Position numbers and translations under genes: made by a program
The notes under the pieces: model-generated
The model's database searches: none
What the model saw: only the letters and a program-made list of their open reading frames with translations
What the model was told of the DNA's origin: nothing
Assembly (NCBI GenBank): GCA_947497475.1
Contig: CANMGS010000001.1
Coordinates: forward strand, 806,001-870,000
Source of the DNA: an uncultured Amylibacter sp.
GTDB taxonomy: Bacteria > Pseudomonadota > Alphaproteobacteria > Rhodobacterales > Rhodobacteraceae
Length of the DNA stretch: 64,000 bases
Reading direction: 5' to 3'
In this document: positions 1 through 64,000 of the stretch, one piece after another
How positions within the stretch are numbered: the stretch's first letter is position 1
How the letters are laid out: every line of letters begins with the position of its first letter

Positions 1-387
1 CGCCCAGATATCACTCACATTCAATCCATCTCGAATGCATGGCCACATTACCTTTTGAACATAAAAAAAGGTGATATCATCGTCGTGTTTGACATACGGC
101 GTTATGAAAACAGTACTTTGAAACTTGTTGAACTCGCCGCCAAAAAAGGCGCAGAGATTATCCTATTAACGGACCAATGGAAGTCGCCCATTAGCAAACT
201 TACCCCATTGGTCTTCGGGTCACGTATAACCGCACCATCAGCATGGGATTCTAATGTAGCAAACTTATTATTGCTCGAGACAATCATTGCTCAAGTACAA
301 GAATTAATCTGGCCAGAAACAAAGGCGCGAATGGAAGAACTTGAACAGATGTTCGACGACACCAAATTCTTTCGCAAATTTACTTAA
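1..387 (+). CDS. MurR/RpiR-family regulator, C-terminal SIS-domain part (5' end outside window)
   Basis: The reading frame is open from base 1, so the gene begins upstream of the window; only about 128 C-terminal residues are present. They look like the sugar-isomerase (SIS) sensor domain of MurR/RpiR regulators: a GDIIVVFDIRRYE strand, then KGAEIILLTD, then SPISKL. RpiR proteins pair an N-terminal helix-turn-helix with this phosphosugar-sensing domain; the HTH is not in view. A TTG at 55 could serve as a start but would cut through the SIS fold, so I treat it as internal. The stop lies 17 nt before the truncated Crp/Fnr frame. Confidence 0.75.
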   Translation, partial: RPDITHIQSISNAWPHYLLNIKKGDIIVVFDIRRYENSTLKLVELAAKKGAEIILLTDQWKSPISKLTPLVFGSRITAPSAWDSNVANLLLLETIIAQVQELIWPETKARMEELEQMFDDTKFFRKFT

Positions 388-404
388 AAGACGCGCCGTG
401 CCTT

Positions 405-824
405 ATGTCAGCCAGAACTCTTGAGAAATCCAAGATCATTTTACTGCCTGCAATAGATGTACGAGCCGTCTTTGAAATTGATAATGCGTTTGCCAGAGCC
501 GTCGTGACGGAACTCGCCCAATGCTACCGCGGTGTTATCAAAAACACCAAGAACCTGAAATTGCGCACATCCATTGAACGGCTCGCAAATCAATTGGTAA
601 AGTTGTATGTCAGGTCAGGAAACTTGGCAGAGTTTCCATTAAATATCGAGAAAAAACGATTGGCTTCGTATTTAGGGATGACCCCTGAAAATCTTTCACG
701 TGCCTTTAAAACATTACAAGCTTATGGCGTGGTGATCAAAGGACAGAATGTAAAATTGACGGATATTGATGCCCTAAAGAGTCTTGCAAAGCCAACACCA
801 CTTATTGATGATCCTAAAAGTTAA
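405..824 (+). CDS. 5'-truncated Crp/Fnr-family regulator (HTH half only)
   Basis: The 139-residue frame matches the C-terminal half of a Crp/Fnr-type regulator: the long dimerisation helix (about 15-60) and a winged helix-turn-helix (about 85-125, around LASYLGMTPENLSRAFKTL). Full-length relatives are about 220 residues and begin with a cyclic-nucleotide-binding-like beta-barrel, which is missing. In the same frame the codons just before the ATG read KDAPCL and look like a continuation of the family, so the break is probably near 380-390, where the RpiR gene ends. The ATG at 405 is an internal family methionine and has no clear ribosome-binding site. It may be a remnant or an unsensing DNA-binding protein. 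Confidence 0.6.
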   Translation: MSARTLEKSKIILLPAIDVRAVFEIDNAFARAVVTELAQCYRGVIKNTKNLKLRTSIERLANQLVKLYVRSGNLAEFPLNIEKKRLASYLGMTPENLSRAFKTLQAYGVVIKGQNVKLTDIDALKSLAKPTPLIDDPKS

Positions 825-902
825 GCGCGTTATGATTAACGTGGCATTAAATTCAAAAATCAACGTGAATTAGAACTACACGAAGATCATACGCTCAAAC
901 AC

Positions 903-1571
903 CTATTTACGATCTGTTGTTCCAAACCAACGTCTAAAAAAACCATTTATACTAGATTTTTTTTTGTTAAGTTCACTATTCGCAGATTGCGTATACTCTC
1001 CAACTGTTTCAACAGCTTCGCTGATTTGATCAGTAACTGGATCAACATGCCTATTTTTAAAGCGCTGCATAGCACGGTAGATCAGTAGAAAAATTAATAA
1101 TAAAGACGTTATGAAAACAATATTAAACCATGGGATGAGAAATACATTTGGCCCTTCGACTTGCTTGATACGATACGCATTCGGAAAGATTGAAAGTAGT
1201 TTTATGCGCCACCCATAGTGACTGATTGCAACCCAAGCTTCTTCTTTCTTTGCCAAACCTTGTGCTTTTGCATTTAAATTGCCGCTGTCAAATTTTAAAT
1301 AAGGCGGCCAAGACCAATTTGTATCTTCGTTACGATAAACTCTTGGTTCGCCATTTGGCCAAACAGCATTGATAAAACGTACATCCCTTGTGTAGTTCGT
1401 ATTTGTGCCCGCATCTGGGCTGGCCCAAAAAACAGCATATCGACCAACATCCATACGTTTTACATCGGTCCCTACGATTTGAACAATATCACGCGAAGGA
1501 AGCGTATAATTTAGGAACCCTACTAGAACAAAAAGCAATATTCCAAGTATTATGCGTTTAATCCATACCAT
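903..1571 (-). CDS. DUF1523-type membrane protein, last gene of the AAA operon
   Basis: 222 residues with an N-terminal membrane helix (about 5-25), a soluble extracytoplasmic part containing RDVRFI, VYRNEDT and SHYGWR, a second hydrophobic helix (about 145-168), and a charged cytoplasmic tail. The segments around FWASPDAGT, RNEDT and HYGWR match what I know of DUF1523, a Rhodobacterales family of unknown function. The start is the ATG at 1571, 11 nt after the preceding 88-residue membrane protein gene. As the last gene of the operon it is probably an envelope partner of the AAA+ ATPase. Function unknown. Confidence 0.7.
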   Translation of the reverse strand: MVWIKRIILGILLFVLVGFLNYTLPSRDIVQIVGTDVKRMDVGRYAVFWASPDAGTNTNYTRDVRFINAVWPNGEPRVYRNEDTNWSWPPYLKFDSGNLNAKAQGLAKKEEAWVAISHYGWRIKLLSIFPNAYRIKQVEGPNVFLIPWFNIVFITSLLLIFLLIYRAMQRFKNRHVDPVTDQISEAVETVGEYTQSANSELNKKKSSINGFFRRWFGTTDRK

Positions 1572-1582
1572 TGAAATACTCC

Positions 1583-1849
1583 TTAACTGCGGTTCGCTAA
1601 ATAAAGTAATAGAAAAAAGACAAATATAGGTGCTAAAAAAACACCTAATATTAGCTTAGGACGATACGATTTTTGATAATCCATCATTCCCTTTGCAATG
1701 AATTCTGACTTATCTTCTGATTTATCGGATAGTTCGTATTCATCTTTCAATTTACGACGATGTCTTTGACGCATTGAGAAAGACAAAGCTCCGTATGTGA
1801 TCATCAATATGATCATTAAGAGAACTGCATTTCTAATCCATAAAATCAT
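1583..1849 (-). CDS. small two-helix membrane protein in AAA operon
   Basis: I chose the ATG at 1849 (88 residues) because it overlaps the stop of the upstream gene as ATGA, a translational-coupling arrangement; a GTG start 24 nt earlier is possible. The protein has one hydrophobic helix near residues 3-23, a charged middle section rich in Lys, Glu, Asp and Arg, and a second helix near 63-85 containing FVFFLLLYL. I know no family for it. Its place between the 444-residue protein and the DUF1523 protein suggests a membrane subunit of the same machine. Confidence 0.6.
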   Translation of the reverse strand: MILWIRNAVLLMIILMITYGALSFSMRQRHRRKLKDEYELSDKSEDKSEFIAKGMMDYQKSYRPKLILGVFLAPIFVFFLLLYLANRS

Positions 1850-3180
1850 GAGTTTCCCCCTGTTGGGCCCCAAGGCCCTATACGAATGGGTGATGGTTCT
1901 GGTTCTTCCATTGCTGGTTCTGAGCCAAATAACTCTTCACGCGCGCCAGCTTTATCAATTGCATACTCTTCGGACAGAAACTTAACGACATAGTCTTTTT
2001 TTGCATCCGACCATCCACGATATGCATCATAAAACGCATCTTTGTGACAGATAAACAATTGACGAAAATCCAAAGGGGATAGGTCAGCGATCAGCATGTT
2101 AATCAAACTGCGATCAGTATGCTGACTGGATCGCATAGCGTAAAAATAGGCAGGGTGTGTTGCTTTAATTTCAGGCCAAGCACCGCCTGCACTTGCCCAT
2201 CGCCAAACTTGCATAAGGCCATCATGTTCTTTTGGCATTTTAGTGGCATATTTTCGCCCGATAAGGCGCATTTTTTGACGTGTTAAATCACCCAATTCAT
2301 CGCCTGCGCTTGCTGCTGTAGCGATGGTAATAAAATCTATTTTCTGTTGAATAATTGCCGTCACATTTTCATTGCGTTCAGACACTATTGGTTCAGCCAA
2401 TTGATGTGAGTTTAGGAATGAAGCAATTTTATCCCTGTCTTTAAATGTCAGAATATTCTCGACAGGTAGGTTCTTTAAGCTTGGCGAATATTCACGTGCA
2501 ATCACTGTCGGTATTTCTGTATCACGAAAGATATATATACCGCCAAAGTGATTGGCGTAGTAATTACCTTGTGCGTAGACTTTTGGTTTTAACTTGATCG
2601 GGTGGCGTTGAATATTGCCTGTCCGTTTTGCCAACTCAATCATATCTGCGATCAATACATCATCCCACCATGCATCATCTTCCTTCATAAAAGTATCAAT
2701 GTGACCTTGTAATGCAGTTGCTTCGGCCACGTGCTCTTGGACAGTATCCGCTTCAATTTCAATCTGGTTTATATGGAACAGATCGGCAGGTTTATTAATT
2801 TGAAAAACAGAATTTAACAATTCCCCCGCCACAGCTTCACGAGCTGTTAACGCAAAAAGCTCCTCTTCGTTCTCTTCGATATAATCACGGATGATTGTAC
2901 GAGAGGTGGAGAATTTTAAGTTTAATAACGGCGCTTTTTTCTGATCTGTCGTCAACAAGATAAACTGGCGGTTACAGCCATTAGGATTTAGATACAGCTG
3001 ATCTTCTAACTCGTCGCCGATTTCAGGAGAATAACCAGAGATATCAATATGAAATTCCGTCAAAGAGGTTTCTAAACCTGTCAGATGTTTTAATGCACGG
3101 TTATAGCGTGCTACAAGCGCAGGAGAACTGATCTTGATCAGGTTTCCAAACATCAAACCATTTTTGACGAGCCGCATCAT
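1846..3180 (-). CDS. conserved protein of unknown function in AAA operon
   Basis: 444 residues, soluble, no signal peptide or membrane helix. The N-terminus (KISSPALVARYNRALKHL, then GLETSLTEFHID) and the phrase SGYSPEIGDEL are distinctive but match no enzyme family I know; it may belong to a Rhodobacterales DUF family such as DUF6638, from memory and unchecked. No catalytic motif is visible. The C-terminal 25 residues are acidic and proline-rich (about residues 425-438), which suggests a flexible tail. It begins 49 nt after the AAA+ ATPase gene, so it is a likely partner of that ATPase. Confidence 0.65.
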   Translation of the reverse strand: MMRLVKNGLMFGNLIKISSPALVARYNRALKHLTGLETSLTEFHIDISGYSPEIGDELEDQLYLNPNGCNRQFILLTTDQKKAPLLNLKFSTSRTIIRDYIEENEEELFALTAREAVAGELLNSVFQINKPADLFHINQIEIEADTVQEHVAEATALQGHIDTFMKEDDAWWDDVLIADMIELAKRTGNIQRHPIKLKPKVYAQGNYYANHFGGIYIFRDTEIPTVIAREYSPSLKNLPVENILTFKDRDKIASFLNSHQLAEPIVSERNENVTAIIQQKIDFITIATAASAGDELGDLTRQKMRLIGRKYATKMPKEHDGLMQVWRWASAGGAWPEIKATHPAYFYAMRSSQHTDRSLINMLIADLSPLDFRQLFICHKDAFYDAYRGWSDAKKDYVVKFLSEEYAIDKAGAREELFGSEPAMEEPEPSPIRIGPWGPTGGNS

Positions 3181-3229
3181 GGTTAGAAGCCCCTCAATAA
3201 AGCATTAACGATTAACAGAGTTTGATTTC

Positions 3230-5179
3230 TCAACCTTTCTCCTCCAGGTACCGCCGTTTCGCTTCCTCATTACGTCCAAAATCACGCACCATATTTTCAA
3301 TCGCTACCTCATCAGATTTATCTGCATAGCGGAATTCACTATCAGCGTAGCGGTTGATCTCTTGGATCACCATATCCACCGTTATAGGTTGGGCTAATTC
3401 TGCGATCATGTTCTTTTTAGTATCGTAGTCTTTGGACAAGAAAATCTCGGTGTTTTCCATCCATTCATCCGGCAACTCAAAGTCCATCGCACGAACTTTT
3501 ACTGCATCAGTAATGTTTTTAATCGCACGGCCCGTGAACCGTTCATCTGCTTCTTGGATGCCCTTTAGGTATGTCCCAAGCTTGGCAATTGTATCCAAGT
3601 CACCGATATCCGATGATACGCGATCAAAGACGTTTAACAGACCAGTCTCATGCGGCTTAGAATGGCTGTCATAACTTGCAGCCACAGCTTTTTGGATTTG
3701 TTGCGCCGAAAATAAATCATGTTCACCCACAGGGATGTCATGATTTTTACCCATCAAAAGATGTAAGATATCAATATAATCTTCACGTGTCTGAGGGCCA
3801 TCAACCAAGAACCGTGCGCCCGCACGTTGGCGCAACGCATCGTCAACGTTTTCAGGATAATTTGAGAACATTCCAAACGTACAATTGCCACGCACAACTG
3901 TATTTGCGCCAGCAAAACTTTCCATCAGAACAGCCGTAATTTCTAACTGGCCTGCAGACGATTGGCGATCGCCGCGCTTCCCTGCAAGTTGGTCAATATC
4001 ATCGATAGTACCAAAACCAATAACGTTTGGATCAATCACATTTTTTATGAAGTTCTTAGCGTTTTGCGCTGATTTACCTTGGTAGCTGTCGATACTGTCA
4101 GTGCTTAAATTTTCGTACCGAAACGCATAACCTGCATTGTTACAGTAATCATTGATCAGACCAGCCATCATTTGAATAAGGGTGGTTTTACCGGTCCCAG
4201 GCTTACCATCCCCCATAAAGGTAAAGATAAACCCGCCAAGTTCAGCGAATGGATTTAATTTGCGCTCAAAATCGTATGCCATCAGCATTTTTGCCAACTT
4301 CATAGATTGGTACTTCGCAATGTGGTTGCCAACAACTTCGTTCGGCTTCTTAAACGTCATCGTCAGCTTAGATGACTTAGCTGCCGTTGATGGTGCAAAA
4401 CCACTGATATCAAAGTTGTCGGCTTCAACCCGATAATTTACAGAGGTAAATGCCTCTAAACGCGGCGTATTGGCGGCACGCAGGCTGACCTTTTCCATTA
4501 GCTTTTCAAGGAATTTGGTCACAACAGGTATGAGTTTTTCCTCACTGTCTGCAAAAAGAGCCAAGTCCTGATCCAGCTCCCAAAGCGCACCAGTTAAGGC
4601 CAATTGTGGATTGTCTGTTAAAACTTCCTCTACTTCGCCAATATCCACTGCAACTTCAGAGTTCTCTGCATGGACATTTGCCAGTAGATAGTTGGCCATA
4701 TTGGCAAAAACATGAAGGCTTATTAACGCTGAGGATGACAACAGTTCCGTGAATTCAACAGATTTTGCCTTAGCAAGGTTACCTGCCAAATTATCCTTTA
4801 ACAATTCAGTTAAACCTGTTTGATCCGCATATTGATCGGACACCAGATAAGCTGTTGCCAATGCACGGCGCAAAGCGTGCAAGACGCTTGCCTGTAATGG
4901 GCTGGTTAAAGGGTCCTCGTCATCTGAATTCATAACACGCTGAGCAATGTGCACACCTTCAGGGCGCGCTGTGGATTTTGTAACCAAACCAGGTGTTGTC
5001 GAACGAAAACGGCGGCGTGTTCCTATACCCGAAGACTTTTCTGGAGCAGCGGATGTTACATCTGCTTTTTTTGCTAAACGTGGTGTATGATCAAACCCAT
5101 CTAACAACCCTTCGGCAGACGTGTATTTTCCACGAATTAAATCTTCTTTTAGTTCCATCAAATCGGATGTGTTCGACAT
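3230..5179 (-). CDS. AAA+ ATPase, core of the seven-gene operon
   Basis: 649 residues. An N-terminal region of about 290 residues with no recognised domain precedes one AAA+ module: Walker A GKPGTGKTT at 325-333, a Walker B strand ending TIDDIDQ (Asp393, Asp394), a sensor-1-like MFSNYPEN near 437-444 with Asn440, and an arginine-rich RQRAGARF near 450-457 that may hold the arginine finger. The tail after about 560 is helical and charged. No protease, helicase, vWA or membrane segment is present, so this is probably a remodelling ATPase acting on the neighbouring proteins. It starts 9 nt after the 373-residue gene. The substrate cannot be told from sequence. Confidence 0.8.
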   Translation of the reverse strand: MSNTSDLMELKEDLIRGKYTSAEGLLDGFDHTPRLAKKADVTSAAPEKSSGIGTRRRFRSTTPGLVTKSTARPEGVHIAQRVMNSDDEDPLTSPLQASVLHALRRALATAYLVSDQYADQTGLTELLKDNLAGNLAKAKSVEFTELLSSSALISLHVFANMANYLLANVHAENSEVAVDIGEVEEVLTDNPQLALTGALWELDQDLALFADSEEKLIPVVTKFLEKLMEKVSLRAANTPRLEAFTSVNYRVEADNFDISGFAPSTAAKSSKLTMTFKKPNEVVGNHIAKYQSMKLAKMLMAYDFERKLNPFAELGGFIFTFMGDGKPGTGKTTLIQMMAGLINDYCNNAGYAFRYENLSTDSIDSYQGKSAQNAKNFIKNVIDPNVIGFGTIDDIDQLAGKRGDRQSSAGQLEITAVLMESFAGANTVVRGNCTFGMFSNYPENVDDALRQRAGARFLVDGPQTREDYIDILHLLMGKNHDIPVGEHDLFSAQQIQKAVAASYDSHSKPHETGLLNVFDRVSSDIGDLDTIAKLGTYLKGIQEADERFTGRAIKNITDAVKVRAMDFELPDEWMENTEIFLSKDYDTKKNMIAELAQPITVDMVIQEINRYADSEFRYADKSDEVAIENMVRDFGRNEEAKRRYLEEKG

Positions 5180-5188
5180 AGTGTGCCT

Positions 5189-6310
5189 CTATTTATAACT
5201 TAAAATTTTTGAATTCTGACCGACAACATATTTACGGATATTCTGCATTCCCGCTGGTTTTTTCTCTTCTAAAACCTGATAAGCGCGGTGCGGCAATATC
5301 AAGGATTGGCGTACATCAGTTGCCCCCTGCTTGCCCATAAACATTGGGTCAATATCGTATACTTGGCGTTCAGTAGAGCGGAAGAAGCCCGTTTTTTCAT
5401 ATTCAACGCTTGCAGATTGCAAGGTTTCAACAGTCCATGCCAATGCCCAATCCAACCCTGGCTCTCCACTTGCATCGGCCAAGACATCTCGTAGTGGTCC
5501 ATGTTGTTCTGTAAACGCGTGACTGTACATTGGACCAAGATAAAAACGACGCAAACGTATAGGATGTAGATCATCGAAATCCTGATCAAAGCCGCGGGCA
5601 ATCGTAACCAATTTCAAATCAGATACAGCTTGAGCCATCAAATGTGTTTGCACACGTGGCCAGCGGCGTTCATCACGTGGCAAAGCTTTGTCACCTGAGT
5701 CTTCTAATTCCATTAAATATACTATTGGAACATTTGTTCGGCTATCATAATTGGCCCAATGGACTAAATAGCTACGACGTTCCATCGTATTATTCCCCGT
5801 CCAAATTGCTTGTGGATCATTCTGCGAAAGGAACAATTGGGCATCATTTAAAAATTCGTAATAAATCCGTTGCGATAACGCATATTGTAATTTGGTTGGG
5901 GCTTCTTGTTCCATCAAGATATGATTAATCATATCCTTTTTCAGGCGTTTTTGACTTGGCAGAGATTTTAAATGGTTGGACGCCTGCATAGCATCAGCTG
6001 CCATTTGCAACAATTCTTGGAATATCGGAAAGCCACTATCAGATTTATCAATGTTTAATAATGCACTCACCCCATCACCCACACGATTTGCCATCAGAAA
6101 CTTATAGGACAAAGCGGTAAAAGTATATGAAAGTGACATCAGATAGCCACGCAAAACAGTCGCTTCTGCTTTGTTTAGAAACTGCTCTTGCTCTGATAAC
6201 TCTGCGACATCATCAAGATGTTTGATGATACGTTCGAACTTAGCAAAATATCGACGCGTTGCTTGCGCATCTTTAAGCGTTTTATGATCTTTGGTGTAGT
6301 CCGTTTTCAT
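5189..6310 (-). CDS. conserved protein of unknown function in AAA operon
   Basis: 373 residues, mostly helical by composition, with no signal peptide, membrane helix or motif I recognise. The N-terminal 190 residues are rich in Leu, Lys and Gln (FAKFERIIKHLDD, then LNKAEATVLRGYLMSLSYT). The C-terminal half contains aromatic strands such as RRFYLGPMYSHAFTEQHG. Its ATG directly follows the TAA of the preceding 2-helix membrane protein (TAAATG), and its stop is 9 nt before the AAA+ ATPase start, so these genes are very likely translated together. The function is unknown; a scaffold or adaptor role for the ATPase is a guess. Confidence 0.65.
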   Translation of the reverse strand: MKTDYTKDHKTLKDAQATRRYFAKFERIIKHLDDVAELSEQEQFLNKAEATVLRGYLMSLSYTFTALSYKFLMANRVGDGVSALLNIDKSDSGFPIFQELLQMAADAMQASNHLKSLPSQKRLKKDMINHILMEQEAPTKLQYALSQRIYYEFLNDAQLFLSQNDPQAIWTGNNTMERRSYLVHWANYDSRTNVPIVYLMELEDSGDKALPRDERRWPRVQTHLMAQAVSDLKLVTIARGFDQDFDDLHPIRLRRFYLGPMYSHAFTEQHGPLRDVLADASGEPGLDWALAWTVETLQSASVEYEKTGFFRSTERQVYDIDPMFMGKQGATDVRQSLILPHRAYQVLEEKKPAGMQNIRKYVVGQNSKILSYK

Positions 6311-6571
6311 TTACCCGTTATTCCAAATATTCTTAAGGTCTTGATAAAAAAGGTATATTATCGCCGCCCAAAACAGCACCAAAAAAAACCATACAATATA
6401 GTGCACTAAATGTGTGCCTTCCCAATATCTCCCAGTCCAAAGTAGAAGTAATAGAGGCATCCCAATCGGAATTAGAACTCGGTTGAAATACCTTTTTTTA
6501 TCTTCAGTTAGCTCAAATAAAGATTCATAAATCAGATCAAGCCTACGGAATATATCAAGCCCCATATGCAT
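6311..6571 (-). CDS. small membrane protein in AAA operon
   Basis: About 86 residues from the ATG at 6571; ATGs at 6565 and 6580 are equally possible. All overlap the end of the coiled-coil gene, which argues for coupling. It has a short charged N-terminal part (LTEDKKRYFNR), one hydrophobic helix containing PIGMPLLLLLW, a short loop, and a second helix (IVWFFLVLFWAAIIYLFY). This predicts a hairpin with both ends in the cytoplasm. No family is recognised. It may anchor the coiled-coil protein or the ATPase at the inner membrane. Confidence 0.55.
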   Translation of the reverse strand: MHMGLDIFRRLDLIYESLFELTEDKKRYFNRVLIPIGMPLLLLLWTGRYWEGTHLVHYIVWFFLVLFWAAIIYLFYQDLKNIWNNG

Positions 6572-7631
6572 TCTTATCATGTTTCTCGACAATCTTTTCA
6601 AACCGGCGAGCAAAACGTTCGTCTGATTTGGCTTTTTCTTCCAGAACTTTACGCGCGAACACCATATGGTCTTCGTGTTTTTCCATCATCTCTGCCATAC
6701 GTTGATTGGTCGCAGAACCGATAGCTGCCATCGCTGATTGCGCTTCTTGGTCAGTAGCTACGCCAATTTCATTGATCTGGTGTGCCACATCTTGTTGTTG
6801 CGCTGTTTTCAAAGATTTAGTTAACGCATCATATAAAACAACACGTTGCTTTGTATCTGTTTGCAACTTGTTGATCAGAACCATTTGTGTGGCGGCTTGG
6901 TTTTGCAAGCTATCCACCCAAGACTTTCCTTTTTCAATGTAACGTTCAAGTGTTTGGCTTTCTGCAAGCTTAACCTGTTCTTGTTGGGCAAGCTCATTAT
7001 ATTTGCCATTCATTTCAGCCAGCTCAGTTTCCAACTTCGTACGAGCAGCCGCATCTTGTTCCATAGAAATCTTGTTCTCTAATTCGATAACTTTAGGATC
7101 CATGGCCAAAATTTGTGCTTTAATATCTTCTAATACACCAACCGCCGTTTCGCGGTCTGCAAGAGTAGATGTTAAATTGACTTCGACCTTTTCCTTATGT
7201 GTATTCAAAACACTTAACTGATCTTGCAGCAGTTTAGTAATAACGTCTGATTTACTGATCAAATCTTGTAATTTATCATCAATGCTCGCTGTACGCATAC
7301 GCTCTTGGCGCAGACTCTCAGAACGCTGCTTTGAAAATACACCTATGAATGTTTCCCAACCAGATTTAGAGCGCATTTCATCAAAATCTTTAGAAAAGCC
7401 CGCCGTAACATCATCCAAACCCATAATAAGTTCTGCAATGTTAGCATTCATAGCTTCGGAGTGGTTATGCACATCATCTAAAGATGCATTTTCGATATCG
7501 ATTGTAATGTCACTTCCGGCTTTTAATTTATCTCGTGCAGTTTCAATTTTTTGAGACAATTCAGCGATTTTTGCTTGTGCTGCGGCAACTTCATCTTGTG
7601 ACTTTATAATTTGTGTTTCGAAATCTGACAT
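6555..7631 (-). CDS. coiled-coil protein, first gene of the AAA operon (TelA-like architecture?)
   Basis: 358 residues, nearly all predicted helix, with heptad-like runs at about 1-40, 105-225 and 290-345 and very few aromatic residues. There is no signal peptide or membrane segment. The overall plan of long antiparallel-looking helices with repeated Gln, Lys and Glu, plus a segment like LQTDTKQRVVLYDALTKSL, reminds me of TelA/KlaA 'toxic anion resistance' proteins, which also sit in operons with AAA or Ter proteins. This is a resemblance of architecture only, not a family assignment. It is the promoter-proximal gene of the operon. Confidence 0.65.
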   Translation of the reverse strand: MSDFETQIIKSQDEVAAAQAKIAELSQKIETARDKLKAGSDITIDIENASLDDVHNHSEAMNANIAELIMGLDDVTAGFSKDFDEMRSKSGWETFIGVFSKQRSESLRQERMRTASIDDKLQDLISKSDVITKLLQDQLSVLNTHKEKVEVNLTSTLADRETAVGVLEDIKAQILAMDPKVIELENKISMEQDAAARTKLETELAEMNGKYNELAQQEQVKLAESQTLERYIEKGKSWVDSLQNQAATQMVLINKLQTDTKQRVVLYDALTKSLKTAQQQDVAHQINEIGVATDQEAQSAMAAIGSATNQRMAEMMEKHEDHMVFARKVLEEKAKSDERFARRFEKIVEKHDKNAYGA

Positions 7632-7912
7632 TTTTATCCTTCATCTTATTATGAGTAATATATATGAACTGTTTGCGCATTTTCAATTACAAGCAGATTA
7701 CTTTGCGGAGAGAATACCCCTTATTTTGTTTATTCCAAGCCCTAATTATGGCTATTTATGCAACCATAGATTACTTGGCCGCATAGCAAAACTAGCGTCT
7801 AGCAGACCACTATTAAACTTTAAAATAGACTTGAAAAAACACCTAAGAAAACAACTTAAAATCATACAATGCGCATTTAAAGTTATACTTTTCGATCCAC
7901 CTATTGATAAGT
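7632..7912. other. AT-rich intergenic region upstream of the AAA operon
   Basis: This 281-base gap must hold the promoter of the minus-strand AAA operon, whose first start codon is at 7631. It is very AT-rich, with short runs such as ATATATATG. A 93-codon plus-strand frame (7651-7932) crosses it but has no ribosome-binding site or family resemblance and overlaps the pseudogene, so I do not call it a gene. No operator repeat was recognised. Confidence 0.4.
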
Positions 7913-8201
7913 TTATATCTTTAATTTTATAGCAACGTTTTTGGTTTGAACGTAATTCCACAATGCTTCGCGGCCTTTTTCACAGCCATACCCAGATAAA
8001 CCATAACCCCAAATGGTGTTTCAACACCATCTGCATACCATTCATTCATGAACATTTGGCCTGCACGTAAATTACGTGCGGCTGTTGTCGCGCGGTCGAT
8101 ATCAGAGATGAATATACCTGCAACAAATCCGTAAGGAGTGTTGTTGGCATTTCAATCGCTTCAGTATCTGATTGAAACTTTAAGATACTTAATACAGATA
8201 T
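7913..8201 (-). pseudogene. aldehyde dehydrogenase remnant (C-terminal about 95 residues, two frameshifts)
   Basis: Reading the minus strand from 8201 gives SVLSILKFQSDTEAIEM, then after a one-base slip NNTPYGFVAG and AGQMFMNEWYADGVETPFG, then after another slip GYGLSGYGCEKGREALWNYVQTKNVAIKL-I-stop. These are the C-terminal landmarks of NAD-dependent aldehyde dehydrogenases (betaine-aldehyde type): NNTPYG, NEW, ETPFGG and GREAL. The slips are at ATGCCAAC near 8148, where one G seems missing, and after the ETPFG codons near 8020. The catalytic Cys and nucleotide-binding parts are absent; homology stops at the gyrB stop codon. It is a decayed gene cut off by a deletion. Confidence 0.8.
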
Positions 8202-10637
<2,436 letters not shown>

Positions 10638-10697
10638 TTAACGCCAAATATAGCGTTTTGTTATAGGAATGTCACGCCTGAACCACAAGATTTTGTG

Positions 10698-11126
10698 TTA
10701 TGCTTCCCCTATTATAAAACCATCATCATCTAGCGTCCAAAATGGGTTGTGTGCCAACTCCCACATGTGCCCATCGGGGTCGGCAAAGTTACCCGAATAG
10801 CCACCCCAAAAGATTTCTGCGGGTGTGCTTATTTCTACCGCACCCGCTGACATGGCATCTTTAAAAGCCTTATCAACTTCTTCACGGCTACCGTAATTCG
10901 TAGCCATTGTTACATTACCCGTACTACGCTCATGGATTGGCATACCGATATCTCTGGTTAACGCAGCCTTGGAATAAAGCGCGAAAAATTGCCCGCCTGT
11001 TTTGTAAAAAGCAATCATATCATTACCACCAGGCGCTTCCTCCCAGCCGATATCAGAATAGAATTTACGAGATTTTTCCAGATCAGAAACCGCGAGGGTA
11101 ACCATTGTAATTCGTTGCGAGTTCAT
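10698..11126 (-). CDS. VOC-superfamily (glyoxalase/dioxygenase-fold) protein
   Basis: 142 residues with the paired beta-alpha-beta-beta-beta repeats of the vicinal oxygen chelate fold: the first begins ITMVTLAVSDLEKSRKFYSDIGW, the second carries FADPDGHMWELAHN, which holds the usual metal-ligand Glu. Relatives include glyoxalase I and bleomycin-resistance-like proteins, so the substrate cannot be named. It sits between recF and gyrB in the same orientation, 9 nt after recF, and is probably cotranscribed with it. This is an unusual insertion into an otherwise standard replication cluster. Confidence 0.8.
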   Translation of the reverse strand: MNSQRITMVTLAVSDLEKSRKFYSDIGWEEAPGGNDMIAFYKTGGQFFALYSKAALTRDIGMPIHERSTGNVTMATNYGSREEVDKAFKDAMSAGAVEISTPAEIFWGGYSGNFADPDGHMWELAHNPFWTLDDDGFIIGEA

Positions 11127-11135
11127 TCTTTACTC

Positions 11136-12242
11136 CTAATGTGGCCTGACGCTTGAAATCCCCCCGTCGTCAGACACCTCTAAATATAATGCGCGCTCAC
11201 CCATCGCTTCAAACAACTCGCCCCCCGTGCCTGTCATCCAAGCCTGCGCACCCAATGCGCAGATCTCATCATAAAGCGCTGCACGGCGGTCAGCATCTAA
11301 ATGCGCCGCCACTTCATCCAACAAATAAATAGGTGGTGCACCAAAATCTTGCGCTACAGCGCGCCCATTTGCAAGTATTAGTGATACAAGCAGCGCTTTC
11401 TGCTCGCCAGTCGAGCATTGCTTGGCCTGCGTTCCTTTGGCTGCGTACACTGCATTTAGGTCATCACGATGCGGCCCAAGCAATGTGCGGCCTGCCATCA
11501 TATCGCGCGGACGGCTTTCAGAAAAAGCTGTCAGCAGGTCATCCTTATCTGTGATGACTTCACTTGCATCTGCACCAATCAAAGACAACTCTGCGGATGG
11601 GAAAGCCGTATCAGCGCCCCTCTGCGCTTCTTGTAATCGCCGCACAGTCAGCAAACGGTTTGCTTCTATCAATGCGCCAGCTTCTGCCATTTGCTGCTCT
11701 ACAGCACTGTACCATGACGGATCACGCACGCCGTCCTTTAGCATGCGGTTACGTTCGCGCATGGTTTTTTCATAGGTCACAGAATATTCTGCATGCTTAG
11801 GCTCAAGGCTCATTGTCAGGCGATCCAGAAATCTGCGTCGCCCTTCTGCGCCTTCGACCCACAAACGATCCATGACTGGGATCAACCAAACAATACGCGC
11901 CAAGCGGCCAAGCGCCAATTGCGGGGCTGACTTTTCATCAATCAGTACGGATCGCGACCCTTCGCCCTTATAGCTGGTTTCTACCTCGTGAACTCGCCCT
12001 AAGCTTTCTAGAACCCCTGAGACTTTCCAACCAACATTTTCAGGCGCCCGCGCCATTTCATCCACCGTCGCACGACGCATGCCCCGTCCTGGTGACAACA
12101 ATGAAATCGCTTCTAGGATATTGGTTTTTCCGGCTCCGTTAGAACCGTATATCGCAATCGGACGTCCATCTGTTTCCAGTAGGACGCGCTTATGCGATCT
12201 GAAGTGTGAAAGTGTTAAGCTTTGAAGTGCAAGGCGGCCCAA
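11136..12242 (-). CDS. recF: DNA replication and repair protein RecF
   Basis: 368 residues, standard RecF length. RecF is an SMC-like ABC ATPase that helps load RecA at single-strand gaps and stalled forks through RecFOR. Walker A is GSNGAGKTN at about 33-41, a signature-like STGEQKALL lies near 280, and Walker B is YLLDEVAAHLD near 300. The gene begins 4 nt after dnaN stops, so the two are translationally close. The ATG at 12242 gives the typical N-terminus with LTLSHFRSHK. Confidence 0.96.
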   Translation of the reverse strand: MGRLALQSLTLSHFRSHKRVLLETDGRPIAIYGSNGAGKTNILEAISLLSPGRGMRRATVDEMARAPENVGWKVSGVLESLGRVHEVETSYKGEGSRSVLIDEKSAPQLALGRLARIVWLIPVMDRLWVEGAEGRRRFLDRLTMSLEPKHAEYSVTYEKTMRERNRMLKDGVRDPSWYSAVEQQMAEAGALIEANRLLTVRRLQEAQRGADTAFPSAELSLIGADASEVITDKDDLLTAFSESRPRDMMAGRTLLGPHRDDLNAVYAAKGTQAKQCSTGEQKALLVSLILANGRAVAQDFGAPPIYLLDEVAAHLDADRRAALYDEICALGAQAWMTGTGGELFEAMGERALYLEVSDDGGISSVRPH

Positions 12243-12246
12243 GCAG

Positions 12247-13365
12247 TTACACTCGCATTGGCATCACTACGTAAACAGCGCTTTCATCATTGCCCTCACG
12301 CATCAAGGTTGGATCCCCAGATGAGTTGAATAAGAACACTGCGTTTTCACGATCCACCTGACCTGCAATTTCTAATAAGTACTTCGCATTGAAACCAATT
12401 TCCAATGGCTCATCACCATAAGCCACAGCAAGTTCTTCCTCCGCAGCACCGCTATCAGGTGCATTTACCGCCAGAACCAAACGATCTTCATCTAGTGTCA
12501 GCTTCACAGCTCGTGAACGCTCGGATGAAACTGTAGATACACGATCAACGGCTTGTGCAAATTCTGCTGCATCCACTTCCAAACGACGCGTATTTCCCAC
12601 AGGAATAACGCGTGTGTAATCTGGGAATGATCCATCAATCACTTTCGATGTCAGTGTGATTTCTGGTGTTGCGAAACGAATTTTTGTTTCAGACACTGAC
12701 ACAGCGATTTGCATATCATCATCTTCAACCAATTTACGCAGTTCATTCACTGTTTTTCGTGGCACAATCACACCTGGCAGTTCTTCGGCACCTGCTGGCA
12801 GTTCTGCATCAATACGGGCCAGACGGTGACCATCCGTTGCAACACAGCGCAACACTTTGCCATCTGCACCATCTGATGCGTGCATATACACACCGTTCAA
12901 ATAATACCGTGTTTCTTCTGTAGAAATCGCAAACTTAGATTTATCAAACAAACGGCGCAAAACAGGGGCTGCTGCTGAAAAGTTACAAGCGTATTCAGAC
13001 GACGCCATAACTGGAAAATCTTCTTTTGGCAGTGTTGCCAAAGAAAAGCTAGAACGGCCAGCTTTCACATCCAGACGACCCGATGATCCGTCATCTGACA
13101 ATTCAACCATCGCACCATCAGGCAGTTTACGAACAATCTCATGCAGTGTATGTGCACCAACGGTTGTAGCCCCTGCGCGCTCTACCATTGCGGGGGCTTT
13201 ATCGATCACTTCGATGTCTAAATCAGTTGCACGAAAACTAATATCATTGCCTTCAGCCTCGATTAAAACATTTGCTAGAATTGGAATTGTATTCCGACGC
13301 TCTACAACGGATTGTGCCTGTGACATGGCCTTTAACAATGCGCTACGTTCGATACTGACTTTCAT
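12247..13365 (-). CDS. dnaN: DNA polymerase III sliding clamp (beta subunit)
   Basis: 372 residues, the usual length. The three clamp domains are visible as repeated patterns; typical segments are LLKAMSQAQSVVERRNTIPI near the N-terminus, ATDGHRLARI near 178-187 and the conserved C-terminus ending VYVVMPMRV. The clamp encircles DNA and tethers polymerase III. It lies between dnaA and recF in the conserved order. The gap to dnaA is 140 nt and carries an imperfect hairpin. Confidence 0.97.
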   Translation of the reverse strand: MKVSIERSALLKAMSQAQSVVERRNTIPILANVLIEAEGNDISFRATDLDIEVIDKAPAMVERAGATTVGAHTLHEIVRKLPDGAMVELSDDGSSGRLDVKAGRSSFSLATLPKEDFPVMASSEYACNFSAAAPVLRRLFDKSKFAISTEETRYYLNGVYMHASDGADGKVLRCVATDGHRLARIDAELPAGAEELPGVIVPRKTVNELRKLVEDDDMQIAVSVSETKIRFATPEITLTSKVIDGSFPDYTRVIPVGNTRRLEVDAAEFAQAVDRVSTVSSERSRAVKLTLDEDRLVLAVNAPDSGAAEEELAVAYGDEPLEIGFNAKYLLEIAGQVDRENAVFLFNSSGDPTLMREGNDESAVYVVMPMRV

Positions 13366-13443
13366 ATTCCCGCTCCCCTGATCTAGTGGGACTGTGACCC
13401 TACCCGATCTATCGGTTTTTTCAATGTTAAAAACACAATTTAC

Positions 13444-13484
13444 GGGATTAGGCGCAAGGTCAAGAACGACCGCGCTTTAATCCC
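13444..13484 (-). terminator. imperfect hairpin between dnaA and dnaN
   Basis: GGGATTA (13444-13450) and TAATCCC (13478-13484) pair as the outer stem, with GGTC and GACC (13458-13461, 13468-13471) inside. On the minus strand the stem is followed by a weak T-containing run. It could attenuate dnaA readthrough into dnaN, or it may be chance. Confidence 0.3.
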
Positions 13485-13505
13485 AAATTATAGTGATTTT
13501 TTGAC

Positions 13506-14891
13506 TTATGCTTCCAGCATACGGCGCAGTAATTCCACATCTTCTGCGATTTGATTGTCAATCGAGCGTAACTCTTCGATTTTCTTTACTGCGTGGATTA
13601 CTGTTGTGTGATCACGACCACCAAAACGACGGCCGATTTCTGGCAATGATTTCGATGTCAGTGTTTTGGCTAAGAACATGGCAACCTGACGTGGACGCGC
13701 AACGGAACGCGCGCGGCGTGGGCTTAAGATATCCGTCAAACGTAGGTTATAATGATCTGCAACTTTGCGAATGATTTCATCGATCGTCACTTTACGATCT
13801 GATGCGCGCAATACATCTGCCAATGACTCTTGTACGACATCCAATGTCACCTCACGGCCAACAAGAGACGCGAATGCAAACAGACGCGTTAAAGCACCTT
13901 CAAGAACACGCACATTGTTTGAAATACGGTGCGCTAAGAATTCCAATACTCCATCTGCCAATTTGACTTCTGGATAATGTCTTAATTGTGCTTCCGCTTT
14001 GGATTGCAAAATGCCCAAACGCAATTCGTAATCTGTTGGATGAAGGTCAACCACCAAACCCCATTGCAATCGGGATTTAATACGGTCTTCTAGACCATCA
14101 ATTTCACCTGGTGCGCGATCTGCCGAGATTATGATCTGTTTGTTTTGATCTACCAATGCATTGAATGTGTGAAAAAATTCGTCTTGTGTGCTGTCTTTGC
14201 CAGCAATGAATTGAACATCATCCACCATCAAAACATCCACAGAACGGAAGAGTTCTTTAAAGCTCATTGTATCTTTGAATCGCAGTGCTTGAACAAAGCG
14301 GTACATGAATTGTTCAGCTGATAGATATAATACTTTTGCCTTTGGATTGCGTTCTTTTATTTCCCAAGCAATCGCATGCATAAGATGCGTCTTACCCAGT
14401 CCAACACCACCATATAAGAATAATGGGTTGAATGTTACTGGGCCGCCTTCCCCAACACGGCGTGCAGCGGCGTGCGCAAGTTCATTTGGCTTACCAACAA
14501 CGAAACTGTCAAACGTGAAACGTTTATCTAAAGGTGAGCCTGGCAAGTCTGGTGAACCCGTTGTGACGGGTGGTTTTGGTTTTTCATCTGGTGTGGTCAC
14601 TTCTTCAACCGTAGGCGCAGCTACAGGTTTCACCAAAACATCCGCTTTGAAAGCTAAACGATCAACATCCACACCTTCGCGCGTCATCATCATTGTAATG
14701 CTGTCACCGTAATTACGGTTCACCCACGTACCCACAAAACTTGTAGGTGCAGAAAAAGATGCAACACCGTTTTCAACGCTTAGCAAATTAAGCGGCTCAA
14801 TCCAGTTTTGAAAAGCATCTTGTCCAATATCACTACGGAGTTGGTCGCACACGCGCCCCCAGCACTCAATTATCATTATTTTCGATCTCAT
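13506..14891 (-). CDS. dnaA: chromosomal replication initiator DnaA
   Basis: 461 residues. DnaA binds DnaA boxes at oriC and opens the duplex. Domain I is at about 8-75, a linker rich in Pro and Thr at 90-120, and the AAA+ domain follows with Walker A GGVGLGKTH at 161-169 and Walker B VLMVDDVQF near 220-228. The C-terminal helix-turn-helix domain IV carries the signature GGRDHTTVIHA. An alternative start is Met6 or Met7 of the frame. The gene is followed by dnaN on the same strand, and a rhodanese gene precedes it by 7 nt. Confidence 0.97.
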   Translation of the reverse strand: MRSKIMIIECWGRVCDQLRSDIGQDAFQNWIEPLNLLSVENGVASFSAPTSFVGTWVNRNYGDSITMMMTREGVDVDRLAFKADVLVKPVAAPTVEEVTTPDEKPKPPVTTGSPDLPGSPLDKRFTFDSFVVGKPNELAHAAARRVGEGGPVTFNPLFLYGGVGLGKTHLMHAIAWEIKERNPKAKVLYLSAEQFMYRFVQALRFKDTMSFKELFRSVDVLMVDDVQFIAGKDSTQDEFFHTFNALVDQNKQIIISADRAPGEIDGLEDRIKSRLQWGLVVDLHPTDYELRLGILQSKAEAQLRHYPEVKLADGVLEFLAHRISNNVRVLEGALTRLFAFASLVGREVTLDVVQESLADVLRASDRKVTIDEIIRKVADHYNLRLTDILSPRRARSVARPRQVAMFLAKTLTSKSLPEIGRRFGGRDHTTVIHAVKKIEELRSIDNQIAEDVELLRRMLEA

Positions 14892-14898
14892 ACAGTTA

Positions 14899-15348
14899 TT
14901 AAGACTGACCCCAAGCCAACCCCCGGGATTTCCACCCGTTTGTTTCTCCCCGATGCCGTTCAGAATTCAAGTCCCCTTCGAATCCTTCAAGCACATTAAC
15001 GCACACTGCAGACTGACCTTGTGCAGATAAGGCCTCATTCACCACATGTGCAGCTTCTAACGATCGCACACCAGACCGACATAAAAAGTATATCTTGGAA
15101 GGAGCAGACCCTCCAAATTGGTCTAGTATGTTTGCTACAAAGCCTTCGTTAACAGACATATCAGGATATTGACGCCATTCTTGCAATATAACCTGCTTAC
15201 CCAATGCACTTAGGTCAGGGATGCCGATAAAAGACCATTCCGCTTTTGTACGAACATCAACAAGAACAGCATCAGATGTGTTTTCTAGTCCGGACCATGT
15301 TTCTTGAGGGGTTTCCTCAATCACATTTTCATTATTGGTCGCGGCCAT
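14899..15348 (-). CDS. rhodanese-like domain protein
   Basis: About 149 residues from the ATG at 15348; a TTG at 15408 or ATG at 15360 would lengthen it. I chose 15348 because GGGGAAG sits just upstream, although the spacing is tight. It is a single rhodanese domain with VLVDVRTKAEW near the start and an active-site loop FLCRSGVRS, where the Cys would carry a persulfide. The C-terminal GWKSRGLAW is typical of alphaproteobacterial single-domain rhodaneses. The sulfur acceptor is unknown. It ends 7 nt before dnaA and probably shares its transcript. Confidence 0.8.
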   Translation of the reverse strand: MAATNNENVIEETPQETWSGLENTSDAVLVDVRTKAEWSFIGIPDLSALGKQVILQEWRQYPDMSVNEGFVANILDQFGGSAPSKIYFLCRSGVRSLEAAHVVNEALSAQGQSAVCVNVLEGFEGDLNSERHRGETNGWKSRGLAWGQS

Positions 15349-15447
15349 CATCTTCCCCATGTCTGAATCACTAAAATGACGATAGCGCGCTGCCCTACAC
15401 TCTTTCAATGAATCTTCTCTGTTGACACAAAATTAGTTCGTCCGAAT

Positions 15448-15456
15448 CTATCCACA
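15448..15456 (+). promoter_or_regulatory. DnaA-box-like site
   Basis: CTATCCACA differs from the consensus TTATCCACA at one position. It lies about 100 nt upstream of the rhodanese-dnaA transcription unit, so it could take part in DnaA autoregulation. I saw only one copy, so this gap is not a convincing origin. Confidence 0.3.
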
Positions 15457-15510
15457 GGCGTTAAGTTATTGTTTTAAAGTAATTTAATATGTCACAACAA
15501 AACCCTTACT

Positions 15511-15630
15511 ATGAAAATCAAAGTAAGAGAAAAAGCTAACGTTACGGAATACAAAGGGGGCAGAATCCCTTTGAAGATAAGCATCCTTGATAAAGAACTT
15601 AGAAACCTCAAACAAGGTGTCCAAAAATAG
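15511..15630 (+). CDS. possible 39-residue protein
   Basis: An ATG-to-TAG frame of 39 codons lies in the gap between the rhodanese and rpsT genes, on the opposite strand to both. The product is basic, with KIKVREKANVTEYKGG and LDKELRNLKQG. There is no clear ribosome-binding site, and a second short frame (ATG at 15489, 16 codons) overlaps its start. I know no relative. It ends 25 nt before the rpsT terminator. Confidence 0.25.
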   Translation: MKIKVREKANVTEYKGGRIPLKISILDKELRNLKQGVQK

Positions 15631-15649
15631 AACATTGCATTTAGGCATA

Positions 15650-15673
15650 AAAAAACGGGGCTAATAGCCCCGT
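15650..15673 (-). terminator. rho-independent terminator of rpsT
   Basis: ACGGGGCT (15655-15662) and AGCCCCGT (15666-15673) form an 8-bp stem with a 3-base loop. On the minus strand it is followed by a run of seven T, directly downstream of the rpsT stop. Confidence 0.85.
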
Positions 15674-15702
15674 CTTAAAATTCATGTTTTCAAAAACTGT
15701 GC

Positions 15703-15969
15703 TTAAGCGCCTAAAGCTTTAACACGTGCAGACAAGCGAGAAACTTTGCGGCTTGCTGTGTTTTTGTGCAGAACACCTTTTGTCACGCCACGCATGATTT
15801 CTGGTTGAGCTGCTTTAAGCGCCGCTGCTGCAGTTGCTTGATCACCACCAGAAATCGCTTCTTCTACTTTACGCAAGAAAGTACGAATGCGAGACCGACG
15901 GCCTTTGTTTACTTCAGTGCGACGTTCGATTTGACGTGCGCGTTTTTTCGCTTGTGGCGAGTTTGCCAT
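15703..15969 (-). CDS. rpsT: 30S ribosomal protein S20
   Basis: 88 residues, typical of bS20, which binds 16S rRNA in the small-subunit body. The N-terminus [13 protein letters not shown], the basic run [11 protein letters not shown] and the tail [15 protein letters not shown] are family landmarks. It is monocistronic, with its own terminator at 15650-15673. The location next to dnaA is conserved in many alphaproteobacteria. Confidence 0.97.
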
Positions 15970-16046
15970 GATAGAATCCTGTTATCGTGTTTGACGATGA
16001 AGCGGTCTTCTAGGACTGGATCGCTTTAAAGTCAACGGGTCATGCA

Positions 16047-16823
16047 TTATTTATCTCGGAATTGTGGTGTTCTTTTCTCAATAAAGGCTTCCATACCCTC
16101 TGTTTGGTCTTCTGTGGCGAATAAAGCGTGGAAAAGGCGGCGTTCAAACAACAATCCTTCGGCCTGAGTCGTTTCATAGGCACGATTCACCGATTCTTTC
16201 ACAGCCATCGTAGCAATTGCAGATTTATCAGCAATTTTACCAGCAACAGTCTTTGCTTCTTCTATAAGCTTCTTCGCAGGAACAACACGGCTGACCAATC
16301 CAGAACGCTCTGCCTCTTCTGCATCCATAAAGCGCCCTGTCAGATGCATTTCCATGGCTTTAGATTTACCAACAATACGTGTCAGGCGCTGTGTGCCACC
16401 AATACCGGCAATAACGCCAAGGTTAATTTCTGGTTGCCCAAATTTTGCTGTTTCAGAGCATAATATAAAGTCACACATCATAGCCAATTCACAACCGCCG
16501 CCCAGCGCATAGCCAGAAACAGCCGCAATAATAGGCTTACGGCACTTCAAGAATTGCTCAATATCATCGCCAAAGAAGTTCTTTGTGTACATATCCACAA
16601 ACGTATTAGTGGACATCTCTTTTATATCAGCGCCCGCAGCGAATGCTTTTTCACTGCCTGTAAGAACGATCGCACGTACTTTGTTGTCGTTATCTAAATC
16701 TGTAATTGCAGATGTTAATTCACCCAAAAGTTCAGAATTTAGCGCATTCAACGCATCAGGGCGGTTCAATTGAACCACGGCTACGTGATCCTCAATTTCG
16801 ACGATAAGCGTATTATAAGCCAT
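16047..16823 (-). CDS. enoyl-CoA hydratase
   Basis: 258 residues of the crotonase fold. It hydrates 2-enoyl-CoA to 3-hydroxyacyl-CoA in beta-oxidation. The oxyanion-hole segments are visible as [11 protein letters not shown] (about 60-70) and [14 protein letters not shown] (about 105-118), and the catalytic Glu pair lies in GGGCELAM and [12 protein letters not shown]. This combination matches short-chain enoyl-CoA hydratase (ECHS1/Ech type). It lies 12 nt from mutM on the same strand, so the two are likely cotranscribed, as is common near dnaA in this group. Confidence 0.9.
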
Positions 16824-16835
16824 ATCAATGTATCC

Positions 16836-17711
16836 TTATTTCTTCAGCTTTTGGCATTTGGGGCAATAAAAGCTGGAACGCCCAGATTGTACAACCCGCT
16901 TAATCGTACCTTTACAATTTTCCTTACGGCAATCTTCACCTTCACGGCCATAAACAGAAAAACTATGTTGGAAATAGCCCAATTCACCATCCGCCTGACG
17001 ATAATCTTTCAAAGAGGACCCACCAGCGGCAATGGCTTCGTTCAATACCTCTCGAATCGCAGGAACCAGCTTCCAGACACATCGCTTTGATAACTCACCC
17101 GCAATATTCAGCGGGGAAATCCCTGTCCGCCATAGCGTTTCGCAAACGTATATATTACCCAGTCCCGCTACGATTTTTTGATCTAGCAATGCAGATTTAA
17201 TGGGCATCTTTCGCCCAGATAAGGCATTCTCTAAATAAGCTTCATCAAAACAATTCCCCAATGGTTCAGGTCCAATACCCGACAAAAGCTTATGGTCCTC
17301 CGCCGTTTTTGTATCCAGCAAATCCATTGCACCAAAACGGCGTGCATCATTAAACGTAATCCGCGCCCCATTTTCCATATCCAACACAACATGATCATGT
17401 TTTTCTAAGGCAGGGTGTAAATGATGAAAATCTCCCACCATATCCTTTGCACCTTCTGGTGCAGAAATTGTCATTCGCCCAGACATACCCAAGTGGATCA
17501 GCAACGTTTCTTCGCTGTCCAAATCACACAAAACATATTTTGACCGTCTACGGAGCCGTTCAACACGTTTTCCAGTCAATCTTTCAGACATATTCTCTGG
17601 AAAAGGCCACCGCAGATCAGGGCGGCGAATATCGGCTTGTGTAATGACGAACCCAGACATGTGGGGCTCTAACCCTTTTCGGACAGTTTCAACTTCGGGT
17701 AATTCGGGCAA
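16836..17711 (-). CDS. mutM: formamidopyrimidine-DNA glycosylase
   Basis: 291 residues. MutM removes 8-oxoguanine and formamidopyrimidines and cleaves at the abasic site. The N-terminus [14 protein letters not shown] holds the catalytic Pro (after Met removal) and Glu; a helix-two-turn-helix lies near 170-235 ([16 protein letters not shown]); the C-terminal zinc finger has four Cys (CRKENC ... YCPKC). It is divergent from ubiE and cotranscribed with the enoyl-CoA hydratase gene. Confidence 0.97.
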
Positions 17712-17799
17712 TGTTTTTTCCTTGGGCGTAGGTGACGCATTTATAAATTTATGAACACACTATATAGGGTGTAATAATAGAATAAAAAGGTAGCGATTC

Positions 17800-18549
17800 A
17801 TGGCTTCTGATCAAAGAACAACACATTTTGGCTTTAAAACTGTCGATGAAGGCGAAAAAGCGGGAATGGTGCACGGTGTTTTCTCTAATGTTGCCTCTAA
17901 ATATGATATTATGAACGATGTTATGTCTGTCGGCATCCACCGCATCTGGAAAAACGCCATGATGGACTGGTTAGCACCACGCGGTGAACAAAAGCTATTA
18001 GATGTTGCAGGTGGCACAGGTGACATTTCATTCCGCTTCCTAAAACGTGCGCCTGATGCACATGCCACTGTATTCGATATGACCCAAGGCATGTTGGATG
18101 CAGGTCGTGAACGTGCCGAAGCGGATGATATGTCGGATCGTTTGGATTGGGTTTGCGGTGATGCCATGGCATTGCCATTCGCGGATAATACATTCGACGT
18201 TTACACGATCTCTTTTGGCATCCGTAACGTGACGCGACCACAAGAGGCGCTAAATGAAGCTTACCGCGTTCTAAAACCAGGCGGCCGCTTGATGGTTCTG
18301 GAATTCAGTCAAATCCCAAACCCAGCCATGCAATGGGCCTATGATCGTTACTCCTTCAATATCATCCCACCAATGGGCAAAATTATCGCCAATGATGCTG
18401 ACAGTTATCAATACCTTGTGGAAAGCATCCGCAAATTCCCAGACCAAGAAACATTCCTTGGCATGGTCAAAGAAGCAGGTTTTGAAAACGCAAAATACCG
18501 CAACATGACAATGGGCATCGCTTGCCTCCATTCAGGCTGGAAAATCTAA
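17800..18549 (+). CDS. ubiE: ubiquinone/menaquinone methyltransferase
   Basis: 249 residues. UbiE C-methylates the benzoquinol ring in ubiquinone synthesis (and demethylmenaquinone where present). The SAM-binding motif is [15 protein letters not shown] at about 66-80, and the UbiE signatures [17 protein letters not shown] (about 27-43) and [15 protein letters not shown] are clear. It is divergent from mutM and 3 nt upstream of ubiB, so the two quinone genes form an operon. Confidence 0.97.
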
Positions 18550-18552
18550 ACC

Positions 18553-20082
18553 ATGCGCGGCCCACATAATATCTGGCGCTTGATCCGTACAGGCGCAACT
18601 TTTGAACGCACAGGTGCGATGAAAATCGCATTAGAAATGTTGGATGTTCCACCCAGCATCAAAATTGCAGCACGCGTTTTAGGTTGGCCTTTTAAATGGC
18701 TCGGCTTGAAAGGTGACACATCCCAACCACCAGTCCTACGCGCGGTCACAGCACTTGGCCCTGCCTATATTAAATTCGGGCAAATCATGTCCACGCGTCC
18801 AGATGTTGTTGGCCCAGAAATGGCAATGGAATTGCGCGTCCTACAAGATAGTTTACCTGCCTTTTCTACAGAAGAAGCAAAAGCAGAGATATTAAAAGAA
18901 CTTGGTCATTCTACGGATGATCTGTTCTCTGAATTCAGCGACCCTGTTGCCGCTGCATCCATCGCCCAAGTACACCGCGCCCGCCTGAAAGAAACAGACC
19001 AAGAGGTTGCTGTCAAAGTGTTACGCCCAAATATCGAGCGTGCATTTCAAAAAGACATCGATGCATTTTATTTTGCAGCCAACACAATCGAATTCCTATC
19101 CCCTGCATCCCGCCGCTTGCGCCCAACCGCTGTGATTGAACATTTTGAAAGTGTTGTTCAGGGCGAATTGGATTTGCGTATGGAAGCTTCCGCAGCAGAC
19201 GAGTTCGCATCAAACACTCAAGATGATGCAAGTTTCGAAGTGCCAAAACTGATCTGGGAACATTCCGCACGCCGTGTCATGACACTGGAATGGGCCGAAG
19301 GTATTCCTTTGGGGGATTTTGATAGATTACAAGCCAGCGGTTACGATCTACGCGACCTTGGCGCACGCATTATTCAAATGTTTCTACGCCACGCATTGCG
19401 CGATGGTTTCTTTCACGGTGACATGCACCAAGGCAACTTAAAGCTAGCCCCAAATGGTGATCTCATCGCACTTGATTTTGGCATCATGGGCCGTATCGAT
19501 GAATACACCCGCCGTGTTTATGCGGAAATCCTGATGGGCTTTATTCGCAAAGATTATCGCCGTATTGCAGAAGTTCACTTTGAAGCGGGCTATGTGCCAG
19601 CCGATCAAGACGTTGATGCATTTGCCCAAGCATTACGCTCGGTCGGTGAGCCAATCTTTGGCCAAGGGGCAGATCAAATCTCTATGGCACGCCTATTGGC
19701 ACATCTGTTTGATGTAACAGAACGCTTTGGCATGGAAACCCGCACAGAACTTATCCTGCTGCAACGCACAATGGTTGTGGTCGAAGGTGTTGCGCGTTCT
19801 TTGGATCCAAGCCTAAACCTGTGGACTGTCGCAAAGCCAGAAGTCGAAGATTACATCAAAACAAACTTGGGCCCACGCGCCATGATCAAAGACCTTGTGA
19901 AAACTGCAATGGTACTATCGCGTTACGGCCCTAAACTGCCTGAAATGTTGGAAAATGTCCTGACGCAAAGCAGCAAAGAAACTGTGGAAAAACCAAAACT
20001 AACGCGTAAAAAATTCGTAGCATATTCATTTACCGCTGCTGTTTGCGCTACTGCTGGCTTTGGCTTAGCTCACCTTTTCTAA
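18553..20082 (+). CDS. ubiB: ubiquinone biosynthesis regulatory kinase-like protein
   Basis: 509 residues of the ABC1/ADCK/UbiB protein-kinase-like family, needed for aerobic ubiquinone synthesis. The family-specific KxGQ motif is seen in YIKFGQIMSTRP near 74-85; the A-rich loop SDPVAAASIAQVHRA near 130-144; and a catalytic-loop-like HGDMHQGNLKL with LIALDFGIMG. Two hydrophobic stretches at the C-terminus (SFTAAVCATAGFGLAHLF) suggest membrane anchoring. It follows ubiE by 3 nt, and its 3' end overlaps the convergent phosphotransferase gene by 18 nt. Confidence 0.95.
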   Translation: MRGPHNIWRLIRTGATFERTGAMKIALEMLDVPPSIKIAARVLGWPFKWLGLKGDTSQPPVLRAVTALGPAYIKFGQIMSTRPDVVGPEMAMELRVLQDSLPAFSTEEAKAEILKELGHSTDDLFSEFSDPVAAASIAQVHRARLKETDQEVAVKVLRPNIERAFQKDIDAFYFAANTIEFLSPASRRLRPTAVIEHFESVVQGELDLRMEASAADEFASNTQDDASFEVPKLIWEHSARRVMTLEWAEGIPLGDFDRLQASGYDLRDLGARIIQMFLRHALRDGFFHGDMHQGNLKLAPNGDLIALDFGIMGRIDEYTRRVYAEILMGFIRKDYRRIAEVHFEAGYVPADQDVDAFAQALRSVGEPIFGQGADQISMARLLAHLFDVTERFGMETRTELILLQRTMVVVEGVARSLDPSLNLWTVAKPEVEDYIKTNLGPRAMIKDLVKTAMVLSRYGPKLPEMLENVLTQSSKETVEKPKLTRKKFVAYSFTAAVCATAGFGLAHLF

Positions 20083-20970
20083 AGCAGAGATTTCCAGTTC
20101 TTTCGCTGCTCTATATTCCTCTGCACCGCGTGCTTCTTTCCACGCACAATATGCCGCCATTCGCCAATTATAAAACGGCGCCATTTTATTGTAACGATCT
20201 CGAACTGTGACATCAGGATATGCCTCGATAAACGCAGCGCATTCTGCCTTTGTTAAAACTGACCCACGATAAACATGTTGCATGGCAGGGGATAAAAACA
20301 TCGCTAAGTCTTCTACCGGATCGCCAGAACCAGGGCATTGCCAATCTATCATCCGAACACCATCTACAGTTTGAATTAAATTACCAGCAACCACATCCGT
20401 ATGAACAAAGCATTGTGTTCCAGCTGCAGCAATCTTGCCATTTGGTTTCAACGCTTTAAGTCTATCTGCATCAACTGGCTTAGCGTCTTTCAAAATATCC
20501 AAAGTCTGCGCAACCACAGAATCGGAACCCATTGCCAACACACGCAATCCTTCTGGAATTGGTTCCGCATGAATACGCGCCAATAGCTGCGCCACAGAAA
20601 TCACATCATTATTCCAGTCAGTCCCATGCAAATATTCATAAACCAGCACATCGCCGAATGTAGTTCTATTAAAACAAACCGCTTCAGGCGCAACACCTTT
20701 ACCTGATAACTGTTTTAGACAATCATATTCTGATTGCGGGGCATTCTCATAAAGGGGGTTCTGTGTACTTTCGCTGTAAAGCTTACAAACCAAATCACGT
20801 GTTCCAGAGATTTTCCAAACACGATTGGTACGCCCACCCGCCAAAGGGGTGAAAACATCTTTCGTCTGAATGATATTGTCATTCACCAAAAGCTGCCGAA
20901 CTTGATCTTCGATATTACGCAAATCGTTTTCCCCTCTCTCATGACGTTCTAGAGATAGGGGGAAATGCAA
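20065..20970 (-). CDS. phosphotransferase family (choline/aminoglycoside kinase-like) protein
   Basis: Up to 301 residues; a TTG at 20922 with GAGAGGGG just upstream is a likely alternative start (285 residues). The catalytic Brenner motif is FVHTDVVAGNLIQ (HxDxxxxN), followed by the metal-binding MIDWQCPGSGDP, and an N-terminal PLAGGRTNRVWKI is the nucleotide-binding loop. Relatives include choline, thiamine and aminoglycoside kinases; the substrate here is unknown. The gene faces ubiB and their ends overlap by 18 nt. Confidence 0.8.
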   Translation of the reverse strand: MHFPLSLERHERGENDLRNIEDQVRQLLVNDNIIQTKDVFTPLAGGRTNRVWKISGTRDLVCKLYSESTQNPLYENAPQSEYDCLKQLSGKGVAPEAVCFNRTTFGDVLVYEYLHGTDWNNDVISVAQLLARIHAEPIPEGLRVLAMGSDSVVAQTLDILKDAKPVDADRLKALKPNGKIAAAGTQCFVHTDVVAGNLIQTVDGVRMIDWQCPGSGDPVEDLAMFLSPAMQHVYRGSVLTKAECAAFIEAYPDVTVRDRYNKMAPFYNWRMAAYCAWKEARGAEEYRAAKELEISALEKVS

Positions 20971-21028
20971 TCAAGCACACAAAATACGGTTGATTTCGAA
21001 CTTTGCATATGGCTTTAGATAAATGAGT

Positions 21029-21105
21029 GGCTCTGTGGCTCAACTGGATAGAGCAGCCCCCTCCTAAGGGGCAGGTTGCAGGTTCGAATCCCGCCAGGGT
21101 CACCA
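21029..21105 (+). tRNA. tRNA-Arg (anticodon CCT)
   Basis: The 77-base sequence folds as a cloverleaf: acceptor GGCTCTG with CAGGGTC (two G-U pairs), D stem GCTC/GAGC, anticodon stem GCCCC/GGGGC with loop CTCCTAA (anticodon CCT at 21063-21065), variable loop AGGTT, T stem GCAGG/CCCGC with loop TTCGAAT. CCA is encoded at 21103-21105. A partial copy of its 3' part lies at 31195-31240, so it probably served as an attachment site. Confidence 0.95.
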
Positions 21106-21269
21106 TAAAAAACCCTATAAAACAAAGAGTTTATATAATTTTAACAAAATCCCAAAATCACCAATTAACGCCAATTAACGCGTACAGTCCGTACAATTCC
21201 CGTACAGTAGTGACATGTTTCGTTCTGAAAAAACAACTCCACCACAGCTGTATAACACCGTGACTTAGT
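21106..21269. repeat. tRNA-proximal repeat region (direct CCAATTAACG and CGTACA motifs)
   Basis: Just downstream of the tRNA are two head-to-tail copies of CCAATTAACG (about 21160-21180), then three related CGTACA-type elements (CGTACAG, CCGTACA, CCGTACAG) between 21180 and 21208. Similar CCGTACA/CGTACAG elements reappear near 31113-31131 by the tRNA fragment. The layout resembles arm-type integrase sites near attachment sites. There is no gene in this gap. Confidence 0.45.
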
Positions 21270-21974
21270 TTAGACAGAGTCAGTTAATCCTCCATCCACC
21301 CGTAGATTTTGACCAGTGACATAACTCGAAATATCTGTTGCCAAGAATGCTACAGTCTCTGACAGCTCGCGCACTTCGGCGTATCGACCCGCTGGAATAC
21401 GTGCAACACGGTCTGGCTTTTCTGGCAGACTATCAATGAACCCTGGCAATACATTGTTCATGCGAATGCCTTCGGCTGCATATTTCGTACTGAACAGTTT
21501 GGTGAAACTGGCTAAACTCGCACGGAAAATTGCAGATGTTGGAAAATCTGGGTCAGGTTCAAATGCTGCAAATGTGGAAATATTTACAATCGAACCAGAT
21601 CCTTGTTTTTGCATAATCGGTAGAACCATACGCGAAATACGAACAACATTCATGAAATAGCAATCCATACCGATGTGCCAGTTTTCATCTGTGATATCCA
21701 TAATGGGACCGTTCGGACCATGACCTGTGCAATTAATCACAGCATCTATACGCCCAAAACGATCCATTGATGCATCTACAAAAGCTTGCAAATCCTCCAC
21801 AATCATATTTGAGCCGGTAAAACCTAAACCGCCCAATTCTTTCCCAAGCGCTTCGCCTTTGCCAGAGGATGACATGACAGCGACTTCATAGCCAATTTCA
21901 GACATTTTTTTAGCGCTATCGGCACCAATGCCGCTTCCGCCGCCAACAATTAATACTACTGGTTTATCAGTCAT
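21270..21974 (-). CDS. SDR-family protein with altered active site
   Basis: 234 residues with a Rossmann N-terminus (VLIVGGGSGIGADSAKKM) and the NAG-like VINCTGHG strand, so it is a classical short-chain dehydrogenase/reductase fold. The usual catalytic YxxxK is not seen: the aligned stretch reads FPTSAIFRASLASFTK, with Ser in place of Tyr and Arg in place of Lys. Such variants occur in some carbohydrate-related SDR subgroups. It is the last gene of the seven-gene operon, 3 nt after the uronate-dehydrogenase-like gene. Its reaction is unknown. Confidence 0.8.
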   Translation of the reverse strand: MTDKPVVLIVGGGSGIGADSAKKMSEIGYEVAVMSSSGKGEALGKELGGLGFTGSNMIVEDLQAFVDASMDRFGRIDAVINCTGHGPNGPIMDITDENWHIGMDCYFMNVVRISRMVLPIMQKQGSGSIVNISTFAAFEPDPDFPTSAIFRASLASFTKLFSTKYAAEGIRMNNVLPGFIDSLPEKPDRVARIPAGRYAEVRELSETVAFLATDISSYVTGQNLRVDGGLTDSV

Positions 21975-21977
21975 ATC

Positions 21978-22835
21978 TTAATCCTCGCTTTGTGATGCCG
22001 TTTTCTCATTCAAGTTCAACTCTGCCAAACCACTGTTCCCCAATGGGATAGAGGCAAAAGGCCCGCCATGACACATATTACCAGGATCAGTTGCGTCTAA
22101 CGTTCCTGCTTCTGCAAAAATCTCTTTTGCAAACTGTTCCGCATTATCTTTTGGACGATAGCCAATGAAGCTTGCTTTAGCATTATCGACAGGGGTGCGG
22201 TCATTGTTTGAGACACCATAGATCACAGAGAAGCCGCATACGGGTGTTGTGACACAGCGTTCGACTAATAAGGCCAAGTCGGGGTATGACAACCAAGAGC
22301 CAACCGCGCGTGGGTTTGTCACATTTGCACATGATAGAATACGCATGCAAATGGCTTCAACACCACGCTTGTCCCAATACAAGCTTGCCAAGTCTTCAGA
22401 GAAGCATTTCGCAAGACCATAAAACGTATCAGGACGGTGGGGTGCATCTGTACCGATAAAATCATTCTTAGGGTGCATACCAACAGCGTGAATGGAACTG
22501 GCATAAACCACACGGCGCACACCATTGCGATAGGCCGCTTCCCAGATGTTATAAGCCCCAATGATGTTTGGGCCTAAGATCGTATCAAAAGAGGCTTCAT
22601 CGCCGTAAGCGCCAAAATGGACAACCATATCTGCGCCTTTGAGCAAAGCTTCCATTTCATCAAGGCTGGTTAAGTCTGCTTTTATATATGTCTCATTTGG
22701 CAACAAGTTTTCTACAGTGTCTGCCAAGTCCGTTGAGACAAACTCATCCGCAAGTTTGGCAACATGTTCACGAAGATAAGAGCCAAGACGGCCAGCGGCA
22801 CCTGTTAAAACGATTTTTTTCATAGCAGTACTCAT
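21978..22835 (-). CDS. NAD-dependent epimerase/dehydratase, uronate dehydrogenase-like
   Basis: 285 residues. The N-terminal Rossmann motif LTGAAGRLGSYLR, the HFGAYGDE segment, the N-x-x-G-AYNIWEAAYRNG helix, the ASSIHAVGMH loop and the YxxxK active site (FYGLAKCF) match uronate dehydrogenase (Udh), which oxidises galacturonate or glucuronate to an aldarolactone; close relatives may act on other sugar acids. It overlaps the upstream aminotransferase stop by 4 nt (ATGA). No other uronate genes are present, so the substrate stays open. Confidence 0.75.
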   Translation of the reverse strand: MSTAMKKIVLTGAAGRLGSYLREHVAKLADEFVSTDLADTVENLLPNETYIKADLTSLDEMEALLKGADMVVHFGAYGDEASFDTILGPNIIGAYNIWEAAYRNGVRRVVYASSIHAVGMHPKNDFIGTDAPHRPDTFYGLAKCFSEDLASLYWDKRGVEAICMRILSCANVTNPRAVGSWLSYPDLALLVERCVTTPVCGFSVIYGVSNNDRTPVDNAKASFIGYRPKDNAEQFAKEIFAEAGTLDATDPGNMCHGGPFASIPLGNSGLAELNLNEKTASQSED

Positions 22836-24046
22836 TTTTCTTTTGGTGTGAGTTTTGAAACACTATCCGCAATACGGTCCATTGCTTCATTTAAAATATC
22901 TTCGGATGTCGCTGTGGAAATCCGAAAAAATGGCGACAGATCATAAGCAGATCCAGGAACTGATGCTACTTTTGCATCCTTTAAAAGATAATCAGAAAAT
23001 GCGATGTCATCTTTGATGATGTCACCTTCTGGTGTTTTCGCACCGATATAAGCAGCGCAACCAATATAGGCATAAAAAGCACCGCCTGGAGCATCTAAGG
23101 TTAGGCCATTCGTTTCAGCAACACGGTTAACAATCAGGTTTCTACGTTTTTCAAAAGCCGCATTAAATTTGCGCACCTCATCTTGTGGGCCATTCAACGC
23201 CGCAGTTGCAGCCGCTTGAGCTACCGAACATGCACCCGAGCAAATCTGTGATTGTACTTTGACCATAGCATTAATCAGCTTAGATGGGCCAGCGCCGTAT
23301 CCAATACGCCACCCAGTCATTGCATAAGCTTTAGAAACGCCATTCACGATAAGAGTTTGATCGCGTAAATCTGGGTTGGCTTCCGTAAAAGATGTAAACA
23401 TCTGACCGTCAAACAGAATATGTTCATAGATTTCATCAGACATGACCAAAAGATTTGGGTACTTGGCAATAACTGCGCCCAAGGTTTTTAGCTCTTCAGG
23501 TGTATATGTCACCCCAGATGGGTTCGAAGGTGTATTGATTAACAACCACCGTGTTTTAGGCGTAATTGCCGCTTCTAACATTTCAGGTGTTAAACGAAAG
23601 CCGTTCTCTGCAGAGCATGGCAATACTTTCGGCGCACCGCCCAAGATCAATACAATATCTTTGTATTGGCCAAAATAAGGGGCGCATAGCAGAACTTCAT
23701 CACCTGCTTCTAATGTTGCCATAAATGCGTTGAACAAGACCTGCTTGGCACCATTTGAAACGATGACCTCATCTGGTGTGTATGTAAGGTTATTCTCACG
23801 CGCCAATTTACCTAAAACCGCATTCTTCATCTCTGCAGTACCGCCTGTTGGCGGATACCGCGTTTGACCTGCTTTTGCAGCTTGATAAGCAGCTTCTACA
23901 ATGTGCGCTGGCGTATCGAAATCTGGTTCGCCTAAACCAAGATCAATAACATCATGCCCTTCAGCTTTGAGCGCCTTTGCTGCCTGACTAACTGCAGCAG
24001 ATGCCGAAGGTTTTACTGGTGTTAAGCGTGAAGAGGCATAGTTCAT
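22832..24046 (-). CDS. class I PLP-dependent aminotransferase
   Basis: 404 residues of the aspartate/aromatic aminotransferase fold type I. Visible are the N-terminal GLGEPDFDTPAHI, the NTPSNPSGV loop that contacts PLP, the MSDEIYEHILFDG strand, and the PLP lysine in NGVSKAYAMTGWRIGY (Lys about 239). The length and motifs fit aspartate aminotransferase-like enzymes; the amino donor or acceptor in this pathway is unknown. The start overlaps the aldolase stop (ATGA). Confidence 0.88.
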   Translation of the reverse strand: MNYASSRLTPVKPSASAAVSQAAKALKAEGHDVIDLGLGEPDFDTPAHIVEAAYQAAKAGQTRYPPTGGTAEMKNAVLGKLARENNLTYTPDEVIVSNGAKQVLFNAFMATLEAGDEVLLCAPYFGQYKDIVLILGGAPKVLPCSAENGFRLTPEMLEAAITPKTRWLLINTPSNPSGVTYTPEELKTLGAVIAKYPNLLVMSDEIYEHILFDGQMFTSFTEANPDLRDQTLIVNGVSKAYAMTGWRIGYGAGPSKLINAMVKVQSQICSGACSVAQAAATAALNGPQDEVRKFNAAFEKRRNLIVNRVAETNGLTLDAPGGAFYAYIGCAAYIGAKTPEGDIIKDDIAFSDYLLKDAKVASVPGSAYDLSPFFRISTATSEDILNEAMDRIADSVSKLTPKEK

Positions 24047-24816
24047 TTAATATCCTTCTTCACATTTGCCAAAAGAGCTTCAGAACTGCGCGCCAACAAA
24101 GCTGTATCCATACCGCAAGCAACAAATGTAAAACCATCATTCAAAAGCTTGGCAGCAAAAGCCGGATCAAGCACAAGAGTCCCCACTGGTATACCTTTGT
24201 CCATAAGTTTTTGGGCGACAGGTAAAATATGCTCCCAAACCTCATCATCCATAGGTCTGCCAATTTTACCAAGATCTGCTGCGATATCAGATGGACCAAA
24301 GAATACCCCGTGAACGCCATCAACGGCAGCAATATCTTCTGCATTGTTTAGGGCTTCAATTGTCTCCAATTGTAAAATGATTGTGGTTTCTTCTTCGATG
24401 CGTTCAAAATAATCAGTGATACGGCCGAATTTCGCGGCACGCGTAGATCCACTTACACCGCGCACACCACGTGGCGGGTAACGTGTGGCGGCAACTGCTT
24501 TTTCAGCCTCTTCAACATTTTGAACCATGGGAAAGACCAACCCATTTGCACCGATGTCCAATAAACGTTTCACTTTGACAGTGTCATTCCAATCTGGGCG
24601 TACAAGTGCTGTTGTTGGATAGGCTTCAAAGGCTTGCAGTTGTGATAAAACCGAATGGTAATCGTTTGGCGAATGTTCCATATCTACCACCACCCAATCA
24701 TAACCAGCGCTGGCAATAATTTCGGCGGCAAAGTTGTTGCCGTATCCGACCCAAAGGCCAATTTGCTTTTCGCCTTTTTTGATGGCTTGTGTGAAAGGGT
24801 TTATGGGAAGTTTCAT
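24043..24816 (-). CDS. HpcH/HpaI-family class II aldolase
   Basis: 257 residues of the HpcH/HpaI family, divalent-metal aldolases that split 4-hydroxy-2-oxo acids into pyruvate and an aldehyde. The catalytic His is in VVVDMEHSPND (about 42-52), metal ligands lie in LQLETIEALNN and FFGPSDIAADLG, and GVRGVSGSTRAA holds the conserved Arg. In this operon it may cleave the carbon skeleton made by the dehydrogenases and aminotransferase. It overlaps the FAD oxidoreductase stop by one base. Confidence 0.87.
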   Translation of the reverse strand: MKLPINPFTQAIKKGEKQIGLWVGYGNNFAAEIIASAGYDWVVVDMEHSPNDYHSVLSQLQAFEAYPTTALVRPDWNDTVKVKRLLDIGANGLVFPMVQNVEEAEKAVAATRYPPRGVRGVSGSTRAAKFGRITDYFERIEEETTIILQLETIEALNNAEDIAAVDGVHGVFFGPSDIAADLGKIGRPMDDEVWEHILPVAQKLMDKGIPVGTLVLDPAFAAKLLNDGFTFVACGMDTALLARSSEALLANVKKDIK

Positions 24817-26039
24817 CAGATCACGGCCTTTTCAATAAAGGGTTCATTTCGAACGATACGGTTGTAATCGAACACAGATAAATCAAGGGTTCGGTATTCG
24901 CCGTATGTCAAAAGTTCTGCTACGCCACGCCCCATTGCTGGGGATTGTTGTAGGCCATGACCAGAGTCGCCATTTAAGAAATAGAAATTCTCAACCTGAT
25001 CATGATGGCCGATGATCATGTTATGATCAAAAACGTTATAGGCGTAATGCCCCGCCCATTCATGCGTGACTTTGATGGCTTCAAATTGTGGAATACGCAT
25101 CGCTAAAACGGGCCATATATGATCCTGCCACAGGTTTGGGTCCAATTCGAAATCATCATACTCAACAGCGGGGTCGTAATCAGCGTGGCCACCCGCTTGA
25201 TAGTTATTTGCGCCTTCCTGACGGACATGCACACCAGATGGATCAATTGTCAGCGGCAAAGGACGGTCTAATTTATGTTCGGCATCAAATATCCATGTGA
25301 ACCGTTTACGTGGTTCAACAGGAATTGTAATGCCCGCCATTTTTGCGGTTTCCGCCGCGCGTGCACCAGTGCAATTTACAATCTTACCACAAGAAATTAC
25401 TTCACCAGATTTCAGGGTTAAGCTTTCAACATGCGTACCCGCCGAATTCTTTGTCATCGTGGCGACTTCATTGGTGATATATTCCACACCGCGTTCGCGT
25501 GCAGACTTACGCCACCAGTCAAAGACTGTGATGGAATCCCAATATCCTTCATCAATTAGGTTTAAACTGCCCAGAACAATATCATCAACATTGTAGAATG
25601 GATAAGCGGCTTTGATTTCGTCTGGCGTCAGTAGTTTCGTGCCTGCACCCGCAGCAACTTGAACCTCATGACTTTCACGTAAAACATTTGCAAAGCTTTC
25701 TGTATCCGCCAGATACATGTAGCCAAAATTCTGGATTTTCAATTCAGGAACACGGTCATCATTACCCATGTAATCGCGCAAATTCTTCACAAAATCCGCG
25801 GCGAATTGTGAACATTTCACATTAATCTCACTGCTGAATTGCTGACGCATACAGCTGTTGGTGGCCCCTGTGCAGGAAAATTGATAACTTGGGTCTTTTT
25901 CAACAACCAGAACGCGACCATCAAAGTCGGGATTATCTGTTAGAAACCATGCAACAGAGGCGCCCATGATTGCCCCGCCAACAATCACAACGTCATATTT
26001 GGTTTGTTGCGGCGCTTGCAATGCTGTGTTTTTAGTCAT
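24816..26039 (-). CDS. FAD-dependent oxidoreductase (DAO family)
   Basis: 407 residues of the D-amino-acid oxidase/glycine oxidase/sarcosine oxidase superfamily. The FAD-binding motif VVIVGGAIMGASVAWFL is at about 17-33, and the C-terminal NGDSGHGLQQSPAMGRGVAELL matches the family's conserved C-terminal FAD contact. It likely oxidises an amine or amino-acid nitrogen released by the hydantoinase. Its start overlaps the hyuB stop by one base (TAATG). Confidence 0.85.
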   Translation of the reverse strand: MTKNTALQAPQQTKYDVVIVGGAIMGASVAWFLTDNPDFDGRVLVVEKDPSYQFSCTGATNSCMRQQFSSEINVKCSQFAADFVKNLRDYMGNDDRVPELKIQNFGYMYLADTESFANVLRESHEVQVAAGAGTKLLTPDEIKAAYPFYNVDDIVLGSLNLIDEGYWDSITVFDWWRKSARERGVEYITNEVATMTKNSAGTHVESLTLKSGEVISCGKIVNCTGARAAETAKMAGITIPVEPRKRFTWIFDAEHKLDRPLPLTIDPSGVHVRQEGANNYQAGGHADYDPAVEYDDFELDPNLWQDHIWPVLAMRIPQFEAIKVTHEWAGHYAYNVFDHNMIIGHHDQVENFYFLNGDSGHGLQQSPAMGRGVAELLTYGEYRTLDLSVFDYNRIVRNEPFIEKAVI

Positions 26040-27748
26040 TATACAGCCTCTCCCTTTTTAACTGCATTTAGGATTTTTGCTATGTCATTGTCTGACATTC
26101 CGTAATCCTCTTTAGCGACTTTGGCAGAAATATACCCCCGTGCAAGGTCTCTGCGTACAAGCTCCGGATCGCGTTCACTTGGCTTGCCATAACCAGCACC
26201 ACCTGGGAAGGACAGCATAACGCGCCTGCCGTGTGGTACGAACTGTTTGCCCTTGCCGTTCATTTTCGTGCCGTCATCTTGGGCAATCTCAGTCGCAGCG
26301 CCATCTGCACCACCTTGGCGCCCCTGTGCGGGATGATCAACACGGTCAAACATGGCTTGGAAATCAAATTCATGGCCTTCAGTTGCACCAACTTCCATAT
26401 ATTGCCCTAAACCACCACGTTGTTTGCCAGCACCACCACTGTCTGGGCGTAATTCTTTGCGCCAAATGATTACGGGACCTACATGTTCAGTCGCTTCAAT
26501 CGGCATGGTCATCACACCAGATGGAAAAGCCGTTGCATTTAATCCATCATGCATAGGGCGCGCCCCTGAACCACCAGAATTAAATGTCAGTACTTCTGAA
26601 CGCACAGCGCCCTTTGGTGCTGGTGCATCTGTGCGTGGGCGCAAAGAGACCTGAAAGTTACACAAACAACCAGCACCTTCCGCTGGCACAACATTTGGTA
26701 GGATTTTATCCAAAGCGTTGTAAATTGTATCTGGCACAAAATGACCAACGATATGGCGCAACGCGACAGGGGCTGGATGGATTGCATTCACGATGGAATT
26801 CACAGGAGCAACCATTTCAAACGGCGCAAGCGATGCTGCATTGTTTGGAATTTCAGGTGCAATCGCACATTTCAAAGCATAACAAGCATAAGCTTTGGCA
26901 TAGACCATTGGGCAGTTGATGCCCTTTTTATCCAAACCTGATGTGCCCTCAAAATCAGACACAATGCGGTCTTCTTCGATGCTCAATTTCACCTTCAATG
27001 TGATTGGATTGTCAAAGCCATCCACTGTTAATTCACCTGTTGCTATTTCGCGCGGCAAAGCCGCAATCCGTTCGAGTGTAGCGCGGCGAGAGTTTTCCAA
27101 TATGAATGCAGCGATGCCATTAAGGTCTGAAAGATCGAATTCTTCCATCATCTCAACCAAGCGGCGATGACCGATTTCATTACATGTTGCCAAAGCATAC
27201 ATATCGCCAATCAATTGATCGGGTTCGCGCACATTTCCACGTACAATGCGAACCAATGTCTGATCAACTGTACCTTGATCTGCGAATTTCATAATTGGGA
27301 TATACAAACCTTCTTCATAAACAGATGCTGCATCCGCCCCAAAACCACGGCCGCCAATATCTACGATATGTGCCGTACAGGCAAAGAACCCAACAAGCTT
27401 GCCTTTGTGAAAGGATGGGCTGACAATAGTTATGTCATGCAGGTGGCCCGTACCTTCCCATGGGTCGTTGGTAATATAGACGTCACCCTCTAAAATATTA
27501 TCTCTTCCAATACGGCGAATAAAGTGGCCAACAGCATCTGCCATGGCGTTCACATGTCCAGGCGTGCCCGTCACAGCCTGCGCCAACATTTGTCCGTCTA
27601 TGTCGTAAACCCCCGCAGACAAATCACCAGCTTCACGTACTGATGTTGAAAAGGCAGTGCGAACCAAGGCTTGTGCTTGTTCTTCAACAACCGAAATCAT
27701 GCGGTTCCACATAACCTGATACGGAACGTTTGATGTGTTCTGTGTCAT
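26039..27748 (-). CDS. hydantoinase B / 5-oxoprolinase-type subunit
   Basis: 569 residues of the HyuB/N-methylhydantoinase B family, the partner of HyuA in ATP-dependent opening of hydantoins, 5-oxoproline or related lactams. Recognisable segments are REAGDLSAGVYD near 36-47, NDPWEGTGHLHDI near 108-120 and the Gly-rich C-terminal FPGGAGYGKPSERD. The start is the ATG at 27748, 10 nt after the hyuA stop. The pair fits a lactam- or hydantoin-opening first step for this operon; the true substrate is unknown. Confidence 0.88.
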   Translation of the reverse strand: MTQNTSNVPYQVMWNRMISVVEEQAQALVRTAFSTSVREAGDLSAGVYDIDGQMLAQAVTGTPGHVNAMADAVGHFIRRIGRDNILEGDVYITNDPWEGTGHLHDITIVSPSFHKGKLVGFFACTAHIVDIGGRGFGADAASVYEEGLYIPIMKFADQGTVDQTLVRIVRGNVREPDQLIGDMYALATCNEIGHRRLVEMMEEFDLSDLNGIAAFILENSRRATLERIAALPREIATGELTVDGFDNPITLKVKLSIEEDRIVSDFEGTSGLDKKGINCPMVYAKAYACYALKCAIAPEIPNNAASLAPFEMVAPVNSIVNAIHPAPVALRHIVGHFVPDTIYNALDKILPNVVPAEGAGCLCNFQVSLRPRTDAPAPKGAVRSEVLTFNSGGSGARPMHDGLNATAFPSGVMTMPIEATEHVGPVIIWRKELRPDSGGAGKQRGGLGQYMEVGATEGHEFDFQAMFDRVDHPAQGRQGGADGAATEIAQDDGTKMNGKGKQFVPHGRRVMLSFPGGAGYGKPSERDPELVRRDLARGYISAKVAKEDYGMSDNDIAKILNAVKKGEAV

Positions 27749-27758
27749 GCGATCTCTC

Positions 27759-29837
27759 CTAAACCTTCGTCACGATATCAATACAACCATCTGGCTGTTT
27801 GATCGCGCGTCTGCTGGATGGCAGAATAATTGTTGTTTCGTCCTCGGTGATGGCAGATGGACCTTGGACGGTTTCGCCAATATTCATCTCAGTCCGTAGT
27901 ACCACAGATGTATCAACCGCTTTTGATAAGGCTGGGTCAAACATCGTACGTGTTGTTTCTATCTTTGCAGCAGTGCCATCTGATGCTGCTTTGATTGGTT
28001 CCACTGCTTGGCTTGGGGTTGTAGCATTCACAGACCAAACTGTAATTTCAACATCCATACCATCCACTGCACGCCCAAAGAGATTGATGTAATCTGTTTC
28101 AAACAACTCTTGGAATTCGGCGGCATTCGGGTTCATTGCCTGCTCTTCGCTCAATGTAATGGGGATTTCCCAGCCTTGACCAGAATAACGCATGTAGACT
28201 TTGAATTCTGAGAGGATATCTGCGGTTTCATCGCAATTGCGCACAAACCCCGTCGCTTCTGTTTTCAACTCCGTCAACAGGTTTGTAATCACATCAGGAT
28301 TAAAATCTGAAAGCTTCATGTAAACCGAACGGTTTGCTTCAAAACTAAATGGGGCTCGCAAAAATCCAATTGCTGATCCAACACCAGCACCTGTTGGAAC
28401 CAATAAACGATCAACGCCAAGTTTTTCGCACAAACGTCCAGCGTGCAATGGGGCTGCACCACCAAATGCGATCATTGTGTATTCAGACAGGTCTTCACCA
28501 TTTTCAACCGCATGTACACGCGCCGCATTGGCCATATTTTCATCCACAACTTCTGCCAAACCAAATGCAGCTGTTTGCGCATCCATATCCAATGTTTGCC
28601 CCAGAACGGTTTCCAATGCGTCTGCCGAACTGTCTGTATGCAGCTTGATGGAACCACCTGCAAAATTATCAGGATCAAGTTTACCCAATACAAGATCAGC
28701 ATCCGTTACGGCTGGTTTTGTACCACCACGACCATAACAGGCAGGACCAGGTTCAGAGCCTGCAGATTCAGGGCCAACCCGAATTTGGCGCATACTGTCT
28801 ACATGGGCTAGTGATCCACCGCCTGCACCGATTTCAACCATATCAATCACAGGGATTGATATCGGCATACCAGAACCTTTTTTAAAACGATATGTACGTG
28901 CCACTTCAAAAACACGGCTGGTTTTTGGCGTCTGATCTTTAATCAAACAAATCTTAGCCGTTGTGCCGCCCATGTCAAAAGACAGCACTTTGTCCAATCC
29001 ATAGCGGGCAGCGATATTTGCAGCAAAAACAGCGCCGCCTGCGGGGCCAGATTCGACCAAACGAACAGGAAAATCAGCCGCGCTTTCGATGGAAATAATG
29101 CCACCACCAGAATGCATCAAAAAGATATTACAAGATACACCTTCATCGTTTAGTCGTCCTTCAAGACGACCCAAATAACTCTTCATCAACGGTTTGATGT
29201 ATGCATTTGCAACAACTGTATTGAAACGTTCATATTCGCGCATCTGCGGAGAGACTTCACACGACAAAGAAACCATCGCATTAGGGATATTCTCTTCAAT
29301 GACGTCACGGACCATTTTTTCATGCGTATCATTCAGATACGAATGGATTAAACCAACAGCGATACTTTGATATCCAGCCTCTTTAATCTCATCTACCAAC
29401 CCTTCGACATCTGATCGCTTTAACTCAATAAGAGCGTTACCCATAGCATCCATACGCTCTTCTAATGTATAGCGCTGTTGGCGTGGCAATAGAGGTTCCG
29501 GCAGATTTAAGTTTAAATCATATTGCTCAAAACGCGATTCTGTTCGCATCTCGATGACATCACGAAAACCTTGTGTTGTGATAAGAGCTGTTTTGGCACC
29601 ACGTCGTTCAATCAAAGCGTTTGTCGCTAACGTTGTACCATGGATGATTTGCCCAACATCTGATGGCTTCACACCAGCTTTGCTACACACTTGTTGCATA
29701 CCATCTATAATTGCGTCTTCAGGCGCCGCATATGTTGTTAGTACTTTCGTCGAGTATTGTGTTTCGCCAATCTCAAGAACGACGTCGGTAAATGTGCCCC
29801 CGATATCAACGCCCATTCGAATTGAAGATGTATCCAT
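27759..29837 (-). CDS. hydantoinase A / 5-oxoprolinase-type subunit
   Basis: 692 residues of the HyuA family, an ASKHA-fold ATPase subunit. The N-terminal phosphate loop MGVDIGGTFTDVVLE is at about 8-22, HGTTLATNALIERRGA near 66-81, and a second ATP motif SFDMGGTTAKICLI near 290-303. It works with HyuB. As the first structural gene of the operon it sits 120 nt downstream of the LysR gene, with a palindrome in between. The C-terminal part (after about 520) is the usual HyuA extension. Confidence 0.9.
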   Translation of the reverse strand: MDTSSIRMGVDIGGTFTDVVLEIGETQYSTKVLTTYAAPEDAIIDGMQQVCSKAGVKPSDVGQIIHGTTLATNALIERRGAKTALITTQGFRDVIEMRTESRFEQYDLNLNLPEPLLPRQQRYTLEERMDAMGNALIELKRSDVEGLVDEIKEAGYQSIAVGLIHSYLNDTHEKMVRDVIEENIPNAMVSLSCEVSPQMREYERFNTVVANAYIKPLMKSYLGRLEGRLNDEGVSCNIFLMHSGGGIISIESAADFPVRLVESGPAGGAVFAANIAARYGLDKVLSFDMGGTTAKICLIKDQTPKTSRVFEVARTYRFKKGSGMPISIPVIDMVEIGAGGGSLAHVDSMRQIRVGPESAGSEPGPACYGRGGTKPAVTDADLVLGKLDPDNFAGGSIKLHTDSSADALETVLGQTLDMDAQTAAFGLAEVVDENMANAARVHAVENGEDLSEYTMIAFGGAAPLHAGRLCEKLGVDRLLVPTGAGVGSAIGFLRAPFSFEANRSVYMKLSDFNPDVITNLLTELKTEATGFVRNCDETADILSEFKVYMRYSGQGWEIPITLSEEQAMNPNAAEFQELFETDYINLFGRAVDGMDVEITVWSVNATTPSQAVEPIKAASDGTAAKIETTRTMFDPALSKAVDTSVVLRTEMNIGETVQGPSAITEDETTIILPSSRRAIKQPDGCIDIVTKV

Positions 29838-29924
29838 AAGCTTGCAGCCTTATCTGTGCAGGTTTTCTATGGATAGTAAGAAGGATTCAAAGCATGAAAT
29901 CAAATTGTAAGAATGGATTTATAT

Positions 29925-29942
29925 GATAAATAAAATTTATCT
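29925..29942 (-). promoter_or_regulatory. palindromic operator upstream of the hydantoinase operon
   Basis: GATAAAT-AAA-ATTTATC (29925-29941) is a perfect palindrome about 90 nt before the hyuA start. The 14 bases AATAAAATTTATCT (29929-29942) recur exactly upstream of the LysR gene at 30944-30957, so this is a probable LysR target. Confidence 0.6.
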
Positions 29943-29957
29943 TAGGTGGGGAAATCC

Positions 29958-30884
29958 TCAAACAGGGGCAATTGTTTCTCTGGTAAAATCCGCCGCATAA
30001 TTCTTTGCAATCTCACTCGCAATTTCAGCAGCACTCGCAACAAATTTCGCGGATTTATGCGCTTCATAACGCGCCAAGAAATGCGAAGGCTCTGGAGACC
30101 ATTCATAGTTCACCTGAACCAACTCACCCGTGCTTAGCTCTTTGGCGACCATAACATTTGGCATAATCGCAACGCCCATCCCATTCATCGTCATATACAA
30201 ACAGGCTGCTAAATTGCTGGATGGTACCAAACGGGCGGGCAAATCACGGCGCATTGTAAAATGCTGAGCAATCTCTTCATAAGATCGCGTATCCCGCGCG
30301 TGGGTTAAGATTGGATGTTTGACCATATCTTCAATAGTGATGCGCTGATTGTTTTCGACCCCCAGTTCTGGCGAAGCCACCCATATCAATGGATAGGTGC
30401 CCAGGTCTGTCGACCCCGAAGCTTTCCCTTTGAAAGGGCCATATTGCAAAGCCAAATCCAATGACCGCTCAGAGAGCTCTTTTTCAAGGTTCACAGATAA
30501 ATCCACGGTCAATTCGACACTAATTTTTGGATATCGATCATTCAACACTTTTAAAAAATCACTCAGCCATGTGTGTACAACCATTTCTGTGACACCCAAA
30601 CGTAATACCCCATCGAATAGAGATGTATTATCCGCAGCCTCAATCAAACTTTCAGCTTCACGCAGCACACGCCTTGCATGCGCTAGCAACTTCTGGCCTT
30701 TTGTCGTCAACCGCACCGAACCTGCGTCCCGCTCCATCAAAACAACCTTCAAATGAGATTCCAAAGTAGAAATACGCGATGATATGTTTGGTTGAGTTGT
30801 ATTTAATCTTTCAGCGGCACCGCGAAAGCTACCCAAATCTGAAACCCAAATAAAGGCTTCTAATTGTTTAAGGTTGATATGCAT
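29958..30884 (-). CDS. LysR-family transcriptional regulator of the hydantoinase operon
   Basis: 308 residues. N-terminal winged helix-turn-helix (about 1-60) with NLKQLEAFIWVSDLGSFRGAA and the NTTQPNISSRIS recognition region, then the periplasmic-binding-protein-like effector domain (about 90-295). It lies on the same strand and upstream of the hydantoinase operon, and shares a 14-base repeat with the operon's leader, which supports local control and autoregulation. The inducer is unknown. Confidence 0.88.
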   Translation of the reverse strand: MHINLKQLEAFIWVSDLGSFRGAAERLNTTQPNISSRISTLESHLKVVLMERDAGSVRLTTKGQKLLAHARRVLREAESLIEAADNTSLFDGVLRLGVTEMVVHTWLSDFLKVLNDRYPKISVELTVDLSVNLEKELSERSLDLALQYGPFKGKASGSTDLGTYPLIWVASPELGVENNQRITIEDMVKHPILTHARDTRSYEEIAQHFTMRRDLPARLVPSSNLAACLYMTMNGMGVAIMPNVMVAKELSTGELVQVNYEWSPEPSHFLARYEAHKSAKFVASAAEIASEIAKNYAADFTRETIAPV

Positions 30885-30943
30885 AGAAATGGTCTCGCTA
30901 AGGCTTAAGTTGGATCATTGTTAGCAATGCATTCCTGAAATAC

Positions 30944-30957
30944 AATAAAATTTATCT
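30944..30957 (-). promoter_or_regulatory. second copy of the operator repeat, upstream of the LysR gene
   Basis: AATAAAATTTATCT, identical to 29929-29942, lies about 60 nt upstream of the LysR start. It fits autoregulation by the LysR protein. Confidence 0.5.
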
Positions 30958-31059
30958 ATCATTATAATTGGTGAAAAAATGTGGCCCATAAAGTTGTTGG
31001 ATTTATTCATTTATGTCGTGTTTGGGCTCTAAGCGGATATTGGATAACTTGCATAGTCC

Positions 31060-31149
31060 CGATATGGCTATGCTCACGTTGAAGAAGATCAATCCATATT
31101 AAGAGAACGTATCCGTACAAAACACGTACAGGCCACATCATCTAAATAA
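31060..31149 (+). pseudogene. possible tyrosine-recombinase C-terminal remnant
   Basis: This frame reads RYGYAHVEEDQSILRER and ends at a stop at 31147-31149. The RYxxAH-like phrase resembles the catalytic-Tyr end of tyrosine integrases, and the position beside the tRNA fragment is where an integrase end would be. The upstream part is out of frame and shows no clear integrase motif. It is short, so it may be chance. Confidence 0.2.
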
Positions 31150-31194
31150 CCTATCTAACTGCTTTATAAGGAGTAATAATAAGATACATATTTT

Positions 31195-31240
31195 CCTCCT
31201 AAGGGGTCGGTTAATGGTTCGAATCCAGTCAGGGTCACCA
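31195..31240 (+). repeat. partial copy of the tRNA-Arg(CCT) 3' part (att-like site)
   Basis: These 46 bases match 21060-21105 of the tRNA gene at 39 of 46 positions without gaps. They include the anticodon loop and 3' stem (CCTCCTAAGGGG), the TTCGAATCC T-loop and the terminal CAGGGTCACCA. The sequence before it does not form a D arm or 5' acceptor, so it is not a complete tRNA. It marks the far end of a 10.1-kb segment. Confidence 0.75.
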
Positions 31241-31387
31241 ATTCATTTTCAATTGCAGTGCATCATTTTGCGACACTACTTTTGTAAATTAAGACATCAA
31301 TCAGAGCTGATCAGCTTTATTTCATCAAAACGTAATAAAATTTCTGGACTCCGTTCAACCAGTGTGCAAATTGAAAAGCCTAATGGT

Positions 31388-31570
31388 GTTATCGGCACAA
31401 AGTGCCGTAAACTGAAAGAGGAACACGGTGAGGAGTAGCCATCAGGCGCCAATTCCGTGACTGCCCCCGCAACTGTAAGCGGCGAGCGAACCCGAAGTGG
31501 TCCACTGGGAGAAATCCTGGGAAGGATCGGGAAAGCTTTGACCCGTAAGTCAGGAGACCTGCCATTCAAC
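31388..31570 (+). ncRNA. cobalamin (B12) riboswitch
   Basis: The core is well conserved: GAACACGGTG (31421-31430), the GCCCCCGCAACTGTAAGCGG block (31463-31482), CCACTGGG (31502-31509), GGGAAGG (31520-31526) and the 3' B12 box from GACCCGTAAGTCAGGAGACC to CTGCC (31540-31563). It lies on the plus strand directly before the operon of a metal ABC importer. A possible CCAGG/CCTGG hairpin (31583-31600) next to AGGAGG (31601-31606) may be the ribosome-site switch. Boundaries are approximate. Confidence 0.92.
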
Positions 31571-31611
31571 GTAATTTCTAACCCAGGCGGGGTGTCCTGG
31601 AGGAGGCAACT

Positions 31612-31683
31612 ATGCATAAGACGGTCGACGTCGGCAAAGATTTTGTACTTGGACTAACCCCGCACATGCGGAGGTGGCCATGA
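31612..31683 (+). CDS. 23-residue ORF directly behind the B12 riboswitch
   Basis: An ATG at 31612 follows a strong ribosome-binding site (GGAGGAGG) by 6-8 nt and opens a 23-codon frame (MHKTVDVGKDFVLG ... MRRWP). Its TGA overlaps the ATG of the next gene at 31680 as ATGA. This spacing is hard to get by chance, so it is either a leader peptide that couples translation to the riboswitch or a very small functional protein. No family is recognised. Confidence 0.5.
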   Translation: MHKTVDVGKDFVLGLTPHMRRWP

Positions 31684-31856
31684 ACTCTATGTCAAATATC
31701 TCGGAAGCAGAACAGACGCCTGTCTGGTCTGAGCAAACCTCTGTTGTTGCCCAGCGAAATACGCCTTGTTTAACAGAGTTGAGCGCTATGGGCTTGATCG
31801 GCGGTGCGTTTGCATTTTCTGCCATACTTTGGATCGCGATTTTCGCCGTTCTCTGA
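31680..31856 (+). CDS. small membrane protein in the B12-regulated metal importer operon
   Basis: 58 residues from the ATG at 31680, preceded by GGAGG (31669-31673). A soluble N-terminal part (about 1-33, with Ser, Glu and Gln) leads to one membrane helix (LIGGAFAFSAILWIAIFAVL). Its stop TGA overlaps the ATPase ATG at 31856 (TGATG), so it is translationally coupled. It is probably an accessory subunit of the importer; I know no family for it. Confidence 0.65.
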   Translation: MNSMSNISEAEQTPVWSEQTSVVAQRNTPCLTELSAMGLIGGAFAFSAILWIAIFAVL

Positions 31857-32620
31857 TGCAGCCCGTATTTAAAGTCCGGGATTTGTCTCTTGGCTATCCT
31901 GGCAAGACGCTGTTTGAGCATCTTTCATTTTCAATTGAATCTGGTACTACGCTCGCTCTTTTGGGCGCAAACGGATCTGGCAAAAGCACATTTGTCAAAA
32001 TGATGCTGAACTTGCTTTCACCTCTTTCGGGCGAAGTTATCTGGCCAGCGGGTCGCCCGCGTGAGATTGGATATCTTGCGCAAATGGCAGAGTTTGATAG
32101 CCGCTTCCCTATTCGTGTACGCGACCTTGCAGCAATGGGCGCTTGGGGCGGCTTTGGTATGCGTCGGCGGCTGGATCGCGATGGTCATATGCGGGTTGCA
32201 GCAGCATTGGAAGAGGCAGGTGTTCTAGGAATTGCAGACCAACCAATCCACACTTTGTCTGGCGGGCAATTACAACGTGCATTGTTTGCAAGGGTCATTT
32301 TGCAAGATGCACCATTGATCCTGTTGGATGAACCCTTTGCTGCCGTTGATCAGCACACGGAAGCACATCTTTTAACGATCATCGACCGTTGGCGTCACGA
32401 AGGTCGTGCTGTTGTTCTTGTGATCCATGACCTGTCATCGGTTCTGGATCACTGCACCCACGCGCTTTTACTTGGTGGCGGTGAGGCAGCGTATGGATCA
32501 GTCAATGAAGTGCTAACGCCAAAACGTTTGGTCCAGCAGAAATACATGTCTGAAAGTCAAGCAGCTTGGATGTTTCGGGATGCATTGAGCGATACGAAAA
32601 AGGACACATCATATGTTTGA
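31856..32620 (+). CDS. metal ABC transporter ATP-binding protein (ABC-3/ZnuC type)
   Basis: 254 residues. Walker A GANGSGKST is at about 37-45, the ABC signature LSGGQLQRALFARV at about 136-149, and Walker B LILLDEPFAAVD follows. It pairs with the ABC-3-type permease next door. I chose the ATG at 31856 rather than an upstream frame extension because the preceding small gene overlaps it (TGATG). Together with the riboswitch, the likely substrate is cobalt or another B12-linked metal, but the protein alone looks like a Zn/Mn-type importer. Confidence 0.88.
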   Translation: MQPVFKVRDLSLGYPGKTLFEHLSFSIESGTTLALLGANGSGKSTFVKMMLNLLSPLSGEVIWPAGRPREIGYLAQMAEFDSRFPIRVRDLAAMGAWGGFGMRRRLDRDGHMRVAAALEEAGVLGIADQPIHTLSGGQLQRALFARVILQDAPLILLDEPFAAVDQHTEAHLLTIIDRWRHEGRAVVLVIHDLSSVLDHCTHALLLGGGEAAYGSVNEVLTPKRLVQQKYMSESQAAWMFRDALSDTKKDTSYV

Positions 32621-33488
32621 TTTTTTCGCCGAAATGTGGAGCTTTGCGTTTATGCAACGTGCCTTTGTGGCAACCACGGTACTATCAGCCTCAGTCGCAC
32701 CCGTTGGTGCATTTCTTGTTTTGCGTCGTCTTTCACTGGCAGGTGAGGCTATGGCTCATGCTATCACGCCAGGTATTGTAATCGGCTTTGTCACCGCAGG
32801 CCTGTCGGTTCTATCCTTGCTGATTGGTGGATTGATTGCGGGCGTGGGCGTTGCTGTTCTGACTTCGTTGTTGGCACGTAAAACCATCCTACGTAGCGAT
32901 GCTAGTTTAGCCTCGCTTTATCTGATCGCTCTTGCAGCAGGGATTTTCATTTTGTCAGCGGCTGGATCAGCTATTCCACTGAAAAGCTTTTTGTTCGGAT
33001 CTATTCTGGGCATTGAAGATGCCTCGATGGTGCTTGTCGGCGGGGTCGCAACGGTAACCTTGCTGTCTTTTTCTGTGTTACTCCGCCCACTAATTGTCAG
33101 CACTTGTGACCCCGTCTTTTTTGAAGCGCGCGCGCGTTGGCCGTGGTTGGTGGATCAAGGATTCATGTTGCTATTGGTGTTGAATCTTTTGGCGGCCTTC
33201 AAAACCCTTGGCACATTGATGGCGGTTGGTTTGATGATTTTACCGGCAACCGCCGCGCGGTATTGGGCGGCAACTATCACAGGACAGTTGGTCCTTGGCT
33301 TTGTCTTTGCCCTACTCAGCTGCTGGATTGGCCTGACCCTATCTTATATCTTTCCAAACACACCGTCTGGGCCTGCAATCGTATTGGTTGCTGGTGCATT
33401 TTTCCTAATTTCTGCCCTCTGCGCCCCATTAGGGTTTGGGCGAAAATCCCGAAAACAGTCCCATAAGGACATAACTTCATTAACCTGA
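32613..33488 (+). CDS. metal ABC transporter permease (ABC-3 family)
   Basis: 291 residues with about eight hydrophobic helices and no signal peptide, matching the ABC-3 family of zinc, manganese and iron importers (ZnuB/MntB/SitC-like). The cytoplasmic loop with SLAGEAMAHAITPGIVIG is the typical ATPase-contact region. The start overlaps the ATPase stop by 8 nt. It forms the membrane channel of this operon's importer. Confidence 0.88.
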   Translation: MFDFFAEMWSFAFMQRAFVATTVLSASVAPVGAFLVLRRLSLAGEAMAHAITPGIVIGFVTAGLSVLSLLIGGLIAGVGVAVLTSLLARKTILRSDASLASLYLIALAAGIFILSAAGSAIPLKSFLFGSILGIEDASMVLVGGVATVTLLSFSVLLRPLIVSTCDPVFFEARARWPWLVDQGFMLLLVLNLLAAFKTLGTLMAVGLMILPATAARYWAATITGQLVLGFVFALLSCWIGLTLSYIFPNTPSGPAIVLVAGAFFLISALCAPLGFGRKSRKQSHKDITSLT

Positions 33489-33512
33489 AACCCTGTATTA
33501 AAAGAGGATCAA

Positions 33513-34406
33513 ATGAATATTTTAAATACAATTCGCATCGGTCTGACATCTGCTTCCCTTGCTCTTACAACTCTGCCAGCAGCGGCAGGTGAACTCAGAA
33601 TCGTAACCAGCTTTTCTATTCTAGGCGATATGGTCGAACAAGTTGCTGGTGATGCAGTAGAAGTTACAACAATTGTTGGCCCCGATGCAGACGCACATGT
33701 CTACCAACCTTCTGTTGCAGATGCTCGCGCTGTAGCCGAAGCAGACATTATCTTTGTGAACGGTATGGGATTCGAAACTTGGTCAGAAACCCTAATTGCA
33801 GAATCTGGCAGCAAAGCATCAGTACATGTCGCAACGGATGGCGTAACACCCGTAAAAGTCGAAGGTGAAGTTGATCCTCATGCATGGAACTCTTTGTTGA
33901 ACGGTGTTGTATATGTTCAAAACATCTCAAATGTTTTGGCTGAAGCTGTTCCTGCGCATGCTGATGAGTTCAAAGCAAACGCTGAAGCTTATATTGCAAA
34001 GCTAACAACACTGGATGCTGAGACACGTACAAAGCTTGCAAGTCTTCCAGAAAACCGCCGTACTGTTGTAACTGCACATGACGCGTTTGGATATCTTGCA
34101 GATGCATATGGTCTTACTTTCCTAGCACCTGTTGGGATCGACACAGAAGCAGAGCCATCCGCGCGTGATCTGGCCGTGTTGATTGAAAACCTAAAAGAGC
34201 AAGGCGCTTCTGCACTGTTTGTTGAAAACATCACAAGCCCAGCACTTATCAACCAGATTTCAGAAGAGACTGGAATCGAAATCGGCGGCCGCCTGTATTC
34301 TGACGCACTCTCTGAGCGTGGTGGTCCAGCAACCAGCTATCTAGCAATGTTCCAGCACAACCTTGGTGCCTTGGTTACTGCGCTTAAAAAAGCAGATGCC
34401 AGCTAA
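33513..34406 (+). CDS. metal ABC transporter substrate-binding protein (ZnuA/cluster A-I)
   Basis: 297 residues with a signal peptide (cleavage probably after LPAAAG, about residue 25). Metal ligands of the cluster A-I family are visible: His in DADAHVYQP (about 52), His in VDPHAWN (about 128), His in VTAHDAFGYL (about 191) and Asp in LYSDALS near 264. The His-rich loop of many zinc-binding ZnuA proteins is absent. A GAGG ribosome site precedes the ATG, and a terminator follows. Given the riboswitch, cobalt uptake is a reasonable guess. Confidence 0.88.
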   Translation: MNILNTIRIGLTSASLALTTLPAAAGELRIVTSFSILGDMVEQVAGDAVEVTTIVGPDADAHVYQPSVADARAVAEADIIFVNGMGFETWSETLIAESGSKASVHVATDGVTPVKVEGEVDPHAWNSLLNGVVYVQNISNVLAEAVPAHADEFKANAEAYIAKLTTLDAETRTKLASLPENRRTVVTAHDAFGYLADAYGLTFLAPVGIDTEAEPSARDLAVLIENLKEQGASALFVENITSPALINQISEETGIEIGGRLYSDALSERGGPATSYLAMFQHNLGALVTALKKADAS

Positions 34407-34412
34407 ATTTTC

Positions 34413-34443
34413 AAAGGGGGCGGATTAACCGCTCCCTTTATTT
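34413..34443 (+). terminator. terminator of the metal importer operon
   Basis: AAAGGGGGCGG (34413-34423) pairs with CCGCTCCCTTT (34429-34439) around an ATTAA loop, followed by a short AT-rich run. It ends the plus-strand importer operon. Confidence 0.75.
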
Positions 34444-34757
34444 AATACCTCAATTATATCAGCACATATAAAACCTATAAACACATAAGGATATTATATT
34501 TCCAAATTTAAACTTTATCATAACTCCCGATTTGCCAAGGTTTCATGCTTATAAGTAATTATCCCTGCCTAGTAATTTCTTGCAGAGATGGCTAATGAGC
34601 ACATAGCAAGCATGGTGACAGCCAGCATTGGTAAACATCCAACCCAGTCGACATTAAAACGTACGAAATCGAAGGGGTAGTCACATGATTAGGCTTTAGA
34701 GTATGGTATGAAAGGTATTATTATCGCATACCAACTTAAACCTTTATTGGGGGTATT
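34444..34757. other. AT-rich gap before the deaminase gene
   Basis: About 310 bases. It holds a 30-codon frame at 34588-34680 without a clear ribosome site, which I do not call a gene, and an inverted repeat GGTATG ... CATACC (about 34705-34732) just before the deaminase that may be an operator. Nothing else was recognised. Confidence 0.35.
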
Positions 34758-35252
34758 ATGCAAAACGATACAGATATTAAGCATTTAAAACGATCAATCG
34801 CTTTAGCAGATGAAGCTGTAAAAGAAGGGAACCATCCATTTGGCGCAGTACTTGTATCCTCGACAGGCGAAGTTTTAGCAGAAGGTACAAACAATCATTC
34901 GGTTGATCGCGGCCCAGGACATGCAGAAACCAATCTTGCTCGTGATGCTGCAAGACGTTTCGATATTGATACTCTACGTGGTGCCACACTTTATACATCA
35001 GTAGAGCCCTGCTCTATGTGTGCTGGAACAATATATTGGGCAGAGATTGGTGCAGTCGTATTTGGTATGACTGAGCGGCGTCTAGGCGAATTAACAGGAG
35101 AAGATCCAGAGAATCCAACGCAGGATCTTGAGTGCCGAGTGATTTTCGATTCAGGCCGCAGGCACGTCTCTGTAAGGGGGCCATTCCCAGAGCTAGAAGA
35201 CAGAATAGCCATACAACATAAAAATTACTGGCAGAGCGCCACAAAAACATAA
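34758..35252 (+). CDS. nucleoside deaminase (guanine/cytosine deaminase-like)
   Basis: 164 residues of the cytidine-deaminase-like fold. The zinc and catalytic motif is GHAETN (His-Ala-Glu, about 55-60) and SVEPCSMCAG (PCxxC, about 81-90), as in GuaD and TadA. Its length and C-terminal NYW tail fit a free-base deaminase such as guanine deaminase better than TadA, but this cannot be settled here. A GGGGGT element lies before the ATG, and an inverted repeat lies upstream. Confidence 0.78.
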   Translation: MQNDTDIKHLKRSIALADEAVKEGNHPFGAVLVSSTGEVLAEGTNNHSVDRGPGHAETNLARDAARRFDIDTLRGATLYTSVEPCSMCAGTIYWAEIGAVVFGMTERRLGELTGEDPENPTQDLECRVIFDSGRRHVSVRGPFPELEDRIAIQHKNYWQSATKT

Positions 35253-35270
35253 AGTACTGCGTTTTCTGTA

Positions 35271-35408
35271 CTATGAAGCTGCTAATATTTTATGTGTCGC
35301 ATTAATTCCAAACTTTGCCTGCAAGGCATCTATGATTTCATCATCACGCTGCCTTAGGTATGTTTCTTTTGTTTTAGCCTTAGAAATATCTTGTTGTTTT
35401 GATGCCAT
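35271..35408 (-). CDS. possible 45-residue protein
   Basis: A minus-strand frame with ATG at 35408, an AAGG ribosome-site-like element 1-4 nt before it, and stop at 35271. The product (MASKQQDISKAKTKETYL ... LQAKFGIN) is charged and helical, with no hydrophobic segment. It sits between the deaminase and the winged-helix gene in a 260-base gap that otherwise holds no gene. The start of the product resembles small Rhodobacterales proteins of unknown role, but I cannot name a family. Confidence 0.4.
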   Translation of the reverse strand: MASKQQDISKAKTKETYLRQRDDEIIDALQAKFGINATHKILAAS

Positions 35409-35512
35409 CCTTACGCCTTCAATCAGTTTTCTAAATTTATTATGCTTTGGCGTCTAAAAAGATGCCTAATCACTCTATTTCAGAAAACTGTGAATAATAC
35501 GTTATAGATCTA

Positions 35513-36220
35513 TTAAATCATTTTGATGACATCTTTTTCAATCGCCAACATATAACCCTTGCGACTGATGTTCTTGATCAACAATTGCGACATCATTTGA
35601 TTACCCAAATGATCGCGTAATCGCTTAATCCGTGTCGCCCCTGCAGCTTCATCTACATCAACTTTGTTCTTACCACTGATCATCGCTTCCAAATCTGACC
35701 CTGTGATCACTTCATTATCTAGACGCGCCTCACAAAGTACAGATAACGTTTCCAAAATCGACTCTGTTAACTCGAATTCCATATTGTTAATATAAACCAC
35801 CCGCTCATCACGGTTCACAACAAGGCTGGTAATATGAATGCCTGAACGTTCAATTTCAGTCATCCGCTGGTTCAATCCATAATTTGTCATCAAAAAATAC
35901 AGCGCAGAAATCAGCAATGCGGATGACAGGACCAACAGTACGAAAATAATAAACCGATACCCCTGCAAAACCTCTGCAAAAGATGTTCCAGATTGCGCCA
36001 AAATTTCCAAAAGCTTGGTCTCATTTGGGCTGGTCAGCGCATCATTTTCTACAAAGATACGCTCAACACGATCATTAAACATATTCGCATCAGGCAAGTT
36101 GATGAACAATACAATCGATGCTGCCAGCAACAGCCCAACAATCATCAAGCTTCCCCACAACGCAATAGAGCGCGGCTTAAAGCGACTGCTCTCAGTATCT
36201 AAGGAAGTACGCACCTGCAT
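35513..36220 (-). CDS. membrane-anchored winged-helix regulator (ToxR/CadC-like domain at C-terminus)
   Basis: From Met at 36220 (upstream ATG at 36250 possible; ACAGGG lies just before 36220) it has about 235 residues. Two membrane helices lie near 20-40 and 90-115 with a short extracytoplasmic loop between, then a C-terminal OmpR/PhoB-type winged-helix domain (about 135-230) with VVYINNMEFELTESILETLSVL, a recognition region around IKRLRDHLG and ISRKGYML in the wing. The usual order in ToxR and CadC is reversed: here the DNA-binding domain follows the membrane part. It overlaps the end of the small secreted-protein gene by 29 nt. Confidence 0.7.
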   Translation of the reverse strand: MQVRTSLDTESSRFKPRSIALWGSLMIVGLLLAASIVLFINLPDANMFNDRVERIFVENDALTSPNETKLLEILAQSGTSFAEVLQGYRFIIFVLLVLSSALLISALYFLMTNYGLNQRMTEIERSGIHITSLVVNRDERVVYINNMEFELTESILETLSVLCEARLDNEVITGSDLEAMISGKNKVDVDEAAGATRIKRLRDHLGNQMMSQLLIKNISRKGYMLAIEKDVIKMI

Positions 36221-36497
36221 TACCCTGTCTTTGTTTTGCACCATTGGCATCCAGTATTGAAAGTATTGTTAACAGAGTCCAACCATTCTTTGCCAATCGC
36301 GCCGATACAACTTGTTGTGCGCTGCTGCGATTGCCACATGCCCCACCTGACAACTGCATCACACCATAATGCAATTTCAAGCCATTTGCGCTTTGCTTGG
36401 CTTTATAGTCCACGAAACAATCTGCTGCATGGCTAGGCGTTGCAACTGCGAATGTAAGGCCAATGGCCAAGACGATATTTTTTAATGCGTTTTTCAT
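36192..36497 (-). CDS. small secreted protein coupled to the winged-helix gene
   Basis: 101 residues from the ATG at 36497 (starts at 36515 and 36503 possible). A clear signal peptide (MKNALKNIVLAIGLTFAVAT, cleavage near PSHAA) leads to a mature protein of about 80 residues with two Cys (ADCFVD, GGACGN) that could form a disulfide. NGWTLLTILSIL and the AYFLRY end look like a family conserved in Rhodobacterales, of unknown function. Its 3' end overlaps the start of the membrane-bound winged-helix gene, suggesting the two work together. Confidence 0.65.
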   Translation of the reverse strand: MKNALKNIVLAIGLTFAVATPSHAADCFVDYKAKQSANGLKLHYGVMQLSGGACGNRSSAQQVVSARLAKNGWTLLTILSILDANGAKQRQGNAGAYFLRY

Positions 36498-36523
36498 GAT
36501 CATTACTTGGGTCATATTGCGAT

Positions 36524-36568
36524 GTTATTCAATAACAAGCCACACCAAATCCCCCGTTATTCAATAAC
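36524..36568. promoter_or_regulatory. two identical 13-bp palindromes between divergent genes
   Basis: GTTATTCAATAAC occurs at 36524-36536 and again at 36556-36568. Each copy is a perfect palindrome, and the centres are 32 bp apart, about three helical turns. They lie between the small secreted-protein gene (minus) and the His-rich protein gene (plus), and may bind the nearby membrane winged-helix regulator. Confidence 0.65.
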
Positions 36569-36689
36569 ACGCGGCTGTAATTGCCTAACTTTACCAATCC
36601 CCCCAAATTTATCACAGGCCGAATGCCACAGCGCACAAAGCGCATGAATTGGATCGTTTGAAAGCGGTTCGTAAGAAAGGAAAAAGAAA

Positions 36690-37121
36690 ATGAAAACATC
36701 GAGTTTAATCGCCATCACTGTATCTGGCGCCATCGCATTAACTGCAGCCACAACACCTGCATCTGCCGCAAGTGATGGGGACCGTCTTGCACAATTCCTA
36801 TTTGGTGCAGCAGCAATTGGTGCCATCGCACATGTAGTGCACAAAGATAAAAAGAAACGCCGCCAGCAAGAAGCTGCACGTCGTCAACACTACGAACCAG
36901 AATATGTATACCAAGGCCATAAGCCACGTAAATGCTTACGCCAAAAATGGACAAACCATGGCTGGAAAAAATATTACTCTCGCAAATGTCTGAAACAACA
37001 CGGGTACGGTCAACAGGCGCGTCATGGTCACGATTATTACCACAGTCATGGTCATTATCAGCACAGCCATAAAAACCACTACAAGAAACATCACAAGCAT
37101 GTTCACCACAGTGACAAATAA
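36690..37121 (+). CDS. secreted His-rich protein
   Basis: 143 residues. A signal peptide (about 1-26, ending ASAAS) and a short hydrophobic stretch (LAQFLFGAAAIGAIAHVV) are followed by a basic region (KKKRRQQEAARRQ), a central KPRKCLRQKWTNHGWKKYYSRKCLKQHGYG with two Cys, and a tail of about 35 residues with about 15 His. The His-rich tail suggests binding of nickel, zinc or copper. AAGGAAAAAG precedes the ATG. No close named family. Confidence 0.75.
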   Translation: MKTSSLIAITVSGAIALTAATTPASAASDGDRLAQFLFGAAAIGAIAHVVHKDKKKRRQQEAARRQHYEPEYVYQGHKPRKCLRQKWTNHGWKKYYSRKCLKQHGYGQQARHGHDYYHSHGHYQHSHKNHYKKHHKHVHHSDK

Positions 37122-37147
37122 TTAACTCATAACAAGACCGAGCAGTA

Positions 37148-37180
37148 GGGGCGCCCGCAATAGGGCGTCCCGTTTATTTT
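37148..37180 (+). terminator. terminator of the His-rich protein gene
   Basis: GGGGCGCCC (37148-37156) pairs with GGGCGTCCC (37163-37171, one G-U), with loop GCAATA and a TTTATTTT run after it. It ends the plus-strand gene and overlaps the 3' end of hemP on the other strand. Confidence 0.8.
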
Positions 37181-37344
37181 GTAAGTATTAACTTTCCTTG
37201 GCGCGTAATACGCAAAGTATAAATCTTTTCGTCCAAATGAATTTTGGCGAGCGTACCTTTTTGCGTCAAAGTAAGTGCATCATGCGCAGGAACAGACGTA
37301 ACCTGCTGGGCATCTTGAGTATTAACTTTCTCAATTAAAGACAT
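37174..37344 (-). CDS. hemP: hemin uptake protein HemP
   Basis: 56 residues from the ATG at 37344, preceded by AAGGAG on the minus strand; an upstream in-frame start at 37407 would add 21 unlikely residues. The C-terminal YTLRITRQGKLILTK is the HemP signature. HemP proteins act in haem and iron acquisition and, as HmuP, can help activate haem-transport genes. No haem transport genes are next to it here. A RirA-type operator lies upstream. Confidence 0.88.
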   Translation of the reverse strand: MSLIEKVNTQDAQQVTSVPAHDALTLTQKGTLAKIHLDEKIYTLRITRQGKLILTK

Positions 37345-37382
37345 AACCGTCTCCTTGCTGATTCTAATCAATAATCTATTTC

Positions 37383-37397
37383 TGACTATTTTAATCA
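37383..37397 (-). promoter_or_regulatory. iron-responsive operator (RirA-box-like, TGA-N9-TCA)
   Basis: TGA at 37383-37385 and TCA at 37395-37397 are separated by nine bases, within the longer inverted repeat CTGA ... TCAG, about 40-55 nt upstream of the hemP start. TGA-N9-TCA is the known iron-responsive operator of alphaproteobacterial RirA. A nearby palindrome TGATTCTAATCA (37359-37370) may be a second element. Confidence 0.6.
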
Positions 37398-37467
37398 GGT
37401 ATGTCAAACAGAATAATTATTTTCTCATTTCACGTGCAACCTTCGCCTATGACCGCTATGAAAACTC

Positions 37468-38100
37468 ATGCCAGATTTTATACGTGAACAAGAACTCTTA
37501 ACCGAACTAGGCTCTACCGCGAAAATCGCTGGAGTGGATGAAGTTGGCCGTGGCCCATGGTCAGGGCCAGTTACAGCCTGTGCCGTGGTTTTAGACCCCA
37601 ACAATATCCCTGACGGTCTAAACGATTCAAAAAAACTGACCGCGAAAAAACGCGAACAGCTTTTTGAACAGATCATGGAAACAGCAGATGTTTCAATTGC
37701 ACATGTTTCTGTCGAAGAGATTGATCAAATCAACATCTTACAAGCATCACTCTTAGCAATGGAAAATGCAGTTGCCGGATTACCTACACCTTGCGACTTC
37801 GTGCTAATCGATGGCAACAAAACACCAAAAAACCTCACATGCCCATCCGAGACAATCATTAAAGGTGATGCCAAATCAGCCAGCATCGCCGCCGCGTCAA
37901 TCATTGCAAAGGTCACTCGTGATCAATTAATGGTGACTCTTTCGCAACAGTACCCTGGCTATGGATGGGAAACCAATGCTGGATACGGCACCAAACAACA
38001 TCAAGAGGGACTCGCCACATTAGGTGTAACCCCACACCATAGACGTTCTTTCAAACCGATACACAACATCTTGTATGGCGAAAATAAGGCAAGTGATTGA
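37468..38100 (+). CDS. rnhB: ribonuclease HII
   Basis: 210 residues. RNase HII cuts RNA in DNA-RNA hybrids and removes single ribonucleotides from DNA. The DExD core is visible: AGVDEVGRGPWSGPV near 22-36 (Asp, Glu), DFVLIDGNKTP (Asp near 114) and the SIAAASIIAKVTRD helix. The tail with HRRSFKP is typical. Upstream on the plus strand, 84 nt before ccrM. Confidence 0.95.
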   Translation: MPDFIREQELLTELGSTAKIAGVDEVGRGPWSGPVTACAVVLDPNNIPDGLNDSKKLTAKKREQLFEQIMETADVSIAHVSVEEIDQINILQASLLAMENAVAGLPTPCDFVLIDGNKTPKNLTCPSETIIKGDAKSASIAAASIIAKVTRDQLMVTLSQQYPGYGWETNAGYGTKQHQEGLATLGVTPHHRRSFKPIHNILYGENKASD

Positions 38101-38136
38101 TTCATAAAGAAATTGACGCCGAATCCGTAATGAATC
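38099..38136 (+). promoter_or_regulatory. cluster of three GANTC sites before ccrM
   Basis: GATTC at 38099-38103, GAATC at 38121-38125 and GAATC at 38132-38136 lie 49-86 nt before the ccrM start. GANTC is the CcrM target, so the promoter may be sensitive to its own methylation state, as described for ccrM in Caulobacter. Confidence 0.55.
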
Positions 38137-38181
38137 ATCTTAGGTCTCAACAACGACGCGAAAAGCGCATTGAGGCAGTAA

Positions 38182-39288
<1,107 letters not shown>

Positions 39289-39317
39289 ATACACAACAAG
39301 AAAACACAGTTACCGCC

Positions 39318-39345
39318 GGTATCAAAGCTCCGCCGCTTTGATACC
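39318..39345 (+). other. perfect 11-bp stem-loop after ccrM
   Basis: GGTATCAAAGC (39318-39328) and GCTTTGATACC (39335-39345) pair perfectly around a TCCGCC loop. It has no T run of its own and lies 11 nt before the terminator. It may stabilise the ccrM mRNA 3' end or be a repetitive or protein-binding element. Confidence 0.5.
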
Positions 39346-39356
39346 ATGCCTAACTT

Positions 39357-39383
39357 CCCCGTCCCTAGTGACGGGGTTTTTTT
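39357..39383 (+). terminator. rho-independent terminator of ccrM
   Basis: CCCCGTC (39357-39363) and GACGGGG (39370-39376) form a 7-bp stem with a CCTAGT loop, followed by seven T. It ends the plus-strand ccrM transcript, just before the converging alkB gene ends at 39385. Confidence 0.9.
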
Positions 39384-39384
39384 G

Positions 39385-40509
39385 TTATTTGGGCTGTGGA
39401 TTAAGCGCCTTGTTATAAGGATGCCAATCCTCGACATCAGGATAATGTTGCGCTCGCCATGCCTTTACGCGGTGGTTCATAACCTTTTTCCAAACGGGCG
39501 GGATCATCGCAGCAATCGTCATCAAAGAATAGCTTGCGGGTAGTTGCGGCGCTTCATTTTCATCATAGGTTTGTAACAACGGAAAACGACGATCAGGTTT
39601 ATAATGATGGTCAGAATGACGTTGCAAATTAATCAAGAAATAATTCGTCACTTTATGCGCTGCGTTCCACGAATGATGCGGCTTCACATGCTCATATTTA
39701 CCATCACCCAAATGGCGGCGTGTTAACCCATAGTGCTCCACATAATTCACCAGTTCCAATTGCCAGATAGCAGTGAATGCTTGCACACAAAACAATCCAA
39801 CGCCCATCCAGCCACCAATGACAAAAGCCAAAGCTAGGAATGAAACCTGCAAAATCGCATACTTCCAAAATGGATTGCTAGGATGATAAACAGGCAAGCC
39901 TTTGCGTGCCAGCATCGCTTTCTCAGCCCCCCAAGATGACGTCAAGCAGCTGATCAAAACACGCGGAAAGAAGCGGTGAAACCCTTCGTTATAACGGGCC
40001 GTCACTGGATCACGCGGTGTGGCGACATAACGGTGATGCACCAATAAATGTTCCGAACGAAAGTGCCCGTACAGCGTCAAACACATCAAACCATCACCCA
40101 TATGGCGTTCATATTTAGGTTTCTGATGCATCAGCTCATGCGCGTAAACAATACCAACACTGCCGCTGACAACACCCACACCAAATAGTAACCACCATGC
40201 CTGCGCACCCGGTAGATTATCTGTCCAACTCACATATGCAATCGCACCAAAGATCAAAACGAACTGCAATGGGAACCAAATGATCGTGATCAAACGATAC
40301 CAAAACAACTCGCTGTCAGGCGTATTCGGATCTTTATTGGAAAGCTCATAACCTTCAAAGTGATCAACAATCGCCAAAAACCACCATGTATAGGCAGGGA
40401 TCACAATCAACCACCAACCACCCAAATAGGCCGCGATCAAAACAACACCAACGATTGTCAGTGAAAGCCAAAAAGGTAAAGCGGCGGTAAAGCTATTGTT
40501 TTTCATCAA
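39385..40509 (-). CDS. alkB: alkane 1-monooxygenase
   Basis: 374 residues, an integral-membrane diiron hydroxylase that makes 1-alcohols from n-alkanes. The eight-His box pattern is present: HELMH at 124-128, HLLVHHR with His154, His158 and His159, and LQRHSDHH at 295-302, plus NYVEHYGL at 255-262, a hallmark of AlkB. Hydrophobic helices fill 8-120 and 210-250. The rubredoxin, rubredoxin reductase and regulator are not in view. It is divergent from nothing nearby; it converges with ccrM. Confidence 0.92.
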   Translation of the reverse strand: MMKNNSFTAALPFWLSLTIVGVVLIAAYLGGWWLIVIPAYTWWFLAIVDHFEGYELSNKDPNTPDSELFWYRLITIIWFPLQFVLIFGAIAYVSWTDNLPGAQAWWLLFGVGVVSGSVGIVYAHELMHQKPKYERHMGDGLMCLTLYGHFRSEHLLVHHRYVATPRDPVTARYNEGFHRFFPRVLISCLTSSWGAEKAMLARKGLPVYHPSNPFWKYAILQVSFLALAFVIGGWMGVGLFCVQAFTAIWQLELVNYVEHYGLTRRHLGDGKYEHVKPHHSWNAAHKVTNYFLINLQRHSDHHYKPDRRFPLLQTYDENEAPQLPASYSLMTIAAMIPPVWKKVMNHRVKAWRAQHYPDVEDWHPYNKALNPQPK

Positions 40510-40577
40510 CGTTCCTTTGTTGAAACAGAGCCTAGCTCAAGTTCCTATTTAATCAAACATGACGTCACGCCACGCGT

Positions 40578-41636
40578 TCAGACCGTAGGTTTCACCAACT
40601 TCCAAACCTTACGCATAACAGTCGGCAAATCATTTACATCATAATCCGCTGCAGCAACAAAATCGCCAACATTCTGATCAAAATCATCCGTCACCACAGC
40701 GCATTGAACTGATAACCGTAAATGAAAATGCGTAAACGTATGTCGCGCCTCTTCGCTTAAAACAGTCCATTCCGCTTCAAACGGCGCCTTCGCATCAGGA
40801 GTATCCACAGCCCACTCCGTCCCAGGCCACCCCAGCATACCACCAAGCAATCCTTTATCTGGACGCCGCTCCAACAACACAGCCCCATCTTTGCGGATCG
40901 CCACGTAACAGGTACCAAACCGCGTTGGTTTAACAGCCTTTGGCAGTTTCTTTGGCAATTCCGCTGCCATTCCAGCAGGCCGCGCCTTACACCCCTCCAT
41001 CCAAGGACAAATCCCGCAGGCAGGCGAACGTGGCGTACAAATAGTTGCGCCCAAATCCATAATCGCCTGCGAATAATCCCCAAACCGTGCCTCGGGCAAC
41101 ATACCAGCCGCCAAACCGCGCAAAGTTTCCTTACTGGTCGGCAAAGGTTCTTCAATCAAATGATACCGCGCCATAACGCGTTCCACATTCCCATCCAAAA
41201 CCGTCGCTGATTGATCAAACGCAATCGATGCCACAGCCGCCGATGTATATGGCCCTACACCTGGTAATTTCTGCAAACCAGCCTCATCCGATGGGAAAAT
41301 GCCGTCCAATTCATGCGCCACAACACGTGCACACTTCAACAGGTTCCGCGCCCGTGCATAATACCCAAGCCCTGCCCAAGCCGCCATAACATCCGCATCC
41401 TCAGCAGCTGCTAAATCCTGAACAGTCGGCCAAAATTTTATGAATTTCACAAAATAATCTCGCACGGCTGCAACCGTGGTTTGTTGCAACATAATCTCAG
41501 ACATCCAAACATGGTATGGATCGGGCGTTATACCCGCTAAACGCTTGTCTGGAGCCACACGCCAAGGCATGTCGCGGGCATGCTCATCATACCAAGCCAA
41601 CAAAACATCAGCTTCTTTTGATCTATTATCACGCAA
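40578..41636 (-). CDS. mutY: A/G-specific adenine glycosylase
   Basis: 352 residues. MutY removes adenine mispaired with 8-oxoguanine and works with MutM (present at 16.8 kb). Marks are MLQQTTVAAVRDYFVKF near 48-64, the HhH-GPD region LPGVGPYTSAAVASIAFDQ (catalytic Asp nearby), the iron-sulfur Cys array CTPRSPACGICPWMEGC and a C-terminal NUDIX-like 8-oxoG domain. The start is a TTG at 41636. It is divergent from the DciA-like gene. Confidence 0.94.
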   Translation of the reverse strand: MRDNRSKEADVLLAWYDEHARDMPWRVAPDKRLAGITPDPYHVWMSEIMLQQTTVAAVRDYFVKFIKFWPTVQDLAAAEDADVMAAWAGLGYYARARNLLKCARVVAHELDGIFPSDEAGLQKLPGVGPYTSAAVASIAFDQSATVLDGNVERVMARYHLIEEPLPTSKETLRGLAAGMLPEARFGDYSQAIMDLGATICTPRSPACGICPWMEGCKARPAGMAAELPKKLPKAVKPTRFGTCYVAIRKDGAVLLERRPDKGLLGGMLGWPGTEWAVDTPDAKAPFEAEWTVLSEEARHTFTHFHLRLSVQCAVVTDDFDQNVGDFVAAADYDVNDLPTVMRKVWKLVKPTV

Positions 41637-41710
41637 GTTTTATCGCCCTATTTGCTTTTAATCGCTGGAATTATACCTATCTCTGCGTAAGATAGTCTGA
41701 ATTCACAATT

Positions 41711-42253
41711 ATGGAAGCCATGGCACGACCTGTAACACATAAAATATCAACGGGTTATACACCAAAACGCGGTAGGCGTGGGTTTATAAGTACGGGCAGT
41801 GTGTTGAACAAACAGATTCGCAAAGCCACCGAAAAGCGCGGTTTCGTAGAAACACGGCTTTTAACCCATTGGGACGAGTTTGTAGGCGATACCATCGCCA
41901 AGATCGCAAAACCCGTCAAAGTCGGCTATGCCCGCGATGGGTTTGGCGCCACACTTACAATCCTAAGTACAGGCGCGAACGCTCCGATGCTGCAAATGCA
42001 AATTCCAAACATCTTGGAACGTGTAAACGCATGTTATGGCTATTCTGCGATCAGCAAAATCAAGATTACACAAACATCGCCCACGGGTTTTGGCGAAAGT
42101 CAGAAAACATTTGAACAACCAAAACCAGCGAAAACCCTCTCACCTGAGGCGGTTCAACAAGTTGACACAACCGTGGAAAATGTTTCCAACCAAAGTTTAA
42201 AAGATGCGCTTGCTCAGTTGGGTAAAAACATCAAACAGAAAAACAATAAGTAA
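41711..42253 (+). CDS. DUF721 (DciA-like) protein
   Basis: 180 residues; an ATG at 41720 is an alternative start. The core (about 20-115) with GSVLNKQIRKATEKRGFVETRLLTHW and VGDTIAKIAKPVKV is the DUF721/DciA domain, a family that loads the DnaB helicase in many bacteria lacking DnaC. The tail (about 120-180) is Gln, Lys and Pro rich and probably disordered. It ends 10 nt before the DsbA-family gene and is divergent from mutY. Confidence 0.75.
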   Translation: MEAMARPVTHKISTGYTPKRGRRGFISTGSVLNKQIRKATEKRGFVETRLLTHWDEFVGDTIAKIAKPVKVGYARDGFGATLTILSTGANAPMLQMQIPNILERVNACYGYSAISKIKITQTSPTGFGESQKTFEQPKPAKTLSPEAVQQVDTTVENVSNQSLKDALAQLGKNIKQKNNK

Positions 42254-42263
42254 AGGCAGTACT

Positions 42264-42872
42264 ATGAAACGTAGACAGTTTATTTCCTATTCATTGGCCG
42301 CAACGTCCATTGGCTCAATGGGTTTTGCACAAGATGCAAAAGACATTTTAATTGAAGATATCGTATTGGGCAATCCAGATGCCGCAGTGACGATGACAGA
42401 GTATGCATCTTTTACATGCCCACACTGCGCAAGCTTTCATGCGAATGTAATGCCAAAAATCAAATCAGAATACATCGATACTGGCAAAATCAAATTCATT
42501 TACCGTGAAGTGTTCTTTGATCGCCAAGGTCTATGGGGCGCTATGCTTGCACGCTGTGCTGGAAATGAAAAATATTACGGTATTGCTGATATGTTATACA
42601 GCCGCCAACGCGAATGGACGCGCGGGAATGGCGGTGCAGAGGTCGCACAAAACCTTTATAAAATCGGGCGTATTGCGGGTTTGAAAAACGAAGAAATGGA
42701 AGCATGTCTTCAAAATCAAGATATGGCAAAAGCTCTTGTGGCAAACTTCCAAAAGAATGCAGAGGCCGACGGCGTTAACTCAACACCATCCGTTTTGATT
42801 AATGGTGTAAACCATGGCAATAAATCTTTTGCAGAATTCAAAGCGCTTCTAGATGCACAACTAGACAGCTAA
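42264..42872 (+). CDS. DsbA-family thiol-disulfide oxidoreductase
   Basis: 202 residues from the ATG at 42264; a longer frame begins inside the DciA-like gene and is not needed. The N-terminal twin-Arg-like MKRRQFISYSLAATSIGSMG and signal-like segment end near FAQDAKD. The active site is FTCPHCAS (CPHC at about 52-55) in a thioredoxin fold with a helical insertion, as in DsbA and DsbG-like 'thioredoxin domain' proteins of this order. It probably works in the periplasm on disulfides. It follows the DciA-like gene. Confidence 0.85.
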   Translation: MKRRQFISYSLAATSIGSMGFAQDAKDILIEDIVLGNPDAAVTMTEYASFTCPHCASFHANVMPKIKSEYIDTGKIKFIYREVFFDRQGLWGAMLARCAGNEKYYGIADMLYSRQREWTRGNGGAEVAQNLYKIGRIAGLKNEEMEACLQNQDMAKALVANFQKNAEADGVNSTPSVLINGVNHGNKSFAEFKALLDAQLDS

Positions 42873-42887
42873 ACGTTTGGGGGCCGT

Positions 42888-43880
42888 TTAAAAAATGGCC
42901 CTCAACGCTTGATCCAAAAGATCATCATCGTGCACTTCTAAACGTACAGGAACAGTCAGAACTTTCTGTTGCCATTCTTTGGGCAAGCGCACAGCATCTT
43001 TTTCTGTCGTTACCAATTGCGCTCCCAAATCCCACGCTTCTTTTTCCAAGCGAGCCAAGAGGGTTGTTGGTATCTTCTGATGATCATCAAAACTGCGCGT
43101 CGCTTTCACCAATACGCCCATATCTTTAAGCGTTCGGAAAAATTTCTCTGGTCGCCCGATCCCAGCAAAAGCCAAAGCATGTAATCCATCCCATTCCATG
43201 CCCGTTTGCAGTGGAGTAATTGTTGCTGAAACATGTGGCAATTTTTGAACCTCGCCCCACTTCGAAACAAAGTTCTTATGAACATCCGTGTTAGGACCAA
43301 TCGTCAACAACACATCAGCCTTTTCAACCGCCTTACTAATAGGTTCACGTAAAGGTCCTGCAGGCACAACATGGCCATTGCCAAAACCCATTTCAGCATC
43401 ACAGACTAATACTGTTAAATCTTTTGTTAATGCTGGATTCTGCAATCCATCATCTAAAATAATCACATCAGCTCCTGCTGCTTTGGCAGCCAATGCACCT
43501 TGCAAACGATCTTTGGATACCCACGTTGGCGCAAAAGCCGCCAATAACAATGGCTCATCCCCCACATCATCAGCCGTGTGTGATTTCTCATCTACCAGTA
43601 CGGGCCCAGTCAATTGCCCTTTATATCCTTTCGAAACCACATGTGGAACTTTTCCCATGGCCTGTAGTCGTGCAACGATTGCTATAACCGTAGGTGTTTT
43701 ACCAGTACCACCAAGGTTTACATTCCCAATACAGATCACAGGAACACCAACAACAACATGCGGCCCTTTATTCCAGCACTTTGATGTAACCAAAGCCCAC
43801 AAGCTGGATAGTGGTGACAATAATTTGGGCCAAACTCCACTTGCGTCAGGGTTGTTTTTCCAAAAATCAGGCGGTTGCAT
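42888..43880 (-). CDS. lpxK: tetraacyldisaccharide 4'-kinase
   Basis: 330 residues from the ATG at 43880; a longer frame to 44000 lies within the waaA-like gene and is less likely. LpxK phosphorylates the lipid A disaccharide at position 4'. The P-loop IGNVNLGGTGKTPTV is at about 50-64, and the conserved DDGLQNPAL (His/Asp/Gln region of LpxK) near 158-166. The start overlaps the waaA-like stop by 14 nt, the usual envelope-gene coupling. Confidence 0.92.
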   Translation of the reverse strand: MQPPDFWKNNPDASGVWPKLLSPLSSLWALVTSKCWNKGPHVVVGVPVICIGNVNLGGTGKTPTVIAIVARLQAMGKVPHVVSKGYKGQLTGPVLVDEKSHTADDVGDEPLLLAAFAPTWVSKDRLQGALAAKAAGADVIILDDGLQNPALTKDLTVLVCDAEMGFGNGHVVPAGPLREPISKAVEKADVLLTIGPNTDVHKNFVSKWGEVQKLPHVSATITPLQTGMEWDGLHALAFAGIGRPEKFFRTLKDMGVLVKATRSFDDHQKIPTTLLARLEKEAWDLGAQLVTTEKDAVRLPKEWQQKVLTVPVRLEVHDDDLLDQALRAIF

Positions 43881-45165
43881 CTTGGACTCCATCAACAAGC
43901 TTTTCCAGTATCTCTGAAATAACGATACCAGAAACTTCACCACCTTCCGAACTAATCTCCCAAGCCCCATGCGCAAGGATTGCTGCGACATCAGGTGCAA
44001 TCGTTTCAGTTAATGTCTTTGCCAATTCACCGCCGTTTGAAACCAAACGTGCTGCTTTTGCGCCCTGATACCGTAAATACGTTTCTTTGTACTCACCGTA
44101 AGACGGGCCATGTATCATCGCCGACCCAGCAGATGCTGGATAGAATGGATTCAGCGATTGCCCGTCAGACAAAGTACCTCCACAAAACGTAACAGGTGCC
44201 AAGCGTAAATATGTTGCAAGCATATCCATGTCTCCTGACACGAAAACATCGGTTGCCTCCTCTAAAAGATCACCGTCCTCTTGCAGAGCAAACATGAGGT
44301 TTTTATTTTGATGGCGATCCGCAATTCGCTGACCTCGGCCTTGTTCCTGAGTATGTAAAATCAATAAAAGCCTACGATTGCGGCGCATAGCAATCTTGTG
44401 TGCATTGATCACCACATCTTCTTCATCGCGACTGGTTCCAGCTGATAACCAAACCGAGCGGCTTCCAATCTTTGCTGCCATAGACGCATAAAGCCCATCA
44501 TCAACTTCCAGCATTTTTGGTGTTTCGGCCAAAACACCAGTGACACGCATTTTATCACTGCGCGCACCCAAACGCTTTAATCGTTTTGCGACGAATTGAT
44601 CTTGGACTAGAATTAAGTCAAAAGCTTTCAAAACTGTTTTGGCAAGGCCTGGCAACCATAACCAATTACGGTATACTTTATCTTTCATTTTTGTGTTTAC
44701 CGCAATCAATGGCACTTTACGTTTATTAATCTTAGTCAACATTCTGGGCCAAAACTCACCTTCGGAAATCACACCAACATCAGGTCGCCAATGATCCAAA
44801 AAAGATTCCATTGGCGCTTTCAAGTCAGCTGGTAAATATTGGTGTATTGTATTTTCTGGCAGTATTTTTGAAAAACTATCCGCCGTTTCAGGGCGTCTTG
44901 TCGTAACCAAAAAATTGACCCCAAGCTCTTGGTAATTTAGCTGTGTTATCACTTCTAACAATGGGCGCGCCGAGGTCATATCTCGAGAATGAAACCATAC
45001 AAGCTGCCCGTCAGGGCGGCTTTGTGTTGCAACTCCTAATCGTTCCGCTGTTCGTTTTTTTGATACACCTGCTTTGGAAAAGCTTCTTTCTTGTTTCTGA
45101 ACAAGCCTGTCATGCGCAACATATGTAGCGATTTTATATAACCAAAGTTCTGCGGCTCCAAGCAT
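43867..45165 (-). CDS. divergent WaaA-like (KDO transferase family) protein lacking key Glu residues
   Basis: 432 residues of the KDO transferase (WaaA/KdtA) family by fold, order and context: a WFH strand near 57, HQYLPADLKAPMESFLDHWRPDVGVISEGEFWPR near 108-141, AFDLILVQDQ, and HGPSYGEYKETYL near the end. But the motif FHxxSVGE, whose Glu is the catalytic base, reads WFHSRDMTSA, and the usual HNPLEPA-like box near 365 reads LNPFYPAS. Both glutamates are gone. It may be inactive or have a new acceptor. It lies between DUF4170 and lpxK. Confidence 0.8.
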   Translation of the reverse strand: MLGAAELWLYKIATYVAHDRLVQKQERSFSKAGVSKKRTAERLGVATQSRPDGQLVWFHSRDMTSARPLLEVITQLNYQELGVNFLVTTRRPETADSFSKILPENTIHQYLPADLKAPMESFLDHWRPDVGVISEGEFWPRMLTKINKRKVPLIAVNTKMKDKVYRNWLWLPGLAKTVLKAFDLILVQDQFVAKRLKRLGARSDKMRVTGVLAETPKMLEVDDGLYASMAAKIGSRSVWLSAGTSRDEEDVVINAHKIAMRRNRRLLLILHTQEQGRGQRIADRHQNKNLMFALQEDGDLLEEATDVFVSGDMDMLATYLRLAPVTFCGGTLSDGQSLNPFYPASAGSAMIHGPSYGEYKETYLRYQGAKAARLVSNGGELAKTLTETIAPDVAAILAHGAWEISSEGGEVSGIVISEILEKLVDGVQDATA

Positions 45166-45176
45166 CTAAACTAAAC

Positions 45177-45419
45177 TTAACCCAGCTCTTCTGTAGCACT
45201 AGCGGCGGTTTCCTCGTCACGTAAACGGTGCAAATGCGCTATGAAATAACGTGCGTGTGCATTATCAACGGTTTGTTGCGCCTTTGATTTCCAAGCACTA
45301 TATGCCTCTTCATAGTTAGGAAAAATACCAACGATATCAATATCTTCTACATCTCTAAATTCTTTATTTGATGGATCTTTAAGCTCTCCGCCAAATACCA
45401 AATGAAGTCTTTGTGTCAT
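45177..45419 (-). CDS. DUF4170 domain protein
   Basis: 80 residues from the ATG at 45419 (a start at 45437 is also possible). The sequence TQRLHLVFGGELKDPSN, then DIVGIFPNYEEAYSAWKSKAQQTVDNA and RYFIAHLHRL, matches DUF4170, a small family common in Rhodobacterales and often found beside waaA, lpxK and cysQ. Its function is unknown. It ends 11 nt before the WaaA-like gene. Confidence 0.8.
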   Translation of the reverse strand: MTQRLHLVFGGELKDPSNKEFRDVEDIDIVGIFPNYEEAYSAWKSKAQQTVDNAHARYFIAHLHRLRDEETAASATEELG

Positions 45420-45476
45420 CGTCAAACCTTTTGTCAATTATAGGGGCACCATAAGCTTTTAGCCAAAGATGGCAAT

Positions 45477-46250
45477 TCACTTCAAATACTTACTTAGCCC
45501 ATCATGTAATTTAGGTGCAGCTGCAACCATACCAGCCAAAGCTGGTTTTTCTTGATTATAAATTGGAACAGATTTGGCACGATCAGAAACCCTGACGCCC
45601 GCTTCACGACAAATTAAATCTCCAGCTGCAACATCCCATTCCCAAGTATTGCGTAATGTAATCATTCCATCAAAACGGCCTTGTGCAACCAAGCACAAGC
45701 GATATGCCAAAGATGATCTGAAATGTCGCTCTATAGGGGGAGCCTGATCTTTCCAATGACTGGATTTCATTTGCGCTTCGGCAGCCAGAATACGAGCGCC
45801 GCGTACATCTTTTGCTCCATTATGGTGAATACGGGCACCATTCAAAAATGCACCCTGCCCTGCGCTTGCCCAATATGTCAGTTGTTTTACAGGACAGTGC
45901 ACAACAGCGTCACGCACGACACCTTTTTCAACGATGGCCATTGCAGTCGCAAAATTCTCATGACCATTAATAAAAGATCGCGTGCCATCTATGGGATCAA
46001 CAATGAATACTGTGTCATGCTCTAAGCGTTCATGATCATCTTCGGTTTCTTCTGACAGCCAACCAAAATCAGGGCGCGCTCCAAGCAGTTCTGCGTGCAA
46101 CATTTGATCAATCTCTAAATCAGCCTGCGTTACAGGACCTTGGCCACCACCTTTGTTCCATGTATCAACATCTTTTTGAAAATACTTCAAAGCGATAGCG
46201 CCAGCAGCCTCAGCTGCATCTAATAACAGAGTTAAATCACGCCCCTGCAA
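45477..46250 (-). CDS. cysQ: inositol monophosphatase-family 3'(2'),5'-bisphosphate nucleotidase
   Basis: 257 residues of the inositol monophosphatase fold. The metal-binding motifs are SEETEDD near 60, FIVDPIDGTRSFI near 79-91 and the WEWDVAAGDLI motif near 206. CysQ hydrolyses the PAP made in sulfate assimilation; some relatives act on inositol phosphate, so the assignment rests mainly on gene context. It overlaps pmbA by 14 nt. Confidence 0.82.
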   Translation of the reverse strand: MQGRDLTLLLDAAEAAGAIALKYFQKDVDTWNKGGGQGPVTQADLEIDQMLHAELLGARPDFGWLSEETEDDHERLEHDTVFIVDPIDGTRSFINGHENFATAMAIVEKGVVRDAVVHCPVKQLTYWASAGQGAFLNGARIHHNGAKDVRGARILAAEAQMKSSHWKDQAPPIERHFRSSLAYRLCLVAQGRFDGMITLRNTWEWDVAAGDLICREAGVRVSDRAKSVPIYNQEKPALAGMVAAAPKLHDGLSKYLK

Positions 46251-47580
46251 TCGTCAGACTTTCAACCAACAAACTTGGAATGACCCGTGATAAGTGCTCG
46301 CGCCCATCATTTGCTGGCGTCATTCCTTTCAGCATATCTTTTAAATTACCCGCGATTGTACATTCATTAACAGGATACATGATCTTGCCATTCTCAACCC
46401 AAAATCCGCTAGCGCCGCGCGAATAATCACCCGTCGTAGGACTGATCGTTGAACCAATTAACCCTGTAACCAACAACCCCGTCCCCATATCGGTAAGCAA
46501 ATCAGCACGCGAATGCGTGCCGCCAACAAGCGATAGGTTTCCGGAAGATGGCGCAGGTGGCGATGCCACACCACGTGATGCATTTGACGTACTTGGCATT
46601 CCTAAGTTGCGTCCAGTCGCCAAATCCAATGTCCAGCCAGTCAGCATACCATCATCGATCACATTTCGTATGGAAACAGGTAAGCCTTCTGCGTCAAACG
46701 GCTTAGAGCCAGACGTTCTTGGTCTGTGTGGATTTTCGATGAGGCTTACACCTTTTGGTAAAACCTGTTCACCCAAAGCATCCTTTAGCCAACTTGAGCC
46801 TCGGATAATTGATGACCCATTGATTGCCGCCAACAAGTGACCAATCAAGGTAGACGATATACGTTCGTCAAAGAGAACAGGATACTTACCAGTGGGTGGT
46901 TTCACCGAACCAAACTTCTCGACAGCACGCTCACCCGCCAATTGGCCAATACTTTGTGCATCTGGCATATCTGCCCAATGCGCACGGCCCTCACCACAAT
47001 AATCGCGCTCCATTTGCAAGCCTTCGCCCGAAATTGCAACGCAACTGGTGGCAAAAGATGTTCGACGATACCCGCCTGAGAACCCATTTGTTCCGGCCAG
47101 ATAAACACGCGTATCACTCCAACCACTAGTGGCCGCTTGGGCTTTGGTCACACCATTAACGGCCAAAGCGGCAGCTTCGGCTTCTTGTGCTGTTTCTTGC
47201 AAGCTTTCAGAAGATGGTTTCTCAGAACCGTCCGCCAATTCCAAAGCTTCAACATCCCAGTTTTTTGCCAATTGTTCTGGATCAGCCAATCCAATATACG
47301 GATCTTCTGGCGCTTCTTTTGCCATTGCAACTGCGCGTTGCGCCATTTGCTCTAATGTATAATCGCTAATATCTGACGCAGACACACAGGCCTGTTGTTT
47401 GCCCATTAAAACGCGCAAACCAATATCAATGCGTTCCGATCGCTCTGCATGTTCCAGCGCCCCGTCACGCACATCAACAGAAACACTTTGGCCATCAACC
47501 AACAGAACATCTGCTGCTTTTGCACCTGCGTTTGTTGCCGCTTTTAAAAGCTTTTCGGAAAGGGTCTGAAAGTCATTCAT
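46237..47580 (-). CDS. pmbA: TldD/PmbA-family metalloprotease subunit
   Basis: 447 residues of the TldD/PmbA family, which together degrade small peptides and help mature ribosomally made peptides such as microcin B17. The N-terminal region has DVRDGALEHAERSERIDIGLRVL near 35-57, and the Gly-rich C-terminal part with TGDYSRGASGFWVENGKIMYPV is typical. TldD itself is not in view. It lies downstream of the DUF2125 gene and overlaps cysQ. Confidence 0.88.
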   Translation of the reverse strand: MNDFQTLSEKLLKAATNAGAKAADVLLVDGQSVSVDVRDGALEHAERSERIDIGLRVLMGKQQACVSASDISDYTLEQMAQRAVAMAKEAPEDPYIGLADPEQLAKNWDVEALELADGSEKPSSESLQETAQEAEAAALAVNGVTKAQAATSGWSDTRVYLAGTNGFSGGYRRTSFATSCVAISGEGLQMERDYCGEGRAHWADMPDAQSIGQLAGERAVEKFGSVKPPTGKYPVLFDERISSTLIGHLLAAINGSSIIRGSSWLKDALGEQVLPKGVSLIENPHRPRTSGSKPFDAEGLPVSIRNVIDDGMLTGWTLDLATGRNLGMPSTSNASRGVASPPAPSSGNLSLVGGTHSRADLLTDMGTGLLVTGLIGSTISPTTGDYSRGASGFWVENGKIMYPVNECTIAGNLKDMLKGMTPANDGREHLSRVIPSLLVESLTIAGA

Positions 47581-47597
47581 TAGATCATCTGCTTATA

Positions 47598-49055
47598 TTA
47601 TTGTAACGGAAAGCCATTAGCTGTGATGCTACCATCTTTACCCATCGTAATTGTAGAAACGAGGTTATCTTCGCCACGGTCCTCGAAGAAAACGGCGCTC
47701 ATACCCCGAATAGCCAATGCATTTTGTGCTGGCAGCAAGCCTGCCTGCGTTAGCTTTTCCAAAAGCCCTTGCGCACCTTTCAAAGATACATTTACTGTAC
47801 CATCTGGCACAGGTGGAAATTGTTTATTATCCAGCAATACAGATCCTTCTGTTTGCAATTCAGCGCCCGCGACTTTCAAGTTTAATGCATTAATTTTTGC
47901 ACTATCAACCGCTAACGGCATAGATTGATTTTGATCATTCACATCAATCTCAGCAAGCTTTTTAAGCCAGCGCAAATCTGCACTTAAATCAATATCCAAT
48001 TCAATCGCATCGCGCGGCAAAATTGCTTGGGGATCAAATATATTCCAAACTTGATCCGAAACAGTCAAACCACTTAAACCAATCTTGTAATCGGCTTGTT
48101 TGCTTTCTTCGATATTATCAAGAGGTATAGCCATTTTCACATCAGCAGATGCTGCATTCAACTGCACTGGCGGAAGCCCCATTGCTGCAGCAGAGATATC
48201 ATAGCTCATGTCTTTCGTATCGCCGATTAACTCAACAACAGAATCCGTAATCGCAATTTTGCCTGAACCCTCGCCATAGCTTACTAATGCTTCAATAGGT
48301 CCATAACCATTTTCAATATTTGTTTTACTTGTTCCAGAACCAACCGAATATTCAATCAGTAAATCACGCGATGGATCAAAATTGCTGGTTGGATTTTCAA
48401 GGTCAAATTTCCCATAAATAGGTAGGTCGAACTTACCAGACAACCCGCTAAACTCACTTTCAGATTTCATAATTTGATCATCTACTTTCAAGTCGTAATT
48501 CAAGATCATACTCTCGAAACTAAAGTCACCCATAGTTTTTTGAATATCACCTTTTTGCATCAGTTGCGTGCTTGAGCCGTTCATCATCTTAGCTATGAAA
48601 TTTACTTCTTCACTATCAACAGACTTGAAAGTCATCTCTTTAAATGTCGATGCATAAGACCGCGCTCCAGCGTCTCCATCGACACCCACAGTCATCCCGT
48701 CATTTAACATCACAAACTTAATAGGCTTAGCATCATCGGTATCAATACCTTCGAAAGCCCCACTAATCTCTTCGGCGAATGTTAACTCCAAACCACCTAA
48801 AAGTTTCTTATCCACTTTAATCCAAGGGATATTTACAACCATAGTATCATCAACAGACTTAATGACGATATCATTCCATTGGCTAAAACGACTCCCATCA
48901 TCTTTAGCACCGACATTAATGGTTACAGGCGCGGATTTAAATAATTCCAAATACTCTTCTAAAATTTCGGTTGTCTGCGCATCTGAAAATACAGGGGATG
49001 CAGTCATTAAGCTTGTAGTCAAAACTGCTGCACAGAAATGGGTTTTTCTTAACAT
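47598..49055 (-). CDS. DUF2125 domain protein, secreted
   Basis: 485 residues with a signal peptide (about 1-25, ending ASPVFSDA) and a long beta-rich body with repeated strands (VELIGDTKDMSYDISAAAMG, VDSAKINALNLKVAGAELQTEG). This matches DUF2125, a periplasmic alphaproteobacterial family of unknown function that often neighbours envelope genes. It is 17 nt upstream of pmbA and probably heads the transcript through lpxK. Confidence 0.82.
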   Translation of the reverse strand: MLRKTHFCAAVLTTSLMTASPVFSDAQTTEILEEYLELFKSAPVTINVGAKDDGSRFSQWNDIVIKSVDDTMVVNIPWIKVDKKLLGGLELTFAEEISGAFEGIDTDDAKPIKFVMLNDGMTVGVDGDAGARSYASTFKEMTFKSVDSEEVNFIAKMMNGSSTQLMQKGDIQKTMGDFSFESMILNYDLKVDDQIMKSESEFSGLSGKFDLPIYGKFDLENPTSNFDPSRDLLIEYSVGSGTSKTNIENGYGPIEALVSYGEGSGKIAITDSVVELIGDTKDMSYDISAAAMGLPPVQLNAASADVKMAIPLDNIEESKQADYKIGLSGLTVSDQVWNIFDPQAILPRDAIELDIDLSADLRWLKKLAEIDVNDQNQSMPLAVDSAKINALNLKVAGAELQTEGSVLLDNKQFPPVPDGTVNVSLKGAQGLLEKLTQAGLLPAQNALAIRGMSAVFFEDRGEDNLVSTITMGKDGSITANGFPLQ

Positions 49056-49203
49056 AATTTATCCTCGAAAGTTATAACGCGAAGCTATTCCAGACATCCA
49101 TTGTGAACAAGCATCAAATGAAATTTTGACCACATGCTTTTCATATAGATTTCATGACGCTACACTTAGCTTAAATCATAAAAATAATATGGGTGTACAA
49201 ACA

Positions 49204-49962
49204 ATGATCGATTTGAAAAATAAAACCGTCCTTATAACAGGTGCAAGCCGTGGCATTGGAGAAGCCGCAGCGCGCGAATTTGCAAACCTTGGCGCCAAAG
49301 TTGTATTGGCTGCACGGTCGGAAAAACAAATCAAATCCATTGCAGACGACATTGCATCTAAAGGTGGTAAAGCAATTGCTGTGACCTGCGATGTATCTAA
49401 TGCGGCTGATGTGAAAAGCATGGTGGACACAACAGTCGAAACCTTTGGTAGTTTAGATGTTTTGATCAACAATGCTGGCGTCATTGAACCCATAGAAAAT
49501 ATGAATGGTTGCGATATTGAAGCATGGGGGCAGGTTATTGATATCAATGTCAAAGGTGTTTTCTATGGCATTCACGCAGCGCTACCGCATATGAAAAATG
49601 GTGGTACGATCATTACAATTGGATCAGGTGCCGCAACATTTCCATTAGAAGGCTGGGCACATTACTGCACATCAAAAGCAGCCGTGCACCAATTGAATGC
49701 ATGCTTAGATAAAGAAGAACGCGAAAATGGTATCCGCGCACTCGTATTATCACCTGGGACTGTGGCCACGGACATGCAAGTTGCCATCAAAGACAGCGGT
49801 GTCAATGCAGTTAGCAAACTGGATTGGTCTGATCATATTCCTGTTGAATGGCCTGCAAAAGCATTAGTCTGGATGTGTGACCCAGCCTCAAATCCATGGT
49901 TGGGCCAAGTGATAAGTCTACGCGAAGATAATATTCGCCGTAACATTGGGCTGATTGAGTAA
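49204..49962 (+). CDS. SDR-family oxidoreductase
   Basis: 252 residues from the ATG at 49204; starts at 49189 or 49126 are possible but would add residues before the Rossmann strand. The dinucleotide motif LITGASRGIGEAAA is at about 9-22, NNAG at about 86-89, and the active site HYCTSKAAVHQL (YxxxK) near 156-167. The substrate is unknown. It is transcribed towards mscS and divergent from the DUF2125 gene. Confidence 0.85.
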   Translation: MIDLKNKTVLITGASRGIGEAAAREFANLGAKVVLAARSEKQIKSIADDIASKGGKAIAVTCDVSNAADVKSMVDTTVETFGSLDVLINNAGVIEPIENMNGCDIEAWGQVIDINVKGVFYGIHAALPHMKNGGTIITIGSGAATFPLEGWAHYCTSKAAVHQLNACLDKEERENGIRALVLSPGTVATDMQVAIKDSGVNAVSKLDWSDHIPVEWPAKALVWMCDPASNPWLGQVISLREDNIRRNIGLIE

Positions 49963-50038
49963 CCTTCAACTTCCCGTAGAAATCTAAAGCAAACCCTTAT
50001 AAAGGTAGCAGATATGTATTTTTACTAGGGGCCTATCA

Positions 50039-51343
50039 ATGTCACTTCAAGACCAAGCGTTATCTTATGCTCAACAGGCTTATGACATTGCAATGAAGTG
50101 GCTCAGCAGCCCTGCTGCGTGGTCGCAATTTGGTCTGCTAGTTTTGGCTTTTATTCTAGCTTATGTCGCACGTAAAAAACTAGCGCCCCTGCTTGAAAGT
50201 CTCTTAACACCTAAAGAGGATCAAACTGGAACTATAGCCAAATCGCTTCGATTTGCTTTACTCTTTTTACCGCTCTTATTACCCCTTCTTGCCTACGGGT
50301 TTACGGCCATAGGTGAACAGATCACACGATCTATTTTTGGGTCAGGCGCTGTTATCGCATTCGGAAAACGTCTCTTTATATTATTAGCCGCCCGCATCTT
50401 AGTGCGCGATATTGCTTATGATCCTTTCTTAAAGTTGCTTGGAAAATATGTGGTCATTCCTATTGCCGCTCTGTATGCAGTCGGCCTGCTCGATCCTTTG
50501 GTCTTATTCTTGGGCGAAACTAAAATTGCAGTTGGCAATATCAGCTTTTCTGTTCTGTCGATCGCACGCGGCATCATATTTGGCAGTATTTTATTTTGGC
50601 TTGGCCGGTGGTCAAATGATCGCGGCGCAGAGTACATTCGCTCCCAACAACAAATGCGAGTGCCTACGCGCGAATTGGCAACAAAAGCGTTCGAACTGGC
50701 AATCTTTGGTGGTTGCTTCCTTTTGCTAATGAACATCCTTGGCCTTAACCTTTCTGCGCTTGCAGTGATTGGCGGCGCTATCGGTGTCGGCCTTGGCTTT
50801 GGTCTGCAAAAAATCGCATCTAACTTTATTTCTGGCATTATCTTGCTTTTAGAAGGACAAGCAACTGTCGGGGATTTCGTTGAATTGGACGGTGGGGAAA
50901 AAGGCACCATTGTAAAAATGATGTCCCGCGCAACCATTTTAGAAACATTCGATGGCAAATGGGTTGTGGTTCCAAACGAAGACTTCATCACAACCCGTAT
51001 CATTAACTGGTCAGATGCAGGATCAGGCAACAGGTACAATGCGGATTTTTCTGTCTCTTACGATACAGATATCAACTTGGTTCCTGACATAGTGGAAAAA
51101 GCTGTTTCTTCTCATCCAAACATCTTATCGGAACCCTTTCCACCTGACTGTGAGCTAGTTTCATTTGGCGATTCTGGCATAAATTTCACTGTAGAATTTT
51201 GGGTAGAGGGCATCGATGATGGTAAAAACAAATACACATCTGATGTTCTATTCTTGATATGGAATGCTCTGAAAGAAAACGATATCGAAATTCCATACCC
51301 ACAGCGTGTTATCGAAATCAAAGGCGGCTTGCCTAAACAATGA
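50039..51343 (+). CDS. MscS-family mechanosensitive channel
   Basis: 434 residues. Several N-terminal helices (five or so, about 20-200) precede the pore helix with AVIGGAIGVGLGFGLQKIASNFISG near 242-266, whose Gly and Ala spacing is the MscS TM3 pattern, and then the cytoplasmic beta domain with GDFVELDGGEKGTI. It releases solutes on osmotic downshock. The stop overlaps the ATG of the next gene (ATGA). Confidence 0.9.
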   Translation: MSLQDQALSYAQQAYDIAMKWLSSPAAWSQFGLLVLAFILAYVARKKLAPLLESLLTPKEDQTGTIAKSLRFALLFLPLLLPLLAYGFTAIGEQITRSIFGSGAVIAFGKRLFILLAARILVRDIAYDPFLKLLGKYVVIPIAALYAVGLLDPLVLFLGETKIAVGNISFSVLSIARGIIFGSILFWLGRWSNDRGAEYIRSQQQMRVPTRELATKAFELAIFGGCFLLLMNILGLNLSALAVIGGAIGVGLGFGLQKIASNFISGIILLLEGQATVGDFVELDGGEKGTIVKMMSRATILETFDGKWVVVPNEDFITTRIINWSDAGSGNRYNADFSVSYDTDINLVPDIVEKAVSSHPNILSEPFPPDCELVSFGDSGINFTVEFWVEGIDDGKNKYTSDVLFLIWNALKENDIEIPYPQRVIEIKGGLPKQ

Positions 51344-52515
51344 TAGACATATGCGTCATCGGCGCTGGCCCCGCAGGATTAATGGCAGCAGAAATAGCTG
51401 CAGACAGTGGGTTGTCCGTACTCGTAGCCGACGCCAAACCGTCCTTTGGCCGCAAGTTTCTTATGGCTGGTAAGTCAGGATTGAACCTGACCAAAGATGA
51501 ACCTTTCACTGCATTCGCTGATAACTATTATGAAGCATCTGATTGGCTGCGCCCAATATTGCAAAACTTCACAAATCAAGATGTATGCAATTGGGCCAGA
51601 GACTTGGGGCAGGATATATTCACAGGTACGTCTGGCCGCGTTTTTCCAAAGTCAATGAAAGCATCGCCATTATTGCGCGCATGGCTCCTGCGGCTATCTG
51701 AAAAAGGTGTTCGGTTTGAAACCAAATGGCGTTGGGTTGGCTGGGATCAATCAAAGCTCATATTTGAAACGAAAGAACTCACAAAGGTTATCGAAGCAAA
51801 GACAACAATCTTAGCTTTAGGCGGTGCCAGCTGGCCAAGCCTTGGATCAGACGGCGCATGGTCAAAGATACTTACAGAACAGGGCATCTCTGTAAGTCCA
51901 TTCAAACCTGCAAATATGGGTTTTAATGTAGCATGGTCTGAGCACATGACATCGCATTTCGGCAGCCCAATCAAAACTGTTACGCTACGGGCTAATCAAA
52001 AGCATATACGTGGTGACTTTGTCATATCTTCGAAGGGGATTGAGGGAAGCGGTATATATGCCATCAGTAAAGAACTCCGTGAGGGGGCTTCTTTAACAGT
52101 TGATCTTTTGCCAGATGTATCATTGGAACAACTAAAAAACCGTCTTAGTAAAAGACCTAAAAAAGCATCCCGAAGTTCAATCCTACGCAAAGTCTTACGA
52201 CTAAATGCAGCCAAGGCGGCCCTAATAAATGAATTTCATACCAATGCAGGAATCGATAATTTACCGCCGTTAATAAAAGACCTGCATATTCCGCTTGCAG
52301 AAACACGTCCGATTGCCGAAGCAATCTCAACAGCGGGTGGTATATCGCAAACAATGTTAACCGAAGGCTTAATGCTTCGCGCAATTCCTAGCGTCTTTTG
52401 CGCAGGGGAAATGTTAGATTGGGAAGCCCCAACAGGTGGCTATCTGATCACAGGATGTCTGGCGACAGGCAAATGGGCAGCACAGTCTGCAATCGCATAT
52501 ATAAAGCAAACTTAG
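51340..52515 (+). CDS. HI0933-family flavoprotein (NAD(P)/FAD-dependent oxidoreductase)
   Basis: 391 residues. An N-terminal FAD-binding motif VIGAGPAGLMAAEIAADSGLSVLVADAKP lies at about 6-34, then the family-specific FGRKFLMAGKSGLNLTKDEP, and the C-terminal CAGEMLDWEAPTGGYLITGCLATG. The HI0933/YhiN family has an FAD fold with unknown substrate. It overlaps the mscS stop by 4 nt, so the two are coupled. Confidence 0.85.
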   Translation: MIDICVIGAGPAGLMAAEIAADSGLSVLVADAKPSFGRKFLMAGKSGLNLTKDEPFTAFADNYYEASDWLRPILQNFTNQDVCNWARDLGQDIFTGTSGRVFPKSMKASPLLRAWLLRLSEKGVRFETKWRWVGWDQSKLIFETKELTKVIEAKTTILALGGASWPSLGSDGAWSKILTEQGISVSPFKPANMGFNVAWSEHMTSHFGSPIKTVTLRANQKHIRGDFVISSKGIEGSGIYAISKELREGASLTVDLLPDVSLEQLKNRLSKRPKKASRSSILRKVLRLNAAKAALINEFHTNAGIDNLPPLIKDLHIPLAETRPIAEAISTAGGISQTMLTEGLMLRAIPSVFCAGEMLDWEAPTGGYLITGCLATGKWAAQSAIAYIKQT

Positions 52516-53111
52516 CTTCGCAAAGCATCTGCCCGTTTATAAGCAGGTCGTGACACCATACGCTTAAAATAATCTCTTAATTTACCTTCCGGAATTTCAA
52601 ACTTAGAGACCTTTGCCCAACCACCACACTGCGTCAGGATAATATCAGGCACAGTCATCATATCGCCCATTAAAAATTCATTATCCCCAAGCCGTCCTTC
52701 CAGTGTTTTCAAAGAACGTGCGAATTCCCATTTTAAGGTTTCTTTGATTTCTGGCACGCGTTTATTTTCTGGTAAAACAAATAAATTGCGCGCAGCAGTC
52801 CACAAGGCAGCATCAATTTCATCATTGATGAACTGCGTAAAGCTGTCTTGTTTCGCCCGCTCTATAGTGCCAGCTTTATAAGTTAAACCGCCATGCTTAT
52901 CAGCAAGATATTGGGTAATCGCCGTACTATCAAAAACAACATGCTCCCCTTCAACCAAAGCTGGAACTTTACCACTAGGATTGATCTGCTTCATTTCATC
53001 AGATCCAGGTGCAAAATTCAGATGCTCATATTCCAGTCCCAGTTCTTCCATCATCCACAGAACACGAAACGTGCGCGTTGCTGTTAGTCCTAGTACTTTA
53101 TACATATCCAC
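52512..53111 (-). CDS. glutathione S-transferase family protein
   Basis: 199 residues with the N-terminal thioredoxin-like domain (MYKVLGLTATRTFRVLWMMEELGL, about 3-26, and the cis-Pro GKVPALVEG) and the all-helical C-terminal domain (about 85-199). The first-strand Thr/Arg region replaces the Ser or Tyr active site of many GSTs, so activity type is uncertain. It ends overlapping the convergent flavoprotein gene by 4 nt and lies 5 nt from holA. Confidence 0.85.
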   Translation of the reverse strand: MDMYKVLGLTATRTFRVLWMMEELGLEYEHLNFAPGSDEMKQINPSGKVPALVEGEHVVFDSTAITQYLADKHGGLTYKAGTIERAKQDSFTQFINDEIDAALWTAARNLFVLPENKRVPEIKETLKWEFARSLKTLEGRLGDNEFLMGDMMTVPDIILTQCGGWAKVSKFEIPEGKLRDYFKRMVSRPAYKRADALRS

Positions 53112-53116
53112 TTTCC

Positions 53117-54148
53117 TTATTTGGGACGCATCATCGCCAGTCTTATAAAGGCACGCTCTATAACAGCCATGGCTGGTACAGGCTTTGATGATCTTAACAT
53201 CAGATCTGTATCCATCAATTCTTGCAATGCTTTTTCCAAACGCGCAGAACCCCAGCCACGCGCTTGGCGCACAAGTCGATCTTTACGTGGGCCAAACACT
53301 GGGGGGCGTGATCGGCTAAAACCCACATCAGGCCCTTGTGGATCGCTGACAGCTGCGTGCAACATTCGAAAATGACGCGTTGCCCCTATGCATAATGCAG
53401 TGGCGTTCACACCTTGACCCGCTAAACGTTCCAACGTTGGCCCAACTTCACCACTGCGCGCTTCAGCGACCATATGCAAAAGATCATCAATACCAGCATC
53501 CAAAGTTGTTGGTGCACAAGCTTCAATATCTGCAACTTCAACCGCACTGTTATCTTTTAATTTATACAATGACAGCTTGGTCAAAACTTGTTTGAAGTCT
53601 CCAAGACCTAAATCTCGTGCCAAAGCCAATAAATATTTTTTAGCTTCCATGGATACATTTGTCAGTTCAACATCTGCCAACATACGGTCCACTTCTTCTG
53701 GGCGTGTTGGATCATCATATAGGCCAATCGTATAAGTGTTTTGCGGCGCCTCAAAAACTTTACGCAGCTTGGATCGTGCATTTAACGAGCCGGCAGTCAC
53801 AATCAAATAAGCATCCCCTTGAGCCCATTCGCTCAGTGCAGCTTCAAATACAGATGTCAGCCCATCTGTTGCATCTTCAACTACAACAGCACGGGGGCCA
53901 GGGAAAAACCCTTGCGCCTTAATCGCGTCCAAAACAACTGCTGGTTCTTTACGTACTTCACCTGCAGATAAACGCGTTAACCGCATTTCATCCATAGCAT
54001 TTGAACCTACCAAAGCGAGGGTCAATTCTTGTCTGCGTGTCGAAATTTTCTCGGAATCCATTCCAAAAATCAAAACACCCGCGCAAGACTTGTCAGGTTT
54101 TGCAAAAAAGCCCGTCGCTTTCGCGCCAGTTAATTTCATTTGGCCCAC
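53117..54148 (-). CDS. holA: DNA polymerase III delta subunit
   Basis: 343 residues of the HolA family, the clamp-loader subunit that opens the beta clamp. The N-terminal AAA+-like domain (LIFGMDSEKIS near 27-37, VVVEDATDGLT) and the C-terminal collar helices fit. It overlaps the lptE stop by 13 nt, the conserved leuS-lptE-holA order. Confidence 0.9.
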   Translation of the reverse strand: MGQMKLTGAKATGFFAKPDKSCAGVLIFGMDSEKISTRRQELTLALVGSNAMDEMRLTRLSAGEVRKEPAVVLDAIKAQGFFPGPRAVVVEDATDGLTSVFEAALSEWAQGDAYLIVTAGSLNARSKLRKVFEAPQNTYTIGLYDDPTRPEEVDRMLADVELTNVSMEAKKYLLALARDLGLGDFKQVLTKLSLYKLKDNSAVEVADIEACAPTTLDAGIDDLLHMVAEARSGEVGPTLERLAGQGVNATALCIGATRHFRMLHAAVSDPQGPDVGFSRSRPPVFGPRKDRLVRQARGWGSARLEKALQELMDTDLMLRSSKPVPAMAVIERAFIRLAMMRPK

Positions 54149-54633
54149 TTGCTGGCAGTTGCAGAAACACGCGTCACGATTTGATCTGCCAAAGCCAAAG
54201 CTAACCGAGATTGCGCATCTTGCTCGGCAACACGCGTCGGGAATGTTTCTGATGTCGCACTGTAAGCTGTTTTTGATTTCACAGTTCCAGATAATAAAAG
54301 AACGCCAGTTTGGGCATCCACTACTTTAAAATCAGATGTGCCATCTAAATTAAAACGTGTGACTTCCGCTGACGTAGAAACGGCCAAACCTTCGGACTCT
54401 GCCTTATATGTAAACGACAAACGATATTTTGGTGTGTTTGAAAATCCATATCGTTCAACCAATCGTTCACGCATCGTGAAAACTTCACGGCCTTTTCCAG
54501 GGACAATTTCAATTGTCCCACGCAATCCATCCGCTGCACTTCCCTCACTATAAATAGGTGTAAAACCACAACCACCCAATAGGGCAGTTGACGTTAAAGA
54601 CACTAAAATAGTTCGACGATTAAACAACGACAT
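54136..54633 (-). CDS. lptE: LPS assembly lipoprotein LptE
   Basis: 165 residues with a lipobox (LLGGC, Cys at about 22) and a beta-sandwich body typical of LptE ([25 protein letters not shown]). It works with LptD at the outer membrane to insert LPS. The gene overlaps leuS by 14 nt and holA by 13 nt, the conserved arrangement in alphaproteobacteria. Confidence 0.85.
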
Positions 54634-57166
54634 TCACAATTCTTCCTGGAACTACAATCAACTTTTTCGGAGCATTGCCATCCAACGCCCTGACAACACT
54701 GTCATGTGCCAGAACGATTTTTTCAAGCTCTTCCTTTGTGATCGATGCAGAAACTTCAATCTCATCACGGCGTTTGCCGTTAATTTGGATCGGCATCGTC
54801 ACCGTATCATCCACCAACATATCAGGATCAACAACAGGCCACTCAGCTTGTGATACCAAACCTTCGCCGCCTAGAGCATTCCACATTTCCTCTGCCAAAT
54901 GCGGCGTCATTGGTTGCATCATCTGCGCCATGACTTTCATTGCATCTGCTTTTGATGCTTTATCTGCTTTCGATTTCGCAACTGTATTCGTAAATTGATA
55001 AAGAGCCGCCACAGATTTGTTAAACGCAAACCCTTCGATGCCTTTAGTAACCTCATCCAACGTACGATGTGTTGCTTTTTGCAAAGCAAGCGTCTCCTTA
55101 GGCTCTGATGAGTCCGTGTCATCGCTTTGACAGATTTCATCTGTCATACGCCAAATGCGCTGAAGGTGTTTCCAAGCAGCATCTGCACCTGATGCTGTCC
55201 ATTCCACGTCCCGTTCTGGCGGGCTGTCTGACATCACAAACCAACGGGCAGTATCTGCGCCGTATTGATCAATGATATCTTCTGGATCAACTACATTCTT
55301 TTTGGATTTTGACATCTTAATAGATGGGCCAACTTTTACGGGCTGACCATCTGCTGTTTCATATCCACCATCGACAGGCTTGATTTCATCAGGTGTTAAC
55401 CACTTACCATCTGGACCTTGATACGTTTCGTGACACACCATGCCTTGCGTGAACAGTGCATTGAATGGCTCAACCGCTGATTTTGGCAAGTGCCCAGTAA
55501 GGTTCATCGCACGCGCAAAGAAGCGTGAGTATAACAAGTGAAGGATCGCATGTTCGACACCGCCAATATATTGATCCACATTCATCCAATACTCAGCATC
55601 TGCCGCAACAGTTGGTGTTTCTGCACGTGGGCTTGTAAAGCGCGCAAAATACCATGAACTATCTGCAAACGTATCCATCGTATCCGTTTCACGTTGCGCA
55701 GGTTTGCCACATGATGGGCACTCACACGCGCGCCATGCATCATGGCGATCCAAAGGATTGCCTGGGCGATCAAATGTCACATCTTTTGGCAACTCGATTG
55801 GCAAGTTTTCTTTTCTCTCTGGAACAACGCCACAGTCATCACAATGCACCACTGGAATTGGACAGCCCCAATAGCGCTGACGGGATACACCCCAATCGCG
55901 TAAGCGGTAATTGGTTTTGGCTGTGCCAACCCCTTTGCCCTCAATCCGTTTGTTCACTTCCAATTTCGCCTCTTCGATGGTCATACCATCCAAGAAACGT
56001 GAATTGATCATGCGACCTGGGCCCGTATAGGCCTCTGTACCAATGGAAAACGTATCAGGGTCTTGCTTTTCATCGCAGACAACTGGCGTCACAACCAAAT
56101 CGTATTTACGGGCAAAGTCCAAATCGCGCTGATCATGTGCAGGACAAGCAAAAATAGCACCCGTACCATATCCCATCAAAACAAAGTTCGCGATATAAAC
56201 TGGCAATTCCCAACCAGAATCCAGTGGGTGTTTCACAGTGATGCCTGTGTTGAAACCCTTCTTCTCGGCTGTTTCCAAAGCTTCTTCGGTTGTGCCCAAC
56301 TGACGGCATTCTTGGTTGAACGCCGCAATTTCTGCATTGTTCTTTTCAAGCTCTTTCGCCAACGGGTGATCACAAGAAATCGCAGCAAAGCTCGCACCAA
56401 ACAATGTATCTGGACGTGTTGTGTAAACCTCTAACTGTTCATGACCCTCAGGTGCACCAACCGTTTCAAAGTTAAATTGCAAACCATGGCTTTTACCAAT
56501 CCAGTTCTTTTGCATGGTACGTACTTTTTCTGGCCATTCTTCCAAGCCATCAATCGCATCCAACAACTCTTCTGAAAACTCAGAGATTTTGAAAAACCAC
56601 TGCGTCAATTCTTTGCGTTCAACCAAAGCACCTGAACGCCAACCACGACCGTTTTCCACCTGCTCATTCGCAAGCACTGTCATATCCACTGGATCCCAGT
56701 TCACGACAGCATTTTTACGGTACACCAAATCCTTTTCCATCATATCAACAAACATGGCTTGTTGCTGTCCATAATACTCAGGATCACAGGTTGCGAATTC
56801 ACGCGACCAATCAATCGACAATCCGATTGGTTTTAATTGCGAACGCATATCTGCAATATTTTGATAGGTCCAATCACCAGGGTGCACCTTCTTTTCCATC
56901 GCAGCGTTTTCTGCAGGCATACCAAAAGCATCCCAGCCCATTGGGTGCAAAACATTAAACCCTTTTGCGGATTTATACCGCGCTACAACATCACCCATTG
57001 TATAGTTACGCACGTGACCCATATGAATGCGACCTGACGGATAAGGGAACATTTCCAGCACGTAATATTTTTCACGACTTTCATCGCGTTGCGCTTTGAA
57101 AACCTCTGCACTATCCCATGCTTCTTGCCATTTTGGTTCAACAACCCGTGCGTTGTAACGTGACAT
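54620..57166 (-). CDS. leuS: leucyl-tRNA synthetase
   Basis: 848 residues, the standard class I LeuRS. Visible are [12 protein letters not shown] (HIGH-type, about 48-59), the editing domain with [12 protein letters not shown] near 250, and [13 protein letters not shown] (KMSKS-type, near 620). The ATG at 57166 gives the [11 protein letters not shown]-terminus. A 9-bp hairpin lies 20 nt upstream of the start. It is the first gene of leuS-lptE-holA. Confidence 0.97.
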
Positions 57167-57185
57167 AACTTACCCTTATACGTTT

Positions 57186-57210
57186 AACGCCGAGCAATGG
57201 GCTCGGCGTT
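57186..57210 (-). terminator. 9-bp hairpin between the DUF3576 gene and leuS
   Basis: AACGCCGAG (57186-57194) and CTCGGCGTT (57202-57210) pair perfectly around a 7-base loop. On the minus strand it follows the DUF3576 gene and is only weakly T-rich after the stem, so it may be a partial terminator before leuS. Confidence 0.5.
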
Positions 57211-57246
57211 TTCGATTTATACTTATTTAGTGAAGACGAAAAGAGC

Positions 57247-57825
57247 CTAACGGCGTTTAAGCGCAGCAATCCGGAGCTGACGAGCTCTTGTCAGAATTGC
57301 ATCTTCAATACGTCTATTTGTTTCGGCTGAAGCTGGTCCATTGCGTTTTTGCATCGCGACCTTCAATGAACTCGCTTCAAGCGCTGGATCTTGGATCAAA
57401 ACAGTTGCACGGAATTGAGTATTTGCACCAGGTGCACGTCCCCATCCGAATACTAACACACCAGAAAATGGATCTGCTGCCTCAATAGGTAGAAAATTTA
57501 GTGTTTCTAAAGTCGCTGACCAGATGTGTTTGTTTACAAGAATGTCTTTATCATCGTTAGGCGGATTAAACAGATCGCTTAAATTAAGACCACCAGCTGC
57601 AAGGCCACCTTGCGCCTGCTCTTTTGGTGTCCGAGGAATAGGAGTATTAGCACCTTCCTGAATGCGGTTTCCATTTTCATCTACTGGCCTAGGTGGTTGA
57701 GCTTGCGCGGCTCTATCTCTTTTAAAAAGACCGCTCGCACTACCAGCGCTGTTGATTCTGCCACAGCCAACCACAAGGGCTGACACTAACAGAAGGCTTA
57801 CCACTTTAGACATTTTACCTGACAT
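57247..57825 (-). CDS. DUF3576 lipoprotein
   Basis: 192 residues from the ATG at 57825 (a frame to 57858 is also open; GAGGGG lies well upstream of 57825). A lipobox (LVVGC) places the lipid Cys at about 21. The Gln/Pro-rich linker (about 40-85) leads to the conserved DUF3576 core with LVNKHIWSATLETLNFLPIEAADPFSGVLVFGWG. DUF3576 proteins are outer-membrane-associated, of unknown role, and often sit upstream of leuS in this order. Confidence 0.85.
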   Translation of the reverse strand: MSGKMSKVVSLLLVSALVVGCGRINSAGSASGLFKRDRAAQAQPPRPVDENGNRIQEGANTPIPRTPKEQAQGGLAAGGLNLSDLFNPPNDDKDILVNKHIWSATLETLNFLPIEAADPFSGVLVFGWGRAPGANTQFRATVLIQDPALEASSLKVAMQKRNGPASAETNRRIEDAILTRARQLRIAALKRR

Positions 57826-57988
57826 TCTTAACTGCCCCTCGAAATTTCTTACCAACATCTATCCTGTTGTTTTTAAGCGAACAAGGGGTTTGGTGAAGTT
57901 TCTGCCAGTTTGGTCATAATACACATCAAATTGATGACCCCAAAGTTTTAGGCTTTACGAGAGCAGTACATCACGCCAAATAAGGTAT

Positions 57989-58642
57989 ATGTCTTTAAAT
58001 GAAATAAAATCCCGCATCCAAAAAGCCGAAGAAACGACAGGCCGCCCAGTTGGCAGCACGCAATTGATCGCCGTCTCTAAAGTACAACCAAATGAACGCG
58101 TACATGCTGTTTTACAGCAGGGTCATCGCCTGTTTGGCGAAAATAAGGTGCAAGAGGCCGAAGGTAAGTGGCCTGATTTTAAAAAGGAATTCCCTGATAC
58201 AAAGGTCCATCTTATCGGCCCGTTACAAACAAATAAGGTTAAGAACGCTGTTGCTTTATTCGATGCCATTCATGCGGTCGATCGTCCAAAGTTGGCAAAA
58301 AAACTTGCAACTGAAATACAATCCCAAGGTAAAGCGCCCGATATGTTCATTCAGGTCAATACTGGCGAAGAAGAACAAAAAGCAGGCGTATTACCAGCAG
58401 AGGCAGATACTTTTATCAAAGAGTGCTTTGCGCTAGATTTACCAATTATTGGTCTCATGGTGATTCCACCCGTAAATGAAGAAGCATCATTGCACTTCGC
58501 ACTCCTGCGAAAGATTGCCGAACGTAACGGCTTAACAGGCCTGTCCATGGGTATGAGTGGTGATTTTGAACGCGCCGTTGCGCTGGGCGCTACTCATGTT
58601 CGCGTTGGTTCAGCCATTTTCGGCGAACGGGACTACAGGTAA
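57989..58642 (+). CDS. YggS-family pyridoxal-phosphate homeostasis protein
   Basis: 217 residues of the COG0325/PROSC family. The PLP lysine is in LIAVSKVQP (about 26-34), and GEN (FGENKVQE) and the SMGMSGDFERAVALGATHVRVGSAIFG tail are diagnostic. It manages free PLP and affects amino-acid balance. It is divergent from the DUF3576 gene and convergent with nhaA. Confidence 0.92.
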   Translation: MSLNEIKSRIQKAEETTGRPVGSTQLIAVSKVQPNERVHAVLQQGHRLFGENKVQEAEGKWPDFKKEFPDTKVHLIGPLQTNKVKNAVALFDAIHAVDRPKLAKKLATEIQSQGKAPDMFIQVNTGEEEQKAGVLPAEADTFIKECFALDLPIIGLMVIPPVNEEASLHFALLRKIAERNGLTGLSMGMSGDFERAVALGATHVRVGSAIFGERDYR

Positions 58643-58666
58643 ACCATAGCCCCGCTCTATTCGCTT

Positions 58667-59863
58667 TTATGCTGGTTGCTCTACAACCGCGTTCTTCTGC
58701 GGGGAAGTTGTTGCATAAAGGGCTATAAACCCAAGCAAACCAGATAAAATCGATCCTGATAATACACCCAGACGTACTTGGTTCATGACCTCAGCGGATG
58801 AGAATGCCAGCGACCCAATGAATAGACTCATTGTGAAACCAACGCCTGTCAAACAAGCCACGCCATAAACATGTCTCCATCCAACATTTTCAGGCAGGCG
58901 GGCTATTTTTGTGTTGATCGCCAACCAAGTAACGCCAAAGACACCGATCTGTTTACCAAAGAACAAACCAGCTGCGATGCCCAATGGAAGCGGTTGTAAA
59001 AGCTGTTCAAATGACAAACCTGCCAAAGATACGCCAGCATTCGCAAAGGCAAACAAAGGTAGAATTAAAAAGGCAACCCATGGATGCAGCGCATGTTCAG
59101 CACGGTGCACCATCGTGTCGTCGCCATATTCCTTTTTCATAGGGATTGTTAATGCAATTAAAACACCTGCTAAAGTTGCGTGTACACCAGATTTCAGCAC
59201 ACAAACCCACATAAAGATACCGATGATTATATAGGGTGCAAACTTGCGTACACCCATTCGGTTCAACGTAACAGCTGCAGCAAATCCAATCATTGAAAGT
59301 GTTAATGCATTAACAGACAAGTCAGAGCTGTAGAAAATGGCAATGATCAAAATCGCGCCAAGATCATCAATAATCGCAATCGCAAGTAAGAATACCTTCA
59401 GTGAAACAGGCACGCGCGATCCTAACAGCGCCAAAATACCCAGCGCAAACGCAATGTCCGTTGCCGCAGGAATAGCCCAACCTGAAATGGTTTCTGGGCT
59501 ACCCCAGTTAAACCAAACAAACACCAATGCAGGGCCAGCCATACCACCAACCGCAGCTAAAACAGGCAAGATCGCTTTGTCAAAACTGGACAACTCACCT
59601 GCTAGGACCTCACGTTTGATTTCCAATCCGACAAGGAAAAAGAAAATCGCCATCAATCCATCATTGATCCACAACAATAGAGCCTTAGAGATTTCAAAAC
59701 TGCCTACACCTACTGTAATAGGTGTATTCAAGAAGACTGAATAAAACCCCGAAAATGCAGAGTTACTGATCAGCAAAGCTGCTAAAGTTGTGAACATCAG
59801 AATAATCCCCGCACTAGCTTCTAAATGCAGGAAATGTTGTATTCGCGTAAATGCTCTCGTCAT
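58667..59863 (-). CDS. nhaA: Na+/H+ antiporter NhaA
   Basis: 398 residues with about twelve membrane helices. The key aspartates of NhaA are in AIAIIDDLGAILIIA (DD motif, near 160-175), and the GLEIKREVLAGEL segment near 72-84 is the conserved cytoplasmic helix. It exchanges Na+ or Li+ for protons and adjusts pH and salt balance. It is divergent from the OxyR-like LysR gene, which may control it. Confidence 0.93.
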   Translation of the reverse strand: MTRAFTRIQHFLHLEASAGIILMFTTLAALLISNSAFSGFYSVFLNTPITVGVGSFEISKALLLWINDGLMAIFFFLVGLEIKREVLAGELSSFDKAILPVLAAVGGMAGPALVFVWFNWGSPETISGWAIPAATDIAFALGILALLGSRVPVSLKVFLLAIAIIDDLGAILIIAIFYSSDLSVNALTLSMIGFAAAVTLNRMGVRKFAPYIIIGIFMWVCVLKSGVHATLAGVLIALTIPMKKEYGDDTMVHRAEHALHPWVAFLILPLFAFANAGVSLAGLSFEQLLQPLPLGIAAGLFFGKQIGVFGVTWLAINTKIARLPENVGWRHVYGVACLTGVGFTMSLFIGSLAFSSAEVMNQVRLGVLSGSILSGLLGFIALYATTSPQKNAVVEQPA

Positions 59864-59958
59864 TATATGATCCTTTTAATCTAGCGTGCACATTTTCGTT
59901 TTGTTGTTGGGTGCACGTGTTCTGATTTTCATATGGGTTGCCAAAATACATAATTCAA

Positions 59959-59984
59959 ATATATAAAAACACTTATATATATAG
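59959..59984. promoter_or_regulatory. AT-rich palindrome in the nhaA/LysR divergent promoter region
   Basis: ATATAA (59961-59966) and TTATAT (59973-59978) are arranged as an inverted repeat with a 6-base spacer, 18-40 nt before the LysR gene start. It may be a LysR operator or simply the divergent promoters; its AT content makes chance likely. Confidence 0.3.
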
Positions 59985-60001
59985 TTTAAGGCTATGAATA
60001 A

Positions 60002-60913
60002 ATGAAACCAACTTTGCGCCAAATGGAATACATAGTCACTGTTGCTGAAACGGGACGATTTGGCGTGGCGGCTTCTAAATTGAACGTCAGCCAACCCAGC
60101 CTATCTGCCCAAATTGCGGACACAGAAACTTTCTTAGGTGTGCGCATATTCAACCGCGGCCGCACAGGCGCAACTACCACCAAAGAAGGCGAAGACGTTG
60201 TTAGACGTGCGCGTCTAATATTGCGCGATGTCGAAGATCTTTGTGTATCTGTTCGCGACAAAGGTATCCTCGCAGGTCGCTTACGTTTAGGCGTGCTCTC
60301 TTCTGTTGGCCCCTACCTCTTACCTCCTGTTGTGCGTGACATTCACAAAAACCACCCAACATTGCGATTGGTTGTTCGTGAAGAAAACACACAAGAATTA
60401 GAAGAAGGATTGAAATCAGGGCGCCTTGATATGGTCATATCGTCCCCAGAAGATCATCCAGGCACTCTACAAATTCCACTATTTCAAGAACGCCTTTGGG
60501 CTGCATTCGCAGAAGACGATCCCTTAGCACAGGATCTTGGCCCCATCCCTTTGAAAAAACTTTCGGGTCACACCTTACTCACACTTGGTCGCGCCTATCG
60601 CTTATCAAATGTAGTATCTTCTCTCGCAGCAAAATGTGGTGGGTATGTATCCGATGAATACGAAGGCACCAGCCTAGACGCCATTCGTTTGATGGCAGCC
60701 ACAGGTGCAGGCGTCGCAATTCTTCCGCAACTTTATGCACAGACAGAGGCCCAGCGCGGGCGCGACATCGTATTACGCGAAATCATGGATACGTCTGCAT
60801 CAAGACAGATCGCTTTAATCATACCATCAAGTGAAACAGTTGATAGTGGCGCACAAGTACTCGCAGATACTCTTAAAAAGCACGCTATCGATATTATGAA
60901 TGACACGCCTTAA
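60002..60913 (+). CDS. OxyR-like LysR regulator without the peroxide-sensing Cys
   Basis: 303 residues. The winged helix-turn-helix (about 1-60, LRQMEYIVTVAETGRFGVAA) and effector domain follow the OxyR pattern (LGVLSSVGPYLLPPVVRDIH; TSLDAIRLMAATGAGVAILPQL). In OxyR the peroxidatic Cys lies in a GHC motif near residue 199; here the aligned stretch is LGRAYRLSNV with no Cys. One Cys remains at AAKCGG, about where the resolving Cys would be. So peroxide sensing by a disulfide is unlikely. It is divergent from nhaA. Confidence 0.85.
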   Translation: MKPTLRQMEYIVTVAETGRFGVAASKLNVSQPSLSAQIADTETFLGVRIFNRGRTGATTTKEGEDVVRRARLILRDVEDLCVSVRDKGILAGRLRLGVLSSVGPYLLPPVVRDIHKNHPTLRLVVREENTQELEEGLKSGRLDMVISSPEDHPGTLQIPLFQERLWAAFAEDDPLAQDLGPIPLKKLSGHTLLTLGRAYRLSNVVSSLAAKCGGYVSDEYEGTSLDAIRLMAATGAGVAILPQLYAQTEAQRGRDIVLREIMDTSASRQIALIIPSSETVDSGAQVLADTLKKHAIDIMNDTP

Positions 60914-61625
60914 TCAAAGCATCAAAAATATTCTGCTGACTTTGATCCACATCTGCCGTCATTTCAGGATGCCATTGCACCGCTATACAAAACGGATGAT
61001 CTGCAACTTCTAATGCCTCAACAATCCCATCAGCAGCTGTTGCAGCAACAGACAACTCATCCGCAACATCCCTAACCCCTTGGTGATGTCCCGACATGGT
61101 TTTAACAACATCCTGACCAACAACATTAAACAGCTTCGACCCATCCACTATATCTGCATTCTGCAACGTCCAAATCGTTTCAGTGCCTTGGTGAATGTTT
61201 TCAGGATGCACATCAGCAATATGCTCATGCAACGTTCCACCAGATAAAACATTCAAAACCTGTAAGCCACGGCAAATCAATAAAACTGGTTTGTCTTTAC
61301 GGTATAAAACCGCACGCAGCAAAGCAAATTCAGTTTCATCCCGTTCAGTATCTTTCGACCCCAATTTCGGATGATCAACATCCCCATTATAATATGTCGG
61401 GTCAATATCTGCGCCGCCTGCAAAGACAACGCCATCTACAGTATTCAACCAACCGTCGATATTCTCTTCACCTGGTGGCAATAAAACAGGTACCCCACCT
61501 GCGCGGCGCACGGCATCAACATAGGCCGTAGGCACCGTAAAGAAATCATCATCCGCTTCGCTTGGAACTTTCTTTTCCGTACGCCCATATGTTGTGATCC
61601 CAATAATCGGCGCAGACATCTTCAT
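60894..61625 (-). CDS. gamma-glutamyl-gamma-aminobutyrate hydrolase-like (class I GATase) protein
   Basis: 243 residues of the PuuD/GatD peptidase C26 family. The nucleophile Cys is in LLICRGLQVLNV (about 116-127), and the His-Glu pair in AVQWHPEM (about 215-222). PuuD removes the glutamyl group from gamma-glutamyl-GABA in putrescine breakdown; the substrate here is not proved. It overlaps the end of the LysR gene by 20 nt on the opposite strand and the YkuD gene by 4 nt. Confidence 0.85.
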   Translation of the reverse strand: MKMSAPIIGITTYGRTEKKVPSEADDDFFTVPTAYVDAVRRAGGVPVLLPPGEENIDGWLNTVDGVVFAGGADIDPTYYNGDVDHPKLGSKDTERDETEFALLRAVLYRKDKPVLLICRGLQVLNVLSGGTLHEHIADVHPENIHQGTETIWTLQNADIVDGSKLFNVVGQDVVKTMSGHHQGVRDVADELSVAATAADGIVEALEVADHPFCIAVQWHPEMTADVDQSQQNIFDALIKACHS

Positions 61626-62137
61626 TGCCCCTTAACAATCACACGTGACCAAGGCTTCCAATTCTCAAAAATCCAAACCAAGTCATGACGATCAAAAGCA
61701 ATGCACCCTTCGGTCGGATGACGCGGTTTGCGCCACACATGAATAAATATCGCACTACCCGCACCGGGTACGGCATCAGGCCAGTTATAATCTAATATAC
61801 CAAACGCATCATAAAGCGGGTCAGCCCGACGTTGCTTTTCATGGCTAAATGGATGATCAGGCGCATAAAGACCATGGTTGTAATCAGGGTCTTTAGGGTC
61901 ATCCGACCAAATATCCCCGATACCAATAGATGCCTGAGGTATAGAGCGTGCATTGAAATCCAACCGATCAGAGCGAAACTTGATACCCTCCAAATGAAAG
62001 GTACCAATGGGCGTAATCCCATCGCCTTCGCCTTGTTTAACTGCGATACCGCCGCGGCCAATGGCGCAATGCAAATTCACACCGCGAAACCGTGCGCCCC
62101 ATTTCGTGACAACCAAATCGTCAAAACGCGCATTCAT
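61622..62137 (-). CDS. L,D-transpeptidase (YkuD) family protein
   Basis: 171 residues with the YkuD catalytic pattern [20 protein letters not shown], in which the Cys is the nucleophile and the His lies upstream. There is no signal peptide in this start, so it may be cytoplasmic-facing or use an unrecognised export route; some such small family members are of this type. It overlaps the ribA stop and the next gene by 4 nt, making a compact three-gene unit. Confidence 0.8.
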
Positions 62138-63222
62138 AAAAGATGTCCGCTTTTGCTGGCTTTCGTCGCTAAATAATCCGCATTTAACGGATTCTCACCA
62201 ACCTTAAGCTCTACACGCTCTGTCACTTCAACACCCGCATCGTTCATGCGCGCCACTTTATTCGGATTGTTCGTCATCAAACGTACAGAATTAAACCCAA
62301 GCGACTTCAATATCTCTGCACCCAGCTTAAAGTCACGTTCATCATCCTCAAACCCCAAACGGTGGTTCGCTTCCACAGTATCAAACCCTTGGGATTGCAA
62401 CGCATAGGCACGCATTTTATTAGCAAGCCCAATACCACGTCCTTCTTGGTTCATATATAGCAGTACACCTGCGCCTTCTGCAGCGATCTGTTGCATTGCT
62501 GCATTCAACTGTGGACCACAATCGCATTTTAACGATCCAATAATATCACCTGTGAAACACGCAGAGTGCAAACGCGATAAAACAGGCTGATCCCGTTTTG
62601 GGCTGCCAATCTCAATTGCATAATGCTCTGTACCGCCATCATCTGGGCGGAATACATGAACCTTAGACTGTTGTGACACCGCCAACGGTACATTCGCCGC
62701 AGCAACCAATGCCAAAGGACTGCTTTTATGCAAACACGGCCCAATCGCTTTCAGGGATAAACGGTGCAGATATGGCAACGTGCTTGCTTGCTCTTCGGTA
62801 ATCTTTACCAAAACTGCCGATGGCAACAAACGCGCCCATTTACAAATCATCAATGCAATACGGTGTGGCTCTGCTTCGCCTTCCCGAATGGGTGCAAAGG
62901 GGCCTTTCATCGGATTCTGCAAATCATCGACAGGGTTTGCGACAGCATTCAACCACCCCAAATCACGATCTTTAGGCACAGCAATACGCGCCAAATCGCC
63001 ATCATACACCATTGCAGAGAGTGTTTTTGCCCGCCAATCCGTGATTGCCAGTTCCAAAGAATCATTAAAACCACGCAAATGCTTCAATCTATCCGCATGT
63101 AATGTTTCAACCGCAGCCGCCATCCATACAGATTCTCCGCTAGACAGCAAAATAGGCACGCCCATGCGTAAATCAGCCCGCATTCGGGCTATTTGTTCTT
63201 CGACTGTCAGTAGAATCGCCAT
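62134..63222 (-). CDS. ribA: GTP cyclohydrolase II
   Basis: 362 residues from the ATG at 63222; a longer frame to 63300 lacks family support. GTP cyclohydrolase II opens GTP as the first step of riboflavin synthesis. The zinc site [15 protein letters not shown] (Cys spaced C-x10-C-x-C) and the catalytic region [19 protein letters not shown] are present. An N-terminal region of about 150 residues, not part of the E. coli enzyme, is usual in alphaproteobacterial forms. It is first in the ribA-YkuD-GATase unit. Confidence 0.92.
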
Positions 63223-63388
63223 AGTCGGGCCTTCAAAATTGTAACAAATCAGATGTTTTCTATATCCTGCATTATGGAAATATGAAACATTTCCCGTCAT
63301 TTCGACACGAGCCTGTGAGTTTTGTGATCCATCTGTTGCCGAAATTGTAAAAACAGCAGAGGTTTAGGGTAACAAATGGAGTGCTATC

Positions 63389-64000
63389 ATGAGCAACGTG
63401 AAAAAAATATTGATGGTTGATGACGATGATGACTTGCGCGAAGCGCTAGCGGATCAACTAGTTTTAACAGAAGATTTTGATGTCTTTGAAGCCGCAGACG
63501 GCGCTGGTGGTTTAGAAAAAGCCAAAGAAGCAATCTATGATCTTGTGATCCTAGATGTTGGTTTGCCTGACATGGATGGCCGTGAATTGTGCCGCTTAAT
63601 GCGCAAACAAGGCGTTAAATGTCCAATCGTGATGCTAACAGCGCACGATACAGACGCAGACACAATTTTGGGTCTGGATGCGGGTGCGAATGATTACATT
63701 TCAAAACCGTTCAAATTCCCAGTACTTCTGGCCCGTATCCGCGCACAATTGCGTCAACACGAGCAATCAGAAGATGCCGTATTCACGCTTGGACCATACA
63801 CGTTCAAACCTGCGTCAAAAATGTTGATCACTGAAGACGAAAAGAAAATCCGTCTAACAGAAAAAGAAACAAACATTTTGAAATTCCTATACCGCGCTCA
63901 AGATGGCGTAGTCGCTCGCGATGTGCTGTTGCACGAAGTGTGGGGTTATAATGCTGGTGTTACAACGCACACGTTGGAAACACACATCTACCGCTTGCGT
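63389..64000 (+). CDS. CenR-like OmpR-family response regulator (3' end outside window)
   Basis: 204 residues are in view. A receiver domain has the acidic pair (VDDDDDLR), the phospho-acceptor Asp in LVILDVGLPDMDG (about 55), Thr in MLTAHD and Lys in YISKPF. The winged-helix domain follows with LTEKETNILKFLYRA and HEVWGYNAGVTTHTLETHIYRLR. This close match to the alphaproteobacterial envelope regulator CenR comes from memory. It is divergent from ribA, 88 nt from the long ribA frame. Confidence 0.88.
   Translation, partial: MSNVKKILMVDDDDDLREALADQLVLTEDFDVFEAADGAGGLEKAKEAIYDLVILDVGLPDMDGRELCRLMRKQGVKCPIVMLTAHDTDADTILGLDAGANDYISKPFKFPVLLARIRAQLRQHEQSEDAVFTLGPYTFKPASKMLITEDEKKIRLTEKETNILKFLYRAQDGVVARDVLLHEVWGYNAGVTTHTLETHIYRLR

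Follow-up and report, generated by a model that had tools for sequence, protein, structure and literature searches.

A co-inherited AAA+ ATPase gene core with a separable membrane dyad and variable slots in Rhodobacterales: a possible mobile conflict system

Background

Among described systems, the MoxR-vWA ternary conflict systems (PMC7159879, eLife 2020) and the bacterial operons in which PspA/Snf7 proteins are encoded with AAA+ ATPases (PMC11237479, mSystems 2024) come closest to the operon analysed here. In the available portion of the former study, the marks of conflict systems are displacement of effectors within a preserved operon, variability and lateral transfer; in that of the latter, ATP-dependent membrane remodelling is proposed, and its main text nowhere mentions DUF6638, TelA or XpaC. 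As far as these portions describe them, the MoxR-vWA systems share with the present operon a fixed NTP-driven core, replaced effectors and lateral transfer, but the ATPase here is of the classical type and not MoxR, there is no vWA match (up to E 1, none of the seven proteins matched a MoxR or vWA model of Pfam or NCBIfam), and the slot genes are separate and mostly encode small membrane proteins, for which an effector role is presumed. The PspA/Snf7 operons likewise combine an ATPase with membrane proteins; in contrast to them, the core here has no PspA or Snf7 match.

The operon lies in the window, that is, the whole 64,000-nucleotide stretch of DNA from an uncultured Amylibacter sp. that was analysed. 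Its gene set, all-or-none inheritance and swappable slots suggest an undescribed membrane-linked machine, which may serve in conflicts with invaders. The explanation that fits best, held tentatively and at somewhat under even weight, is a mobile, modular AAA+ conflict system at the inner membrane, whose core controls exchangeable membrane partners. A close rival, to which we give substantial weight that nevertheless stays well below even, is a housekeeping machine of membrane remodelling or quality control, in which the AAA+ ring would disassemble a CC358 polymer or complex at the inner membrane via DUF1523/TM96, as VPS4 acts on ESCRT-III.

Results and discussion

Gene content of the operon

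The seven ORFs reported by a first-pass annotation are all present where it had placed them, on the minus strand between positions 903 and 7631. The longest open frames of this region measure 652, 452, 373, 358 and 250 codons from stop to stop, while the longest in 50 dinucleotide shuffles has 186 codons. The touching and overlapping joints are likewise borne out: CC358 and TM100 overlap by 59 nt when the TTG start of TM100 is counted, the TAA of TM100 abuts the ATG of U373 without a spacer, U373 and the ATPase gene are 9 nt apart, DUF6638 and TM96 meet in an ATGA at 1846-1849, and TM96 and DUF1523 are separated by 11 nt. Two start sites need revision, as TM96 more likely begins at ATG 1849, the position matching the start of most of its aligned homologues, and TM100 may begin at ATG 6580. 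A scan for promoters (11 against 20.6 expected) and terminators (11 against 6.9 expected) was left unused.

The annotation was right that membrane proteins are encoded beside the ATPase, but its fixed seven-gene set does not hold. The operon consists of a core of four genes (CC358, U373, the AAA+ ATPase and DUF6638), a dyad of two membrane protein genes (TM96 and DUF1523) and the variable gene TM100. No clear homologue of TM100 turned up in the loci searched (best tblastn match there, outside the window's own genome, E 0.009), the dyad is separable from the core, and near DUF6638 the S. meliloti locus instead carries genes for DUF559 and DUF2333. The operon and its relatives contain direct members of DUF6638 (PF20343), DUF1523 (PF07509) and DUF2333 (PF10095).

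Distribution and inheritance of the core

An identical set of genomes, 89 of the 149 of the order Rhodobacterales, carries CC358, the ATPase and DUF6638, the other 60 being without them; in one genome (G544) all three are present as fragments only. The core joints keep the same strand and order in relatives (n = 105, 107 and 99 loci), a few genomes being counted twice, so that the 99 loci with both the ATPase and DUF6638 hold 95 distinct ATPase sequences. The neighbourhood is kept far beyond the source genome, as had been expected, and also beyond Rhodobacterales, to which its roots had been ascribed: the core is found in Rhizobiaceae, in Hellea-type Caulobacterales, in one genome of another class and on Vibrio megaplasmids (all four genes).

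In a core tree of 100 taxa, compared with organism names, the operon from the other class (L143) falls inside the Rhodobacteraceae operons, together with L040, with a support of 1.0, and that of the window groups with the Hellea-type Caulobacterales operons (0.997). The core therefore seems, from this tree, to have been transferred between bacteria as a block, and the tree and the Vibrio megaplasmids agree with the high lateral transfer named in the available portion of PMC7159879. Such transfer, and the lack of the core in 60 genomes of the order, argue against a housekeeping role. The conservation of the core argues for it, and against a role in conflicts, since most invader sensors are unlike it in this respect: the mean column identity is 74% for both the ATPase and CC358 among 21 sequences, and 62% and 55%, respectively, in a wider set of 16.

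Relatives of the ATPase were found in 14 of 61 genomes, its own counted (12 of the 33 genomes of the genus among them), in 8 of 387 genomes of the class with a single sequence at E 1e-15, and with a profile in 24 of 299 genomes of the phylum and 23 of 299 in a second draw. Phage sequences gave no tblastn match at E 1e-5, and no relative was among the 53 matches of a pattern scan of IMG/VR. The region is syntenic with that of the nearest relative, G018 (GyrB 99%), only as far as the end of gyrB, and no empty site was readable there.

The membrane dyad

TM96 (1583..1849, minus strand; 88 aa from ATG 1849) is a two-helix membrane protein. The DUF1523 protein (903..1571, minus strand; PF07509, 3.3e-62) has a TM segment, a loop of about 125 residues (21-145), a second TM segment and a tail. 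DUF1523 is present in 143 of the 149 genomes of the order, and in 88 of the 89 core genomes it lies no more than 5 kb from DUF6638, an association favourable to the remodelling machine; a single copy is found in 80 core genomes (81 by listing, minus G566, which has a second copy). When 16 of the 54 core-less genomes with DUF1523 were sampled, TM96 and DUF1523 stood side by side in 14. For S. meliloti, a ChvI-bound fragment lies inside SMc02733, according to the available portion of PMC3687685; this is a lead only, because the tag could not be mapped to this operon.

The AAA+ ATPase

Classical AAA proteins have a Walker B motif of the form hhhhDE with a catalytic Glu, an aromatic pore loop 1, and an Ala at the position of Arg551 of the present protein, and VPS4-type ATPases carry MIT and Vps4_C domains. 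The ATPase of the operon (3230..5179, minus strand; 649 aa; Pfam AAA 3.2e-12) has a classical-AAA-like module at about residues 280-600 and scores 47.4 bits with PF00004, the curated cut-off being 21.2. Its motifs had been described as intact. This is so for Walker A (GDGKPGTGKTT, residues 323-333, 4181..4213, minus strand), with Lys331 in 109 of 109 aligned sequences, and for the sensor-1 Asn, but not for Walker B (TIDDID, residues 391-396, 3992..4009, minus strand), where Asp394 stands in the place of the catalytic Glu and the hhhhDE form is lost. In HMMER alignments with i-AAA, VCP-like and Rpt proteins, Asp394 falls opposite their Glu; Asp393 and Asp394 are each found in 109 of 109 aligned sequences, that of the window included, and the Asp form of Walker B recurs in the sequences from Vibrio and S. 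meliloti. An Asp at the catalytic position could weaken hydrolysis. The pore-loop-like motif SYQG (residues 365-368, 4076..4087, minus strand), which does not vary at any position across the 109 aligned sequences, aligns to the equivalent loop in AAA proteins of the i-AAA, VCP-like and Rpt types and has the aromatic residue of pore loop 1; it may line a pore.

The ATPase resembles VPS4/SKD1, fidgetin-like 1, katanin, Rpt/PAN, CDC48 and i-AAA in its Pfam AAA match, Walker A, SYQG, sensor-1 Asn and Arg residues at the finger region. It differs from classical AAA proteins in its Walker-B Asp, in Arg551 at a sensor-2-like place, in an N-region of its own of about 280 residues and in having no MIT, Vps4_C or protease match; the Pfam scan up to E 1 gave only AAA, AAA_19, ABC_tran and RNA_helicase. 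As the annotation had stated, the ATPase has no protease, helicase or nuclease domain in these searches, in which such families gave at most weak P-loop matches. For a remodelling machine, the best single-sequence PDB matches (VPS4/SKD1 and fidgetin-like AAA, E ~1e-4) and the kept pore-loop-like motif are favourable, whereas the absence of MIT and Vps4_C matches is not.

The partner proteins of the core

CC358 (6555..7631, minus strand; 358 aa), encoded by the first core gene, is all-helical, with a long central helical hairpin predicted in an AlphaFold model (mean pLDDT 69; 82-91 across residues 141-240). Such a hairpin would suit a client of a VPS4-like machine. In contrast, CC358 is not ESCRT-III or PspA by profile: neither was among the 25 listed of the 52 families that 21 CC358 members match weakly, and a PspA-like ORF, considered as a partner in the locus and rejected, occurs nearby in one genome only (L081 = L144; one query). 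Foldseek gave no match to CC358 at E 0.001. The VIA matches, a mixture of helical proteins (MukF, syntaxin, pore-forming toxins), were discounted because their best Z of 13.6 is about the level that mostly helical models reach anyway. Similarly, the Pfam model of EAD9 (effector-associated domain 9), matched by 9 of the 21 members with a best E of 0.0066, was not counted, because 52 families match the CC358 coiled coil as weakly or better.

It is improbable that the operon is a TelA/XpaC-type system for envelope or toxic-anion stress with CC358 as a diverged TelA, and CC358 is probably no TelA. The two are similar in size and helical make-up and are aligned colinearly by hhalign over most of their lengths, but the score of 23.0 is barely above the range of 10.8-22.0 given by 31 controls, either reversed or shuffled. 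Up to E 10, the sole match of the PF05816 profile in the genome is a genuine TelA gene distinct from CC358 (G000:C2), and the operon profiles matched no ORF in the surroundings of seven TelA genes at E 1. An ATPase that acts on DNA, of a nucleic-acid or clamp-loader-like kind, is more improbable still, for although a PHROG clamp-loader profile matches residues 290-600 (2.3e-8) and Arg551 would agree with it, the core partners match no DNA-binding or clamp-type family in Pfam, the pore-loop-like motif is invariant and membrane proteins surround the core.

The DUF6638 protein (1846..3180, minus strand) has 444 aa and matches PF20343 at 8e-186. U373 (5189..6310, minus strand; 373 aa) is soluble, with a helical N-half and a mixed beta C-half (model pLDDT 86, pTM 0.86); it has no Pfam family and no Foldseek match at E 0.001 in PDB or BFVD. 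Of the 50 VIA-align rows for its C-half, 41 are urate oxidase/DHNA enzymes, which we take to be of the T-fold, at weak Z values of 3.6-5.1. PDB profile searches with CC358, U373 and DUF6638 returned nothing usable, DUF6638 having one match, a thermosome fragment (E 0.0094). We found no characterised relatives of these three proteins, no paper on DUF6638 and, for all four core proteins, no role that has been assigned; nor, in keeping with the annotation, did we find any characterised complex to which the ATPase and its large partners belong.

Variable slots and the conflict reading

Gaps of more than 200 nt occur at the AAA-DUF6638 joint (slot 2) in 67 of 99 loci and at the CC358-U373 joint (slot 1) in 36 of 105, and at the remaining joints in 6 of 107, 0 of 81 and 0 of 80. 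In the window, slot 2 (3181..3229) is empty, with a gap of 49 nt, and is filled in most relatives; slot 1 is occupied by TM100 (6311..6580, minus strand; 89 aa from ATG 6580), a small membrane protein of one to two helices. Slot ORFs were called mechanically, in gaps of more than 150 nt and with at least 55 aa for slot 1 (35 of the 39 such ORFs, with TM100, form alignment A13), and in gaps of more than 200 nt and with at least 80 aa for slot 2; in L044, L122 and L130 some are GC-rich frames and look spurious.

What the slots contain is diverse: for the most part small multi-TM proteins, with conflict-type genes in a few cases. At least two TM segments are present in 50 of 81 slot-2 ORFs (162 aa on average), against 13 of 120 flanking ORFs (477 aa on average; the longest ORF within 1.5 kb). 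For slot 2, 61 of the 81 ORFs were scanned; the other 20, left out, were chiefly doubtful frames and nearly identical representatives of the commonest family. Pfam gave PIN, DUF433, DUF559 and DUF2971 among these 61 and, in slot 1, a Phd/YefM antitoxin. PADLOC, with which the flanking controls were also scanned, matched 8 models at E 1e-3 among the 61 (at most 10 of 61 ORFs by member counts). Among 61 flanking ORFs drawn at random from the 120 no model was matched at this threshold, so the loci are not obvious defence islands.

Among locus pairs with ATPases at least 95% identical, 5 of 12 share a slot-2 gene family and 7 of 12 share none, and slot-1 similarity is detectable in 0 of 10; a slot-2 family is shared by 23 of 35 pairs at 90-95% identity and by 13 of 24 at 85-90%, on clusters built at BLAST E 1e-3 to 1e-4, thresholds that miss remote relationships between short TM proteins. 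The effector displacement in close relatives described in the available portion of PMC7159879 is thus seen here, in part only for slot 2, if the displaced genes act as effectors. The replacement in 7 of 12 close pairs speaks against the remodelling machine, under which the slot genes would encode adaptors particular to their lineages, or be passengers at joints that tolerate insertion. The slot-2 families often common to relatives at 85-95% identity speak for it; a slot-2 turnover that is not always fast, one slot-2 family that recurs at 13 loci and the small number of PADLOC-matching slot ORFs count against the conflict system.

The core has no system match in PADLOC 2.0.0, its AAA domain alone matching TRIP13 (1.2e-6) and IetA (6e-4, 0.0038) and the best match of the other operon proteins being at 0.0034. 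The annotation's statement that this is not a known defence system stands against PADLOC, but a conflict role is likelier than it allowed, because of the two variable slots, the block transfer and the conflict-type slot genes. That the operon represents a new class, a mobile NTP-dependent conflict system in which an Asp-Walker-B AAA+ ring with CC358, U373 and DUF6638, on TM96-DUF1523, arms or restrains slot effectors, is possible but rather doubtful.

For the conflict system we infer the following mode of action. The four obligate soluble proteins would make up the core at the inner membrane. The AAA+ subunit probably forms a ring and uses the SYQG loop to draw a partner through the pore, and its likeliest client is the co-conserved hairpin protein CC358, with U373 and DUF6638 as candidate adaptors or sensors. 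In Rhodobacterales the core would dock on the putative TM96-DUF1523 platform, the DUF1523 loop being probably periplasmic, and in Rhizobiaceae perhaps on the DUF2333 membrane protein. The exchangeable proteins of the two slots would be kept in check or deployed by the core, and ATP-driven disassembly of a CC358 complex would switch these membrane effectors on or off, with an anti-invader outcome.

As the genes are common in Rhodobacterales and occur also in Rhizobiaceae, a conflict system would mean that a sizeable immune-type system has been missed by PADLOC-DB 2.0.0 (2023), and would offer a ready library of diverse small membrane effectors; a remodelling machine would be VPS4-like with its own dedicated client in Alphaproteobacteria. 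In either case genetics offers direct tests, through the fixed set of genes, the dyad that can be separated from it and the genes of the slots.

The operon and its setting

The minus-strand operon reported by the first-pass annotation is found in the sequence at 903-7631 as described, and its main frames (652, 452, 373, 358 and 250 codons) far exceed chance, the longest frame among 50 dinucleotide-shuffled sequences having 186 codons. Directly seen in this operon and its relatives are a conserved NTPase (with a pore-loop-like motif) and its obligate partners, an adjoining membrane dyad and changing membrane proteins. The core genes encode the coiled-coil protein CC358, U373, the AAA+ ATPase (AAA) and DUF6638, and the dyad consists of the two-helix membrane protein TM96 and DUF1523, a membrane protein with a long loop.

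Upstream of the operon lies gyrB, with 570 nt between; at the other end, 78 nt separate the operon from a convergent gene whose product has a Crp-type HTH. In 2-kb bins, G+C is somewhat lower over the window's first 8 kb (0.38-0.43) than elsewhere (0.41-0.49). When 8202-10619 is set against three loci of the same genus (L224, L225 and L226), nucleotide similarity stops at the gyrB 3' end, downstream of which there is none within the stretches compared.

Pfam names for the operon proteins are limited to DUF1523, DUF6638 and a generic AAA domain; none of the proteins matches near a cut-off in NCBIfam, and the AAA domain is their sole match above noise in PADLOC. In the PubMed Central papers searched, the combination was not found described and no paper was found on DUF6638; four papers found on DUF1523 are unrelated, as judged by title, DUF2333 gave one paper, and a general search turned up one unrelated paper. 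The main text of a PSP/AAA survey (PMC11237479) does not mention DUF6638, TelA or XpaC. The parts of the operon belong to known kinds, namely an AAA+ remodeller and an effector-swapping operon.

A fixed core

The order CC358-U373-AAA was seen in all 20 fetched relatives, followed by DUF6638 and then DUF1523 in 19; the other locus (L034) is without the last genes. At the core joints measured (CC358-U373 in 105 loci, U373-AAA in 107, AAA-DUF6638 in 99) the order is kept with no strand mismatch. Presence sets for 149 genomes of the order Rhodobacterales, which cover DUF6638, CC358 and AAA, show each gene in the same 89 genomes, an identity that does not translate into a simple probability because the genomes are related. 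These 89 represent 42 of 72 genera. At the thresholds used, none of the 149 genomes has one of the three genes alone, and only fragments of the three are left in one genome (G544). The distance matrices of the four core proteins show pairwise correlations of 0.92-0.97, as expected under co-inheritance.

The ATPase and its partners

In an alignment of 109 ATPases (the window's own plus 108 ORFs taken from fetched loci, with a few genomes represented twice), Walker A K331, the SYQG motif where pore loop 1 would lie, sensor-1 N440, R450/R452/R456 and R551 are invariant. All 109 likewise have DD (D393, D394) as the Walker-B pair, as do the sequences from Vibrio and S. meliloti. When aligned by HMMER with an i-AAA protease, a VCP-like ATPase and Rpt proteins, the ATPase has SYQG at the pore-loop position, and its D394 falls on the catalytic Glu. 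The best PDB matches are SKD1/VPS4 and fidgetin-like 1 (E about 1e-4) and i-AAA (E 2e-4 and 4e-5 in separate searches), with VCP-like and Rpt proteins also among the matches. Because these are weak and spread over several subfamilies, no named subfamily is assigned; judged from its sequence, the ATPase is classical-AAA-like and lacks one defining feature, the Walker-B catalytic Glu. With Asp at this position, it may be slow.

CC358 is predicted to be all-helical with a long hairpin (mean pLDDT 69), and its conservation equals that of the ATPase, with a mean column identity of 74% in both. The U373 model is confident (pLDDT 86, pTM 0.86); a structural search with it gives no clear match, and its C-terminal half has a weak T-fold likeness.

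The membrane dyad

Of the 149 genomes of the order, 143 have DUF1523. In 88 core genomes out of 89 the gene is no more than 5 kb away from DUF6638, and 54 of the 60 genomes without the core also have it. In 14 of 16 core-less genomes, hand-picked from the 54, a TM96-type frame adjoins DUF1523. The dyad thus exists without the core, and therefore the ATPase core was either gained next to it or lost from it. Extra DUF1523 copies in four core-bearing genomes (G000, which is the window genome, G551, G495 and G014) have no adjoining TM96-type frame (0 of 4). The second DUF1523 gene of the window genome (G000:C1:542454-542975, locus L199) is without TM96; upstream of it are two gene families, c12 and c13, both of which also lie upstream of DUF1523 in the core-less locus L192.

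In one family of genomes (loci L145-L151) the core is present and neither TM96 nor DUF1523 was detected; this family groups with S. meliloti in the core tree (support 1.0). In the S. meliloti operon, AAA and DUF6638 are separated by a DUF559 gene and an IS element, and the gene after DUF6638 encodes a DUF2333 protein for which two TM segments are predicted. In two Vibrio stretches, mfd follows the four core genes.

Variable slots

Of 99 loci, 67 have a gap of more than 200 nt at AAA-DUF6638 (slot 2), and 36 of 105 have one at CC358-U373 (slot 1), as against 6 of 107 at U373-AAA and 0 of 81 and 0 of 80 at the last two joints. A same-strand ORF of at least 80 aa occupies slot 2 in 59 loci, and the longest ORFs per locus fall into 34 clusters, the largest covering 13 loci. 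In a fuller count, slot 2 holds 81 ORFs in 63 loci, and two or more TM segments are predicted in 50 of these 81, versus 13 of 120 flanking ORFs. Slot 1 has 39 ORFs, spread over 32 loci; 28 of these ORFs carry two or more TM segments. The slot ORFs were called mechanically, without gene-finder software, and those in GC-rich genomes include some that are probably spurious. For TM100, the slot-1 occupant in the window genome, the loci searched gave no clear homologue.

A slot-2 cluster is common to 5 of 12 locus pairs at AAA identities of at least 95%, 23 of 35 at 90-95%, 13 of 24 at 85-90% and 6 of 120 at 80-85%; for slot 1, the corresponding values are 0 of 10, 0 of 26, 0 of 11 and 0 of 76. Slot 1 is therefore replaced fastest, and slot 2 gives a mixed picture.

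Pfam matches in 61 slot-2 ORFs are to DUF559/MTES_1575, PIN_10, DUF433, DUF3825, DUF2971, HATPase and BrkB, and NCBIfam matches are to two anti-phage families (ProA and Hhe). Eight PADLOC models are matched in these ORFs and none in 61 flanking control ORFs, which are longer than the slot ORFs. Slot 1 yields one Phd/YefM-type antitoxin match. At L105:9947-11094, slot 2 contains two ORFs, the first DUF433-regulator-like and the second PIN-like, a pair that resembles a toxin-antitoxin module within the operon.

Spread beyond the order

Among the best 80 of 428 relatives, ATPase loci include Rhodobacteraceae, Hellea-type Caulobacterales, Roseibium, Stappia and Cohaesibacter; the ATPase is also found in Rhizobiaceae, in one genome of another class (G607) and, at 43% identity, on Vibrio plasmids of 0.88-0.94 Mb. 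Beyond the order the ATPase is rare, with 8 carriers among 387 genomes of the class, the window's own genome included. Phage records gave no match, and a pattern scan of IMG/VR no relative. Two of the Vibrio plasmids (0.88 and 0.93 Mb; L171 and L172), from two species, carry the four-gene core in like surroundings, together with RNase H, mfd, LysM and many genes without names.

In a tree of concatenated core proteins (100 taxa, 1811 columns), set against organism names, G607 falls among Rhodobacteraceae operons (support 1.0); the window operon groups with those of Hellea type (support 0.997). These placements point to movement of the core as a block.

Proposed role

By analogy with classical AAA proteins, the ATPase subunits would form a ring that draws a protein through its pore and so remodels it. 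For this mechanism we infer the client, the docking and the part played by the slot proteins. CC358 would be the natural client, considering that it is as conserved as the ATPase and that its hairpin is predicted to be long and helical.

The marks of conflict systems published in PMC7159879 fit variable membrane proteins in a fixed, block-transferred operon. Because slot variability and block transfer agree with these marks, a conflict role is tentatively preferred, at somewhat less than even confidence, to a housekeeping remodelling role, which is only slightly less probable.

Related loci

On contig C2 of the window genome, separate from the operon, a cluster at L161:4578-10950 encodes TerC, an XpaC-like protein, TelA, a lipoprotein, an SPFH-like protein and a zinc-ribbon membrane protein, of which TelA was named by profile and the rest by reading the sequence. 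The SPFH-like protein has a 'GPWGA' stretch resembling the 'R(V/I)GPWG' tail found at the C terminus of DUF6638 proteins in many cases. In Stappia sediminis, a PspA-like gene and, after it, a gene for a small membrane protein (L144:3402-4115) lie just downstream of the operon; a PspA-like gene next to the operon is seen in this one genome only, which is also represented by L081. A similar PspA/membrane-protein pair occurs in the window genome, away from the operon (L168).
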